Below, piece by piece: positions 1-43,187 of a stretch of 43,187 bases of DNA. Origin of the DNA: Candidatus Staskawiczbacteria bacterium (GTDB lineage Bacteria; Patescibacteriota; Minisyncoccia; Minisyncoccales; Staskawiczbacteraceae). Both the position numbers and the translations under genes were made by a program. The number at the start of each line of letters is the position of its first letter. Positions within the stretch are counted from its first letter, which is position 1. Under the pieces are notes generated by a model that saw nothing but the letters and a program-made list of their open reading frames with translations, was not told where the DNA came from and did no database searches. Location: the NCBI GenBank assembly GCA_903831095.1, contig CAIKWD010000026.1:93290-136476 (forward strand). The letters run 5' to 3'.

Positions 1-210
1 TTCTTCATCTTCTACATCTGTTTCACTTTCAGGTTTGAAATTATCCTTTCCTTCAATTTTTGTTGCAAACCTCCAAGGTTTTTCTCCTTCTTTTAAATTC
101 TTATTTAAATTTTCAATCATTTTTTTAGCTTCACTCAAAGACATTTCTCCATAATCTTCCCCCAGTATTAATTTTGCCTCGTTTCTTTCTGCTTTATTTC
201 CTTCGCTCAT
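1..210 (-). CDS. hypothetical acidic protein, C-terminus cut by window edge
   Basis: An open frame begins with ATG at 210 and runs off the left edge without a stop, giving 70 residues that start MSEGNKAERNEAK. It is rich in Glu, Lys and Asn and ends in a Glu/Asp run at the window border. There is no signal peptide or membrane segment. It is divergent from nothing and lies 62 bp downstream of tsaE on the same strand. Composition resembles the small acidic protein at 6602-6898, although no alignable motif is shared. I do not recognise a family. The frame is supported by coding-like composition and by the ATG following an A/T-rich spacer, as for the neighbours. Confidence 0.6.
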   Translation of the reverse strand, partial: MSEGNKAERNEAKLILGEDYGEMSLSEAKKMIENLNKNLKEGEKPWRFATKIEGKDNFKPESETDVEDEE

Positions 211-271
211 AGTTTTATAAATTTATTTAATATTATTTTGTATATCTATGATAGTACTCTTAGCTAATTAA

Positions 272-730
272 TCAAGCGCTTTTAAAATTAATTTCTCTTT
301 TATTTTTATCAATAAATCTAAAGTCTATAAAAATAATATTCTTTGGTAAAACTCTTTTCACTTTCTCTGGCCATTCAATTGCCACAATGTTTTCTGGGTT
401 GGAAATTATTTCCTCAAAGTCTAATTCCAAAATGTCTTCGGGCTTATCAAACCTGTAGCAGTCGAAATGATAAAAGTTTTTAAAAATTTTATTCTTAATT
501 CCAAACCTTTTCATTATTACAAAAGTCGGACTGAGTATTTTTTCTTTAACTCCTAAACCTTTGGCAAACCCTTGTAAAAAAGTGGTCTTCCCTCCCCCTA
601 AGTTTCCCTTTAAACCAATAACTAATGCTTTTTTACCTAGCATTGCATTTAAAAATTCCTTGGCAGTTTTTTCTCCAAGCTTTTGAGTTTGTTTATAACT
701 AGTTGTCGTATATTTTTTATCCACTTGCAT
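272..730 (-). CDS. tsaE: tRNA threonylcarbamoyladenosine biosynthesis ATPase TsaE
   Basis: TsaE (YjeE family) is the P-loop ATPase that, with TsaB and TsaD, transfers threonylcarbamoyl to A37 of ANN-decoding tRNAs. The 152-aa protein has the usual family length. A Walker A motif GNLGGGKTT is at residues 42-50. It is followed by the LSPTF switch segment, the HFDCYR signature and the IEWPEK segment near residues 118-123, all in the family order. It is cytoplasmic. TsaB and TsaD are not in the window. The gene runs divergently from the DHH-like gene at 772 with only 41 bp between the two start codons, so their promoters must overlap or lie face to face. Confidence 0.95.
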   Translation of the reverse strand: MQVDKKYTTTSYKQTQKLGEKTAKEFLNAMLGKKALVIGLKGNLGGGKTTFLQGFAKGLGVKEKILSPTFVIMKRFGIKNKIFKNFYHFDCYRFDKPEDILELDFEEIISNPENIVAIEWPEKVKRVLPKNIIFIDFRFIDKNKREINFKSA

Positions 731-771
731 TATTTTTTTAATTCGATTAGGGTATATTAATTCTACAAAAC

Positions 772-1566
772 ATGGAAAATTTACAAGAATCCCTCGGCCA
801 TAGCCCTACGGGCGAAGCCAAAAATTTAATAACCGAATCGAAAAATATTTATTTAATTACTTCACAAGAGCCAGAGGCCCTTGGCCGTAGCACGGGCGAG
901 GCAATAACCTCTACACTGGCTCTTTTTTATACTTTAAAGGAATTGGGCAAAAATGTAAATCTTCTTATAGACGTCTTACCAGAAAATCTCAAATTTTTAT
1001 CTCCATCTTTGGATTTTATTTCCTACCCAAAAAACTTTGTAATTTCAGTGCCAAACAGCGTTGCTCAAATATCTCAGATTTTTTACGAAAAAAATAGCGA
1101 CGCTTTAAAGATACATTTAACCCTGGAAGGTGGTAATATAAAGAAAGACAACATATCATTTTACTTTTCAGAAACAAAGCCAGATCTCATTATAACTGTT
1201 GGCATTAAAGACTATCAAAAAGAATTATCAGAAAAACTAAATTCATTTGGGTTTTTACTTGATTCCCCTATTTTAAACATTGATACTTTAGCGGGCTCAG
1301 TACAAGCGGGGACAGAAAACAAAAAATTTGGTAAAATAAACTTGTTAGGGCAGAATTCTACAACTGAAATTGTTTTTGCCTTAGTAAAAGATATAAATGG
1401 AGACAATATAAAGAAAGAACCAGCTCTATGCCTTTTGTCAGGATTGGTAATATATACAGAAAACTTCAAGAGTAAGCTGACAGCTGAGGTTTTTGAAACA
1501 AGCGCCAACTTAATGAAAAAAGGAGCTGACTTAAAAGAAGTAACAAACAATATTAAGTTTAACTAA
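772..1566 (+). CDS. DHH-phosphoesterase-like protein with two palindromic inserts
   Basis: This 264-aa protein resembles the N-terminal part of DHH-superfamily phosphoesterases (RecJ/NrnA type): after an Ile-rich strand it reads SQEPE...AITSTLALFYTLKELGK, where active relatives carry a DGDAIGS-like metal-binding loop. Here the loop is interrupted by ALGRSTGE (residues 36-43), and a second related peptide SLGHSPTGEA sits at residues 7-16. Both are encoded by GC-rich imperfect palindromes. A later segment (LDSPILNIDTLAGS) also fits the DHH fold. Catalytic Asp residues are mostly missing, so it is probably inactive or has a different role; DHH membership is inference. The stop is 8 bp before the GspE ATPase gene, so the two are likely cotranscribed. 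Confidence 0.7.
   Translation: MENLQESLGHSPTGEAKNLITESKNIYLITSQEPEALGRSTGEAITSTLALFYTLKELGKNVNLLIDVLPENLKFLSPSLDFISYPKNFVISVPNSVAQISQIFYEKNSDALKIHLTLEGGNIKKDNISFYFSETKPDLIITVGIKDYQKELSEKLNSFGFLLDSPILNIDTLAGSVQAGTENKKFGKINLLGQNSTTEIVFALVKDINGDNIKKEPALCLLSGLVIYTENFKSKLTAEVFETSANLMKKGADLKEVTNNIKFN
791..819 (+). repeat. GC-rich imperfect palindrome inserted in coding sequence (copy 1)
   Basis: A GC-rich 29-bp block interrupts an AT-rich gene and encodes LGHSPTGEA. Its two halves are imperfect inverted copies (CTCGGCCATAG against CTACGGGCGAAG with one bulge). A related block lies 87 bp downstream at 878-902. The pair looks like an in-frame selfish palindrome rather than conserved protein sequence. 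Confidence 0.6.
878..902 (+). repeat. GC-rich imperfect palindrome inserted in coding sequence (copy 2)
   Basis: The second copy encodes ALGRSTGEA. CCTTGGCCGT (879-888) pairs with ACGGGCGAGG (892-901) around the loop AGC, with one mismatch and one G-T pair. It lies exactly where DHH-family relatives carry the metal-binding loop. It shares GGCC.TAG and ACGGGCGA.GC with the copy at 791-819. Confidence 0.65.
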
Positions 1567-1574
1567 CAAAATAA

Positions 1575-2918
1575 ATGGAGGATGCAAAAAGATTATTGGG
1601 GTCAATCACAATTTCCCCAAAAATAATTGAAGAGGTAAAAGCTGAAGTAAAAGACATTATTGGATACAAGACAAAAATCCAGGAATATTTGGCTGGTAAC
1701 GTAACAGAACTTTTGGATGCAATTTTATTTGGAGCAATAAACCTTAACACTTCCGACGTTCATATTGAACCTCAAGAAGATGAAGCAAGGCTTAGAATTA
1801 GGTTAGATGGCATCTTGCAGGATGTTGTTTTTTTTGACCACAATACTTACCACCATTTGCTTTCCAGATTAAAACTCCTTTCAAAATTAAAGCTTAATAT
1901 TACAGACAAACCACAAGACGGAAGGTTTTCCATTGAAGTTGAAGATTTGCTGATTGAAATAAGAAATTCCAGTTTGCCTTCAGAATATGGAGAATCAATT
2001 GTTATGAGAATCTTGAACCCAAAAAGCTTGATATCCTTAGATGACCTAGGTTTACGCGAAGATTTATATGAAACATTTAAAAAAGAAATAGAAAAGCCAA
2101 ATGGAATGATTATCGTTACAGGTCCAACTGGATCTGGTAAAACAACAACCTTGTATGGATTTTTAAAGAAAATTCAAAACCCAGAAATAAAAATTATAAC
2201 AATTGAAGACCCAATTGAATATCATTTAAAAGGAGTTTCACAAACACAAGTTGCTCCAGACAAGGGATATGACTTTTCCGACGGCTTAAGATCTATTGTC
2301 AGGCAAGACCCCGATGTTATCCTAGTTGGTGAAATTAGGGATTTGGAAACCGCAAAAATAGCCCTGCAAGCAGCCTTAACTGGTCACCTGGTATTATCGA
2401 CCCTCCATACCAACGACGCAGCTGGAACCATCCCACGTCTTGTAGACCTTGGTGTAGAACCCTCATCAATCGCATCAGGATTAAAAATGGCAGTAGCACA
2501 GCGATTATTGAGAAAAGTGTGCAAAGAATGTTCAACCCTCGCAGAACCAACCAAGATTGAATCGGCCGAGCTTAAAAAAGGACTTAAAAACCTACCTATA
2601 AAGATAAAACTTCCAGACTTAGATAAAGTAAAAGTTGCCAGAATAAAAGAAGGCGGGTGCCCAGCCTGCAACTTTACAGGATACCGCGGAAGACAAGGAT
2701 TATTTGAAGCATTTTTAGTTGACTCTGAAATGGAAAGATTTATTTTAACCAATCCCCCAGTTTCACTTATCAGGGAATTAGCCATAAAAAAAGGAATGGT
2801 AACAATGTACCAGTCTGGATTAATAGATATTGCATTGGGCAAAACAACATTTGAAGAAGTTGCCAGAGTTGTAGAGGCCGACGAAGAAAAATCAGAAATA
2901 GAAGAGCCAAATAAATAG
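1575..2918 (+). CDS. GspE/PilB-family type II secretion / type IV pilus assembly ATPase
   Basis: A hexameric secretion ATPase that powers pilus or pseudopilus assembly at the inner face of the membrane. The 447-aa protein contains the N2 region (SDVHIEPQ, residues 60-67), Walker A GPTGSGKTT (183-191), the Asp box, Walker B within DPDVILVGEIRD (245-256), the His box around STLHTNDA (275-282), and a zinc-binding tetracysteine (C316, C319, C362, C365) as in GspE/PilB. The large N-terminal GspE-N/MshEN domain of typical 550-aa PilB is missing: the N2 domain begins by residue 45. No pilC, pilM-O or pilin genes are adjacent, so the partner apparatus must be elsewhere. It follows the DHH-like gene by 8 bp. 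Confidence 0.93.
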   Translation: MEDAKRLLGSITISPKIIEEVKAEVKDIIGYKTKIQEYLAGNVTELLDAILFGAINLNTSDVHIEPQEDEARLRIRLDGILQDVVFFDHNTYHHLLSRLKLLSKLKLNITDKPQDGRFSIEVEDLLIEIRNSSLPSEYGESIVMRILNPKSLISLDDLGLREDLYETFKKEIEKPNGMIIVTGPTGSGKTTTLYGFLKKIQNPEIKIITIEDPIEYHLKGVSQTQVAPDKGYDFSDGLRSIVRQDPDVILVGEIRDLETAKIALQAALTGHLVLSTLHTNDAAGTIPRLVDLGVEPSSIASGLKMAVAQRLLRKVCKECSTLAEPTKIESAELKKGLKNLPIKIKLPDLDKVKVARIKEGGCPACNFTGYRGRQGLFEAFLVDSEMERFILTNPPVSLIRELAIKKGMVTMYQSGLIDIALGKTTFEEVARVVEADEEKSEIEEPNK

Positions 2919-2925
2919 TAAATTA

Positions 2926-3060
2926 AAACGGCTCTAGAGTTGGAGGTAGTTTTATGTCTGGGACATAAAGAAAGATTTGTCTGAGGAATAATCGAGCCTG
3001 AACAAGATTATCCGAAGCTGAGACAAATCCAAATAAATACCTCCAACTCTAGAGCCGTTT
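2926..3060. ncRNA. candidate structured RNA or MITE-like element (multi-branch inverted repeat)
   Basis: A 135-bp intergenic element is closed by a perfect 23-bp inverted repeat (2926-2948 against 3038-3060, containing the palindrome CTCTAGAG). Inside are two further hairpins. TTTATGTC-TGG-GACATAAA (2951-2969) has an 8-bp stem. GATTTGTCT (2974-2982) pairs with AGACAAATC (3021-3029), and this is extended by ATAATC/GATTAT pairing around 2988-3011. The predicted fold is a three-way junction. It sits between the gspE-like stop and ruvB. There is no strong U-tract and no obvious target-site duplication. It may be a small RNA, a leader, or a non-autonomous mobile element; I cannot match it to a known RNA family. 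Confidence 0.55.
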
Positions 3061-3126
3061 CTGCTATATCTCTAGAATTTGAATATAGACTTTCAATAAA
3101 TCTAATTATATCACCTTATAGCATAT

Positions 3127-4140
3127 ATGTCAAGCATTATGCCAGAGAAAATCAAGAAAGAAGACGAAGTATTGGATTCGGCTTTAAGGCCGACTTCTTG
3201 GCATGAATATGTAGGGCAGGACAAAATTAAGGAAAATATCCGCATAATTATCACAGCTGCCAAGCAAAGAAGCCAAAGTCCAGACCACCTACTATTTTAT
3301 GGCAACCCAGGACTTGGCAAAACTACCTTAGCCTACATAGTTGCCAATGAAATGGGCAAAACCTTAAAATCTACATCTGGACCAGCTTTAGAAAGAGCTG
3401 GAGATTTAGCTGCAATTTTAACCAACTTATCTGAGGGAGACGTTTTATTCATAGACGAGATACACAGAATAAATAAAACCATAGAAGAATACATTTATCC
3501 TGCTATGGAAGACTACAAAATAAACTTGGTTTTAGGCAAAGGCCCAATGGCCAGGACTATGGAATTAAAACTGCCCAAGTTTACCTTAATTGGAGCTACA
3601 ACAAAACCAGGTATGCTATCTTCCCCACTTAGAAACCGCTTTGGCGCTACTTTCCAACTCAACTTTTACAACAAGGAAGATATAAAAAAGATAATAGAAA
3701 GATCAAGTAATCTTTTAAAGATAAAGATAGAACCTGAAGCAGTAGAAATAATTGCTACAAGGTCCCGCTTTACTCCCAGAGTTGCTAACAGGCTTTTAAA
3801 AAGAGTTAGGGACTTTGCCCAGGTTAAGGGATTAAATACTATCACAAAAGAAATTTCAGAACATGCTTTAAATTCTTTAGAAGTAGACATGCTCGGCTTA
3901 GAGCCAAGCGACAGGTCAATACTGCGTGCCTTGATTGAAAAGTTCAATGGCGGGCCAGTTGGATTACAGTCTTTATCTGCAGCTGCCATGGAAGAGGAAG
4001 ATACAATTTTAGATATTTATGAACCTTATTTAATGCAATGCGGATTAATTGAAAGAACTCCTAAGGGTCGAGTTGCCACAAGTCTTGCTTACGAACATAT
4101 GGATCTCAAACATTTAAAAAAGCAAAGTAACTTACTATAA
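3127..4140 (+). CDS. ruvB: Holliday junction branch migration helicase RuvB
   Basis: RuvB is the AAA+ motor that drives branch migration of Holliday junctions with RuvA. The 337-aa length is normal. Seen are the N-terminal LRPTSWHEYVGQ segment (residues 20-31), Walker A GNPGLGKTT (59-67), Walker B LFIDEIH (107-113), sensor I GATTKPG with the SSPLRNRFG arginine-finger region, and the C-terminal winged helix (LGLEPSDRSIL to the RTPKGR motif). ATG at 3127 is used; ATG four codons later (MPEK) is an alternative. ruvC is 3 kb downstream on the same strand, separated by yebC and unrelated genes; ruvA is not in the window. Confidence 0.97.
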   Translation: MSSIMPEKIKKEDEVLDSALRPTSWHEYVGQDKIKENIRIIITAAKQRSQSPDHLLFYGNPGLGKTTLAYIVANEMGKTLKSTSGPALERAGDLAAILTNLSEGDVLFIDEIHRINKTIEEYIYPAMEDYKINLVLGKGPMARTMELKLPKFTLIGATTKPGMLSSPLRNRFGATFQLNFYNKEDIKKIIERSSNLLKIKIEPEAVEIIATRSRFTPRVANRLLKRVRDFAQVKGLNTITKEISEHALNSLEVDMLGLEPSDRSILRALIEKFNGGPVGLQSLSAAAMEEEDTILDIYEPYLMQCGLIERTPKGRVATSLAYEHMDLKHLKKQSNLL

Positions 4141-4151
4141 TTTTACACAAT

Positions 4152-4183
4152 AAAAATGCTCCGGCGGTCAGCTGGAGCTTTTT
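4152..4183. terminator. bidirectional terminator between ruvB and the convergent gene
   Basis: GCTCC (4158-4162) pairs with GGAGC (4174-4178). It is flanked by A5 on the left and T5 on the right, so it can act on either strand. It lies between convergent stops at 4140 and 4193. Confidence 0.7.
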
Positions 4184-4192
4184 GTTTTGACT

Positions 4193-4702
4193 TTATAACA
4201 ATTCTTTTTCAAAGTGGCGCAGGAAGGCGCCGAGAAGCCATTCGGCCTCCACTTTTGTGCCTTGAACTCCAAGTTTCATCCTGGCTTCACTTTCGGCACA
4301 TTCAGCCCACCTAATTAAATGCTCTAAAAAAGTATTTATTATTATTTCAGGTTTGTGCCTCAGGTGGCGAAGAAGAGCTATACGAGTCCCCCCTTTAAAG
4401 CTTTCATGTCTGGATATTACCCAGACTACGAATTCTGGATGCAGTACCCCTTTGATTTCTTCAGCAAAGCTGTCTTTGAGAATTTGCACCAGTTCCTTGG
4501 CTGTTTCAAGGCTGTTTACAACTTCAATCTTATCTGACTTGAGCTCGGTGTTAGCTTGTATCACCCAGTCAACCAAATTTGAAGAAATTATTTTTTCAGC
4601 CTGATCAGGATGAAACTTAAGTGTTGCTAAAATAGCATTTTTAACCCTTGGGTTATATTTCTTAAAATGCCCAATAATCCAAGTCTTAAATTGCTCATTC
4701 AT
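4193..4702 (-). CDS. hypothetical protein, 169 aa
   Basis: This is an unrecognised soluble protein. It is predicted to be mostly helical, with several short helix-turn blocks that repeat a pattern of a hydrophobic core followed by basic residues (FKTWIIGHFKK, FVVWVISRHESF, LEHLIRWAECA), suggesting an alpha-helical repeat of the HEAT type. There is no signal peptide, membrane helix or metal motif. It is convergent with ruvB and has its own promoter region at 4703-4828, shared divergently with the ComEA-like gene. The codon usage fits the neighbourhood and no intact overlapping gene competes. Function unknown. Confidence 0.7.
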   Translation of the reverse strand: MNEQFKTWIIGHFKKYNPRVKNAILATLKFHPDQAEKIISSNLVDWVIQANTELKSDKIEVVNSLETAKELVQILKDSFAEEIKGVLHPEFVVWVISRHESFKGGTRIALLRHLRHKPEIIINTFLEHLIRWAECAESEARMKLGVQGTKVEAEWLLGAFLRHFEKELL

Positions 4703-4815
4703 TTCCAGTCCCTTTCATTATTGTTAAATTAAATTTTAAAACAACTATGAGATAGATTATACAAATTTATTTAATATTGTCAAGGGTAGACTTTAAAACC
4801 AACCAAGATTTATTG

Positions 4816-4821
4816 TATAAT
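4816..4821 (+). promoter_or_regulatory. -10 element (TATAAT), near-leaderless start
   Basis: TATAAT ends 7 bp before the ATG at 4829, so transcription would begin at or next to the start codon. No convincing -35 is seen. This fits the leaderless pattern found at several other genes in the window. Confidence 0.55.
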
Positions 4822-4828
4822 ATATAGA

Positions 4829-5794
4829 ATGAAAAAAGTTTTACTAATATTACTTATTTTAATCATCGCTCCAACGGGCACAATTTTTGGGTTAGACAAA
4901 GTGGATATTAACACTGCTTCTTTAACTCAACTGGATACCTTAACTGGCATTGGACAAGTATATGCGCAAAGAATAATTGATGGGCGACCATATTCTTCAG
5001 TAGACGATTTAGACAGAGTGAAAGGAATTGGTCCAAAAACTTTACAAAAAATAAAAGACCAAGGTTTAGCTTGTGTAAACTGTCTGCCTGTGCAGGCAAA
5101 GCAAGCACCACAAGCTCTTGCAACAACCGAAAATATTAAGGTGGTCAATAATACCACCCCGCCACAAACCCCTCCCCTAGAGCCAATTAAGCCTTACCCA
5201 GTTGGCGTGATAATAAATGAAATTATGCCCAATCCACAAGGCGCAGATGAAACCGACGAATGGATTGAGTTATATAACTCAAATACTTCCGACGTTGATT
5301 TGTCTAGCTGGCAAATTCAAGATATTGCAGGAACAATAACAACATATACAATCCCCCAAAATACCAAAATACTGGCTAATAGTTTTTTGGTTTTCAAAAG
5401 GCCTGAAACAAAAATAATGTTAAACAACGACGAAGATGGATTAAATTTGCTAACTCCAGACAAAAAAATAATAGATTCAATGACTTTTTCCAAAGCTCCA
5501 CTGGGCCAGTCTTATAATAAAGTAAATTCTGCATGGCAATGGAGTACCACTTCAACTCCTGGAACAAAAAATATTATTGCCGCGCAAATAGTCTTGCCAA
5601 AAGTAAAAAATTCTGTTAAAAATGAAGGTACAACGCCAGGGTTGGCAGATATAAGCCAAAGCATTAACCTAAACCAAGATAACAATAGCGTAAAAAATCC
5701 TTGGTTTTTATTTTTTATTGTCTTAGCTTCAACTGTAATTCTGGCTATTTTGGTATTATTAATTAAAATAAGGTTTCTAAAACCTAACAACTAA
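4829..5794 (+). CDS. ComEA-like helix-hairpin-helix protein with lamin-tail domain and C-terminal anchor
   Basis: The 321-aa secreted or membrane-anchored protein has a signal or TM segment at residues 3-19. A double helix-hairpin-helix domain follows (residues 25-80: DINTAS...LTGIGQVYAQRII...LDRVKGIGPKTLQKI), which is the DNA-binding module of ComEA competence proteins. Next come a Pro-rich linker, a lamin-tail domain (about 127-245: INEIMPNPQGAD...DEWIELYN...LSSWQIQD) and a C-terminal TM at about 292-313. ComEA binds incoming DNA during natural transformation; that role is inferred here. Residues 85-90 (CLPVQA) are encoded by a decayed palindrome. The stop is 2 bp before the yebC start, so the two probably form an operon. 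Confidence 0.85.
   Translation: MKKVLLILLILIIAPTGTIFGLDKVDINTASLTQLDTLTGIGQVYAQRIIDGRPYSSVDDLDRVKGIGPKTLQKIKDQGLACVNCLPVQAKQAPQALATTENIKVVNNTTPPQTPPLEPIKPYPVGVIINEIMPNPQGADETDEWIELYNSNTSDVDLSSWQIQDIAGTITTYTIPQNTKILANSFLVFKRPETKIMLNNDEDGLNLLTPDKKIIDSMTFSKAPLGQSYNKVNSAWQWSTTSTPGTKNIIAAQIVLPKVKNSVKNEGTTPGLADISQSINLNQDNNSVKNPWFLFFIVLASTVILAILVLLIKIRFLKPNN
5084..5099 (+). repeat. decayed in-frame palindrome (CLPVQA-encoding)
   Basis: TGCCTG (5085-5090) and CAGGCA (5093-5098) form a 6-bp perfect inverted repeat around TG. It encodes NCLPVQAKQ. The sequence resembles the intact palindrome in cca (38744-38763) with its centre lost. Confidence 0.5.
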
Positions 5795-5796
5795 TT

Positions 5797-6522
5797 ATGT
5801 CAGGACATAGTCATGCAAAAACAGTCATGGCCACTAAAATGGCAAATGACGCCAAAAAAGGAAAAGTATATTCCAAATATGGAAGACTTATTACAATAGC
5901 TGTTAAAGAAGGAGGCGGATCAGGAGACCCGGAAAAAAATTCCAAGCTCAAGACAATTATTGAGCAGGCTAAAAACTCCAACATGCCTAAGGAAAATATT
6001 GAGAGAGCTATTAAAAAAGGAACTGGTGAATTGGCCAGCGAAGCTTTAGAATCCGTATCTTACGAAGGTTTTGGGCCAGGAGGAATTGCTTTGGTAGTAG
6101 ATGGAATTACCGATAACACTAACAGAACTTTAGGAGAAATAAAATCTATTTTTAACCAAAATGGAGGTAAAATGGCAGGAGAAGGAGCTGTAAGATGGAT
6201 GTTTGAAAGAAAAGGAGTTATTGCAGTTGCTACAGAAGGAAAAACAAAGGAGGAATTGGAATTGCTGGCAATTGAATTGGGAGCTGAAGATTTTTCATTA
6301 GTTGGAGACACTTTGGACATTTACACAAAACCAGAAGATTTAGAAACAATGAAAAAATCTTTAGAAGAAAAGCAGATAAAAGTTGAATCTTCAAGTATAG
6401 AATTTATTGCCAAGGAACAAGTTGAGCTTTCAGAAAAAGAAAAGGAACAAGCACAAAGGCTTTTTGAAGCTTTAGATGAAAACGACGCAGTCAACGACAT
6501 ATACTCAAACATAAAAAACTAA
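5797..6522 (+). CDS. yebC: YebC/PmpR/TACO1 family protein
   Basis: The 241-aa protein has the full family length and the N-terminal signature MSGHSHAKTVMATKMANDAKKGKVYSKYGR, followed by the EGGGSGDPEKNSKL and NMPKENIERAIKKGTGE segments and the domain-2 start YEGFGPGGIAL. The family was annotated as a transcriptional regulator; TACO1 and recent YebC work point to a ribosome-associated translation factor. It is cytoplasmic. The gene sits 2 bp after the ComEA-like gene and between ruvB and ruvC; yebC-ruvC proximity is common in bacteria. Confidence 0.96.
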   Translation: MSGHSHAKTVMATKMANDAKKGKVYSKYGRLITIAVKEGGGSGDPEKNSKLKTIIEQAKNSNMPKENIERAIKKGTGELASEALESVSYEGFGPGGIALVVDGITDNTNRTLGEIKSIFNQNGGKMAGEGAVRWMFERKGVIAVATEGKTKEELELLAIELGAEDFSLVGDTLDIYTKPEDLETMKKSLEEKQIKVESSSIEFIAKEQVELSEKEKEQAQRLFEALDENDAVNDIYSNIKN

Positions 6523-6530
6523 TCTCAGTC

Positions 6531-6550
6531 ATTCCCATGAAAATGGGAAT
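6531..6550. repeat. REP-like hairpin ATTCCCAT-GAAA-ATGGGAAT
   Basis: A perfect 8-bp stem with a GAAA tetraloop lies directly after the yebC stop and is flanked by GTC and CCAGA. This matches the layout of the ATTCCC-N8-GGGAAT palindromes (Neisseria dRS3 and similar elements in many bacteria). One copy is seen in the window. Confidence 0.65.
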
Positions 6551-6559
6551 CCAGACAAC

Positions 6560-6591
6560 AAAAAATCCGCGATTAATTTCACGGATTTTTT
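6560..6591. terminator. bidirectional terminator yebC / 6602 gene
   Basis: AAAAAATCCG (6560-6569) and CGGATTTTTT (6582-6591) form a perfect 10-bp stem that is symmetrical for both strands, between convergent stops. Confidence 0.85.
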
Positions 6592-6601
6592 ATTGTAGTA
6601 A

Positions 6602-6898
6602 TTATTTTTCCTGTGATAAAATTATCCCTTTAAACTTGGCATCTTTTGGATTTCTGTATCCTGAATATTCTTCATTTTTTTCCTCATCTGCCCCCTCATC
6701 TACAATGCCTTCTTCCACTGGCGATTCTGCGTCAATATATTCATCAGCATCTTTTCTTGCGGTAAACCAATCTTCCGGCTTTTCACTTAGACTTGCCAAA
6801 GGTTCAGAACCAATACATTTTCCATCTTTATAATACCACCTACGCTCTGTTAATTTTAATTCTGATTCTTGAGATCCTCTTTCTTTTTGTTCTGGCAT
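6602..6898 (-). CDS. hypothetical acidic protein, 98 aa
   Basis: A hydrophilic, Glu/Asp-rich protein with no signal peptide or membrane segment. Its middle contains RRWYYKDGKC and KPEDWFTARKDADEYIDAE, possibly a small folded core, and the C-terminus ends KGIILSQEK. It is convergent with yebC and shares the terminator at 6560-6591. The opposite strand is also open, but that frame begins inside the REP hairpin and reads through the terminator, so the minus-strand gene is preferred. Unrecognised family. Confidence 0.65.
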   Translation of the reverse strand: MPEQKERGSQESELKLTERRWYYKDGKCIGSEPLASLSEKPEDWFTARKDADEYIDAESPVEEGIVDEGADEEKNEEYSGYRNPKDAKFKGIILSQEK

Positions 6899-7007
6899 AA
6901 ATTTTATAATTTAATAATATTTACTTTTCTTATAGTTTACCCCCCCCCGCAACAGGTTTGTCAACACAAAAACAGCAAAAATCGCCTTTCTGCCATGTTT
7001 TTGTTTA

Positions 7008-7026
7008 CACTGAGTTCGCCGAAGTG
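7008..7026. repeat. CACTGAG..CGAAGTG palindromic repeat, copy A
   Basis: A 19-bp imperfect palindrome with CACT ends and AGTG complement, upstream of ruvC. It is nearly identical to the copy at 37063-37081. It belongs to the type CACTGAGC(N)TCGAAGTG, which occurs in many bacterial genomes. Confidence 0.7.
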
Positions 7027-7065
7027 GTATTATATAGGTAAATTAAAATAGATTAATAAAAGATT

Positions 7066-7566
7066 ATGATTATCATCGGAATAGATCCGGGGTCGGTGAT
7101 CACGGGGTATGCAATTATCACAAAAGAAAAAGGACAAGAAGGTCCTCAGCTTAAGGTTGTAGATTTTGGATGTATAATAACTGACAAGTTTGCCACAACT
7201 GGTGAAAGACTTAAAAAAATACACGGCGAAATAATTAAACTGATTGAAAAATACAAGCCAGACGCAATGTCTATTGAAACCTTATTTTTCTTTAAAAACG
7301 TAAAGACTGTCATGCCGGTCAGCCAAACCAAAGGAGTTATATTGCTGGCAGCTGCAGAAAAAAAATTGTTTGTTTATGAGTTTACTCCCCTGCAGGTAAA
7401 AATGGCTATTGCAGGTTATGGAAGAGCAGAAAAAAAGCAAGTACAAAAAATGATTGAAAAAACTGTTGACTTAACTAATTTTGACCTTAAAAAAAACAAT
7501 CGGAAAAAAGATGACGCATATGACGCCATAGGAGTTGCTATATGTGCAGCTCTAAAAAGTTATTAA
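7066..7566 (+). CDS. ruvC: crossover junction endodeoxyribonuclease RuvC
   Basis: RuvC cuts Holliday junctions symmetrically after RuvAB branch migration. The 166-aa length is normal. The four acidic catalytic residues are in place: D7 in GIDPGS, E71 in SIETLFF, and D150 and D153 in KKDDAYDAIGVAIC, corresponding to the classical D7/E66/D138/D141 arrangement. The basic QVKMAIAGYGRAEKKQVQ segment is also typical. It is cytoplasmic. A TATATAG element about 35 bp upstream may be the -10 region. The neighbouring palindromic repeat and a run of nine C residues lie in its leader region. Confidence 0.97.
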   Translation: MIIIGIDPGSVITGYAIITKEKGQEGPQLKVVDFGCIITDKFATTGERLKKIHGEIIKLIEKYKPDAMSIETLFFFKNVKTVMPVSQTKGVILLAAAEKKLFVYEFTPLQVKMAIAGYGRAEKKQVQKMIEKTVDLTNFDLKKNNRKKDDAYDAIGVAICAALKSY

Positions 7567-7666
7567 AAATGCGTTGTGGAGAACACGGTATTGACAACAG
7601 CCTGTAAAAAAATATAATAAGAAAAATAAGATAAAATAAATAATAAAATTAAATAAAAAATAAAAA

Positions 7667-7834
7667 ATGCAAGAAGAATTTTTAACCAAACTTATTAACA
7701 GCGATGACGATTTTGATGATACAATAAGTTTGGATGATGAAGAAGACGACAAAGATGATGATGTAAACGATGACGACGATAATGATGACGATGATGATGA
7801 AGAAGATGAAATAGTAGAAGAAGAGGAAGAATAA
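7667..7834 (+). CDS. 55-aa ultra-acidic protein
   Basis: A short frame starts MQEEFLTKLINSDDDF and becomes almost pure Asp/Glu: from residue 13 about 34 of 43 residues are acidic, broken only by a few Thr, Ile, Lys, Val and Asn. The start follows an A-rich spacer, and the stop is followed by a good terminator, so it looks like a complete transcription unit. The N-terminal amphipathic dozen residues could be an anchor for an acidic tail. Comparable acidic tails occur in the RNA polymerase delta subunit and in histone or ribosomal-protein chaperones, but no family can be assigned. Composition-driven repeats make origin by GAT-triplet expansion possible. Confidence 0.6.
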   Translation: MQEEFLTKLINSDDDFDDTISLDDEEDDKDDDVNDDDDNDDDDDEEDEIVEEEEE

Positions 7835-7854
7835 AAATTTACTTAGTCAAACAA

Positions 7855-7882
7855 AAAAAACTCCTTTAACTGGGAGTTTTTT
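7855..7882 (+). terminator. terminator after acidic ORF
   Basis: An A8 run and ACTCC pair with GGAGT and the following T-run around TTTAACTG. It lies 20 bp after the stop at 7834. Confidence 0.8.
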
Positions 7883-7913
7883 ATTGTATTTACACATATT
7901 ATTTGTTTCATCC

Positions 7914-7941
7914 TTGCTTTTTATTGAATCTTCTTTATAAT
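7914..7941 (+). promoter_or_regulatory. sigma70-type promoter of the PBP gene
   Basis: TTGCTT (7914-7919), a 16-bp spacer and TATAAT (7936-7941). A second TATAAT at 7954-7959 is closer to the ATG at 7987 and may be a second start site. Confidence 0.55.
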
Positions 7942-7986
7942 GTTGTTTTAGAGTATAATATATGAATATTTAAAAATATACACAAA

Positions 7987-10182
7987 ATGAAATTTATAAG
8001 CAATTTAAAGAAAAAAGGAATTTGGAAAACCATTGCAAAATACTTGGCTTTTTCATTTTTAGGAGGATGTTTTTTAGTTTTAGCTTTGCTGGTTTATTAT
8101 ACTTGGGATTTGCCTCAACCTGAAAAATTTACCGAAACACCTTTTATACAATCAACTAAAATTTACGACAGCACTGGCAAAGTTCTTCTTTATGACATAT
8201 ATGGAGAAGAAAAAAGGGAAATAGTTTCTTTTGATAAAATATCCGACAATTTAAAGCACGCAGTTTTGTCAGCTGAAGATTCTAGATTTTACCAGCACGG
8301 CGGAATAGACATGGAAGGAATTTTCAGGGCAATATTAATAGACCTTAAATTGCAGTCAAAGAGCCAAGGAGGTTCTACAATAACGCAACAACTTATAAGA
8401 TCTGTATATTTAACCAATCAAAAAAGCATTGCCAGAAAAATAAGAGAAATTGTATTAAGTATAGAGCTTGAAGGAAAATATTCCAAAGACCAAATTTTTG
8501 ACTGGTATTTAAATGAAATACCTTTTGGAGAAAATGCCTATGGTTCGGAAGCTGCCAGTCAAACTTACTTTAACAAGCCAGCATCTGACTTGTCTTTGGC
8601 GCAAGCTGCAACATTAACTGCCTTAATTCCCGCTCCAAGCTTTTATTCTCCATATGGCCCAAATAAAGCAGAACTGTTTAAAAGAAAAAATATCATTTTG
8701 GAAAAAATGCAGAAGTTAGGATATATTACCGACAAACAGTTACAAGATGCAAAAAACGAGAAAATAACCTTTTCCGAATCTACTTCGCCAATAAAGGCTC
8801 CAGATTTTGTAATGTATGTAAAAAAATATTTGGACAATAAATATGGCGAAGATTATTTAAGAGAAAAAGGATTGAGAGTTTATACAACTTTAAATTATGA
8901 TATTCAACAATATGCTGAACAAGTCATAAAAGACGCTGACGCGCATAATAAAAGTAAGGGGGCCAATAATGTAGCTATGGTTGTTTTAAACCCCAAGACA
9001 GGCGGTATTTTAGCTTTGATAGGGTCTAAAGATTACTTTAGCAAGTCATATCCTGATGGATGTGACGAAAAGGGTCCAGGAAATTGTTTATTTGATCCAA
9101 AATATGATGTAGCCACAATGGGTACGCGCCAACCAGGTTCTTCATTCAAGCCTTTTGTTTATGCTACTGCATTTAAAAAAGGTTATACTGCTGACACTAT
9201 TTTATGGGATGTTAAAACTGAATTTAACCCAAATTGCGACCCAAACGGAGACGCCACTGTAGATCAAAATGGAAATAATTGCTACAACCCGCAAGATGCC
9301 GATGGAAAATACAGGGGTCCTGTGACTGTTAGGACAGCATTGGATTTTTCTCTTAACATTCCGTCTGTAAAACTTCTTTACTTGTCTGGAATTAAAGACG
9401 TTTTAAAAACAACAAAAGATTTTGGCATAACAACCCTTACAGATACCAGTAATTATGGCTTATCTTTAGTTTTGGGCGGAGGAGATGTTAATTTATTGGA
9501 AATGACATCTGCTTACGGAGTTTTTGCAACTGAAGGAAATTATATTCCACCTGTGAGTATTTTAAAAATTACCGATTCAGATGGAAATATTCTTGAGCAA
9601 AACAACGAACAGCCTACAAAAGTTTTAGACACACAAATTGCCAGGCAAATAAATAATATTTTATCTGACAACAATGCAAGAGCTGGCTTATTCGGCGCAA
9701 ATTCTCCTTTATATTTACCTGGATACCAAGTAGCTGCAAAAACAGGAACTACACAAAACATGGTTGATGGTTGGACAATGGGATATATTCCTTCAGCTGT
9801 TGTAGGAGTTTGGACTGGAAACAATGACAGCTCGCCAACACATGACGAGGGTATAGGAATTGCTTCTCCAATGTGGAATAAAGTTATGCAAAAATTAGTT
9901 ACAACAAATTCTGTAGAAAATTTTACTGCGCCAGACCCAATAACAAATAAAAGTCCTGTTTTACTGGGCCAGCTTCCAAAAGATGATACACATACAATTT
10001 TATATTATGTCGATAAAAATAACCCAACTGGCTCACAACCCCAAGATCCAACAACTGATTCCCAATATTTTATGTGGCAAACTGGAATTAATAATTGGCT
10101 AATCAGCAACCAAAAAACAAATATTATACCAGTTACAAATCCAAATCCGCAAACTCCAGTTATAATAAGCCCAGGCGATTAA
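7987..10182 (+). CDS. class A penicillin-binding protein (PBP1A-type transglycosylase/transpeptidase)
   Basis: A bifunctional peptidoglycan synthase of 731 aa. A short cytoplasmic N-terminus and one TM (about 18-38) lead into a glycosyltransferase-51 domain with the catalytic SAEDSRFYQHGGID motif (E97) and QGGSTITQQL (127-136), and then a transpeptidase domain. That domain has the SxxK motif SSFK (nucleophile S385, K388), an SLN motif in DFSLNIPS and the KTG motif in AAKTGTTQNMVDGW. A Pro/Asn-rich tail follows. The enzyme acts outside the membrane on lipid II. It shows that this cell builds its own peptidoglycan wall. It stands alone between two terminators. Confidence 0.95.
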   Translation: MKFISNLKKKGIWKTIAKYLAFSFLGGCFLVLALLVYYTWDLPQPEKFTETPFIQSTKIYDSTGKVLLYDIYGEEKREIVSFDKISDNLKHAVLSAEDSRFYQHGGIDMEGIFRAILIDLKLQSKSQGGSTITQQLIRSVYLTNQKSIARKIREIVLSIELEGKYSKDQIFDWYLNEIPFGENAYGSEAASQTYFNKPASDLSLAQAATLTALIPAPSFYSPYGPNKAELFKRKNIILEKMQKLGYITDKQLQDAKNEKITFSESTSPIKAPDFVMYVKKYLDNKYGEDYLREKGLRVYTTLNYDIQQYAEQVIKDADAHNKSKGANNVAMVVLNPKTGGILALIGSKDYFSKSYPDGCDEKGPGNCLFDPKYDVATMGTRQPGSSFKPFVYATAFKKGYTADTILWDVKTEFNPNCDPNGDATVDQNGNNCYNPQDADGKYRGPVTVRTALDFSLNIPSVKLLYLSGIKDVLKTTKDFGITTLTDTSNYGLSLVLGGGDVNLLEMTSAYGVFATEGNYIPPVSILKITDSDGNILEQNNEQPTKVLDTQIARQINNILSDNNARAGLFGANSPLYLPGYQVAAKTGTTQNMVDGWTMGYIPSAVVGVWTGNNDSSPTHDEGIGIASPMWNKVMQKLVTTNSVENFTAPDPITNKSPVLLGQLPKDDTHTILYYVDKNNPTGSQPQDPTTDSQYFMWQTGINNWLISNQKTNIIPVTNPNPQTPVIISPGD

Positions 10183-10185
10183 CAT

Positions 10186-10218
10186 AAAAAACAACCCCTT
10201 TTTCTGGGGTTGTTTTTT
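10186..10218. terminator. bidirectional terminator PBP / dnaN
   Basis: A perfect 13-bp stem (10186-10198 with 10206-10218, A6 plus CAACCCC core) with a 7-nt T-rich loop separates convergent genes. Confidence 0.92.
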
Positions 10219-10226
10219 ATTCTTTT

Positions 10227-11351
10227 TTAATTAGATTTAATTGGCATTACCACATAAATATAACTAGCGTCTCCAATTGGCTTAAAAATGCATGGCCCCT
10301 CTTCTTTACTCAAATCAAATGCAATTTCCGAACTTTTAATATTTAATAAACCATCTGTTAAAAATTTATGATTGAATGAAGTTTCAATTGCCTCCCCTTC
10401 TATTTTTGCCGAAACACTTGATTGACTTTCTCCAATATCTGGATCCTGGGCTGATATTTGGACTTCTTTTGCTTCTGGATTTATTTTTATCTTTACTTCA
10501 TTAATCTTTCCAGAAAAAAGTGAAGCTGCTTTTATTTGATTTAAAAATTCATCTCTCTTTACAACAATATGTGTTTTGAATTTCTTAGGAATAATCTCTT
10601 CATAATTTGGATATTCCCCTTCTATTAATCTTGAAATAATCTGCACTTGAGGATGTGGGGCTTCTTTCATTGGAAATTCAAACATAGTTTGATTTGCAGA
10701 AAAATATATTTTTAACTTACCCTCCTTCTCTCCTAAAGTATTAATTATTTCCCTGGCTGGCTTTTGAGGAAGAATGAATGAAATATCCCTTTTAACTGGC
10801 TCATCTAAATTTATATTTTTTTCCGCCAACCTAAAACTGTCAGTAGCTACTATTTTCAAGGAATTTTTGGAAAATATAAAGTAAATTCCAGAAATTTCAG
10901 GTCTTGATTGAGAAGGAGAAGCAACATCAACTATCTGAGCTAATCCCTGGCAGAATTTTCTATTATCAACTTCTATAAATTCCAAATCCTTAAACTCTGG
11001 AATTAATGGAAATTCTTCCGCATTAAACCCTTGAATTTGGTTTTTAAAGCTTCCACACTCAACATATAATCCTTGTTTTTTTTCTTCTAGAGTTATTTTT
11101 TCGTTTGGAAGTAAAGAAATAAAACTTGAAAGAAATTTTGCAGGAATCACAGCTTTTCCCTTTTTTACAATTTTAGTTAAAATCCATAACTTAATAGCAG
11201 TTTCTAAATCAGTTGAACTTAAACTTAAATAATTATCTTCTGTGCTTATTAAAACATTGTCTAAAATTGGAAGGGATAAATTTTTTCCCACAATCTTTTC
11301 AACAATATTTAATCCATTTTTTAAATTTTCTTTTAAAATTTCTACTTTCAT
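10227..11351 (-). CDS. dnaN: DNA polymerase III beta sliding clamp
   Basis: The ring-shaped processivity clamp that tethers the replicative polymerase to DNA. The 374-aa length equals the family norm, with three repeated clamp folds. Recognisable are the N-terminal LNIVEKIVGKNLSLPILDNVLI, the LSSTDLETAIKLW strand, SRPEISGIYF and VATDSFRLAEK in domain 2, and the C-terminal YVVMPIK motif that lines the partner-binding pocket. It is encoded downstream of dnaA in the same direction with a 215-bp spacer that carries DnaA-box-like sites. Confidence 0.97.
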   Translation of the reverse strand: MKVEILKENLKNGLNIVEKIVGKNLSLPILDNVLISTEDNYLSLSSTDLETAIKLWILTKIVKKGKAVIPAKFLSSFISLLPNEKITLEEKKQGLYVECGSFKNQIQGFNAEEFPLIPEFKDLEFIEVDNRKFCQGLAQIVDVASPSQSRPEISGIYFIFSKNSLKIVATDSFRLAEKNINLDEPVKRDISFILPQKPAREIINTLGEKEGKLKIYFSANQTMFEFPMKEAPHPQVQIISRLIEGEYPNYEEIIPKKFKTHIVVKRDEFLNQIKAASLFSGKINEVKIKINPEAKEVQISAQDPDIGESQSSVSAKIEGEAIETSFNHKFLTDGLLNIKSSEIAFDLSKEEGPCIFKPIGDASYIYVVMPIKSN

Positions 11352-11566
11352 GTTTTTACTAACTATATTATTAATTAATATATTATTAAGATTATTGTTA
11401 TTATGTTTGTGCTTTTTTAAATTTTTGCTAGGAAAATAACTATAGAATATATTTTTTTACTCGTAAATTTTGTTGTGTAAAAGGTGTGGATAAAATAATG
11501 GAATAAAATGTGTAGTTTAATGTGTTAAGTTTTGCTGGTTAAAAATTTACTACTTTTTCACACCAC
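11352..11566. other. probable oriC: AT-rich spacer with DnaA boxes between dnaN and dnaA
   Basis: The 215-bp spacer has a long A/T-only stretch near the dnaN start (about 11358-11402), a candidate unwinding element. It also holds one perfect DnaA box TGTGGATAA (11485-11493, minus-strand TTATCCACA), with related 9-mers starting with TGTG at 11474, 11509 and 11521. The dnaA-dnaN spacer is a common oriC position in bacteria. A second perfect box lies beyond dnaA at 13041. Confidence 0.65.
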
Positions 11567-12922
11567 TTATGCACTGTATATTCTCTGTTTTATTAAGTTT
11601 AATTCTTCGGTTAATTTACTGTTTTCTTCATTTTCCTGCTGGATCTTTTTAAAGGCATATATGGCTGTTGTATGGTCTTTTCCTCCAAATTTTCTTGCTA
11701 TGGCTGGAAAGGAATATTTTAATTCTCTTCTTAATAAAAACATGGCAACCTGTCTTGGCTTTACAATTTCCTTTCGACGCGTAGGATCAAATAGATTTTT
11801 TTCTTCTAAATTGTAAAATTTTGAAACTGTTTCTATGATTTTTTTGTAATTAGCCACATCAAACGGTGAAAATACAAATCCTTTTAAAAGCTTTTTTACT
11901 GTTTCCAGGTTTAACCCTTGGTTAATTTTGTTGTAGATTAATATTTTATTAAGTGCCCCTTCAAGCTCACGAATATTCTTTTTAACATTAGTGGCTATAT
12001 AGTCTAAAACATCTTCTGGCAGGTCCATATTTTTCTCCTGGAGCTTGGTTTTAAGTATTACCAGCCTTGTCTCATAATCTGGCAAGCTGACGTCAGCAAT
12101 CATTCCCCCTTCGAATCTGGATCTTAATCTTTCTTCAAGCTCAGCTATGGCATTTGGCGGTCTGTCTGAAGATAATATTATTTGCTTGTTCTTTTCATAT
12201 AAAGAGTTAAAAACATGAAAAAATTCTTCCTGGCTTTTGTTTTTTCCAGCTATAAATTGTATGTCGTCTAAAATTAAGACGTCTATTGGGGCAAGGCTTG
12301 CCTTAAATGTTTCCATACTATTTGTTCTTATAGCAGAAACTATACTGGAAACAAATTTTTCAGAAGAAATATACTTTACTTTCTTTTTCTTTGATTCTTC
12401 GCTTATCTTGTTTCCAATGGCTTGTATTAAATGTGTTTTTCCCAATCCAGTGCCTCCATATACAAATAATGGGTTGTAAGTAAGCCCTGGATTTTCAGCT
12501 ACAGCCAAAGCTGCAGCATGAGCTAATTCATTGAATGATCCAACCACAAAATTACTGAATAAGTATCTTGGGTTGAGGTTTGTTTCTTTGTTTACTTTAA
12601 ATTCTTCAAACTTAAGTTGTGAATCTTCCGGGCGTTCGTTTTCTATAGTAATTTTAATTGGATTGTTTTTTAGAGGTTGTGGCTTTATAACAAAATCCAG
12701 CTCTTTTATAGAGTCGTCAATATCGTGGAGGGTTTTTAAAATCAATTTATTGTATTTGTTACTCAACCATTCTTTTGAGAAAGCATTGGGAACTGAAATT
12801 ATGATTTTCTCACAGTTTTTTGAGATAATTTCAGTGTTTTGAAACCAGGTTGAGAAGTTTGCCTTGGAAATGTGAAATTGCATTTGTGCCAAGACCGATT
12901 GCCAAAGCTCTATATTGTCCAT
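11567..12922 (-). CDS. dnaA: chromosomal replication initiator DnaA
   Basis: The AAA+ initiator that binds DnaA boxes and melts oriC. The 451-aa protein shows all four domains. Domain I is at 1-80 (WQSVLAQMQFHISKANFSTWF) and a short linker domain II follows. The AAA+ domain has Walker A GGTGLGKT (156-163), Walker B LILDDIQF and the sensor region around FEGGMIADVSLPDYETR. Domain IV is a helix-turn-helix with RRELKYSFPAIARKFGGKDHTTAIYA, whose DHTT residues read the DnaA box. It is flanked on both sides by DnaA boxes and is divergent from rpmH, the classical origin arrangement. Confidence 0.98.
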   Translation of the reverse strand: MDNIELWQSVLAQMQFHISKANFSTWFQNTEIISKNCEKIIISVPNAFSKEWLSNKYNKLILKTLHDIDDSIKELDFVIKPQPLKNNPIKITIENERPEDSQLKFEEFKVNKETNLNPRYLFSNFVVGSFNELAHAAALAVAENPGLTYNPLFVYGGTGLGKTHLIQAIGNKISEESKKKKVKYISSEKFVSSIVSAIRTNSMETFKASLAPIDVLILDDIQFIAGKNKSQEEFFHVFNSLYEKNKQIILSSDRPPNAIAELEERLRSRFEGGMIADVSLPDYETRLVILKTKLQEKNMDLPEDVLDYIATNVKKNIRELEGALNKILIYNKINQGLNLETVKKLLKGFVFSPFDVANYKKIIETVSKFYNLEEKNLFDPTRRKEIVKPRQVAMFLLRRELKYSFPAIARKFGGKDHTTAIYAFKKIQQENEENSKLTEELNLIKQRIYSA

Positions 12923-13040
12923 AATTATTAACTAAGGGATAAAAAACTTATTTTTTCGACTGGATTATTTAATAATGTATTTTTCACTTTTTTAAAACCT
13001 TTGTCAAATGGAATCGCGCTCCAGGGAGATGTTAGTAACC

Positions 13041-13049
13041 TGTGGATAA
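13041..13049 (-). promoter_or_regulatory. DnaA box (TTATCCACA on minus strand)
   Basis: A perfect consensus 9-mer in the 298-bp dnaA-rpmH spacer, probably involved in dnaA autoregulation or a bipartite origin. A TTGACA-like hexamer (minus strand, 13002-13007) nearby could belong to the dnaA promoter, but no well-spaced -10 is seen. Confidence 0.75.
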
Positions 13050-13155
13050 CTTGTGTTGATGGTTTCTACAGAGACGCACAATAAAATTTTGAAATTCAAA
13101 ATTGGAAATAAAAAATAATTATAAATTTAGAGCAATTATTTTCAGGTTTTTATGA

Positions 13156-13184
13156 TTGACCAAAGTTCAATTTTGTACTATACT
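13156..13184 (+). promoter_or_regulatory. sigma70-type promoter of the rpmH-rnpA-yidC-jag operon
   Basis: TTGACC (13156-13161), a 17-bp spacer and TATACT (13179-13184). The start codon of rpmH is 36 bp downstream of the -10 element. Confidence 0.75.
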
Positions 13185-13220
13185 GGTTATATTATACTTA
13201 ATTAAAAAATATATACAACG

Positions 13221-13355
13221 ATGAGCTTAACATATAACCCAAAAAAGAAAAAAAGAGCCAGAACTCACGGTTTTTTGAAAAGAAAAAAGACTAAAACTGG
13301 TAGACAGGTAGTTGCTAAGAGAAGGAGAAAAGGCAGAGCAAGAGTAACAATATAA
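13221..13355 (+). CDS. rpmH: 50S ribosomal protein L34
   Basis: A 44-aa, strongly basic protein with the L34 pattern: [16 protein letters not shown] near the N-terminus, then [20 protein letters not shown]. coli L34 begins MKRTFQPS; here the N-terminus is [11 protein letters not shown]. It is a component of the large ribosomal subunit. It begins the conserved rpmH-rnpA-yidC-jag operon divergent from dnaA; the gap to rnpA is 6 bp. Confidence 0.96.
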
Positions 13356-13361
13356 GCTTTA

Positions 13362-13706
13362 ATGCTTCCAAGAGAAAATAGGATAAAAAAGAAAAAGGAT
13401 TTTGAGCTTATTTTCAAGAATTCTAAAAGCTTCAAAAACAGCCTGTTTATTTTAAAAGCCTCAAAAAATAATTTAAACTTTAATAGGTTTGGATTTGTGG
13501 TCAGCCAGAAAGTTTCTAAGAAAGCTGTGACAAGGAATAAAATTAGGCGGAGATTAGCTCAAATAATGAAAGTTAAAGACAAAGATATAAAATCTGGGAC
13601 AGACTTAATTTTTATTGTTTTGTCTGGCGCAGACAAAAAGGAATTTCCAGAAATGCAGGCCTTGGTAGAAAGTGCTTTGATCAAAATGGGATTAATTAAC
13701 TTTTAA
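13362..13706 (+). CDS. rnpA: ribonuclease P protein component
   Basis: The basic protein partner of RNase P RNA for 5' maturation of tRNA. The 114-aa length is typical. Signatures are the N-terminal LPRENRIKKKKDFELIFKN, the RFGFVVSQKVSKKAVTRNKIRRRL block containing the RNR motif (VTRNKIRRRL), and the DLIFIVLSGAD strand. It lies between rpmH (6 bp) and yidC (8 bp). The RNase P RNA gene was not found in the window. Confidence 0.96.
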   Translation: MLPRENRIKKKKDFELIFKNSKSFKNSLFILKASKNNLNFNRFGFVVSQKVSKKAVTRNKIRRRLAQIMKVKDKDIKSGTDLIFIVLSGADKKEFPEMQALVESALIKMGLINF

Positions 13707-13714
13707 AAATAAAA

Positions 13715-14458
13715 ATGTTTGCAACTCTTTCGCATTTTTTCTATATTATATTGTATCAGCCATTATTCAATGGCCTTATTTTTCTGTACAATTATGTTCC
13801 TGGACATGACTTTGGAATTGCTATAATTCTTTTAACTATAATTATAAGGATTGTTCTCTACCCTACTTCTGTAAAAGCGGTGAATTCTCAAAGAGGATTA
13901 CAGAAGCTTCAGCCACAAATTCAAGATCTTCAAAAAAAATATAAAGATGACAGGGAGAAGCAAGCCAAGGAAACTTTAGCATTGTACAAGAAAGAAAAAA
14001 TAAATCCATTCTCTGGCTTATTTTTAGCCTTGATACAACTGCCAATATTAATAGCACTGTACCAAGTTTTTTGGAATGGGTTAAAATTGAAAGATTTAGG
14101 AACAATATTGTATGGTTTTATTTTAAATCCTGGAGTTATAAACCCTTCTTTCTTGCATATTTTAGACTTGTCTAAGCCAAATATGGTTTTAGCTGTGTTG
14201 GCTGGTTTGACGCAGTATTTTCAAACAAAAATGATGCTTCCTAAAAAAAGCTCTACTACACCACAAAGCAAAGAAGCTGATTTTGCCAATATGATGCAAA
14301 AACAAATGACTTATTTTTTTCCAGTGTTTACTGTAATAATACTTGTTGGCCTTCCTTCTGCTCTTGGCTTATATTGGACAGTTAGTGGATTGTTTTCCAT
14401 AGTACAGCAATATTTGATAATAAAAATTCACACTAAGCCAGAAACAACAAATATATGA
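13715..14458 (+). CDS. yidC: membrane protein insertase YidC/Oxa1 family
   Basis: A 247-aa insertase of the short Gram-positive/organelle type, without the large periplasmic domain of Gram-negative YidC. About five membrane helices are predicted. The conserved hydrophilic-groove Arg lies in LTIIIRIVLYP (R47). The cytoplasmic coiled hairpin QKLQPQIQDLQKKYKDDREKQAKE follows, and then the LIQLPILIALYQVFW helix. The gene ends in TGA and overlaps the jag start by four bases (ATGA), indicating translational coupling. It inserts and folds membrane proteins with or without SecYEG. Confidence 0.96.
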   Translation: MFATLSHFFYIILYQPLFNGLIFLYNYVPGHDFGIAIILLTIIIRIVLYPTSVKAVNSQRGLQKLQPQIQDLQKKYKDDREKQAKETLALYKKEKINPFSGLFLALIQLPILIALYQVFWNGLKLKDLGTILYGFILNPGVINPSFLHILDLSKPNMVLAVLAGLTQYFQTKMMLPKKSSTTPQSKEADFANMMQKQMTYFFPVFTVIILVGLPSALGLYWTVSGLFSIVQQYLIIKIHTKPETTNI

Positions 14459-14940
14459 TAGAAAAAAAAGAATTAAATAAAATAAAGGAAACAGTTGAAG
14501 AATTTTTCGAGAAAATGACAATTGAAGTTTTAAGCATAGATATTGCTACTTCAACAGAAAAAGCTGAAACTGAGGAAAATAGAGATATTGTGGACTTGGA
14601 CATTAAGCTTGCTGAACCGCAAATTTTAATTGGCCAGGGCGGGCAGACTCTTTTTGAAATTCAAAGGCTTTTAAGAAATGTTTTAAATAAGCAAATGGGT
14701 AAAATTTTCTTTATAAACCTGGATATAAATGATTATAAAAGAAATAAGATTAGTTATTTGAAAGATTTGGCCAAGGAATTGGCAGATCAGGTAGCTTCAA
14801 GCAAAATACAAAAGGCAATGTTGCCCATGTCTTCTTATGAAAGAAGGGTTGTACATGCTGAATTGGCCCAAAGAACAGATGTCACCACAGATAGCCAAGG
14901 TGAAGGCTTTGATAGACATATTGTTATAAAAGCAAAATAA
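14455..14940 (+). CDS. jag: Jag/KhpB KH-R3H RNA-binding protein
   Basis: A 161-aa RNA-binding protein with a type II KH domain (GQGGQTLFEIQRLLR, around residues 60-74) and a C-terminal R3H domain (MSSYERRVVHAELAQ...TDSQGEG..RHIVI). The N-terminal Jag-N domain of longer homologues is missing. The family (KhpB/EloR) affects elongation-phase cell-wall synthesis and mRNA binding in Firmicutes. It is translationally coupled to yidC through ATGA. Confidence 0.93.
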   Translation: MIEKKELNKIKETVEEFFEKMTIEVLSIDIATSTEKAETEENRDIVDLDIKLAEPQILIGQGGQTLFEIQRLLRNVLNKQMGKIFFINLDINDYKRNKISYLKDLAKELADQVASSKIQKAMLPMSSYERRVVHAELAQRTDVTTDSQGEGFDRHIVIKAK

Positions 14941-14950
14941 ACCACAAATA

Positions 14951-14979
14951 AAAAACTGCCTTATTAAGGGGCAGTTTTT
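14951..14979. terminator. bidirectional terminator jag / surface-protein operon
   Basis: AAAAACTGCC (14951-14960) and GGCAGTTTTT (14970-14979) form a perfect 10-bp stem between convergent stops. It ends both the rpmH operon and the long minus-strand T4SS-like operon. Confidence 0.9.
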
Positions 14980-14984
14980 AATTG

Positions 14985-16151
14985 TTATGGTTTTATGGGG
15001 ATAATAACTACATAGTTAGGAATTTGGCCGGTATAATAACTGTTTACGTTTTCCCATTTTGTTTGTTGAGGCCCGCTTTTATTTGTATCTTCTGAAGTTG
15101 GGAATTCTTGGCAAAAGGTCCAAGGACCGGTTGGTACATCTCCGGGCCCGGCGTAGACAAACAATACAACATAATCTCCATTTATTTTTACTGAGGCAAT
15201 ATTTTTTCCTCCAAGAGACGGCATTTCTCTTGCTGTACATTCTCCTTCTTTGTCATACTTTGTACAGTTTTGTTCTGGTTCTGGCACATTTGTAAATTTA
15301 AGATCATTAAGATTTCTTACATATAGGCTTGTGCTTCCAATATTTCTTATTGTTTCGTCGGACACGCAAAAATATCCGCCTTGTGGGTTAAAATATGATT
15401 TGCGATAAAAACATACCTCTTTGCCTGGGTTGCTGACTGTAGAGTTGTCAAACCTGTAAACCGAGGCTGAAGAAGCAAATGGAGGGTTTACTGTTTGGCA
15501 AGGAGTGTTTCCATTAATATACATGCATTTTCCTGAAAATCCCGGGTTTTTGTACAAAATTGTAAAGTAAGCTATTTGAGCAGCAGAATCTTGGGTAATG
15601 TCTACTTTTGTTATTTTATTGTTTAGCTTTTCGCCAAAATCTGCGATGCTTGATCTGGTATTTGTCCATCCATCTGGTTCTGGACAAGTGTTAGTGGCAG
15701 TATAAAAATAAACAGCAGGAGTTGAGTTAACAACTGGTGGAGGCGGTATTGGTGGAAGTTCAGTTAATTTAAAAATACTTAAATCTGGATTTATAGTAGT
15801 TATAATTAAATAGGTTAAAATCAAAAGCAAAAGGCCATATACAGCCCCCCTAAATCTTTCTTTAGATGAAGCTAATAAATCTGGCTTTGCTGGAGATAAT
15901 AAGCGCATTGCGCCTGCCCAAACCATGGAAATAGCAACTGAGGAAAAACCGAAAGCCATTCCAAAAGCAAAAATATATTTTGCAAAATCTGGGAATTTAA
16001 CATCTGTAATTGGTAAAGCTTGGCCCATTACAGTTGGGTATGTAAGCTCTACACCCATGGCATTTACCTTACTTATAAAAAGGCAAAAAAATCCTGCGGC
16101 CAGAAAGTGGAAAAAAAATATTCCAATAAAAATTTTATATTTTTTTGTCAT
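14985..16151 (-). CDS. exported protein with pilin-like membrane module (paralogue 1)
   Basis: The 388-aa protein is the most divergent member of a four-gene tandem family. A signal peptide (about 1-31) precedes a conserved module of two further membrane helices: DFAKYIFAFGM...MVWAGAMRLLS, a basic loop SSKERFRGAVYGL, then LLLILTYLIITTINPDLS. The loop-plus-helix pattern matches VirB2/TrbC pilins such as the one at 37170. The exported domain (about 140-388) has two weakly repeated beta-rich segments, including AYFTILYKNPGFSGKCMYI and DYVVLFVYAG, which recall beta/gamma-crystallin Greek-key motifs (inference). It is last in the operon, 15 bp after paralogue 2. Role unknown; a surface structure or adhesin is plausible. 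Confidence 0.8.
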   Translation of the reverse strand: MTKKYKIFIGIFFFHFLAAGFFCLFISKVNAMGVELTYPTVMGQALPITDVKFPDFAKYIFAFGMAFGFSSVAISMVWAGAMRLLSPAKPDLLASSKERFRGAVYGLLLLILTYLIITTINPDLSIFKLTELPPIPPPPVVNSTPAVYFYTATNTCPEPDGWTNTRSSIADFGEKLNNKITKVDITQDSAAQIAYFTILYKNPGFSGKCMYINGNTPCQTVNPPFASSASVYRFDNSTVSNPGKEVCFYRKSYFNPQGGYFCVSDETIRNIGSTSLYVRNLNDLKFTNVPEPEQNCTKYDKEGECTAREMPSLGGKNIASVKINGDYVVLFVYAGPGDVPTGPWTFCQEFPTSEDTNKSGPQQTKWENVNSYYTGQIPNYVVIIPIKP

Positions 16152-16166
16152 TTTATTTTACAAATA

Positions 16167-17339
16167 TTACTCGTTTTTTAATGGCACAATCCAAATATCT
16201 TTATTCAAGCCATTTGCAGAAATTTCGCCTGGTGAATTTTTATAACTGCCAGTTGCGGCTATTGGTTCTTTTTCCAGAACGGGGACATTACTAGTAAATG
16301 TCTGGCAATAAGGCAATACTGATGTTCCAAATACCGATGTAGAGGCAGTAGAATATAGAGCTACTAAATATTTATCAGAAAAAATTATTGAACCAGGGCT
16401 GTCTTTAAAAGTTTTAAAGCGGTTTCTATATGCTGGGTTTCTTTTTGTGGCGATTGGCCAGCTAAAATTCATATTGCTTGGAGTTAACGTTAAATAATGC
16501 TTTCCGCTTCCAACAGGGAAATTTGTTGGTAAAACCTCATAATAACCAGCGTCAGATCCTGGTGTTCCATAAGGCTCACTGTAAAAAGTAAGTTTGTCCC
16601 TGGATTTTACAGGATCCATAGTTATTTTAAAAATATCAGCAGAAACCGCATTTAATGAATCTGCATTTTGTATTGGTATACACATGTTCCCAGCTCTGTT
16701 AAACATGGGAAGAGAACAAAGCCCTCCCCCGCTTTGAGAACCAAGTTTTGATTGGTGTAGTACAGTTCCAAAATAAAGGTCATTTGCAGGATCATTGATA
16801 ATTTTTATGCCTTTTATAATTTTTGTGCTTAATATTGTAGAGCCAGACGCAGGCTTAGAAAATGTACTTGATATATCTGCAATTGAGATTGCTTGTGCTC
16901 CAGAATTATCACCACTGCAATCTGCTTTGTCGTAGAAGTAAACCCCCGGGGCTGTACCCTGTGGCCAGTCTGCCAATTTAGTTGGTTCTGGAAAATTAAA
17001 AGAAGTTAGCTGAGGGTTTATTGTGTTGGCAATTGCGTAAGCGGAAATTGTTAATACTAGTCCTATAACAGCACTTTTCATTCTGCTTTTTCCACTAGTA
17101 GCCATTTCTGAGCTGTCTCCAGAAATTATTAAAAATACAGCACCAACTGCAAAAGATATAACAGATACTACTCCAGCAATGGAAATTCCCCAGGAAAAAA
17201 GAAATGCAGCATATTGTGGAAAACTTGGGTTAGCACCCAACTTCAAGTCTACTTCTAAAGCTCTACAAAAATCTGCGTTTAAAAAAGTAAAAGCAGTTAA
17301 ATATAATGCAAATAAAAAATATTTATATTTTTTTGGCAT
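16167..17339 (-). CDS. exported protein with pilin-like membrane module (paralogue 2)
   Basis: A 390-aa protein closely similar to the neighbour upstream (17339-18460). Order: signal peptide ending around CRALEV; the shared LGANPSFPQYAAFLFSWGIS helix; the loop SGDSSEMATSGKSRMKSAVIGL; the helix ending TINPQLTSFNFPEPTKLADWPQ; and then the exported domain beginning GVYFYDKADCSGDNSGAQ. Within it, IKIINDPANDLYFGTVLH and FSDKYLVALYS suggest a duplicated crystallin-like beta fold. Its start overlaps the previous stop (TAATG), so translation is coupled. Duplication is recent enough that many segments align directly. Confidence 0.82.
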   Translation of the reverse strand: MPKKYKYFLFALYLTAFTFLNADFCRALEVDLKLGANPSFPQYAAFLFSWGISIAGVVSVISFAVGAVFLIISGDSSEMATSGKSRMKSAVIGLVLTISAYAIANTINPQLTSFNFPEPTKLADWPQGTAPGVYFYDKADCSGDNSGAQAISIADISSTFSKPASGSTILSTKIIKGIKIINDPANDLYFGTVLHQSKLGSQSGGGLCSLPMFNRAGNMCIPIQNADSLNAVSADIFKITMDPVKSRDKLTFYSEPYGTPGSDAGYYEVLPTNFPVGSGKHYLTLTPSNMNFSWPIATKRNPAYRNRFKTFKDSPGSIIFSDKYLVALYSTASTSVFGTSVLPYCQTFTSNVPVLEKEPIAATGSYKNSPGEISANGLNKDIWIVPLKNE

Positions 17340-18460
17340 TAATATGTAGGTATTATATAAAGGCTTCTATTTAATGTGGCGCTAATACTTGTGTTTAAAA
17401 AGGTGGTTGTTTTTAAAGTTGGAACAGTTTCAGTGAATGTTTGGCAATATAACAAAGTTGAAGATGAAAGGTCTGCAGATGAGTATAAAGCTACTATGTA
17501 AGATCCACCAAATTTTATAGCTTCTGGCCTATCTTGGAAGCTTTTATATTTACTTTGCCATGCAGGGTCATATGGGGTGTTCTTCCATTCAAATTTCATT
17601 ACAGCAGGATTTTTTATCATGTAAAATCCAGAAGAAAACTCTTCTGGTTTGATTTCATAATAACCACCTCGCGGGCCGCCGTCTTCACCATATCCCTCGC
17701 TGTAAAATTTTAATCCACTTCCAGATGTTTCAGGCATCATATTTATATTAAAAATATCAGCTGAGGCTACGTTCAATCTATCTGCGTTGACAATAGGTTG
17801 GCATTCTCCTCCAGTTGCGCTTGTTGCTTTCATTGGCAAAGAACAAAATCCACCTTGGTCATAACCTGTTTTTGATTTGTGCAAAATAGTGCCGTAATAA
17901 AGATGGTTTGCTGGGTCATTAATAATTTTTATTGCTTGTATTGTACCTACGTCGTTTATATTTTTTATAGCCTTTTTAAAACTTCTTGCTACGCCATCTG
18001 TTGAGATTTTTTGGGCTCCAGAGTTGTCGCCACTGCAGTCTGGCGTGTCATAAAAGTAGACACCAGCACCAGTTGGTTGTGGCCAGTCTGCCAATTTGGT
18101 TGGGTCTGGGAAATTAAAACTTGTAAGTTGAGGGTTAATTGTACTGATAATTGTGTAAGAGGCAAGAGTTAATACCAAACCCAAAACAGCACCTTTCATG
18201 CGGTCTTTTCCACTGGAAGCCATTTCAGCATTGTCAGCAGATATCATTAATGATATAGCTCCTAAAGCAAAAGATATAACAGAAACTAGTCCCGCAAGTG
18301 AGATGCCCCATGAAAATAAAAATTTAACATATTCAGGAAAACTTGGGTTGGCTCCAAGGCCTAGGTCTATTTCCAAAGCATTGGCATAATTTGTTTTTAA
18401 AAAAGCAAATATAAGTAAAAATGCAAAGAAGAATAAATAATTGTATTTTTTGTTTTTCAT
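17339..18460 (-). CDS. exported protein with pilin-like membrane module (paralogue 3)
   Basis: A 373-aa sister of the gene at 16167-17339, with the same layout: signal peptide, LGANPSFPEYVKFLFSWGIS helix, ADNAEMASSGKDRMKGAVLGL loop, TINPQLTSFNFPDPTKLADWPQ, then a domain starting GVYFYDTPDCSGDNSGAQ. Shared segments include IKIINDPANHLYYGTILHKSK and the final YCQTFTETVPTL. The two-helix module with a Ser-Gly-Lys basic loop parallels VirB2/TrbC pilins. The exported part has few cysteines, unlike the upstream 1112-aa relative. It is 12 bp after that gene and overlaps the next start. Confidence 0.82.
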   Translation of the reverse strand: MKNKKYNYLFFFAFLLIFAFLKTNYANALEIDLGLGANPSFPEYVKFLFSWGISLAGLVSVISFALGAISLMISADNAEMASSGKDRMKGAVLGLVLTLASYTIISTINPQLTSFNFPDPTKLADWPQPTGAGVYFYDTPDCSGDNSGAQKISTDGVARSFKKAIKNINDVGTIQAIKIINDPANHLYYGTILHKSKTGYDQGGFCSLPMKATSATGGECQPIVNADRLNVASADIFNINMMPETSGSGLKFYSEGYGEDGGPRGGYYEIKPEEFSSGFYMIKNPAVMKFEWKNTPYDPAWQSKYKSFQDRPEAIKFGGSYIVALYSSADLSSSTLLYCQTFTETVPTLKTTTFLNTSISATLNRSLYIIPTY

Positions 18461-18472
18461 TTTTTTATTCTA

Positions 18473-21400
18473 TTAATATCTATTTGGGTCATATAATGGG
18501 TTGTTATTTGTGGTTGGATTTTTGCTGTATTCTTCACAACAGAACCAGTTGTCAGTTAAGGTAGTTTCTGGAGTTAAAATTTTCCCCAATTCTTTTCCAT
18601 AACAATATGCAGGAACTGTTTCATTATTAAATGTTGTTGAAAGCGATTTGATTGGATCAGTCACTTCTTTTTCAGCTCTTGTACAGCTTAACACTCTAAC
18701 CTTGGCTCCATAAGCATTGTTTGTTAAACTGCATTTGCCTATTGCTTGCCTGGAGTAATCAAGCTCTTTCATAATATCGCTTCTTGGTTCTACAAGCATT
18801 TTTGTATAAAAATCTGTAAATTCAGTTTTTAAGCCTTTGTAATAATTCCAAACTGCCATTAGGTAGAAAGCAACTTGGTCACATGGACTTCCTTTACATG
18901 CCGTGAATGTGCATGAACAAGCTGTATATCCTGGAGAATAAACTCCGCCTATTGTTGTGGCTGGCCAATGTTTTTGTTTAAATATACAATCAGTTGTGCA
19001 GATTGGTTTGCTATTATCAAACTTGGCCGTGCACATGCAGTATTTTTCAACCCCATTTGATTGGTTTATTGCTTGGCCGGCTTTTTTCATTTGAGTTATC
19101 ATGCCAGTTATAAAACCATTCATTTTATTGGCGGAAGCTATTAAGTCGTCAGCCCATTTTATGGCGTCGTCAACAGTTTGGCCAACTGGCACTTCTCCTT
19201 CCTTATTGCATTTTTTTTCAGCTCCAATTGGGATATCTCCTGTTCCTTCTTTGCTTTTGTCTGTAGCCCAGCCCGATCTGCAATAAAAAGTCAAAGGGTC
19301 GTCGTTGTAAGAATAATTGTTGCACTGAGGTCCAACTATTTGGTGTCCAGAAACCTCTTTTGTAGTGGAAACATATTTGGAAATTCCTGATTTAGTAATT
19401 GAATCTGGCAAGGAAAAATCAATTGATAAAGGTTTTGTTGGGTCATTTGGATCGCTTAATTGGTCACATGGACAAAATGGGCAGTCAGAGGAAGTTGGAC
19501 ATTTAGTAGTTTCGGGGCACAATTCTTGGCAAGAAGTTCCTGTCTTAACAGTACTACTGTAGCAAGCGCTTCCTGGGCTTGGTGAAACATAAGGGTTTGG
19601 ACATTTTTGGCATTTTTTGTTGTCTGCTTCGTAAAAATATGAAGAAGAAAATTTATCTGCCGAGCATCCGCTAACTGTGGTGTCTATGCATTCTTGGTAA
19701 CCAGCATATTCGCTAGATCCATTTTTACATTTATAGGCATTATTAATACAATTATTTGTATTTCCTTGGTCAGTAGGCTGGTTTGTACATTCTATTAAAT
19801 TTGAAGCTCCAAACAAACAGCTCCCAGCGTTGTCTGTTAAAACGCATTTTGAATTGTTGTTGCATTGGCTGTTGCAGAAAATATATTCGTCAGAACAATT
19901 AAGATATTTTTTAGCACAAGTGTCCGAACAACTGTTTTGACATGAGCTTATGCATTCACTAAATATTTTAGGGCCATCTGAAGGGGCATTTTTGCACGGC
20001 CTTTTGTTATATGCGTCTTCTATACATTGTTCCTGTTTGTCTGCATTGATACATTTTTTAGAAGCGTCGTCGCATATGTCCCCTATTGGGCAGTCGTCGT
20101 AATCACAAGTAAGTCCACTTCCCGTGGCAGCAGCTATGCCAGAACATTTAGCATAAAGGGTTAATGCTTCTTGGCTATTGTCTGGACACATGTCATTACA
20201 CTTTTTCAAGCAACTGGAATTTTTATAATTAAAACCTTGGCAGTATTTTGCCACGCTTATTGGAGTATTGGTTTTTGGATCTGAAAAAAGTTTGTTGGTT
20301 GAAATTTCAAGGACTTTATTGCTGGTTATTTTTTCAGTTTTTAGAAGATCAATATATGGTATTGCTAAGTAACATTCACCTAGAGTTGTTGTTGCTGTTT
20401 TTAAAACATCTTCATCAGCTTTTATTTCACTCTTTAGCTCACCTATTTTTCCATTAATATATGTAAGCTGGTCAATTAATTTTAAATTATACCAAGGCGA
20501 GCCTTTTTGACATTTATTTTTATTGTCTTGGCATGCAGTAAAGGCATCTTCACATTTTTTCTTATCTGTAAGGCACTTGGCGTAAATTGGCGGGGTCATT
20601 GTATCTTCATCGCAATCTTGGCAATTATTTATGCATATTCCACAGTTTCCCGTTTTAATAATTGTTACGGTTCTGCCATTTATATCTCTAGTAGTTTCAA
20701 CATCATGCTTTATTTCAGAATAAGTTTTAGTAGACCTAAATTCATCTAACCCGGCAAAAATTCTTGTTTCCGTTTTACAACTTTTGCTGCCTGTACCTGC
20801 ATTGGTTTCTACGTTGACATTTATTGGGCCATGTTCAATTTGCTCTTTTACAGTTAAATCTTTGCCAGTCAATGGATTTGTAATGTTTTTACCGGTTTTT
20901 GGATCTATTAATGGTGTTTGAGTTGTTGGTAAAGTATTTGGGTCTAAAGCTTGTGCAGGACAGCAATCTGGAGGTGTTGGCAAAGGATCTGGCATTTTGC
21001 ATGGAGCTTTGACACAGGGTTGAGTACATCCGCCAGAACACTCATCTTTACCGCCATCTATTGTTACACCAGTTATCTGTTTGTTTGTTAAAACTAAAGT
21101 GCAGTCACTTTGTCCCCCGCAAGTTGGTGGGCATTTGCCAAGACAAGAGCAAGTGTCCATTAATTTCATTATGTCTTCAGATAAAGTGGAAATTAAGTGT
21201 CCTTTTTTTTGGGCTCCGTCCAGCAACTGTAAAAGGCAGTCGGCGCGGTCGTTGTTCAAATATGTTGGCCTGGCTAAAGTAGAGTCAATGGAAATGCCGT
21301 CAACTGGGTTTCCTTCTTGGTCAAACCCATAGCAGTCCATTGTCCGTGTTAAAAGAGTTTCAGTTAAAGTTCCAATTGGAATTTCATTATAAGTAGCTTT

Positions 21401-21811
21401 GGGGACAGTTGAAACTTTAGGAGAGCTTGTAGGTAGTAGAAAAGTAAGTGGAGTTAAAACTCCCATTTTACAAGAGGTTAATTCTGGGTTTATTGTGTAG
21501 GCAATAGAGTATGAACTTATAGTAATTAAAAACCCTAAAATTCCAGCTTTAACCCAATTTTTGCCTTCGTCTTTAAATCTGCCCCTGCTGTAATCAATTA
21601 AATAATATATTCCTCCAATAGCTATGGCAAGCATTCCAATTATAGCAGCCAGGTTGATTCCATATCCAAAAAAGTAACAGACATATTCTGGAAAAGAAGG
21701 AGTATTCCCCAACCCAGGTAGTGGGACTTCTAAGGCAAAAGTAAAACTGGCTCTTAAAAAAAAGACAAGAGCTGTTGTGAAGAAAATTATTTTTTTATTT
21801 ACTTTATACAT
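18473..21811 (-). CDS. giant cysteine-rich surface protein with pilin-like membrane module (paralogue 4)
   Basis: A 1112-aa protein. The first 115 residues repeat the family layout: signal peptide ending TFALEV, the segment NTPSFPEYVCYFFGYGIN, a second helix, the basic loop RGRFKDEGKNWVKAGILGF and a helix ending TINPELTSCK. The remaining ~1000 residues carry most of about 75 cysteines, often as CxxC or CxxxC in repeated small modules (for example CSCLGKCPPTCGG, CISSCQNSCSDTCAKKYLNC, CPTSSDCPFCPCD). A heptad-like segment without Cys lies near residues 450-520. The exported part must be disulphide-rich, or possibly metal-binding. It is probably the major extracellular component of the system. 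No catalytic motif is recognised. Confidence 0.82.
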   Translation of the reverse strand: MYKVNKKIIFFTTALVFFLRASFTFALEVPLPGLGNTPSFPEYVCYFFGYGINLAAIIGMLAIAIGGIYYLIDYSRGRFKDEGKNWVKAGILGFLITISSYSIAYTINPELTSCKMGVLTPLTFLLPTSSPKVSTVPKATYNEIPIGTLTETLLTRTMDCYGFDQEGNPVDGISIDSTLARPTYLNNDRADCLLQLLDGAQKKGHLISTLSEDIMKLMDTCSCLGKCPPTCGGQSDCTLVLTNKQITGVTIDGGKDECSGGCTQPCVKAPCKMPDPLPTPPDCCPAQALDPNTLPTTQTPLIDPKTGKNITNPLTGKDLTVKEQIEHGPINVNVETNAGTGSKSCKTETRIFAGLDEFRSTKTYSEIKHDVETTRDINGRTVTIIKTGNCGICINNCQDCDEDTMTPPIYAKCLTDKKKCEDAFTACQDNKNKCQKGSPWYNLKLIDQLTYINGKIGELKSEIKADEDVLKTATTTLGECYLAIPYIDLLKTEKITSNKVLEISTNKLFSDPKTNTPISVAKYCQGFNYKNSSCLKKCNDMCPDNSQEALTLYAKCSGIAAATGSGLTCDYDDCPIGDICDDASKKCINADKQEQCIEDAYNKRPCKNAPSDGPKIFSECISSCQNSCSDTCAKKYLNCSDEYIFCNSQCNNNSKCVLTDNAGSCLFGASNLIECTNQPTDQGNTNNCINNAYKCKNGSSEYAGYQECIDTTVSGCSADKFSSSYFYEADNKKCQKCPNPYVSPSPGSACYSSTVKTGTSCQELCPETTKCPTSSDCPFCPCDQLSDPNDPTKPLSIDFSLPDSITKSGISKYVSTTKEVSGHQIVGPQCNNYSYNDDPLTFYCRSGWATDKSKEGTGDIPIGAEKKCNKEGEVPVGQTVDDAIKWADDLIASANKMNGFITGMITQMKKAGQAINQSNGVEKYCMCTAKFDNSKPICTTDCIFKQKHWPATTIGGVYSPGYTACSCTFTACKGSPCDQVAFYLMAVWNYYKGLKTEFTDFYTKMLVEPRSDIMKELDYSRQAIGKCSLTNNAYGAKVRVLSCTRAEKEVTDPIKSLSTTFNNETVPAYCYGKELGKILTPETTLTDNWFCCEEYSKNPTTNNNPLYDPNRY

Positions 21812-21814
21812 TAT

Positions 21815-22219
21815 TTAATCACTACTTAACACTAAATAAACAAATCCAATCCACGAGGCAGGTATTTTTATACTAAAAAGCATACCAATCGCGCTTATAA
21901 AAGGAGTTATGTCGCTTACAATAGGAATAGCCTCTAAAACAAGGGCTATGATAAATTTAAATGCTAATTTATTTTTCTTTTTAAATACAAATGCCCACAT
22001 TCCAAAAAAAATAACACCAATTGCGTCAGAAATCCAGCCAACACCTGGAAATAATCCAACACCGTCGAATATGACCGCCAAGGAAATCATTAAAACTCCC
22101 TCTGGGGTAGTTAAATTACCCATCCCACTTTTTGCTCCCCCTTTGGCATCATTTTTTGGTTTTTCTTCGCTGCCACTTGTTGGTTTAGCAGGTGGTTTGG
22201 AAGGTGTTTTTACCGCCAT
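21815..22219 (-). CDS. small multi-pass membrane protein in T4SS-like operon
   Basis: A 134-aa protein: a Lys/Pro/Ser-rich cytoplasmic N-terminus (about 1-35) followed by three to four hydrophobic helices (LMISLAVIFDGVGLFPGVGWI, AIGVIFFGMWAFVF, FIIALVLEAIPIV, and a final helix ending YLVLSSD). No known domain is recognised. It sits between virB4 (14 bp) and the giant Cys-rich protein gene (3 bp), so it is cotranscribed and probably a membrane subunit or chaperone of the apparatus. Confidence 0.78.
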   Translation of the reverse strand: MAVKTPSKPPAKPTSGSEEKPKNDAKGGAKSGMGNLTTPEGVLMISLAVIFDGVGLFPGVGWISDAIGVIFFGMWAFVFKKKNKLAFKFIIALVLEAIPIVSDITPFISAIGMLFSIKIPASWIGFVYLVLSSD

Positions 22220-22233
22220 TTTATAAATTTAAA

Positions 22234-24045
22234 TTATAAGTTTTCCGAAAGTTCCAAATCTTTTTTATCTTGCCTGTTTCTTAAAACTTCTTGTGGGTTA
22301 GTTGTGACAATTCTATTTTCTGTGGCACTGGCAACAACAGATAAGTATACGTGTTTTCTACCGGCAAAGAATAAGCCCTCCCCCACTGAAGCTTCCAGTA
22401 AAAGATATTTTTCCTGTTCGGTTAAATTGAAAACTTTTTGCAAAGAATCAATGTCTGCTGTAGATTGTTTCATTAACAATTGTAAAGAAGAGTTGGTAAT
22501 AATTGCCTTGCCGTAGTCTGTGCTCATAAAGTCTGCCACGTTCTGAGTAATAGTGGTAACCCCCAGCCAATATTTTCTGCCTCTTTTTGCCATGCCAAAC
22601 AAGAATGATGCTCCGTCTTGAGACTGCATAAGCGACCAAGCTTCATCAATAACTAAAATTCTCTTTTTTAACTTTGACCTGACAATGTTCCAAATGTATC
22701 TCATTACAATATACAAGGCAATTGGTTTTAAAGAATCTTCCATGTCCCTTATTCCAAAAACTACAAAACTCTTGTCCACGGAAATATTTGACTGCTGGTT
22801 GAAAAAGTCAGCAAAAGTGCCTTTTGTATATTTACCAATTCTTTTTACCAGTGATTCTGTTCCAGACATGCTTTCCAAAACTTCCTGGAAGTCAGACATT
22901 AAAGGAACATTGTTTACCCAGGTTTTTGGATCTGACTCAGGAGTAATATCTCTTACAGCATAAGTTTCTGTTAAAGCTTCATCTAAAATACTGTCTTCTT
23001 CGGGGGTCAATCCGCCCAGCATAATTCTTAAAAGCCCAACCAAGTTTATAACGTTTGACCTTAATACATCTTCGGGGTTGTCATCTGGTCCTGGAACTGG
23101 CAAGTCAAAAGGGTTTAGGTGGTTGGCAGAAGTTAGAGAAATTTTTAAGAATGATCCTCCTACTGCGTCAGCTAAAAATTCATATTCGTTTTCTGGGTCT
23201 AAAATTATGCAGTCTACTCCTTGCATTAAATACCTTAAAATTTCCAGTTTTATTGCAAAAGATTTACCAGAACCAGATTTAGCAAAAACCACCATGTTGG
23301 CGTTTTCTAAGCTAAATCTGTCAAACAAAACCAAGGAGTTGTTGTGTCTGTTTAACCCGTACAAAATTCCTTCGTTTGAACTTAAGTCAAAAGAAATAAA
23401 TGGAAAACAAGTAGACAAAGGAGCCGTATCCATTGGAGTGTGCACTTCAATTAAGTCCATTCCATATGGGTTGCAGGAAATAAATCCCTCTTTCTGCTTA
23501 AACAAGGCAGGCTTTATATAAATTAATCTTGATTCAAAAATTGACCTTAAAGTAAGCTCGGTATCTTTCAAAGCTTTTTCCGAAGTTTCATAAATGGTTA
23601 TGTAAACTCCAAAGCGAAACATTTTTTCCTGAGCGGTCATTAAGTTGTCTCTTAAGGTTTCAATGTCGCGGTATGCAGTTTCCAAAGCTGGGTCTCTTAT
23701 TAGGCCTTTCTCTTCCCTCTCTAAAATTTCAGAGGAAACTTCTGTAATTTTTTTTCTGAGTTTTTTTAAAATTAACTCACTGCTAACAGGATGTATGAAA
23801 AATGAAATGTCCATTGGTGTACTCAAATCTATAACTGGAGAAAACCAACCAGTATTTAAATATCTTGGATAAGAAAAAACAAAGAATGATTTGGCAAACC
23901 TTTCTCCAAGTTTTATGTGGTCTTGCATAACCCCTATATATGGAGGAGCAATAATATCCCTTACATCAAAAGCTTCTTCTTGGAATATTTTGTCAGTTAA
24001 ATTGTCTTGTTTCTTCCCTATTAAATTGTCTAAAAACGATGCCAT
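22234..24045 (-). CDS. virB4: VirB4/TraC-family type IV secretion ATPase
   Basis: The 603-aa cytoplasmic ATPase energises type IV secretion or conjugation pili. The middle region (about 30-240) matches the CagE/TrbE/VirB4 N-domain pattern; Walker A AKSGSGKS is at 255-262, a DPENEYEF motif at 283-290, Walker B RILVIDEAWSLM at 463-473 and the RKYWLGVTTITQ motif at 490-501. The frame is open further upstream to 24219, but that stretch overlaps the preceding gene and has no VirB4 similarity; ATG at 24045 (MASFLDNLIGKK) gives an 11-bp gap and is preferred. Part of the usual N-terminal region appears to be encoded by the separate gene just upstream. Confidence 0.93.
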   Translation of the reverse strand: MASFLDNLIGKKQDNLTDKIFQEEAFDVRDIIAPPYIGVMQDHIKLGERFAKSFFVFSYPRYLNTGWFSPVIDLSTPMDISFFIHPVSSELILKKLRKKITEVSSEILEREEKGLIRDPALETAYRDIETLRDNLMTAQEKMFRFGVYITIYETSEKALKDTELTLRSIFESRLIYIKPALFKQKEGFISCNPYGMDLIEVHTPMDTAPLSTCFPFISFDLSSNEGILYGLNRHNNSLVLFDRFSLENANMVVFAKSGSGKSFAIKLEILRYLMQGVDCIILDPENEYEFLADAVGGSFLKISLTSANHLNPFDLPVPGPDDNPEDVLRSNVINLVGLLRIMLGGLTPEEDSILDEALTETYAVRDITPESDPKTWVNNVPLMSDFQEVLESMSGTESLVKRIGKYTKGTFADFFNQQSNISVDKSFVVFGIRDMEDSLKPIALYIVMRYIWNIVRSKLKKRILVIDEAWSLMQSQDGASFLFGMAKRGRKYWLGVTTITQNVADFMSTDYGKAIITNSSLQLLMKQSTADIDSLQKVFNLTEQEKYLLLEASVGEGLFFAGRKHVYLSVVASATENRIVTTNPQEVLRNRQDKKDLELSENL

Positions 24046-24056
24046 ATGTGTTGAAG

Positions 24057-24716
24057 TTATTTTAATAACTCTGGTAAAATTTCCGGGTAGTACCCAATTT
24101 CTGCCTGATCTGGGTGGTGTATAGACCAAAAAAGTTCTATGAGTTCTGGAGTTGTTAGTGGTACTGCCTCCAAACCACACCTTCGCAAGCCCATGGACAA
24201 ATATTCCATTCTTTGCCAAAGCTGTGCTTTACATCTTTGGAATTCGTCATCTTTCATAGGCGCGCCTTGCGATCCTGATCCTGACCCAAAAAGGTTAAAA
24301 CTCTTAGCCGCCCCTTTTACGCCAAGTATTTCCATAAGGTTGTATGGAATTACAACATAAAAGTTTTTTGTCATGACGCTGTCGCCCACAACCATTCCTT
24401 GTATAAATTCTCGGTATGAGGCAGTTTGTTCACGCAACAAAGAATTGGTTTGTTTGTCTTCTAAATCTTTAAGGCTGTCCAAATACGGAGTAATGTTTAT
24501 ATTTCTTGACTGAATAACAATTTGGCAGAAAAAATCTAAAGAGTTTAAGAAATTCTGAAAAGCATAAATTATAGCGGTTTGTTCTTCTTCGGATTTCAAG
24601 GCAAAGTTGATGGAAGAAACCATTAAAATTCCCCTTATGGAATTGTTTTTCAAAATTACAACTCCCTCTCTTATGTCTTGTACCTCTAAAAATGCTTGTG
24701 TTGCTGATTCTGCCAT
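24057..24716 (-). CDS. TraC-like N-terminal-domain protein (split VirB4 partner)
   Basis: A 219-aa soluble protein between the PrgI-like gene and virB4. It begins with a VQDIREGVVILKNNSIRGIL segment, a beta-strand pattern seen at the N-terminus of TraC/VirB4 ATPases, continues with QTAIIYAFQNFLNSLDFFCQIVIQSRNINI (typical of the same region), and ends with helices containing ELIELFWSIHHPDQA. No P-loop is present. It looks like the ATPase's substrate- or membrane-interacting domain encoded as its own protein, a layout I recall from Gram-positive and CPR type IV systems. Gaps are 12 bp to the PrgI gene and 11 bp to virB4. Confidence 0.8.
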   Translation of the reverse strand: MAESATQAFLEVQDIREGVVILKNNSIRGILMVSSINFALKSEEEQTAIIYAFQNFLNSLDFFCQIVIQSRNINITPYLDSLKDLEDKQTNSLLREQTASYREFIQGMVVGDSVMTKNFYVVIPYNLMEILGVKGAAKSFNLFGSGSGSQGAPMKDDEFQRCKAQLWQRMEYLSMGLRRCGLEAVPLTTPELIELFWSIHHPDQAEIGYYPEILPELLK

Positions 24717-24728
24717 ATTATTTAAAAA

Positions 24729-25136
24729 TTATTTTGTACGCATTTCTATTTGCGTTCTTGTTCTTTTTAATTGGCTTGTTTGAGCTTGCAAAACTGGACC
24801 TTGGTCAATTTTTCTAATTTGAGTTCTGGTTATTGGCTTAAATGGATATGGAGATTCCTTTTTTTTCCAGGTGTAATCCTTCCCTCCTATTGAAAACCCA
24901 ATTGACCCTAAAATAAAATTCAACAATGGAGTGCCGTTAACCTTTCCAAAAGCAAGAGCAATCATTACGCTAAAAATTAATATGGCAAACAAATAAAACA
25001 ATGGTGTTGGAAGCACAAAGTAGAGGAAAAAGCAGGCTATGCCAGCTCCCACTAAATAGAAAAACTGCCTGAATGAGATAAAGAAGGCAATTTTGCTTTC
25101 TGACTCAATAAACTGCGGTATTGGATATTGTTCCAT
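24729..25136 (-). CDS. PrgI-family (VirB3-like) inner-membrane protein
   Basis: A 135-aa protein with the PrgI signature: N-terminal YPIPQFIESESKIAFFISFRQFFYL, two adjacent membrane helices (about 25-43 and 47-66), then FGKVNGTPLLNFILGSIGFSIGGKDYTWKK and a basic tail. PrgI/VirB3 proteins sit with VirB4 at the inner membrane in type IV secretion systems. It is the first gene of the minus-strand operon and has a good promoter directly upstream. Confidence 0.88.
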   Translation of the reverse strand: MEQYPIPQFIESESKIAFFISFRQFFYLVGAGIACFFLYFVLPTPLFYLFAILIFSVMIALAFGKVNGTPLLNFILGSIGFSIGGKDYTWKKKESPYPFKPITRTQIRKIDQGPVLQAQTSQLKRTRTQIEMRTK

Positions 25137-25158
25137 ATGTTTGTGGTTAAATTACTCT

Positions 25159-25188
25159 ATTATATCACGTATAAAAAAGTACAGGCAA
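25159..25188 (-). promoter_or_regulatory. promoter of the T4SS-like operon
   Basis: On the minus strand TTGCCT (25183-25188), an 18-bp spacer and TATAAT (25159-25164) preceded by TGA (extended -10). The expected start is about 15 bp before the prgI-like ATG at 25136. It diverges from the SPFH promoter less than 50 bp away. Confidence 0.65.
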
Positions 25189-25205
25189 TACGAGTTGTAA
25201 ACATA

Positions 25206-25234
25206 TTGACAAGATGTTTGTATTGTGATATAAT
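25206..25234 (+). promoter_or_regulatory. perfect consensus sigma70 promoter of the SPFH gene
   Basis: TTGACA (25206-25211), exactly 17 bp, then TATAAT (25229-25234) with an upstream TGA. Both hexamers match the bacterial consensus fully. The 5' leader would be about 105 nt. Confidence 0.85.
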
Positions 25235-25346
25235 AAATCTAGGAAAGTTCATTGAGAAAGCACGGTTTTTAGATATAGGTGTACCCTATTTCGCCGTTAA
25301 TATTTGTAGTGAATTTAAAAACAAACAAAGAAAAGGAGAGTGTCGA

Positions 25347-26468
25347 ATGAAAACGCTAATTGATTTGTTGATTGCGATGATGATTGTGTTGGGACTCTTG
25401 GTTTTAACTTTAACTGTTGGAAAATGGGTAGCCTTAGTAGGGTTGCTCTTGTCCATCGTTTGGTTCATAAAATCTTTAAAGGTTATTGGACCGGATGAGG
25501 TAGCACTCATGGTTGTCTTCGGAAAAATTATAAGAAAGATTTTCCGAAGTGGGTTGATGTTTCTGCCTTATTTTCCTGGGGTCAGGTTGATAAGGATAAC
25601 GACTAAGCAACTTCCCTTAAGGTATGAAGGGAAGCTTGAGCACCGGGTCTGGTCAGGAGACAGGCAGGGACTCTTGGTAGACGTTACAGGGGCAGTGAGA
25701 TTCCCCTTTAATGAACTAGACTCACTTATTTTGATGGTTCAATCAGGGGTGCCTTTAGACCAAGCTGGCCTGCAAGAGTGGGCAGAAGATGAGACGATTT
25801 CTGGTCTAAAAGATATCGCCGCTGGATTCACCTTGGAGGAATCTTTGTCGAAATCTAACATCACAGCAATAAATGCGGCTGCGATGGCTTTTTTCTTAAG
25901 GCCAGACGGTCTCTTCGCCAAGTCTGGAATTTGCGGGAATAATCCTACGAATTTTGAGCCGGGAACAGGTGAAGTCATCCTAAGGATTGAGCAAATCAAT
26001 CCTACGGAAAAAATCCAAAAAGCAATGGAGTTGACCGTATCGGCTAAATATGAAGCCAATGCCGCGCGGGAAACTGCCAGAATGAATGCCGAAGAAGTCG
26101 GCACTCAGATTATTACAACAGTGGCCCTGTTATCTGGGGTTGATATTGACGATCCTGCAAAGCTTAAAGCTTTCAAGGAAAAAATCAATACTGACCCAAC
26201 TCTCAGAAGCAAACCAGCTTCAGATGGTGGATACAAGGAAGTGTTTGATGCGGCAATAGACCAACTCAAGAGAGACAGGTCTGGTGCTCAAGACATACGC
26301 GTTGGCAATGCTGACGGTACCGCCATGAATGGTGAACTTCCAGCTTTTGCTGCAGCCGCACTTTTGCTTAATAGAGGAGGTGGCCGCGGTGGAGACGGAA
26401 GAAAAAACAAAGAAAAACTGTCGCCACTTGAGTGGCATGAGAAATGGAAAAAAGATAAGGGATTTTAG
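25347..26468 (+). CDS. SPFH/band 7 (stomatin-prohibitin-like) membrane protein
   Basis: A 373-aa protein. Two N-terminal hydrophobic stretches (about 5-45) are followed by the band 7 entry KVIGPDEVALMVVFGKIIRKIFRSGLMFLPYF, a beta-rich domain, and a helical region with AKYEANAARETARMNAEE typical of SPFH coiled coils. Gly-rich and Lys-rich sequences end the protein. SPFH proteins form membrane rings or microdomains. The frame is open 73 codons upstream, but ATG at 25347 has AAGGAGAG 7 bp before it and starts the hydrophobic segment. Base composition is GC-richer and the ribosome site stronger than in the surrounding genes, suggesting transfer. It is antisense to and inside the T4SS-like locus. 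Confidence 0.85.
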   Translation: MKTLIDLLIAMMIVLGLLVLTLTVGKWVALVGLLLSIVWFIKSLKVIGPDEVALMVVFGKIIRKIFRSGLMFLPYFPGVRLIRITTKQLPLRYEGKLEHRVWSGDRQGLLVDVTGAVRFPFNELDSLILMVQSGVPLDQAGLQEWAEDETISGLKDIAAGFTLEESLSKSNITAINAAAMAFFLRPDGLFAKSGICGNNPTNFEPGTGEVILRIEQINPTEKIQKAMELTVSAKYEANAARETARMNAEEVGTQIITTVALLSGVDIDDPAKLKAFKEKINTDPTLRSKPASDGGYKEVFDAAIDQLKRDRSGAQDIRVGNADGTAMNGELPAFAAAALLLNRGGGRGGDGRKNKEKLSPLEWHEKWKKDKGF

Positions 26469-26486
26469 GAGAAATCCCAAAAATAA

Positions 26487-26512
26487 AAGGCTGGATCAAG
26501 AGATCCAGCCTT
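26487..26512 (+). terminator. terminator of SPFH gene
   Basis: A perfect 11-bp stem AAGGCTGGATC / GATCCAGCCTT around AAGA, followed by a T-rich stretch. It lies between convergent stops at 26468 and 26530. Confidence 0.9.
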
Positions 26513-26529
26513 ATTTATTTGTATAATAT

Positions 26530-26976
26530 TTATTCTACGGACTCTCTATATTTGTCTGGACCGCTTTGTTGGATTGGTGGTTTTGGTGTTTCTATTTTTG
26601 TAGTAGTTGAGGTTTTTTTTATTGGTCTTGGAATTTTTACGGTAGAGGTTTCTTTTATTGGAGCGTTTTCAACAGTCCTTGTTTTAATTACAGGAACAAG
26701 TTTGCTTTTAATTTCCAAATAAACTGTTTTTGCAACTTCATCTAAAACATTCAACTCTGTTTTTAGAAAAGCACAAATATTTTCATCTGGTAGTTTTTCA
26801 AGAAGTATTTTTTCTACAGCGCTTATAATTATTTGTCCCTGCACTGGCTTGCCTTGAGACAATTTCTCCATTATGTCACTATCTGATTCTTCTATGTGGT
26901 TATTTTGCAGAATTCCTGTAATTATGGGTTCAGTATCAACTTTGGAATATATTTTTATATTGTTTGGTTTATCCAT
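26530..26976 (-). CDS. hypothetical protein, 148 aa
   Basis: A soluble protein with a folded-looking acidic N-terminal half (EPIITGILQNN..., ISAVEKILLEKLPDENICAFLKTELNVLDE) and a low-complexity Thr/Lys/Pro tail (about 100-148). No signal peptide. It follows the VirB6-like gene by 30 bp on the same strand, so it may be a cytoplasmic accessory of the secretion system. Unrecognised family. Confidence 0.7.
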   Translation of the reverse strand: MDKPNNIKIYSKVDTEPIITGILQNNHIEESDSDIMEKLSQGKPVQGQIIISAVEKILLEKLPDENICAFLKTELNVLDEVAKTVYLEIKSKLVPVIKTRTVENAPIKETSTVKIPRPIKKTSTTTKIETPKPPIQQSGPDKYRESVE

Positions 26977-27006
26977 AAAAGTAAATGTGAAATAATTTAA
27001 TATTTT

Positions 27007-29160
27007 TTATGCAACTCCACCACCTTTATCATGCTGGTCTTCATTGGCAAATTCATCTTCAAATTCTGCATCTGGATCTAACCTTCTTGTAGCTTTTTGG
27101 TGTATTTTTGCACGTTTTACAGCTTCTGCTTTTTGTTCATCATTTCCAATTTTTAAATTGTCTACGTTCTCTTTATGAGCTTTGTCAAAGGCGTCAATTT
27201 TTGCTTCGCTACCATTTCTAAGTAAATTGGTAATCTGAGCCTCTCCAGCATATTTTGCAAATGCTCCCATAGCTTCTGTAGGTAATTCTGAAACTTTGTG
27301 AGCAGGATATTTTTGTACTGCTTTCTGAATTCTTTTTTCGCTCAATGTAGTTTTTGTATTTGCTATTGATTGGTCAGAAGGTTTGAATTTTGCCATCTCC
27401 GAAGCAATAGCTTTTTCAGACAATCCTGCATCAACATGTTTTTTTCTTTCATCATTAGCAAGTTCGTTGTAAGCATCTTTATCAGTTAATGGAGCAAGGC
27501 CAAGAGCATTTTCTGTAGTTTTCTGTTTTTTGATTTCCTGTCGAGCTTTATTCAACGCGCTATCAAGAGCAGGACCTTTTGTTGGCATAGCTCCCTTAGC
27601 CATTTTTTGAGCTTCTTTCATAGTGCTTGCTTTACTGTCTTTCAAATATCCAGCAGCCAACTGATTTTGCATGTGGGCTGCAGCTTCTTTGTCTGTGGCA
27701 ACTGTTCCAAGTTGGGCATCAGCTTTGGTAAATGCTTCTTTAGAAGCTCCCATGCTTTGAGCGTAAGCTGCAATTCCAGGAAGTTTTGTAGCATTAACTT
27801 CTCCAAGCGCACCTCTTTTAGCCAATATTTGGGCAGCAGCTGCTTTGTCCAATGCTTGATTATGAGTAATTGGCCTTTGTTCGGCAATTTGAGCAAGCTT
27901 CTTGTTGTCTTTAATATTTTCCAATCTCTTGGTTGGCTCTGCTAGTCTGCTTGCCTGGTTGTCAGCAGTAGTTCCTTTTGGAACCAAGTTCAACTTTTCT
28001 CCCATGGCTGTTGCCTTGTCTTTCATGGCGTTTCCAACTTTGGCAACTGATGAAGGTACTGCTCCAGCACCCATTTTCCCCATACCCATTGCGGTTTTCT
28101 TGCCCATAGACATAAGGGCACTTGCTCCCATTGGAGCTATTTGTAAAGAAGCTAAAAATCCAACAATTAAAAACAATGCTGGTAGCATTAAACTCAAACC
28201 ACTTGTGAAGGTTTGTAAAGCACTTGCATCTACTAATTGGTCGCCTATTAGACCAGCCGGGCCTGCTGGAACTCCTGGTATAGTTCCTGTTCCAGAAGGT
28301 CCTATTTTTTGCATCATTGACGCGCCTATGTAATAAAAAAGTCCGGCTGGAATTCCTATAATGCACCACTGGAAAAAGTTTTTCCACCACATTTGCCAAA
28401 TGCTTTTTGTAAATGGAAAAACATAACACACAAAAGCCAAAGGAGCCATTATAACCAACATCCATAAAGCTATAATTCTGCCTATTAGCAAAAATATGTA
28501 TATTATATATATGAAAGATGCAGTAATATTAAAAAATATCAGTGAAAATATTGTAGGTACAAATGCCATCCAATTATCTCCCAAATGCTCTTTTACTGTT
28601 TCAAAACTGGCAGTAACTTGGGTAGCATAAAAAGCTCCGCTTCCAACATTTCCGAAAAAAAACTTCATTAAGATATTTGTGCCGTCAATAAATACTCCGC
28701 ATATTATGGAAGAAAAGTTTACCAAGAGAGCAACTATTATAAGTGGGGCTAAAAGTTTTTTTGCCTCATATTCTCTGAACCTTAAAGAAGTTGCTACTCC
28801 TATGATAATAAATCCTAAAACAATAAGCATGTTTGCCAATTCTCTAACAATTGGCAAACCAATTATAACAGCTCCACTGTTAGTATAGCTTGTTCCTCCA
28901 CCTATAGCTGCATTTATCGCCCAGGTCAATAATATTCCTACGAGGTCGCAAATTACTGCTGATGCAAGTAATGGCAAAGTCATAAAAATCATTATCATCG
29001 AATTGAAATAGGCTGTTATCGCTCCATCCCAAAGAAATGCGCTATACCAGTGTTCTCCTGCAAAAGAAACGCAAGGAATGGAAACAATAACAACTGCAAA
29101 TAACAAAATTAAAAATAATGTTTTTTTATTTTTTAAAATACGAGAGAGAAATTTTGGCAT
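27007..29160 (-). CDS. VirB6/TrbL-like polytopic membrane protein with long soluble tail
   Basis: A 717-aa protein. A signal or first TM (about 13-33) is followed by six or more helices up to residue 340. The last helices contain the IGRIIALWMLVIMAPLAFV and IWQMWWKNFFQW segments characteristic of VirB6/TrbL channel proteins. Residues 350-717 form an Ala/Lys/Met-rich helical tail with no membrane segment, unusual in length for the family. VirB6 forms the inner-membrane translocation channel in type IV systems. It lies 8 bp after rsmA on the minus strand and is separated from the prgI-virB4 operon by the opposite-strand SPFH gene. Confidence 0.88.
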   Translation of the reverse strand: MPKFLSRILKNKKTLFLILLFAVVIVSIPCVSFAGEHWYSAFLWDGAITAYFNSMIMIFMTLPLLASAVICDLVGILLTWAINAAIGGGTSYTNSGAVIIGLPIVRELANMLIVLGFIIIGVATSLRFREYEAKKLLAPLIIVALLVNFSSIICGVFIDGTNILMKFFFGNVGSGAFYATQVTASFETVKEHLGDNWMAFVPTIFSLIFFNITASFIYIIYIFLLIGRIIALWMLVIMAPLAFVCYVFPFTKSIWQMWWKNFFQWCIIGIPAGLFYYIGASMMQKIGPSGTGTIPGVPAGPAGLIGDQLVDASALQTFTSGLSLMLPALFLIVGFLASLQIAPMGASALMSMGKKTAMGMGKMGAGAVPSSVAKVGNAMKDKATAMGEKLNLVPKGTTADNQASRLAEPTKRLENIKDNKKLAQIAEQRPITHNQALDKAAAAQILAKRGALGEVNATKLPGIAAYAQSMGASKEAFTKADAQLGTVATDKEAAAHMQNQLAAGYLKDSKASTMKEAQKMAKGAMPTKGPALDSALNKARQEIKKQKTTENALGLAPLTDKDAYNELANDERKKHVDAGLSEKAIASEMAKFKPSDQSIANTKTTLSEKRIQKAVQKYPAHKVSELPTEAMGAFAKYAGEAQITNLLRNGSEAKIDAFDKAHKENVDNLKIGNDEQKAEAVKRAKIHQKATRRLDPDAEFEDEFANEDQHDKGGGVA

Positions 29161-29168
29161 ATATGTTT

Positions 29169-30008
29169 TTAGTTTTTAAAACTTTTTGCTAAATTGACCC
29201 AGTCAGAAATGTTAAGAGTTTCTGACCGCTGGCTTGGCTTTATTTTATTTTCCAAAAGCCAGCTGGAAATTTGTTCTTTTGTTAATTTTACACCATCTGG
29301 CGAATTTAAGGTAGTCAAGTTATTAACAAGCTGTTTTCTGGGCTGTACAAACCCAGCTTTTACAACTTGAAAAAACAAGTCTGGTAAAATATATTGCTTT
29401 TCTGTGGGGATTATTTTAATTATGGCCGAGTCAACTTTAGGAGCAGGCCAAAAGCAGTTTTTGGAAACATTGGCCTCAATGTGCGCTTTGGCATAAAATT
29501 GCACCGACACTGCCAGTAAACTCATTTGAGGTGGCTTTGAACAAATTCTTTTAGCCACTTCTTTTTGCAACATTAAAACCATTTCTTGTGGCTGTTTTTC
29601 AGATTCTAAAAATTTTCTGATTAAGGGTGAGGTTAAGTAATATGGAATATTGGCAACCACCTTGTACTCCCCTTTCAATATATATGGGCTCAAATCTAAT
29701 TTTAGAATGTCGCCATTAATAACCTGGACATTTTTAAAATCTGCTAAGGTTTCTTTTAAAACTTCAATCATTGTTTCATCTTTTTCTACGGCAAAAACTT
29801 GTTTGGCTTTTTGAGCCAATTCTTTAGTTAGTGTGCCAAGCCCAGGACCTACTTCTATTATAATGTCATCTGGCTGAATGTTTGATACAGCAACAATTTT
29901 GTTTAAAACATTTTGGTCTACTAAAAAATTCTGCCCCAGTCCTTTAGAAGGCTTAGCTTGGTATTTTGCAAGGAGTTCTTTTATTGTTGTCGGGGAAATT
30001 AAATTCAT
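29169..30008 (-). CDS. rsmA: 16S rRNA dimethyladenosine transferase RsmA (KsgA)
   Basis: It dimethylates two adjacent adenosines near the 3' end of 16S rRNA using SAM during small-subunit assembly. The 279-aa length is normal. Motifs: KGLGQNFLVDQNV (about 22-34), motif I EVGPGLGTLTKEL (52-64), the acidic loop VFAVEKDE, NGDILKLD, and the catalytic NIPYYLTSPLI (NIPY) motif. It precedes the VirB6-like gene by 8 bp. The -10 element TGATATAAT (minus strand, 30015-30023) lies only 6 bp upstream of the ATG, which implies a leaderless message. Confidence 0.97.
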   Translation of the reverse strand: MNLISPTTIKELLAKYQAKPSKGLGQNFLVDQNVLNKIVAVSNIQPDDIIIEVGPGLGTLTKELAQKAKQVFAVEKDETMIEVLKETLADFKNVQVINGDILKLDLSPYILKGEYKVVANIPYYLTSPLIRKFLESEKQPQEMVLMLQKEVAKRICSKPPQMSLLAVSVQFYAKAHIEANVSKNCFWPAPKVDSAIIKIIPTEKQYILPDLFFQVVKAGFVQPRKQLVNNLTTLNSPDGVKLTKEQISSWLLENKIKPSQRSETLNISDWVNLAKSFKN

Positions 30009-30014
30009 TTTTAC

Positions 30015-30023
30015 ATTATATCA
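30015..30023 (-). promoter_or_regulatory. extended -10 promoter of rsmA (leaderless)
   Basis: The minus-strand sequence TGATATAAT is 6 bp from the rsmA ATG at 30008. It shares CGTGATATAAT with the prgI-operon promoter. No clear -35 is seen, consistent with an extended -10 promoter. Confidence 0.6.
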
Positions 30024-30088
30024 CGATAAGTGGCTTGGTGGATAAGTTTCTTGACTGGAATCGCCCAAAATGGTAAATTCAAAGTAAG

Positions 30089-31240
30089 TTGTTAAAGATT
30101 ATTAACACAATATTAATAAGGATAAAAGGTGTTTGGCTCACTTTGACAGAGACTAAGAAAGGGGCTAATTCAAAGGGATTATTGAAAAATCCTTCGTTTT
30201 ATTTTGGGCTTACTTGCCTGCTTCTTTTTGTATCTATATATGCTTCATGCGACAGTTCAGCTAATATGGGAAACTTTAGCACTAGCAGTGGGATATTTCT
30301 AAAATCAGCTTTCGATAGAAATACCAAGATAAGTGGAGATAATTTGTTTTCAAGCAAGGCAAATGCAATTGCACTGGAAACTCCAGATTTGAAAATAATG
30401 CAGGACAACACGCTTTGCGGAGTTTCTACCCCTTGTGTTGTTTCTGGCAAGGTTTTGGGAGATGTTTTTGGAGGCAACAGCCAAAACCAAAAAGAAGTTA
30501 TAGATTATACAGTACAGCCCGGAGACACTGTAAAATCAATTGCCGACTCTTATAAAATTTCTACCAACACCATATTTTGGGCCAACAATATGACCAGCTC
30601 TTCGGCAATCAAAGTTGGCCAGGATCTTGCAATTTTGCCAGTTGATGGAGTTTTGCACGTTGTAAAATCTGGAGACACTATTTTTGGAATTGCCCAAACT
30701 TATAAGTCGCAAACTGAAGATATAATTTTTTACAACGACTTGGCAAACCAGGACGACATATATATAGGAGATATTTTAATTGTTCCTGGAGGAGTTATGC
30801 CAAAGAAAGCTGGGCCAATTATAAACAACCAGATTCCTTTAGCTAATAATTATTTTATTTTCCCAGCTCAAGGTTATATAACCCAAGGGCTTCATTATTA
30901 TAATGGCGTTGACCTAGCTAATAAATGTGGAACTCCAATTTATGCAGCTGCAGCTGGAGTTGTGCAAAGGGCATACAATGATGGTGGATGGCACCAAGGC
31001 GGAGGAAATTATATAATAATTTTACACCCTAATGGATTAACTACTTATTACGGGCACGTTATGACTTCATTGGTAAAGATAGGAGACACAGTTTACACCG
31101 GCCAAAATATTGCTTTGATGGGGGGAAAACCGGGCATGGCTGGAGCAGGCCACTCAACTGGTTGTCACGTACATTTTGAAGTTAGAGGAGCTGTAAATCC
31201 TTTATCGAAGTTTCCAGTTGGCTCATATATTAAATATTAA
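30089..31240 (+). CDS. LysM-M23 peptidoglycan endopeptidase, membrane-anchored
   Basis: The 383-aa cell-wall hydrolase has an N-terminal cytoplasmic stretch and one TM (about 37-52), two LysM peptidoglycan-binding repeats (about 138-184 and 189-233) and a C-terminal M23/LytM domain. That domain has GVDLANKCGTPIYAA (D275), YYGH and GCHVHFE (H360, H362). The first zinc ligand is probably H269, six residues before D275, which is further than in canonical HxxxD. The start is uncertain: TTG at 30089 gives the protein described; the next in-frame ATG (residue 60) would remove the TM. M23 enzymes cleave peptide cross-links and could open the wall for the T4SS-like machine encoded just upstream. Confidence 0.9.
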   Translation: MLKIINTILIRIKGVWLTLTETKKGANSKGLLKNPSFYFGLTCLLLFVSIYASCDSSANMGNFSTSSGIFLKSAFDRNTKISGDNLFSSKANAIALETPDLKIMQDNTLCGVSTPCVVSGKVLGDVFGGNSQNQKEVIDYTVQPGDTVKSIADSYKISTNTIFWANNMTSSSAIKVGQDLAILPVDGVLHVVKSGDTIFGIAQTYKSQTEDIIFYNDLANQDDIYIGDILIVPGGVMPKKAGPIINNQIPLANNYFIFPAQGYITQGLHYYNGVDLANKCGTPIYAAAAGVVQRAYNDGGWHQGGGNYIIILHPNGLTTYYGHVMTSLVKIGDTVYTGQNIALMGGKPGMAGAGHSTGCHVHFEVRGAVNPLSKFPVGSYIKY

Positions 31241-31242
31241 AA

Positions 31243-32109
31243 ATGGCAGAGTTGCCTTATTACATTTTTGATCCCGGTCAGTTTAAGGAATTTGGCTATC
31301 GCTTCTTTGAGGGCGATGGTTTTTATTATAGGTATCAATTGTCTAAGAGATTTTTTTGGAAAAACATATATATACCCTTGGGGCCAGTTTGCCAAACAGA
31401 AAAAGGGTTTGATAATTTTTTAGAGCATATTAAAAAAACAAGACTGGCAAAGGTTACTATTGATTTACCAATGATTTATAGTAAAAAATTAGCAGAAGAA
31501 GTAATTAAAAAACTAACAAAAGTAGGATATAAAAAAGCAGATTATTTTTTTCAAGATGAGGAAACGCTTTTACTTTTTAAAGATAAATTTAAGTTAGATA
31601 GCCAGAAAATGAACAGCGTCAACCGCGGTTACAAGTCTGTAAACATTATTATAAAAGACAAACTTACCAGCCAGGAAATAGAAGAAATTTACAAAATATA
31701 TTTGGGCTCTGGGCAGAGAATAGGGTTTGTTCCAAAAACAAAGGAAGTATTTTTAAAGCTTTCAGAAAACTGCCTTGTTGCCTTAGCCTATGGTAAGGAA
31801 ATAAATGAATTGGAAGGGTATGCTTTTGGTTTTTTTGCAGAATGTGGGAAGACGGATTTTTCAAATAAAGACATAAATAAAATACTTTCAAATATGTTTA
31901 CTGGCACTACTGACAAGGGCAGAGAACATAAAATTGGCCACGCTGTGCATTATGATTTGTTTAAGACTGCATTTGAAAAGTACGGAGTTGATATTGTTGA
32001 CTTGAGAGGCGCAAGCCGGACAAAAAATAGAAGTTATATACATTTTAAGCACGATTTTTCAGATGAGTTCTATAACCTCCCTGGAAGCTTTAAAAAAAAT
32101 TATTTGTAA
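31243..32109 (+). CDS. FemAB/GNAT-like aminoacyltransferase (putative)
   Basis: A 288-aa soluble protein that starts 2 bp after the M23 gene stop (probable operon). The layout resembles two GNAT-like halves as in FemX/FemAB enzymes, which add amino acids to the peptidoglycan stem peptide: YRYQLSKRFFWKNIYIPLGP near the N-terminus, then a KVTIDLP segment, and a second half with IGHAVHYDLFKTAFEKYGVDIVDLRGAS and a final FYNLPGSFKKNYL, similar to the FK..F ending of Fem proteins. The assignment rests on this pattern and on the cell-wall neighbour. It is not certain. Confidence 0.65.
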   Translation: MAELPYYIFDPGQFKEFGYRFFEGDGFYYRYQLSKRFFWKNIYIPLGPVCQTEKGFDNFLEHIKKTRLAKVTIDLPMIYSKKLAEEVIKKLTKVGYKKADYFFQDEETLLLFKDKFKLDSQKMNSVNRGYKSVNIIIKDKLTSQEIEEIYKIYLGSGQRIGFVPKTKEVFLKLSENCLVALAYGKEINELEGYAFGFFAECGKTDFSNKDINKILSNMFTGTTDKGREHKIGHAVHYDLFKTAFEKYGVDIVDLRGASRTKNRSYIHFKHDFSDEFYNLPGSFKKNYL

Positions 32110-32111
32110 TT

Positions 32112-32138
32112 AAAAACCCGGCAGATGCCGGGTTTTTT
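32112..32138. terminator. bidirectional terminator Fem-like / dksA-like
   Basis: The stem AAAACCCGGC/GCCGGGTTTT with loop AGAT is flanked by A and T runs. It lies between convergent stops at 32109 and 32154. Confidence 0.92.
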
Positions 32139-32153
32139 GTTGTTGATTGATTT

Positions 32154-32513
32154 CTACTTTTGGTGGCACTGCAAGCAGGTTTTTGCTTCAGGGCAGGCAA
32201 GAAGCCTTTCTTCGCTGATTTTGTCTCCACAGCCTTCGCATATTCCATATGTTCCCTTAGCAATTTTTTCTAGAGCCATAGTTACATCTTTGAGCTTTAA
32301 TTCCAAACTGTGTTCTAAAGAAAGCATGTTGTCGTATTCCTGGGCGTCGTCAGCCTTTTCATCTTTATCGCTGTCTTCCCTGTTTGGATATTTGGCATCC
32401 CAGTTGTGTTTTAGATTTGGGTCTTCTGAAGCAAAGCTTTCCAACTCTTTTTGCAAAGATATTTTTTGTTCTTCCAATTTTCCTTTTAACTCTCCTATTA
32501 GTTTCTTTTCCAT
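32154..32513 (-). CDS. DksA/TraR-family zinc-finger protein
   Basis: A 119-aa protein with an N-terminal coiled coil (about 1-85, with an acidic DSDKDEKADDAQEYDN block) and a C-terminal C4 zinc finger C92-x2-C95...C113-x2-C116 in the DksA/TraR order, with an extra C107. DksA-type proteins bind the RNA polymerase secondary channel and act with ppGpp; the role here is inferred. It is downstream of the coiled-coil gene at 32539 by 25 bp on the same strand. Confidence 0.88.
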   Translation of the reverse strand: MEKKLIGELKGKLEEQKISLQKELESFASEDPNLKHNWDAKYPNREDSDKDEKADDAQEYDNMLSLEHSLELKLKDVTMALEKIAKGTYGICEGCGDKISEERLLACPEAKTCLQCHQK

Positions 32514-32538
32514 TATATATTTTATTACTTTATATTAT

Positions 32539-33585
32539 TTAAGTATTGCTTTTCTGCTGTGTTCCGCTTTGATTTTTTGCGACTCCTTCTTCGACTTCCC
32601 TTAAAAACTTTTTTCTAGCTTCATTTTCATCTTCAAATGTTTTTGCTACTTTTCTTTTAACTGGAACTGGAATGTTGTCTAAAATTGACTTGTTTCCAAT
32701 CGTATTTATTGGCTCTGTTTTGCCTGACCATTGCTGTCTTTGTACTTTTTCATTTTCTGCTACTTTTAATTTTTCCGCTGCTTCGCGTTTGGCTATTTGT
32801 TCTTTTGCCTGACCTTTTATTCTTTCTTCTTCTCTGTTCATTACTATAGAGAAAATTTCTCTCAAGGATTTATCAACTCCCAAAACTTTGTCCCTTAAGT
32901 TATTTTTTTCTATTATAAGCTGTTCTGAAGATTTGTCTATAATATCAGTTTTAATATCTGCATCTTCAACTTGCTTTTCTACCTCCCATCTTTGTTTTTC
33001 AATTTCCTGTATTTTTTTGTCCAGCTCCCACCTTGATTGTTCTAGGCTTTTTCTTTCATTTGGAACAGTTGTGGTTTGTTCTTTTTCCGTGACAAATTTT
33101 TCCTCATCCTCGAGCTTTTTTTCTTGCTCTAAAATGGAATTTAATTTTGCCTGTTGATCTCTTTTTTGTAAAAGCTGCTGATTTTTTTCCAGCTTTAATA
33201 CTGGGTCTTTTTCCTTGTCTATTTCGTCTATTTGCTTTTCAAAGCCAAGGCGCTGGGACTCTAATAAAAATATTTGCTGGCGCTCTTGTTCTGTTGCATA
33301 GTCTTTCAAATCTTTTTCTGCAATTCTTTCTTGATTTTCATTCTTTTGAAGAATTTCATTCCTTTCAATTTTTTCTTTTTCCAAGGATATTTGTCCAATG
33401 TTGGCTTTTTCATTAGCTTTCTTTTTTTCTTCCAATTGCTCTTCTAAAGTTTTTATTGTGGCAATTTTGTCCCTTTCTTTTAATGCGTCAACTTCTCTCA
33501 GGGCACGCAGGTCCTTTTTCATTGTTCTTATTTCAGTTCTTTTGAGAAATTCTTTGGCTTGTATTTCTTCGTCTACAGTTACCAT
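32539..33585 (-). CDS. hypothetical coiled-coil protein, 348 aa
   Basis: Almost the entire length is Glu/Lys/Gln-rich with heptad spacing (residues about 5-270), indicating a long coiled coil. A C-terminal segment with RQQWSGKTEPINTIGNKSILDNIPV and FEDENEARKKFLREVEEGV may be a small folded motif. No signal peptide or TM, so probably cytoplasmic. It starts 9 bp after pnp and may be cotranscribed with it. No family recognised; similar coiled-coil proteins are frequent in CPR genomes. Confidence 0.72.
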   Translation of the reverse strand: MVTVDEEIQAKEFLKRTEIRTMKKDLRALREVDALKERDKIATIKTLEEQLEEKKKANEKANIGQISLEKEKIERNEILQKNENQERIAEKDLKDYATEQERQQIFLLESQRLGFEKQIDEIDKEKDPVLKLEKNQQLLQKRDQQAKLNSILEQEKKLEDEEKFVTEKEQTTTVPNERKSLEQSRWELDKKIQEIEKQRWEVEKQVEDADIKTDIIDKSSEQLIIEKNNLRDKVLGVDKSLREIFSIVMNREEERIKGQAKEQIAKREAAEKLKVAENEKVQRQQWSGKTEPINTIGNKSILDNIPVPVKRKVAKTFEDENEARKKFLREVEEGVAKNQSGTQQKSNT

Positions 33586-33594
33586 AGTTTTTTA

Positions 33595-35715
33595 TTATTT
33601 AGCTTTAAAACCTGCGTCGATTGCTGAAAGGTTTATTCTACCTAAGTCGTCTATGGACATAACTTTTACTGGTATTATGTCTCCTTCCTTTACAACGTCT
33701 TTTACGCTTTTAATCTGGTGTGAAGCAAATTTTGATATATGTACCAATCCGTCTGTACCTGGCAATATTTCAACAAAAGCTCCAAAGTCCATAAGTCTGA
33801 CAACTTTTCCTTGGAATATTTCTCCAACATTCACTTCCCTAACAATTCCCTTTATCCAAGTTATAGCTTTGTCCACGTCTTCCTGATTTACTCCAGTAAC
33901 AGAAACAAATCCGCTATCTTCAATATCAATTGAAACTCCTCCACAAGCTTCAATGATTTTATTTATCATACTGCCTTTTGGCCCAACCACTTCCCCAATC
34001 TTGGCAGGGTTAATAGTCATAGTGGCAATTTTTGGAGCATAAGGCGACAAATTTTTTCTTGGTTCTGATATCTGTTCCTTTATTATATCAAGAATTTTCA
34101 ATCTTGCATCTTTTGCGCGGTCTAAAGCCTCTTTTACAATGGCGCTGTTAATGCCGTCTATTTTTACATCAAGCTGAATTGCAGTAATTCCATTCTTTGT
34201 TCCGGCAACTTTGAAGTCCATGTCTCCATAATGATCTTCTGGCCCCTGGATGTCTGTAAGCACTTTGTATTTTCCTGTTTTTTCATTTTTAGCCAAACCA
34301 ACTGAAATTCCAGCAACAGGTTCTTTAATTGGTACTCCCGCATCCATCAAGGCTACGCATGCAGCACACACCGAAGCTTGCGAGGTTGATCCATTTGAAG
34401 AAACACACTCAGAGACTATTCTAATTGTATAGGGAAATTGGGTTACGTCGGGGATAACAGGCGACAATGCTTTTTCAACCAAGGCTCCGTGGCCAATCTC
34501 TCTTCTTTTTGGTCCTCTCATTGGAGCAGTTTCTCCAGATGAAAATGGAGGAAAGTTGTAGTGGTGCATAAATCTTTTCTTTCCAGCAATTTCCATTCCT
34601 TCAAGCATTTGTTGGTCAGCTGGTCCACCCAAAGTTAATATAGAAAGCACTCTTGTAAGTCCTCTGGCAAAAACTCCAGAGCCGTGGGTTCTTGGTAAAA
34701 CGCCAACTTCGCAGGACAAAGGCCTTATGTCAACAGATTTTCTGCCATCTGGCCTGTAGTCTCTTTCAATTATGTTTTTGATAATTATTTCCTCTATTTC
34801 CTTTTCAAAGAAAGCTAAGACTTGCTTCTCCTTCCCTTCCCCAGGATGTTTTTCTGCCAAGTATTTTACCAATTCCTGTTTTAAAATTTCTGTAGCACCA
34901 AGATTTTTTTCTGTTTTTGGAGCGTTGCTTATGGCTTTTTCCAATTTGTCTCCCAAAAATTCTTTTATTTCTTTTTCAATATCCAATTCAACTGCAGATT
35001 CAAAAACATCTTTTTTCTTTCCAATTTTTTTTGTAGCTTGTGCTTGAACATCAATCATTTTTTTCAATTCTTTTTTTGCAACTTCATAAGCATCCAAAAA
35101 ATCTTTTTCCTGCACTTCTTTAGAACCCATTTCAATCATGTTTACAATAATATCTCCGTCTTTTTCTAAGGCAGCCAAAGTCAAATCCATGTCACATTCT
35201 TTTCTTTGTTCATAGTTTGAATTGAAAATCCATTCGCCATTATTACGAGTAACTCTTATTGCTCCTAAAGGCCCATTCCATGGAATGTTTGAAGTTGACA
35301 AGGCAAACGAAGCTCCAATCATTCCCAAAATATCTGGATCGTTTTCTCCGTCCCATGAAAGGCAGGTAACAATAACTTGGACTTCCTTTCTAAAATCTTT
35401 TGGAAACAAAGGCCTAATTGCCCTATCTATCATGCGGGCTGTTAAAACCGCCTCGTCTGTTGGTCTGCTTTCCCTTTTCATAAATCGAGAACCCAAAATT
35501 TTTCCTGCAGCATAAAACCTTTCCTCGTATTCAACTGTTAAAGGAAAAAAGTCTATCCCCTCTCTTGAAAATGGGGAGATGACCGCAGTTACCAAAACTT
35601 CTGTTTCTCCGCACTGAACCAAGCATGAACCAGAAGCTTGTTCTGCCCAGTTGGTAGTTTTTATTATTATTGGCTTCTCTCCAACATTTATTTCGAACGT
35701 ATCTTTTACTGCCAT
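33595..35715 (-). CDS. pnp: polyribonucleotide nucleotidyltransferase (PNPase)
   Basis: A 3'-5' phosphorolytic exoribonuclease of normal length (706 aa). Domain order: first RNase PH domain, helical linker, second RNase PH domain with GSQTSAQ-like segments (FPPFSSGETAPMRGPKRREIGHGALVEKAL and GSTSQASVCA), KH domain (VGPKGSMINKIIEACG) and S1 domain (GEIFQGKVVRLMDFGAFVEILPGTDGLVHISK). It is cytoplasmic and processes and degrades RNA. As in many bacteria it lies near rpsO, here separated by two small genes. A hairpin is possible in its leader (35748-35788). Confidence 0.97.
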   Translation of the reverse strand: MAVKDTFEINVGEKPIIIKTTNWAEQASGSCLVQCGETEVLVTAVISPFSREGIDFFPLTVEYEERFYAAGKILGSRFMKRESRPTDEAVLTARMIDRAIRPLFPKDFRKEVQVIVTCLSWDGENDPDILGMIGASFALSTSNIPWNGPLGAIRVTRNNGEWIFNSNYEQRKECDMDLTLAALEKDGDIIVNMIEMGSKEVQEKDFLDAYEVAKKELKKMIDVQAQATKKIGKKKDVFESAVELDIEKEIKEFLGDKLEKAISNAPKTEKNLGATEILKQELVKYLAEKHPGEGKEKQVLAFFEKEIEEIIIKNIIERDYRPDGRKSVDIRPLSCEVGVLPRTHGSGVFARGLTRVLSILTLGGPADQQMLEGMEIAGKKRFMHHYNFPPFSSGETAPMRGPKRREIGHGALVEKALSPVIPDVTQFPYTIRIVSECVSSNGSTSQASVCAACVALMDAGVPIKEPVAGISVGLAKNEKTGKYKVLTDIQGPEDHYGDMDFKVAGTKNGITAIQLDVKIDGINSAIVKEALDRAKDARLKILDIIKEQISEPRKNLSPYAPKIATMTINPAKIGEVVGPKGSMINKIIEACGGVSIDIEDSGFVSVTGVNQEDVDKAITWIKGIVREVNVGEIFQGKVVRLMDFGAFVEILPGTDGLVHISKFASHQIKSVKDVVKEGDIIPVKVMSIDDLGRINLSAIDAGFKAK

Positions 35716-35747
35716 ATTTTTGAGAGCGGTACCAAGATACTAAATAT

Positions 35748-35788
35748 CATGCCAGTAACAACAATGTAATATTATTATGACTGGTATG
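35748..35788 (-). promoter_or_regulatory. possible pnp leader hairpin
   Basis: CATGCCAGT (35748-35756) pairs with ACTGGTATG (35780-35788), 9 bp with one G-T, with a 23-nt loop, within the 98-bp spacer upstream of pnp. pnp leaders in enterobacteria carry a hairpin used in autoregulation; whether this is equivalent is not known. Confidence 0.35.
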
Positions 35789-35813
35789 TTATTTATATCC
35801 GATACAGTTCTTA

Positions 35814-36158
35814 TTATTTGTATTTTTTTTCTTTTTCCGGATCAACTAAGATTTGTGCATCTTCTATATCATCAATATTTATTTCTATATCATTTGATTC
35901 TTTAGAATCGCGTACCGTTACTATTCCATCACTAAAATCTGTTACGAAAACATGTCTTTTTTTCGACTCATTTTTTGGTCCGTGAATTATCAGATATGCT
36001 TGGGAACCCATTTTGTAAACGGACTCTAGTGTTTCTAAAATTTCTGATATTTTTGCAGCGTGTTCAAATTTTTCTTTATAATTTTCAAATTCCTCTTTGT
36101 TCTTTTGAACATTTTCATTTTCATCTGGTGATGGTGACCCTGTTTCTGAATTTGCCAT
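35814..36158 (-). CDS. hypothetical protein, 114 aa
   Basis: A small soluble acidic protein. The N-terminal third is a Glu/Asn/Lys-rich, probably disordered or helical segment (MANSETGSPSPDENEN...), followed by a compact region (SQAYLIIHGPKNESKKRHVFVTDFSDGIVTVRDSKE) with alternating strands. It lies 1 bp after the NYN nuclease gene, so the two are probably translated from one message. Function unknown. Confidence 0.68.
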   Translation of the reverse strand: MANSETGSPSPDENENVQKNKEEFENYKEKFEHAAKISEILETLESVYKMGSQAYLIIHGPKNESKKRHVFVTDFSDGIVTVRDSKESNDIEINIDDIEDAQILVDPEKEKKYK

Positions 36159-36159
36159 A

Positions 36160-36663
36160 TTATTTCTTTAGTAAGAATTTGGCGACTTCGTCGTCAAGGT
36201 CGATAAATTCGTCAGCTGATTCTTTTAATTTGCCAGATGTTGATCTGCCAAAGGCAACCACTTCAACTCTTTTCCCCATGTTTTTTAAATATTCTACCAA
36301 AGCTATAAAGTCTCCGTCTCCTGAAGCCAAAACAACTACGTCTACTCCAGGTGCAGTCCTAATAGCGTCAATTACAATGCCCACATCCCAGTCGGCTTTT
36401 TTAGCTCCACCGTAAAATTCCTGCAAATCCTTGACTCTTGTTTCAATTCCAATTTTGCTCAAGGCATCAAAAAATGGCGTTTCTTCGCCAGTTTTTGTAC
36501 GCACAACATAACCAAAAGCCCTGATAAATTTTCTTCCGGCCACGGCTGATTTTAAAACTTCCTGAAAATTAACTTTTGAGTGGTAAAGGTTTTTTGCTGA
36601 GTAGTACAAATTTTGTACGTCTATTAGCACCTCTACTCTCTGCTCTTTTGGTTTTGGTTGCAT
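36160..36663 (-). CDS. NYN-domain (LabA/DUF88-type) putative ribonuclease
   Basis: A 167-aa NYN (PIN-like) protein: VLIDVQNLYYS near the N-terminus holds the first metal-binding Asp (D11 or nearby); KKADWDVGIVIDAI and VVLASGDGDFIALVEYLKNMGKRVEVVAFGRSTS contain the other conserved acidic residues (DWD, SGDGDF). NYN proteins are Mg-dependent RNA nucleases. The product is cytoplasmic. It lies 1 bp upstream of the 114-aa gene and 25 bp downstream of rpsO, next to pnp, which suits a role in RNA turnover. Confidence 0.92.
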   Translation of the reverse strand: MQPKPKEQRVEVLIDVQNLYYSAKNLYHSKVNFQEVLKSAVAGRKFIRAFGYVVRTKTGEETPFFDALSKIGIETRVKDLQEFYGGAKKADWDVGIVIDAIRTAPGVDVVVLASGDGDFIALVEYLKNMGKRVEVVAFGRSTSGKLKESADEFIDLDDEVAKFLLKK

Positions 36664-36688
36664 CTAGTTATATAGACCAAGAAAAATT

Positions 36689-36958
36689 CTATTTCTTGAG
36701 TCCAATTTTTTTGATGATTGCTAAATATCTCTTTTCAGATATTTTTTTCAAATAGGCCAACTGTTTTTTTCTTTGAATGACCATTTTAATAAGGCCTTTC
36801 TTGGAGTGAACGTCTTGTGGGTTTTTCTTCAAATGTAAAACCAGCTTGTCTATTGCCTTAGAAACCAAGCCAATTTGAACATCAGTTGAACCGGTGTTTT
36901 TTTTATCATCTGAGACGTCTTCTATTATTTTAGCCTTTTCCTTTGTAGTTAATGCCAT
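36689..36958 (-). CDS. rpsO: 30S ribosomal protein S15
   Basis: The 89-aa length equals the family norm. Signatures are DTGSTDVQIGLVSKAIDKLVLHLKKNPQDVHSKKGL-type segments (here KKNTGSTDVQIG and KNPQDVHSKKGL) and the C-terminal RKKQLAYLKKISEKRYLAIIKKIGL. S15 organises the central domain of 16S rRNA. The rpsO...pnp order is the conserved bacterial arrangement. Confidence 0.97.
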   Translation of the reverse strand: MALTTKEKAKIIEDVSDDKKNTGSTDVQIGLVSKAIDKLVLHLKKNPQDVHSKKGLIKMVIQRKKQLAYLKKISEKRYLAIIKKIGLKK

Positions 36959-36997
36959 AACTTATATTTTTTATTTTACTTTAATATTGTTTAAACA

Positions 36998-37020
36998 TAA
37001 AAGCGCGTTGGCGCCTTTTT
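36998..37020 (-). terminator. hairpin between tRNA-Lys and rpsO
   Basis: GCGC (37003-37006) pairs with GCGC (37011-37014) around GTTG. On the minus strand it reads GCGC-CAAC-GCGC followed by TTTTA, so it could terminate the tRNA-Lys transcript before rpsO. Confidence 0.5.
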
Positions 37021-37062
37021 ACATACTTAATATACTCTATTTCTCTTCTTTTGTAAAGCTTG

Positions 37063-37081
37063 CACTGAGCTTTTCGAAGTG
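37063..37081. repeat. CACTGAG..CGAAGTG palindromic repeat, copy B, abutting tRNA-Lys
   Basis: The 19-bp near-palindrome differs from the copy at 7008-7026 at only a few central positions. Its last base is directly next to the discriminator base of tRNA-Lys (37082). Confidence 0.75.
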
Positions 37082-37154
37082 TGCCCTCAACAGGACTTGA
37101 ACCTGTAACCAACTCCTTAAGAGGGAGCTGCTCTACCAATTGAGCTATGAGGGC
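37082..37154 (-). tRNA. tRNA-Lys(CUU)
   Basis: A 73-nt cloverleaf on the minus strand. Acceptor GCCCTCA/TGAGGGC, D-arm GCTC..GAGC with GG in the loop, anticodon stem GCTCC/GGAGT with loop CTCTTAA (anticodon CTT, reads AAG), T-arm ACAGG-TTCAAGT-CCTGT. Discriminator A; no encoded CCA, so the CCA enzyme (38691) is needed. Confidence 0.95.
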
Positions 37155-37169
37155 GTAATTGATTAATCT

Positions 37170-37532
37170 TTATATACTATATCCTACAGCTTTTGCAACA
37201 AAGCTGATTATTGCATATGAACAAAAAGCCAAAGCCAGCCCTATTATAGCTGAATAAACTGTTTTCTTGCCAATACTCATTAAGTTTGCGTTGCCAGCTG
37301 AAACCATCATCATTATTCCCCCTACCGTTAAAGCTACAATTGCCAATGGGCCAGCAATGTCTATTACTATAAATTTATAAATTTTATTTAGCATTGTGAA
37401 AAAATCTCCTATAGTACATGGAGTAGTTTGCCCACATGGCACTAACCCGCTTTGGGCAGAAACAACTGACGGTAAAATTAAAACAATTGCTGTAAAAAAT
37501 AGTGAATTTACAGCTAAAAGTATTTTTTTCAT
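37170..37532 (-). CDS. VirB2/TrbC-like pilin
   Basis: A 120-aa small membrane protein: signal peptide (about 1-26, cleavage near VSAQS), a short Cys-containing segment (LVPCGQTTPCTIGD), then two hydrophobic helices (IDIAGPLAIVALTVGGIMMMVSA and SAIIGLALAFCSYAIISFVA) joined by a basic loop GNANLMSIGKKTV. This is the VirB2/TrbC pilin layout, processed to a two-helix subunit in type IV systems. The same helix-loop-helix module heads the four large exported proteins at 14985-21811. It is isolated between tRNA-Lys and tRNA-Arg genes. Confidence 0.85.
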   Translation of the reverse strand: MKKILLAVNSLFFTAIVLILPSVVSAQSGLVPCGQTTPCTIGDFFTMLNKIYKFIVIDIAGPLAIVALTVGGIMMMVSAGNANLMSIGKKTVYSAIIGLALAFCSYAIISFVAKAVGYSI

Positions 37533-37561
37533 AATTTATTTAAAATTAATGATTTAATTTG

Positions 37562-37635
37562 TGCCCTCGGCAGGACTCGGACCTGCAGACTTTTGGTTCG
37601 AAGCCAAATATGATATCCAGTTTCACCACGAGGGC
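37562..37635 (-). tRNA. tRNA-Arg(UCG)
   Basis: A 74-nt cloverleaf. Acceptor GCCCTCG/CGAGGGC, D-stem GTGA/TCAT, anticodon stem TTTGG/CCAAA with loop CTTCGAA (anticodon TCG, reads CGA and others), T-arm GCAGG-TCCGAGT-CCTGC. Discriminator A, no encoded CCA. Position 55 is C instead of T. Confidence 0.93.
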
Positions 37636-37658
37636 GTTAATTTAGTAGGTGAATATAA

Positions 37659-38591
37659 TTATGCCGCAGGTTTTTTTATTTTGGAATGAAGAGGATCTTG
37701 TTTAATATTTTTCTCAAGTGGTTTATTTTCTGAGATTTCTGATTCGTCCTTAGGTTTTTGTTCTTCAGGCTTAGTGGTCTTTTCTTTTTCAGATTTTTTA
37801 TCCTCTTCCATTTTTTTCTCTAAGCGTTCTTTAGCTTCTTTTGTTAAGTCCTTGTCGAATTTTTTTAGGAGATCTGGTAGTAATTCAAGAATTTGTGGGA
37901 GCAATTTAATTCCCTCTTTAAAAGCTTTTGCCAGTGACTTTGCAATTTCAGGGTCAAGTTCTCCCATGGAAGAACTTTCAATATTTTTGCCTCCTCTAGT
38001 TTTTCCACTTTTAAAAATACTCTGCAAATCGCGGGATGTAAATGCCTCAAATTCTTTAAATATCTCATCTAATTTTTCTTGAAGGATTTTTTCTTTTTCC
38101 TCTTGAATTAGTTTTTCTTTTTCTTGTTGATTCCTTAGTTCTTCTTTTTGTTTTTGTTTTTCTTGTTGCTCAGATTTGATTCTTTCCAGCCTTTCTTTTT
38201 CTTGAGATATGCTTGGCGGTTCTTCTTCTGGAGGAGGCAATCCAACTTCTTCATAAGCTTTATTTAATTCAGTTCTTGTACTTTTAATTGATTCAGCAGA
38301 TTTATCAATATTATTTTGATGGTTTTGGATTTCTCCTTCTATATTAGTAATTTGTTCTTCTGGTGTTAGTTTAGATTGTTCAGTTTGCTGTTCTTCTGAT
38401 TTTTTTCCATTTAAAATCTCCCAAGCATCTTCTGGCTTAATCTCACTTATGTTCTCCTTGCTTAGTCCACGATCTGCAAGTTGCTGTCTCATATCGCGAG
38501 TAATCATCAGTGGAACCTTGGCAGATTCATTATTATTACCCAATTCATTTGGGATGGGCTCTGGACTTGGTATACCTTCAGCTTTTTGCAT
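37659..38591 (-). CDS. hypothetical coiled-coil protein, 310 aa
   Basis: A highly charged protein without signal peptide. A short motif near the N-terminus, LMITRDMRQQLADRGLSKEN followed by ISEIKPEDAWEIL (residues about 28-60), resembles a small helical domain I recall in other CPR proteins. A long Glu/Lys/Gln coiled coil (about 70-195) follows, then an amphipathic region around LAKAFKEGIKLLPQILELLPDLLKKF and a Lys/Glu/Pro-rich tail. Function unknown. It lies 23 bp upstream of tRNA-Arg on the same strand. Confidence 0.75.
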   Translation of the reverse strand: MQKAEGIPSPEPIPNELGNNNESAKVPLMITRDMRQQLADRGLSKENISEIKPEDAWEILNGKKSEEQQTEQSKLTPEEQITNIEGEIQNHQNNIDKSAESIKSTRTELNKAYEEVGLPPPEEEPPSISQEKERLERIKSEQQEKQKQKEELRNQQEKEKLIQEEKEKILQEKLDEIFKEFEAFTSRDLQSIFKSGKTRGGKNIESSSMGELDPEIAKSLAKAFKEGIKLLPQILELLPDLLKKFDKDLTKEAKERLEKKMEEDKKSEKEKTTKPEEQKPKDESEISENKPLEKNIKQDPLHSKIKKPAA

Positions 38592-38690
38592 AGTTTTTTA
38601 TTAGATGTATTTTTGAAATTTCCTTAATCGCCTATATTTTACCTAAAAAATTGAAAAAAAGCAACTTTTAGGGTACTATAAAATGTAATT

Positions 38691-40160
38691 ATGGTAATTC
38701 CAAAGGAAGTAAAATCTATTATAGAAAGACTGCAAAAAAGCAGCCTGCCTGCCGGCAGGCAGGGGTTTGAGGCATATATTGTGGGCGGATGCGTGCGTGA
38801 TTTTTTGCTGGGCAGAGAACCAAAAGATTGGGATGTAACAACCAACGCCAAGCCTGAAGAAATACAAAAAGTGTTTCCAGATAGCTTTTATGAGAACAAG
38901 TTTTTAACTGTAACAGCGCGCACTGGCTCAAAAAAAACAGAATTATCTGAAATAGAAATAACAACTTATAGGCTGGAAGCTGAATATTCTGACAAAAGAC
39001 ACCCAGATCAAGTAAAATATGCCACAAAACTTGAGGATGATTTAAGTAGGAGGGATTTTACTGTAAACGCAATGGCCATGGATGGCAAGAAAAAAGTCAT
39101 TGATATATATGAAGGGCAGAAGGATTTGGAAAAGAAAATAATTAGGACCGTTGGAAATCCTGAAGAAAGATTTAATGAAGATGCTTTAAGAATGTTGAGA
39201 GCTGTAAGATTTGCCACAACTTTGGGTTTTGAAATTGAAGTAAAAACCAAGGAAGCAATTAAAAAAAACAGTATTTGGTTAGAGGCAATTTCACAGGAAA
39301 GAATACGCGACGAGTTTGTAAAAATTATAATGTCTGAGAAAGCTGCAGATGGAGTTGAGTTGTTAAGAGAATTGGGTTTGTTAAAGTATATTGTCCCAGA
39401 GCTTTTGGAAAATTACGGAGTTTCGCAAAACAAGCATCATATATATGACTGCTATATGCATGCTATAAAAGCTCTAGAGTTTACAGCTAAGAAAAATTTG
39501 AATATGTATGTAAGATTGGCTGCCCTACTCCACGACATTGCTAAGCCCCGCGTGAAAGCTGGAAGTGGCAACGATGCAACTTTTTACAATCATGAAATTG
39601 TTGGAGCAAAAGTAACTTTCCAAATTTTAAACAGGTTGAAATTTTCTAAAAAAGAAGTTGAGAAAATTACTAAGCTTGTCAGATATCATTTGTTTTACTA
39701 CAACGTTGACGAGGTTGGAGAGTCTTCAGTCAGAAGGCTGGTAAGAAATATGGGGCCGGAAAATATGGAAGAACTTTTGCAAGTTAGGCAGGCTGACAGA
39801 ATTGGAAGCGGCGTGCCAAAAGCAGAGCCGTATAAATTGAGGCACTTGAAATATTTAATTGACAAAGTTTCACAAGATCCCATTTCAGCTAAAATGCTGA
39901 AAATAAATGGCAACGACTTAATGTCTGTTTTAAAAATAAAGCCAGGGCCGAAAATTGGCCAGATTTTAGATATACTTTTGGGCTATGTGTTGGACGACCC
40001 TAAAAAAAATACCAAGGAATTTTTGGAAGGAGAGGCATTAAAATTATCAGAAATGACGGATTTTGATTTGCAGAAATTATCAGAAAAATCTCAAGAGGAA
40101 AAATCTGAAGTTGTAGTGAAACAGGACAAAATGACAAAGCAAAAATATTGGGTTAGTTAG
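38691..40160 (+). CDS. cca: CCA tRNA nucleotidyltransferase with HD domain
   Basis: A class II CCA-adding enzyme of 489 aa: the nucleotidyltransferase head has VGGCVRDFLLG (31-41) and the catalytic DWDVTTNA (D46, D48). Next are RRDFTVNAMAMD, RFNEDALRMLRAVRFATTLGFEIE and a C-terminal HD domain (RLAALLHDIAKP). A Lys/Glu tail of about 30 residues follows. It completes 3' ends of the window's tRNAs, none of which encodes CCA. Residues 18-25 (SLPAGRQG) are encoded by a perfect 20-bp palindrome inserted just before the conserved FEAYIVGG strand. A -10 element lies about 8 bp before the ATG, so the message is probably leaderless. Confidence 0.95.
   Translation: MVIPKEVKSIIERLQKSSLPAGRQGFEAYIVGGCVRDFLLGREPKDWDVTTNAKPEEIQKVFPDSFYENKFLTVTARTGSKKTELSEIEITTYRLEAEYSDKRHPDQVKYATKLEDDLSRRDFTVNAMAMDGKKKVIDIYEGQKDLEKKIIRTVGNPEERFNEDALRMLRAVRFATTLGFEIEVKTKEAIKKNSIWLEAISQERIRDEFVKIIMSEKAADGVELLRELGLLKYIVPELLENYGVSQNKHHIYDCYMHAIKALEFTAKKNLNMYVRLAALLHDIAKPRVKAGSGNDATFYNHEIVGAKVTFQILNRLKFSKKEVEKITKLVRYHLFYYNVDEVGESSVRRLVRNMGPENMEELLQVRQADRIGSGVPKAEPYKLRHLKYLIDKVSQDPISAKMLKINGNDLMSVLKIKPGPKIGQILDILLGYVLDDPKKNTKEFLEGEALKLSEMTDFDLQKLSEKSQEEKSEVVVKQDKMTKQKYWVS
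38744..38763. repeat. perfect palindrome CCTGCCTGCC/GGCAGGCAGG within cca
   Basis: The 20-bp perfect palindrome encodes SLPAGRQG in frame. The peptide LPAGRQ(A)G recurs at unrelated positions in many CPR proteins (recalled knowledge). The GC-rich block stands out in its AT-rich gene. Confidence 0.85.
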
Positions 40161-40164
40161 CGCT

Positions 40165-40235
40165 CGGGGCGTAGTATAGCAGTAGTACGCGGGCTTCGGG
40201 AGCTCGTAGCCCGAGTGCAAATCTCGGCGCCCCGA
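40165..40235 (+). tRNA. tRNA-Pro(CGG), degenerate D/T loops
   Basis: A 71-nt cloverleaf: acceptor CGGGGCG/CGCCCCG with the C1-G72 pair typical of bacterial proline tRNA, weak D-stem GTA/TAC, anticodon stem CGGGC/GCTCG with loop TTCGGGA (anticodon CGG), T-arm CCGAG-TGCAAAT-CTCGG. The D loop lacks the usual GG pair and position 55 is G. Discriminator A, no encoded CCA. It starts 4 bp after the cca stop. Confidence 0.85.
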
Positions 40236-40268
40236 CAAATAATAATTAATAATATAAAATAAAAAACC

Positions 40269-40712
40269 ATGGATACAGGTAGTCAAAAAGTAAAAGAAGT
40301 AAGAAAAGTTGAAGCAGTTATAAATCAAAATCTTTTTGTAATATGCTCGATTGTCACCTTGGCAACCATGGTTATGATGGTCATTAATTTTTTTACTAGA
40401 GGGAGTTTTCTTCCTGCAAAATTTGGATTTTTTTACATGGCTGTTGTTCTTCTTTATTCTTTACACAAGGAATTTGTTAGGTGGCTTGGAGAAAAAAAGA
40501 GTAGGCACCAAGGAGAATATTTTGTTTACGCTTGGATAATATTAACAACAGTATTGTATGCTGTGAATTTTTTTAGTAATAGCTATTATTTTTATTCAGT
40601 TGAGGGCTATCCAATAAGTACATTGGCAGATATCGCTTATACAACAATACAGGTTTTGGCAATTTTTATTTTGACTAGAATAATGAAAATATTTTTCATG
40701 TTTAGGAAATAA
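40269..40712 (+). CDS. small membrane protein, four predicted helices
   Basis: The 147-aa protein has a charged N-terminus (MDTGSQKVKEVRKVEAV) and four hydrophobic segments at about 20-42, 50-66, 80-105 and 118-140. A basic loop VRWLGEKKSRHQGEY separates helices 2 and 3. No known family recognised. It lies between tRNA-Pro and tRNA-Ala on the same strand, mirroring the pilin gene between tRNA-Lys and tRNA-Arg. Likely an integral membrane protein of unknown function. Confidence 0.75.
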   Translation: MDTGSQKVKEVRKVEAVINQNLFVICSIVTLATMVMMVINFFTRGSFLPAKFGFFYMAVVLLYSLHKEFVRWLGEKKSRHQGEYFVYAWIILTTVLYAVNFFSNSYYFYSVEGYPISTLADIAYTTIQVLAIFILTRIMKIFFMFRK

Positions 40713-40718
40713 GGTTCG

Positions 40719-40789
40719 GGGCCTGTAGTAAAGTGGTATTACATCTCGTTCGCAACGAGGAGGCGGCAGTCCGATTCTGCCCAGGTCCA
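40719..40789 (+). tRNA. tRNA-Ala(CGC)
   Basis: A 71-nt cloverleaf: acceptor GGGCCTG/CAGGTCC with G3-U70, the alanine identity pair, D-stem GTAG/TTAC with GG in the loop, anticodon stem TCTCG/CGAGG with loop TTCGCAA (anticodon CGC), T-arm GGCAG-TCCGATT-CTGCC. Discriminator A, no encoded CCA. Position 55 is C. Confidence 0.92.
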
Positions 40790-40809
40790 CATTAAAAATA
40801 TAAAATAAA

Positions 40810-41577
40810 ATGGCTGTTGTAGAAGTTAAAAATTTAACAAAAAAATATGAGAAATTCGTTGCAGTCAACGATATTTCTTTTGAAATACAAGAAGGAGAAA
40901 TTGTAGGATTACTTGGACCTAATGGTGCTGGAAAGACAACAACCATAAATATGGTGTTGGGAATTTTAGAGCCAACTTCTGGGAAAATAAATATTTTTGG
41001 CAAAAACTTGAAAAACAACAGAACTGAAATTCTGCAGAAAATGAATTTTGCTGCGGTGTATGCCCACCTCCCTACCAACTTAACTGTCATACAAAATTTA
41101 AAAGTTTTTGGGCATTTATATGGAGTTAAAAATTTAAAAAATAAAATTGATGAGTTGTTAAAAGATTTTGATTTAGAAAAATTTAAAGATCACAAGGCAG
41201 GATCATTATCTTCTGGAGAGCTGAGCAGATTAAACTTGGCAAAAGCAGTTATAAACAACCCCTGTTTGATTATGTTAGATGAACCAACTGCTTCGCTAGA
41301 TCCAAGTGTCTCAAAGGACATTAGAGAAATGGTAAAAAAATATGTTGGGAAAAATATTTCATCAGGATTAGAACTTGGTAAACCTGCAGTTTTGTGGACT
41401 TCTCACAATATGAGGGAAGTTGAAGAAGTTTGCGACAGGGTTATGTTTTTGTCCAAAGGGAAAATAATCTTGGAAGGAAATCCAAAAACATTGGCCAAGG
41501 AATATGGGAAAAAAGATTTGGAAGAATTATTCATTACTGTGGCTCGCGAGCCGTTATCTTTAAACAATGAAATTTAA
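40810..41577 (+). CDS. ABC transporter ATP-binding protein (ABC-2 type exporter)
   Basis: A 255-aa ATPase with Walker A GPNGAGKT (36-43), a Q-loop region after FAAVYAHLPTNLTVIQN, signature LSSGELSR, Walker B CLIMLDEPTASLD and the H-switch TSHNM. The stop overlaps the start of the permease gene at 41567, so the two are translationally coupled. It resembles the ATPases of ABC-2 exporters for drugs, lipids or polysaccharides; the substrate cannot be inferred. Confidence 0.95.
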   Translation: MAVVEVKNLTKKYEKFVAVNDISFEIQEGEIVGLLGPNGAGKTTTINMVLGILEPTSGKINIFGKNLKNNRTEILQKMNFAAVYAHLPTNLTVIQNLKVFGHLYGVKNLKNKIDELLKDFDLEKFKDHKAGSLSSGELSRLNLAKAVINNPCLIMLDEPTASLDPSVSKDIREMVKKYVGKNISSGLELGKPAVLWTSHNMREVEEVCDRVMFLSKGKIILEGNPKTLAKEYGKKDLEELFITVAREPLSLNNEI

Positions 41578-42367
41578 CAGGATTTATTCAATTTTTTTAA
41601 GGCAGATGTATTTGATAAAAAGCAATCCCATAAGGCTTTTGAGTATTTTCATGTGGCTGATAATAGATATTTTTCAATGGGGATTTCTTACAAAATATTT
41701 GGGAAGCTTTGGAGGAGCAGTTTTTAATGTAGTTACTGTTTTGCTTGGGTCGGTGATACTTTGGGAATTTATGGGCAGAATCCAGCAAGGCATTATGACT
41801 TCATTTTTGGAAGATGTTTGGTCGCAGAATTTTATTAACTTTTTTGCTTCACCTTTAGAAGTAAAAGAATATTTAGCTGGTTTAGTTTTGACAAGTGTTT
41901 TGACAAGTTTTATTGGATTTTTAATAATGCTGTTAATTGCAGGATTGATATTTGGTTATAATATTTTTGTAATTGGTTTGTATATTTTGCCATTTATTCT
42001 TTTACTTTTTATTTTTGGAGTAGCCATGGGGCTTTTTATAACGGGCTTAATTTTCAGGCTTGGGCCGTCAGCTGAGTGGTTGGGTTGGCCAATACCTGCT
42101 GTAATGGCAATTTTTGTGGGAGTTTTTTATCCAATTGCAGCTTTGCCTAATTACCTTCAATTTTTTTCCCAAATTCTTCCACCAACGTATGTATTTGAAA
42201 GCATTCGCTTGATTTTGAAGGGAGATTTCAATATTGGAATGAATTTAGTTTTAGGGCTTGTACTTGCAGTTATTTATTTGTTTCTTTCTTATTTATTTTT
42301 TCTTAGTGTTTATAAGCACAATTTGAAAACAGGATCTATCTCAAAGTTTAGCGCTGAAGAATCATAA
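41567..42367 (+). CDS. ABC-2 type transporter permease
   Basis: A 266-aa membrane protein with about six helices and the ABC-2 pattern: N-terminal FNRIYSIFLRQMYLIKSNPIRLL and a central block with MGRIQQGIMTSFLEDVWSQNFINFFASPLEVKEYL. Near the C-terminus are FVGVFYPIAALPNYLQFFSQILPPTYVFESIRLILKG, the typical ABC-2 helix-turn, and a final TM. It overlaps the ATPase gene by 11 bp. Together they form an export pair for an unknown substrate. Confidence 0.92.
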   Translation: MKFNRIYSIFLRQMYLIKSNPIRLLSIFMWLIIDIFQWGFLTKYLGSFGGAVFNVVTVLLGSVILWEFMGRIQQGIMTSFLEDVWSQNFINFFASPLEVKEYLAGLVLTSVLTSFIGFLIMLLIAGLIFGYNIFVIGLYILPFILLLFIFGVAMGLFITGLIFRLGPSAEWLGWPIPAVMAIFVGVFYPIAALPNYLQFFSQILPPTYVFESIRLILKGDFNIGMNLVLGLVLAVIYLFLSYLFFLSVYKHNLKTGSISKFSAEES

Positions 42368-42370
42368 ATC

Positions 42371-42379
42371 TGATATAAT
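42371..42379 (+). promoter_or_regulatory. extended -10 promoter TGATATAAT (leaderless)
   Basis: TGATATAAT ends 6 bp before the ATG at 42386, so transcription would start at the start codon. It shares the motif with the rsmA, prgI-operon and SPFH promoters. Confidence 0.6.
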
Positions 42380-42385
42380 AAAAAT

Positions 42386-42919
42386 ATGGAACAGGAAAAT
42401 ATAATTTCGTTAGACATTAAAAAAGTAGTAACTAAAACTTTTCAATTAAGCATTTTTGTTGGTTTGGCAGTTGCAGCGCCATATTTTGGAAACCAACTAA
42501 TAACTGGATCTGTTGTAAACGCCCTGCTTTTTATTTCTGCAGTTACTATGGGATTGGAATCTGCTTTCCTTTTATGCCTTGTGCCAAGTCTTGTCTCTAT
42601 ATATACAGGGCTTCTGCCTTTAGCTTTAACTCCAATGATTCCATTTATAATGACTGGCAACGCCTTATTAGTTTTAACCTTTTATAAATTGGCAAACCCT
42701 TCAGCTACGCTAAGTGCGGGAAAATATTGGTTTGGCGCAATTTCGGCCTCTGTAATAAAATATGCTTTTATATTTTGTATTGGCACAGTTTTAGCCAATT
42801 CAGTCTTGCATGGTATTTCTTCAAAGGTAGCTTTAATGATTAGCTGGCCACAGCTTGCCACTGCCCTATCGGGCGCCTGTCTCGCCTATTTATTTTTGAA
42901 GGTTATTAAAAAAATATAA
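42386..42919 (+). CDS. ECF-transporter S-component-like membrane protein (putative)
   Basis: A 177-aa hydrophobic protein with about five helices. The GLLPLALTPMIPFIMTGNALL segment and overall spacing resemble substrate-binding (S) components of ECF vitamin transporters, with a cytoplasmic N-terminus of about 20 residues. No ECF ATPase or T component is adjacent, so the assignment is tentative. It has its own extended -10 promoter and is 18 bp after the ABC-2 permease. Confidence 0.6.
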   Translation: MEQENIISLDIKKVVTKTFQLSIFVGLAVAAPYFGNQLITGSVVNALLFISAVTMGLESAFLLCLVPSLVSIYTGLLPLALTPMIPFIMTGNALLVLTFYKLANPSATLSAGKYWFGAISASVIKYAFIFCIGTVLANSVLHGISSKVALMISWPQLATALSGACLAYLFLKVIKKI

Positions 42920-42937
42920 TTAAAAAATAATAAAATT

Positions 42938-43187
42938 ATGGAAAACGAAAATACAAATATAGTTCATAAAAAGAATACGCCGAGAGATTTGTTTTTACAT
43001 CTTTTGGCAGTGGTTACTCTTTATTGGTCTGCCATCAGCTTTGTAACTTTGATTTGGCAGGCAATAAACAATTATTTTCCCGATGCTTTGAATTATAATT
43101 ATTTTGCAAATAATTCTTCACTTATAAGATTTAATGTTTCGGCAATTATAATTGTGTTCCCAGTATTTATTGTAGTTTCATGGTATT
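42938..43187 (+). CDS. DUF5671-like membrane protein, C-terminus cut by window edge
   Basis: An open frame from ATG at 42938 to the window end gives 83 residues. After an acidic/basic N-terminus it reads TPRDLFLHLLAVVTLYWSAISFVTLIWQAIN, then a short loop NYFPDALNYNYFANN and a second helix beginning SAIIIVFPVFIVVSW. This matches the pattern I associate with DUF5671, common in CPR bacteria. Function unknown. It follows the previous gene by 18 bp. Confidence 0.7.
   Translation, partial: MENENTNIVHKKNTPRDLFLHLLAVVTLYWSAISFVTLIWQAINNYFPDALNYNYFANNSSLIRFNVSAIIIVFPVFIVVSWY

Follow-up and report, generated by a model that had tools for sequence, protein, structure and literature searches.

Four consecutive genes (A1-A4) on the minus strand of a Candidatus Staskawiczbacteria contig encode exported proteins in which a signal peptide and a hairpin of the T4SS pilin family precede large exported domains. 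From computational evidence and with moderate confidence, I interpret A1-A4 as modular VirB2-like pilins that are docked on the T4SS encoded beside them and show their cargo outside the cell. The window, by which I mean the whole analysed stretch of 43,187 nucleotides, belongs to a genome of 806 kb in 31 contigs (97% complete), and the array occupies positions 14985-21811, its ORFs either separated by 12-15 nt or sharing a single base. The minus-strand cluster is ordered VirB6-like, PrgI/VirB3, TrsD-like, VirB4, small membrane protein, A4-A3-A2-A1, and the features of the window referred to below are these:

14985..16151, minus strand: A1, 388 aa; signal peptide, T4SS-pilin-like hairpin (module at residues about 12-132) and predicted beta/gamma-crystallin-type ectodomain
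16167..17339, minus strand: A2, 390 aa; architecture as A1; PF18895 match of 29.6 bits, above the 26.6 cut-off
17339..18460, minus strand: A3, 373 aa; architecture as A1; ectodomain at 133-373 predicted to be beta/gamma-crystallin-like
18473..21811, minus strand: A4, 1112 aa; signal peptide, hairpin (module at residues 7-117) and Cys-rich ectodomain
21815..22219, minus strand: hydrophobic protein of 134 aa, encoded between virB4 and A4; matches no family
22234..24219, minus strand: VirB4 ATPase of the CD1110 type; NF045971 360 bits, cut-off 325
24057..24716, minus strand: TrsD-like protein, a remote VirB4 N-terminal homologue (3.6e-7, under the TrsD cut-off)
24729..25136, minus strand: PrgI/VirB3-like protein; PF12666 34.4 bits, cut-off 27
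27007..29160, minus strand: VirB6-like polytopic membrane protein, named from its position and a weak TrbL match of one homologue (E 0.005)
30089..31240, plus strand: LysM and M23 peptidoglycan peptidase
37170..37532, minus strand: short T4SS pilin without cargo; PF18895 28.1 bits, TrbC/VirB2 27.1 bits

The preliminary description had drawn attention to four consecutive genes with a common signal peptide and hairpin and had likened their helix-loop-helix to the simple pilin at 37170-37532, and both observations were confirmed: pairwise alignments of the A1-A4 N-terminal modules reached z = 13-70 against shuffles, and alignments of the short pilin with the same modules z = 8-16. With blastp, the short pilin matched A3 (4.8e-10), A2 (1e-7) and A4 (8e-6), and its match to A1 was weak (0.05, A1 as query). 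Signal peptides were assigned by eye from the sequence; hydropathy, sequence and structural models all describe the modules as a signal peptide followed by two hydrophobic helices and a basic turn. A2 and A3 are full-length paralogues (54% identity) and the match between A1 and A3 spans 322 aa (9e-20). Judged from these alignments, the ectodomain is homologous in A1, A2 and A3 and belongs to a separate family only in A4, so that the earlier wording of "unrelated or diverged" exported parts has to be divided accordingly.

The curated PF18895 cut-off was passed by A2 and the short pilin, A3 fell under it with 20.6 bits, and A1 and A4, which had no direct Pfam T4SS_pilin match, were placed by alignment and iterated profile through their homology to A2 and A3. 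Across the phylum, the T4SS_pilin profile matched 51/56 sampled modules at E <= 0.01; at E <= 1 it matched 29/37 A1-A3-type and 14/18 A4-type proteins, and 43/45 cargo-bearing proteins from other orders had a match. TrbC/VirB2 (PF04956) matched just 7/56 modules at E <= 0.01, too few for it to serve as the sole family, an assignment which was rejected; in the window, its cut-off of 27.9 bits was missed by the short pilin, and the array proteins had no match. The expectation of a VirB2/TrbC match was thus borne out for the T4SS pilin profile but hardly for TrbC/VirB2 itself, and since the PF04956 cut-off was not reached, A1-A4 are called VirB2-like here and not TrbC/VirB2 members by Pfam. A profile of the module retrieved 90/1786 real ORFs and 0/1786 locally shuffled ORFs at E < 1e-3, the motif AK..I..A..GL......TINP.L is kept, and a PDB search with the module profile retrieved no solved VirB2 pilus. 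Conjugative VirB2/TrbC pilins likewise have a signal peptide, two hydrophobic helices and a short basic turn; the classical ones are short with nothing past the hairpin, whereas A1-A4 carry cargo. End-to-end cyclisation, as in some of these pilins (PMC11722321), would be precluded by fused cargo.

The AlphaFold model of A3 (pLDDT 83.8) comprises a signal helix (residues 5-21), two long helices forming the hairpin (41-73 and 78-108) and then a beta-rich ectodomain. Foldseek against the PDB returned beta/gamma-crystallin chains as its top four matches (probability 0.98-0.99), with a TM of up to 0.66 over the crystallin and a modest E-value of 0.03, and the fifth match was the cell-adhesion protein DdCAD-1. 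A sequence profile of the A1-A3 type found 3hzb (E 0.0026), annotated in the PDB as a carbohydrate-binding protein; Pfam Crystall matched 5/37 A1-A3-type members (best 3.7e-4), and within the window Crystall_3 was matched by A1 only (E 0.15). Fold search, PDB profile and Pfam, each modest alone, agree and modestly favour a beta/gamma-crystallin-type ectodomain in A1-A3, with a predicted fold like that of 3hzb, hahellin and DdCAD-1 but very low identity to beta/gamma-crystallins. The calcium motif of beta/gamma-crystallins, N/D-N/D-x-x-S/T-S, is not universal in the fold; none was present in the window proteins, and a calcium-motif idea was rejected because 7 occurrences against 2.9 expected, with a shuffle maximum of 8, are not an enrichment. 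Given the predicted fold, an adhesin role of A1-A3 is plausible, and the carbohydrate-binding annotation of 3hzb together with the adhesion role of DdCAD-1 makes attachment a fair guess, no more. A4 contains 75 Cys and long helical segments (model pLDDT 71; helices at 2-20, 40-75 and 82-107), and its fold search gave no meaningful match to known folds.

A monoderm (CD1110-like) VirB4 with TrsD and PrgI neighbours, the combination that marks a patescibacterial T4SS, is present in the cluster. The VirB4 ORF is listed from a TTG, and its homologues begin at about residue 57-60 (near 24,040). The product of 27007-29160 may be VirB6-like, mainly from its position, and the LysM and M23 peptidase at 30089-31240 is a possible wall opener for the T4SS. 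The virB6-like gene and prgI are separated by an ORF on the other strand, at 25128-26468 (plus; 446 aa from a TTG). The window also encodes dnaA, dnaN, rnpA and yidC, assigned by reading translations, the first three of which neighbour the T4SS locus. No match to PF02534, the VirD4 coupling protein family, was found anywhere in the genome. Ten module-bearing genes were found genome-wide at E < 1e-7 (E-values calculated per genome): A1-A4, the short pilin of the window and five short pilins elsewhere, so that all four fused genes of this genome sit within the virB4 array and none elsewhere. The five other pilins (101-118 aa) stand in tandem on contig 31 (G000; L181:978-2910, minus strand), a different contig from the virB4 cluster, adjoining a gyrA-like gene; they are probably bulk pilins.

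In 58 relatives, a match to A3 was found in 56 and VirB4 in 57, and at least 54 carry the module within an open frame of >= 200 aa. Such module-bearing proteins were present in 40/41 regions, namely the window and 40 fetched regions that form a biased sample, being chosen mostly for holding a match. Most of these proteins fall into two cargo families, to which single-linkage clustering assigned 48 (A1-A3 type) and 25 (A4 type) members; named relatives recovered with A4 were mostly Candidatus Staskawiczbacteria (Parcubacteria). The order VirB6-PrgI-TrsD-VirB4-A4-A3/A2-A1 recurs across genus and family, and in 16/16 clusters checked in the family A4 comes directly after virB4, in the same orientation (gap -16 to 603 nt). 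Homologues adjoin virB4 or a virB6-like gene in the clusters examined, so that neither of the two refuting outcomes named in the preliminary description was observed; in several genomes a fused gene adjoins the virB6-like gene or sits on another contig than virB4. Within the genus, identity was 89% for VirB4, 75% for PrgI, 51% for the A4 module and 48% for the A4 ectodomain, and this faster divergence of the array proteins is as expected for surface-exposed parts. A plasmid search returned no A3 homologue.

Arrays as such have been published. VirB2-like arrays of 2-11 genes lie near virB4 and dnaA in Patescibacteria (PMC12102498), one is essential in Southlakia, the sole strain tested for T4SS need (PMC10633639), and patescibacterial pilin arrays and T4SSs have been reviewed (PMC12857230). 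The arrays of PMC12102498 and PMC10633639 resemble the present one in Pfam family, tandem arrangement, virB4/trsD/prgI neighbours and origin-proximal position, and there, too, a coupling protein was not found nearby, but in the text their members are treated as pilins, with no mention of fused 250-1000 aa domains or enzyme cargo; the profile search behind the survey in PMC12102498 may have counted some fused proteins as pilins. Nor was fused cargo, or beta/gamma-crystallins on such pilins, found mentioned in the accessible text of the three papers or in further open-access literature. The earlier remark that no described system has this layout therefore fails for the arrays near virB4 and dnaA and stands, as far as those texts extend, for the large fused domains; the T4SS neighbours and origin-proximal site of such arrays are likewise already known.

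The module was present in 189/189 sampled genomes of the class, and in at least 56/177 genomes of other orders it lay in a frame of >= 250 aa, a count in which frames may contain some upstream codons. In a set of 80 virB4 loci picked regardless of pilins, at roughly one per family, a module protein of >= 200 aa within ~10 kb of virB4 was found in 6/10 loci from other orders of the class and in 12/70 from other classes, two of which look like double pilins; the profile used was trained first on the window's order and may miss divergent modules. Cargo was surveyed with Pfam in this 80-locus sample and in 45 proteins of other orders chosen non-randomly for long frames. Sister lineages carry subtilase (4.4e-55), Amidase_2 (2.1e-15), SLT (1.6e-13), CarboxypepD_reg (3.6e-14), M23 (1.1e-10), NlpC/P60 (9e-8), bacterial Ig-like (3.5e-6) and dockerin (3.9e-6) domains. 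One protein of 1221 aa (L246:656-4321) joins the pilin module to a complete subtilase domain, and the protein that follows it again has a pilin module, at its C-terminus. A cargo group of ten proteins (L087, L214, L218, L222, L224, L231, L238, L242, L249 and L251), poorly covered by Pfam, was detected by its alignment profile and not by single-sequence Pfam; its members conserve an H-x(6)-D pair and have a further histidine close to the C-terminal end. In the PDB, that profile matched Sonic hedgehog (3.6e-6) and gave a weak match to an L-alanyl-D-glutamate peptidase (0.077), which points to the LAS (Sonic hedgehog/M15) metallopeptidase fold; the ten are putative wall peptidases. Two A4 homologues (L042:5445-9089 and L053:7376-11101) contain an M23 segment covering profile positions 42-88 of 96 only, in which, by eye, the first half seems placed after the second as in a circular permutation; with this half-profile match, an active enzyme is not claimed. 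Two further candidates (L144:17512-18174 and L148:1665-2381) were dropped as cargo proteins, since they look like two pilin hairpins per chain. Fusion to a pilin module, as put forward in the preliminary description, therefore recurs, but "pilin-adhesin fusion" is too narrow a term, because wall hydrolases and proteases are frequent among the cargo of other orders. Tentatively, the VirB2-type hairpin may be a general mounting module in Patescibacteria that sets adhesins, peptidoglycan hydrolases or proteases on an extended T4SS pilus or pseudopilus, with which the host cell wall would be gripped and breached.

Mechanistically, the signal peptide of A1-A4 would be removed, leaving a two-helix membrane hairpin whose ends would both lie outside and whose basic turn would lie inside. 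Hairpins that are C-terminal with cargo ahead of them, as in L118, L143 and L157, are consistent with both ends facing outward, and in the H-pilus structure the loop joining the two helices carries positive charge and points into the lumen (PMC11722321). The VirB3(PrgI)-VirB4-VirB6-like platform of the same cluster would recruit the fused hairpin like ordinary pilins, by analogy with VirB2, which is proposed to assemble on VirB6, levered by VirB4 (PMC9259494). The fused proteins would then join the T4SS as minor subunits at the tip, the base or in a pseudopilus, with the genome's six short pilins as bulk subunits of any pilus they may form, although packing a cargo of ~1000 residues and 75 Cys into a filament may be hard. 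The beta/gamma-crystallin domains of A1-A3 and the Cys-rich domain of A4 would lie outside and bind or engage the envelope of the neighbouring host cell, so as to hold or open its wall. In sister orders, wall-active cargo on the same module would take VirB1's job.

The fused proteins could instead be channel or wall-penetration parts like VirB1, VirB5 or VirB8, without an extended pilus, an alternative that I consider rather unlikely and that overlaps the modular-pilin explanation, since the latter allows a pseudopilus or base. The Amidase_2, NlpC/P60, M23 and SLT cargo of sister lineages and the LAS/hedgehog-type fold speak for it, as does the absence of VirB1 from most genomes of the phylum that have VirB2-like pilins (PMC12102498); against it, no hydrolase was recognised in the window's own cargo, and the six short pilins of the genome, five of them in tandem, suggest a filament or pseudopilus. 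It is unlikely that the hairpin is a mere two-pass anchor, pilin-derived and no longer assembled, that holds surface adhesins or envelope proteins placed at an origin-proximal locus by chance. Helix-loop-helix anchors are readily co-opted, some modular proteins are encoded at a distance from virB4, and the locus neighbours dnaA, dnaN and rnpA, a common T4SS site in Patescibacteria (PMC12102498); but the confinement of the four fused genes to the virB4 array, the linkage across the order and the retention of a specific motif for which a plain anchor should have no use all argue otherwise. That the exported domains are effectors sent through the T4SS with the hairpin as secretion signal, as subtilase cargo and Cys-rich domains in relatives might suggest, is very improbable given that Sec signal peptides place the cargo outside ahead of any T4SS step and that PF02534 was not found in the genome.

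Modular VirB2-like pilins would have their nearest parallel in modular type IV pilins, although the two pilin families are unrelated. In examples such as PilB and PilC of Streptococcus sanguinis (PMC8179133), a small pilin module likewise bears a bulky functional graft, with adhesion or carbohydrate-binding cargo, but the class III leader and single N-terminal helix of type IV pilins were not found in A1-A4, which have a Sec-type signal peptide, a two-helix hairpin and T4SS neighbours. Gram-positive VirB1-type hydrolases and adhesins such as PrgB are likewise T4SS-linked, exported and monoderm, but use other anchors (such as LPxTG for PrgB) in place of a pilin hairpin (reviewed in PMC12857230). 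The fusions bear on how ultra-small epibiotic bacteria cling to their hosts and draw on them: recurrence across the class suggests a role of the pilin part as a socket by which tools are fitted to the secretion machine. If hairpins are indeed sockets for exchangeable cargo, modular pilin design would have arisen independently in two unrelated pilin families, socket-borne cargo may account for the frequent apparent absence of a VirB1-type wall opener, and the cargo of a lineage would reveal the task of its T4SS at the contact site.
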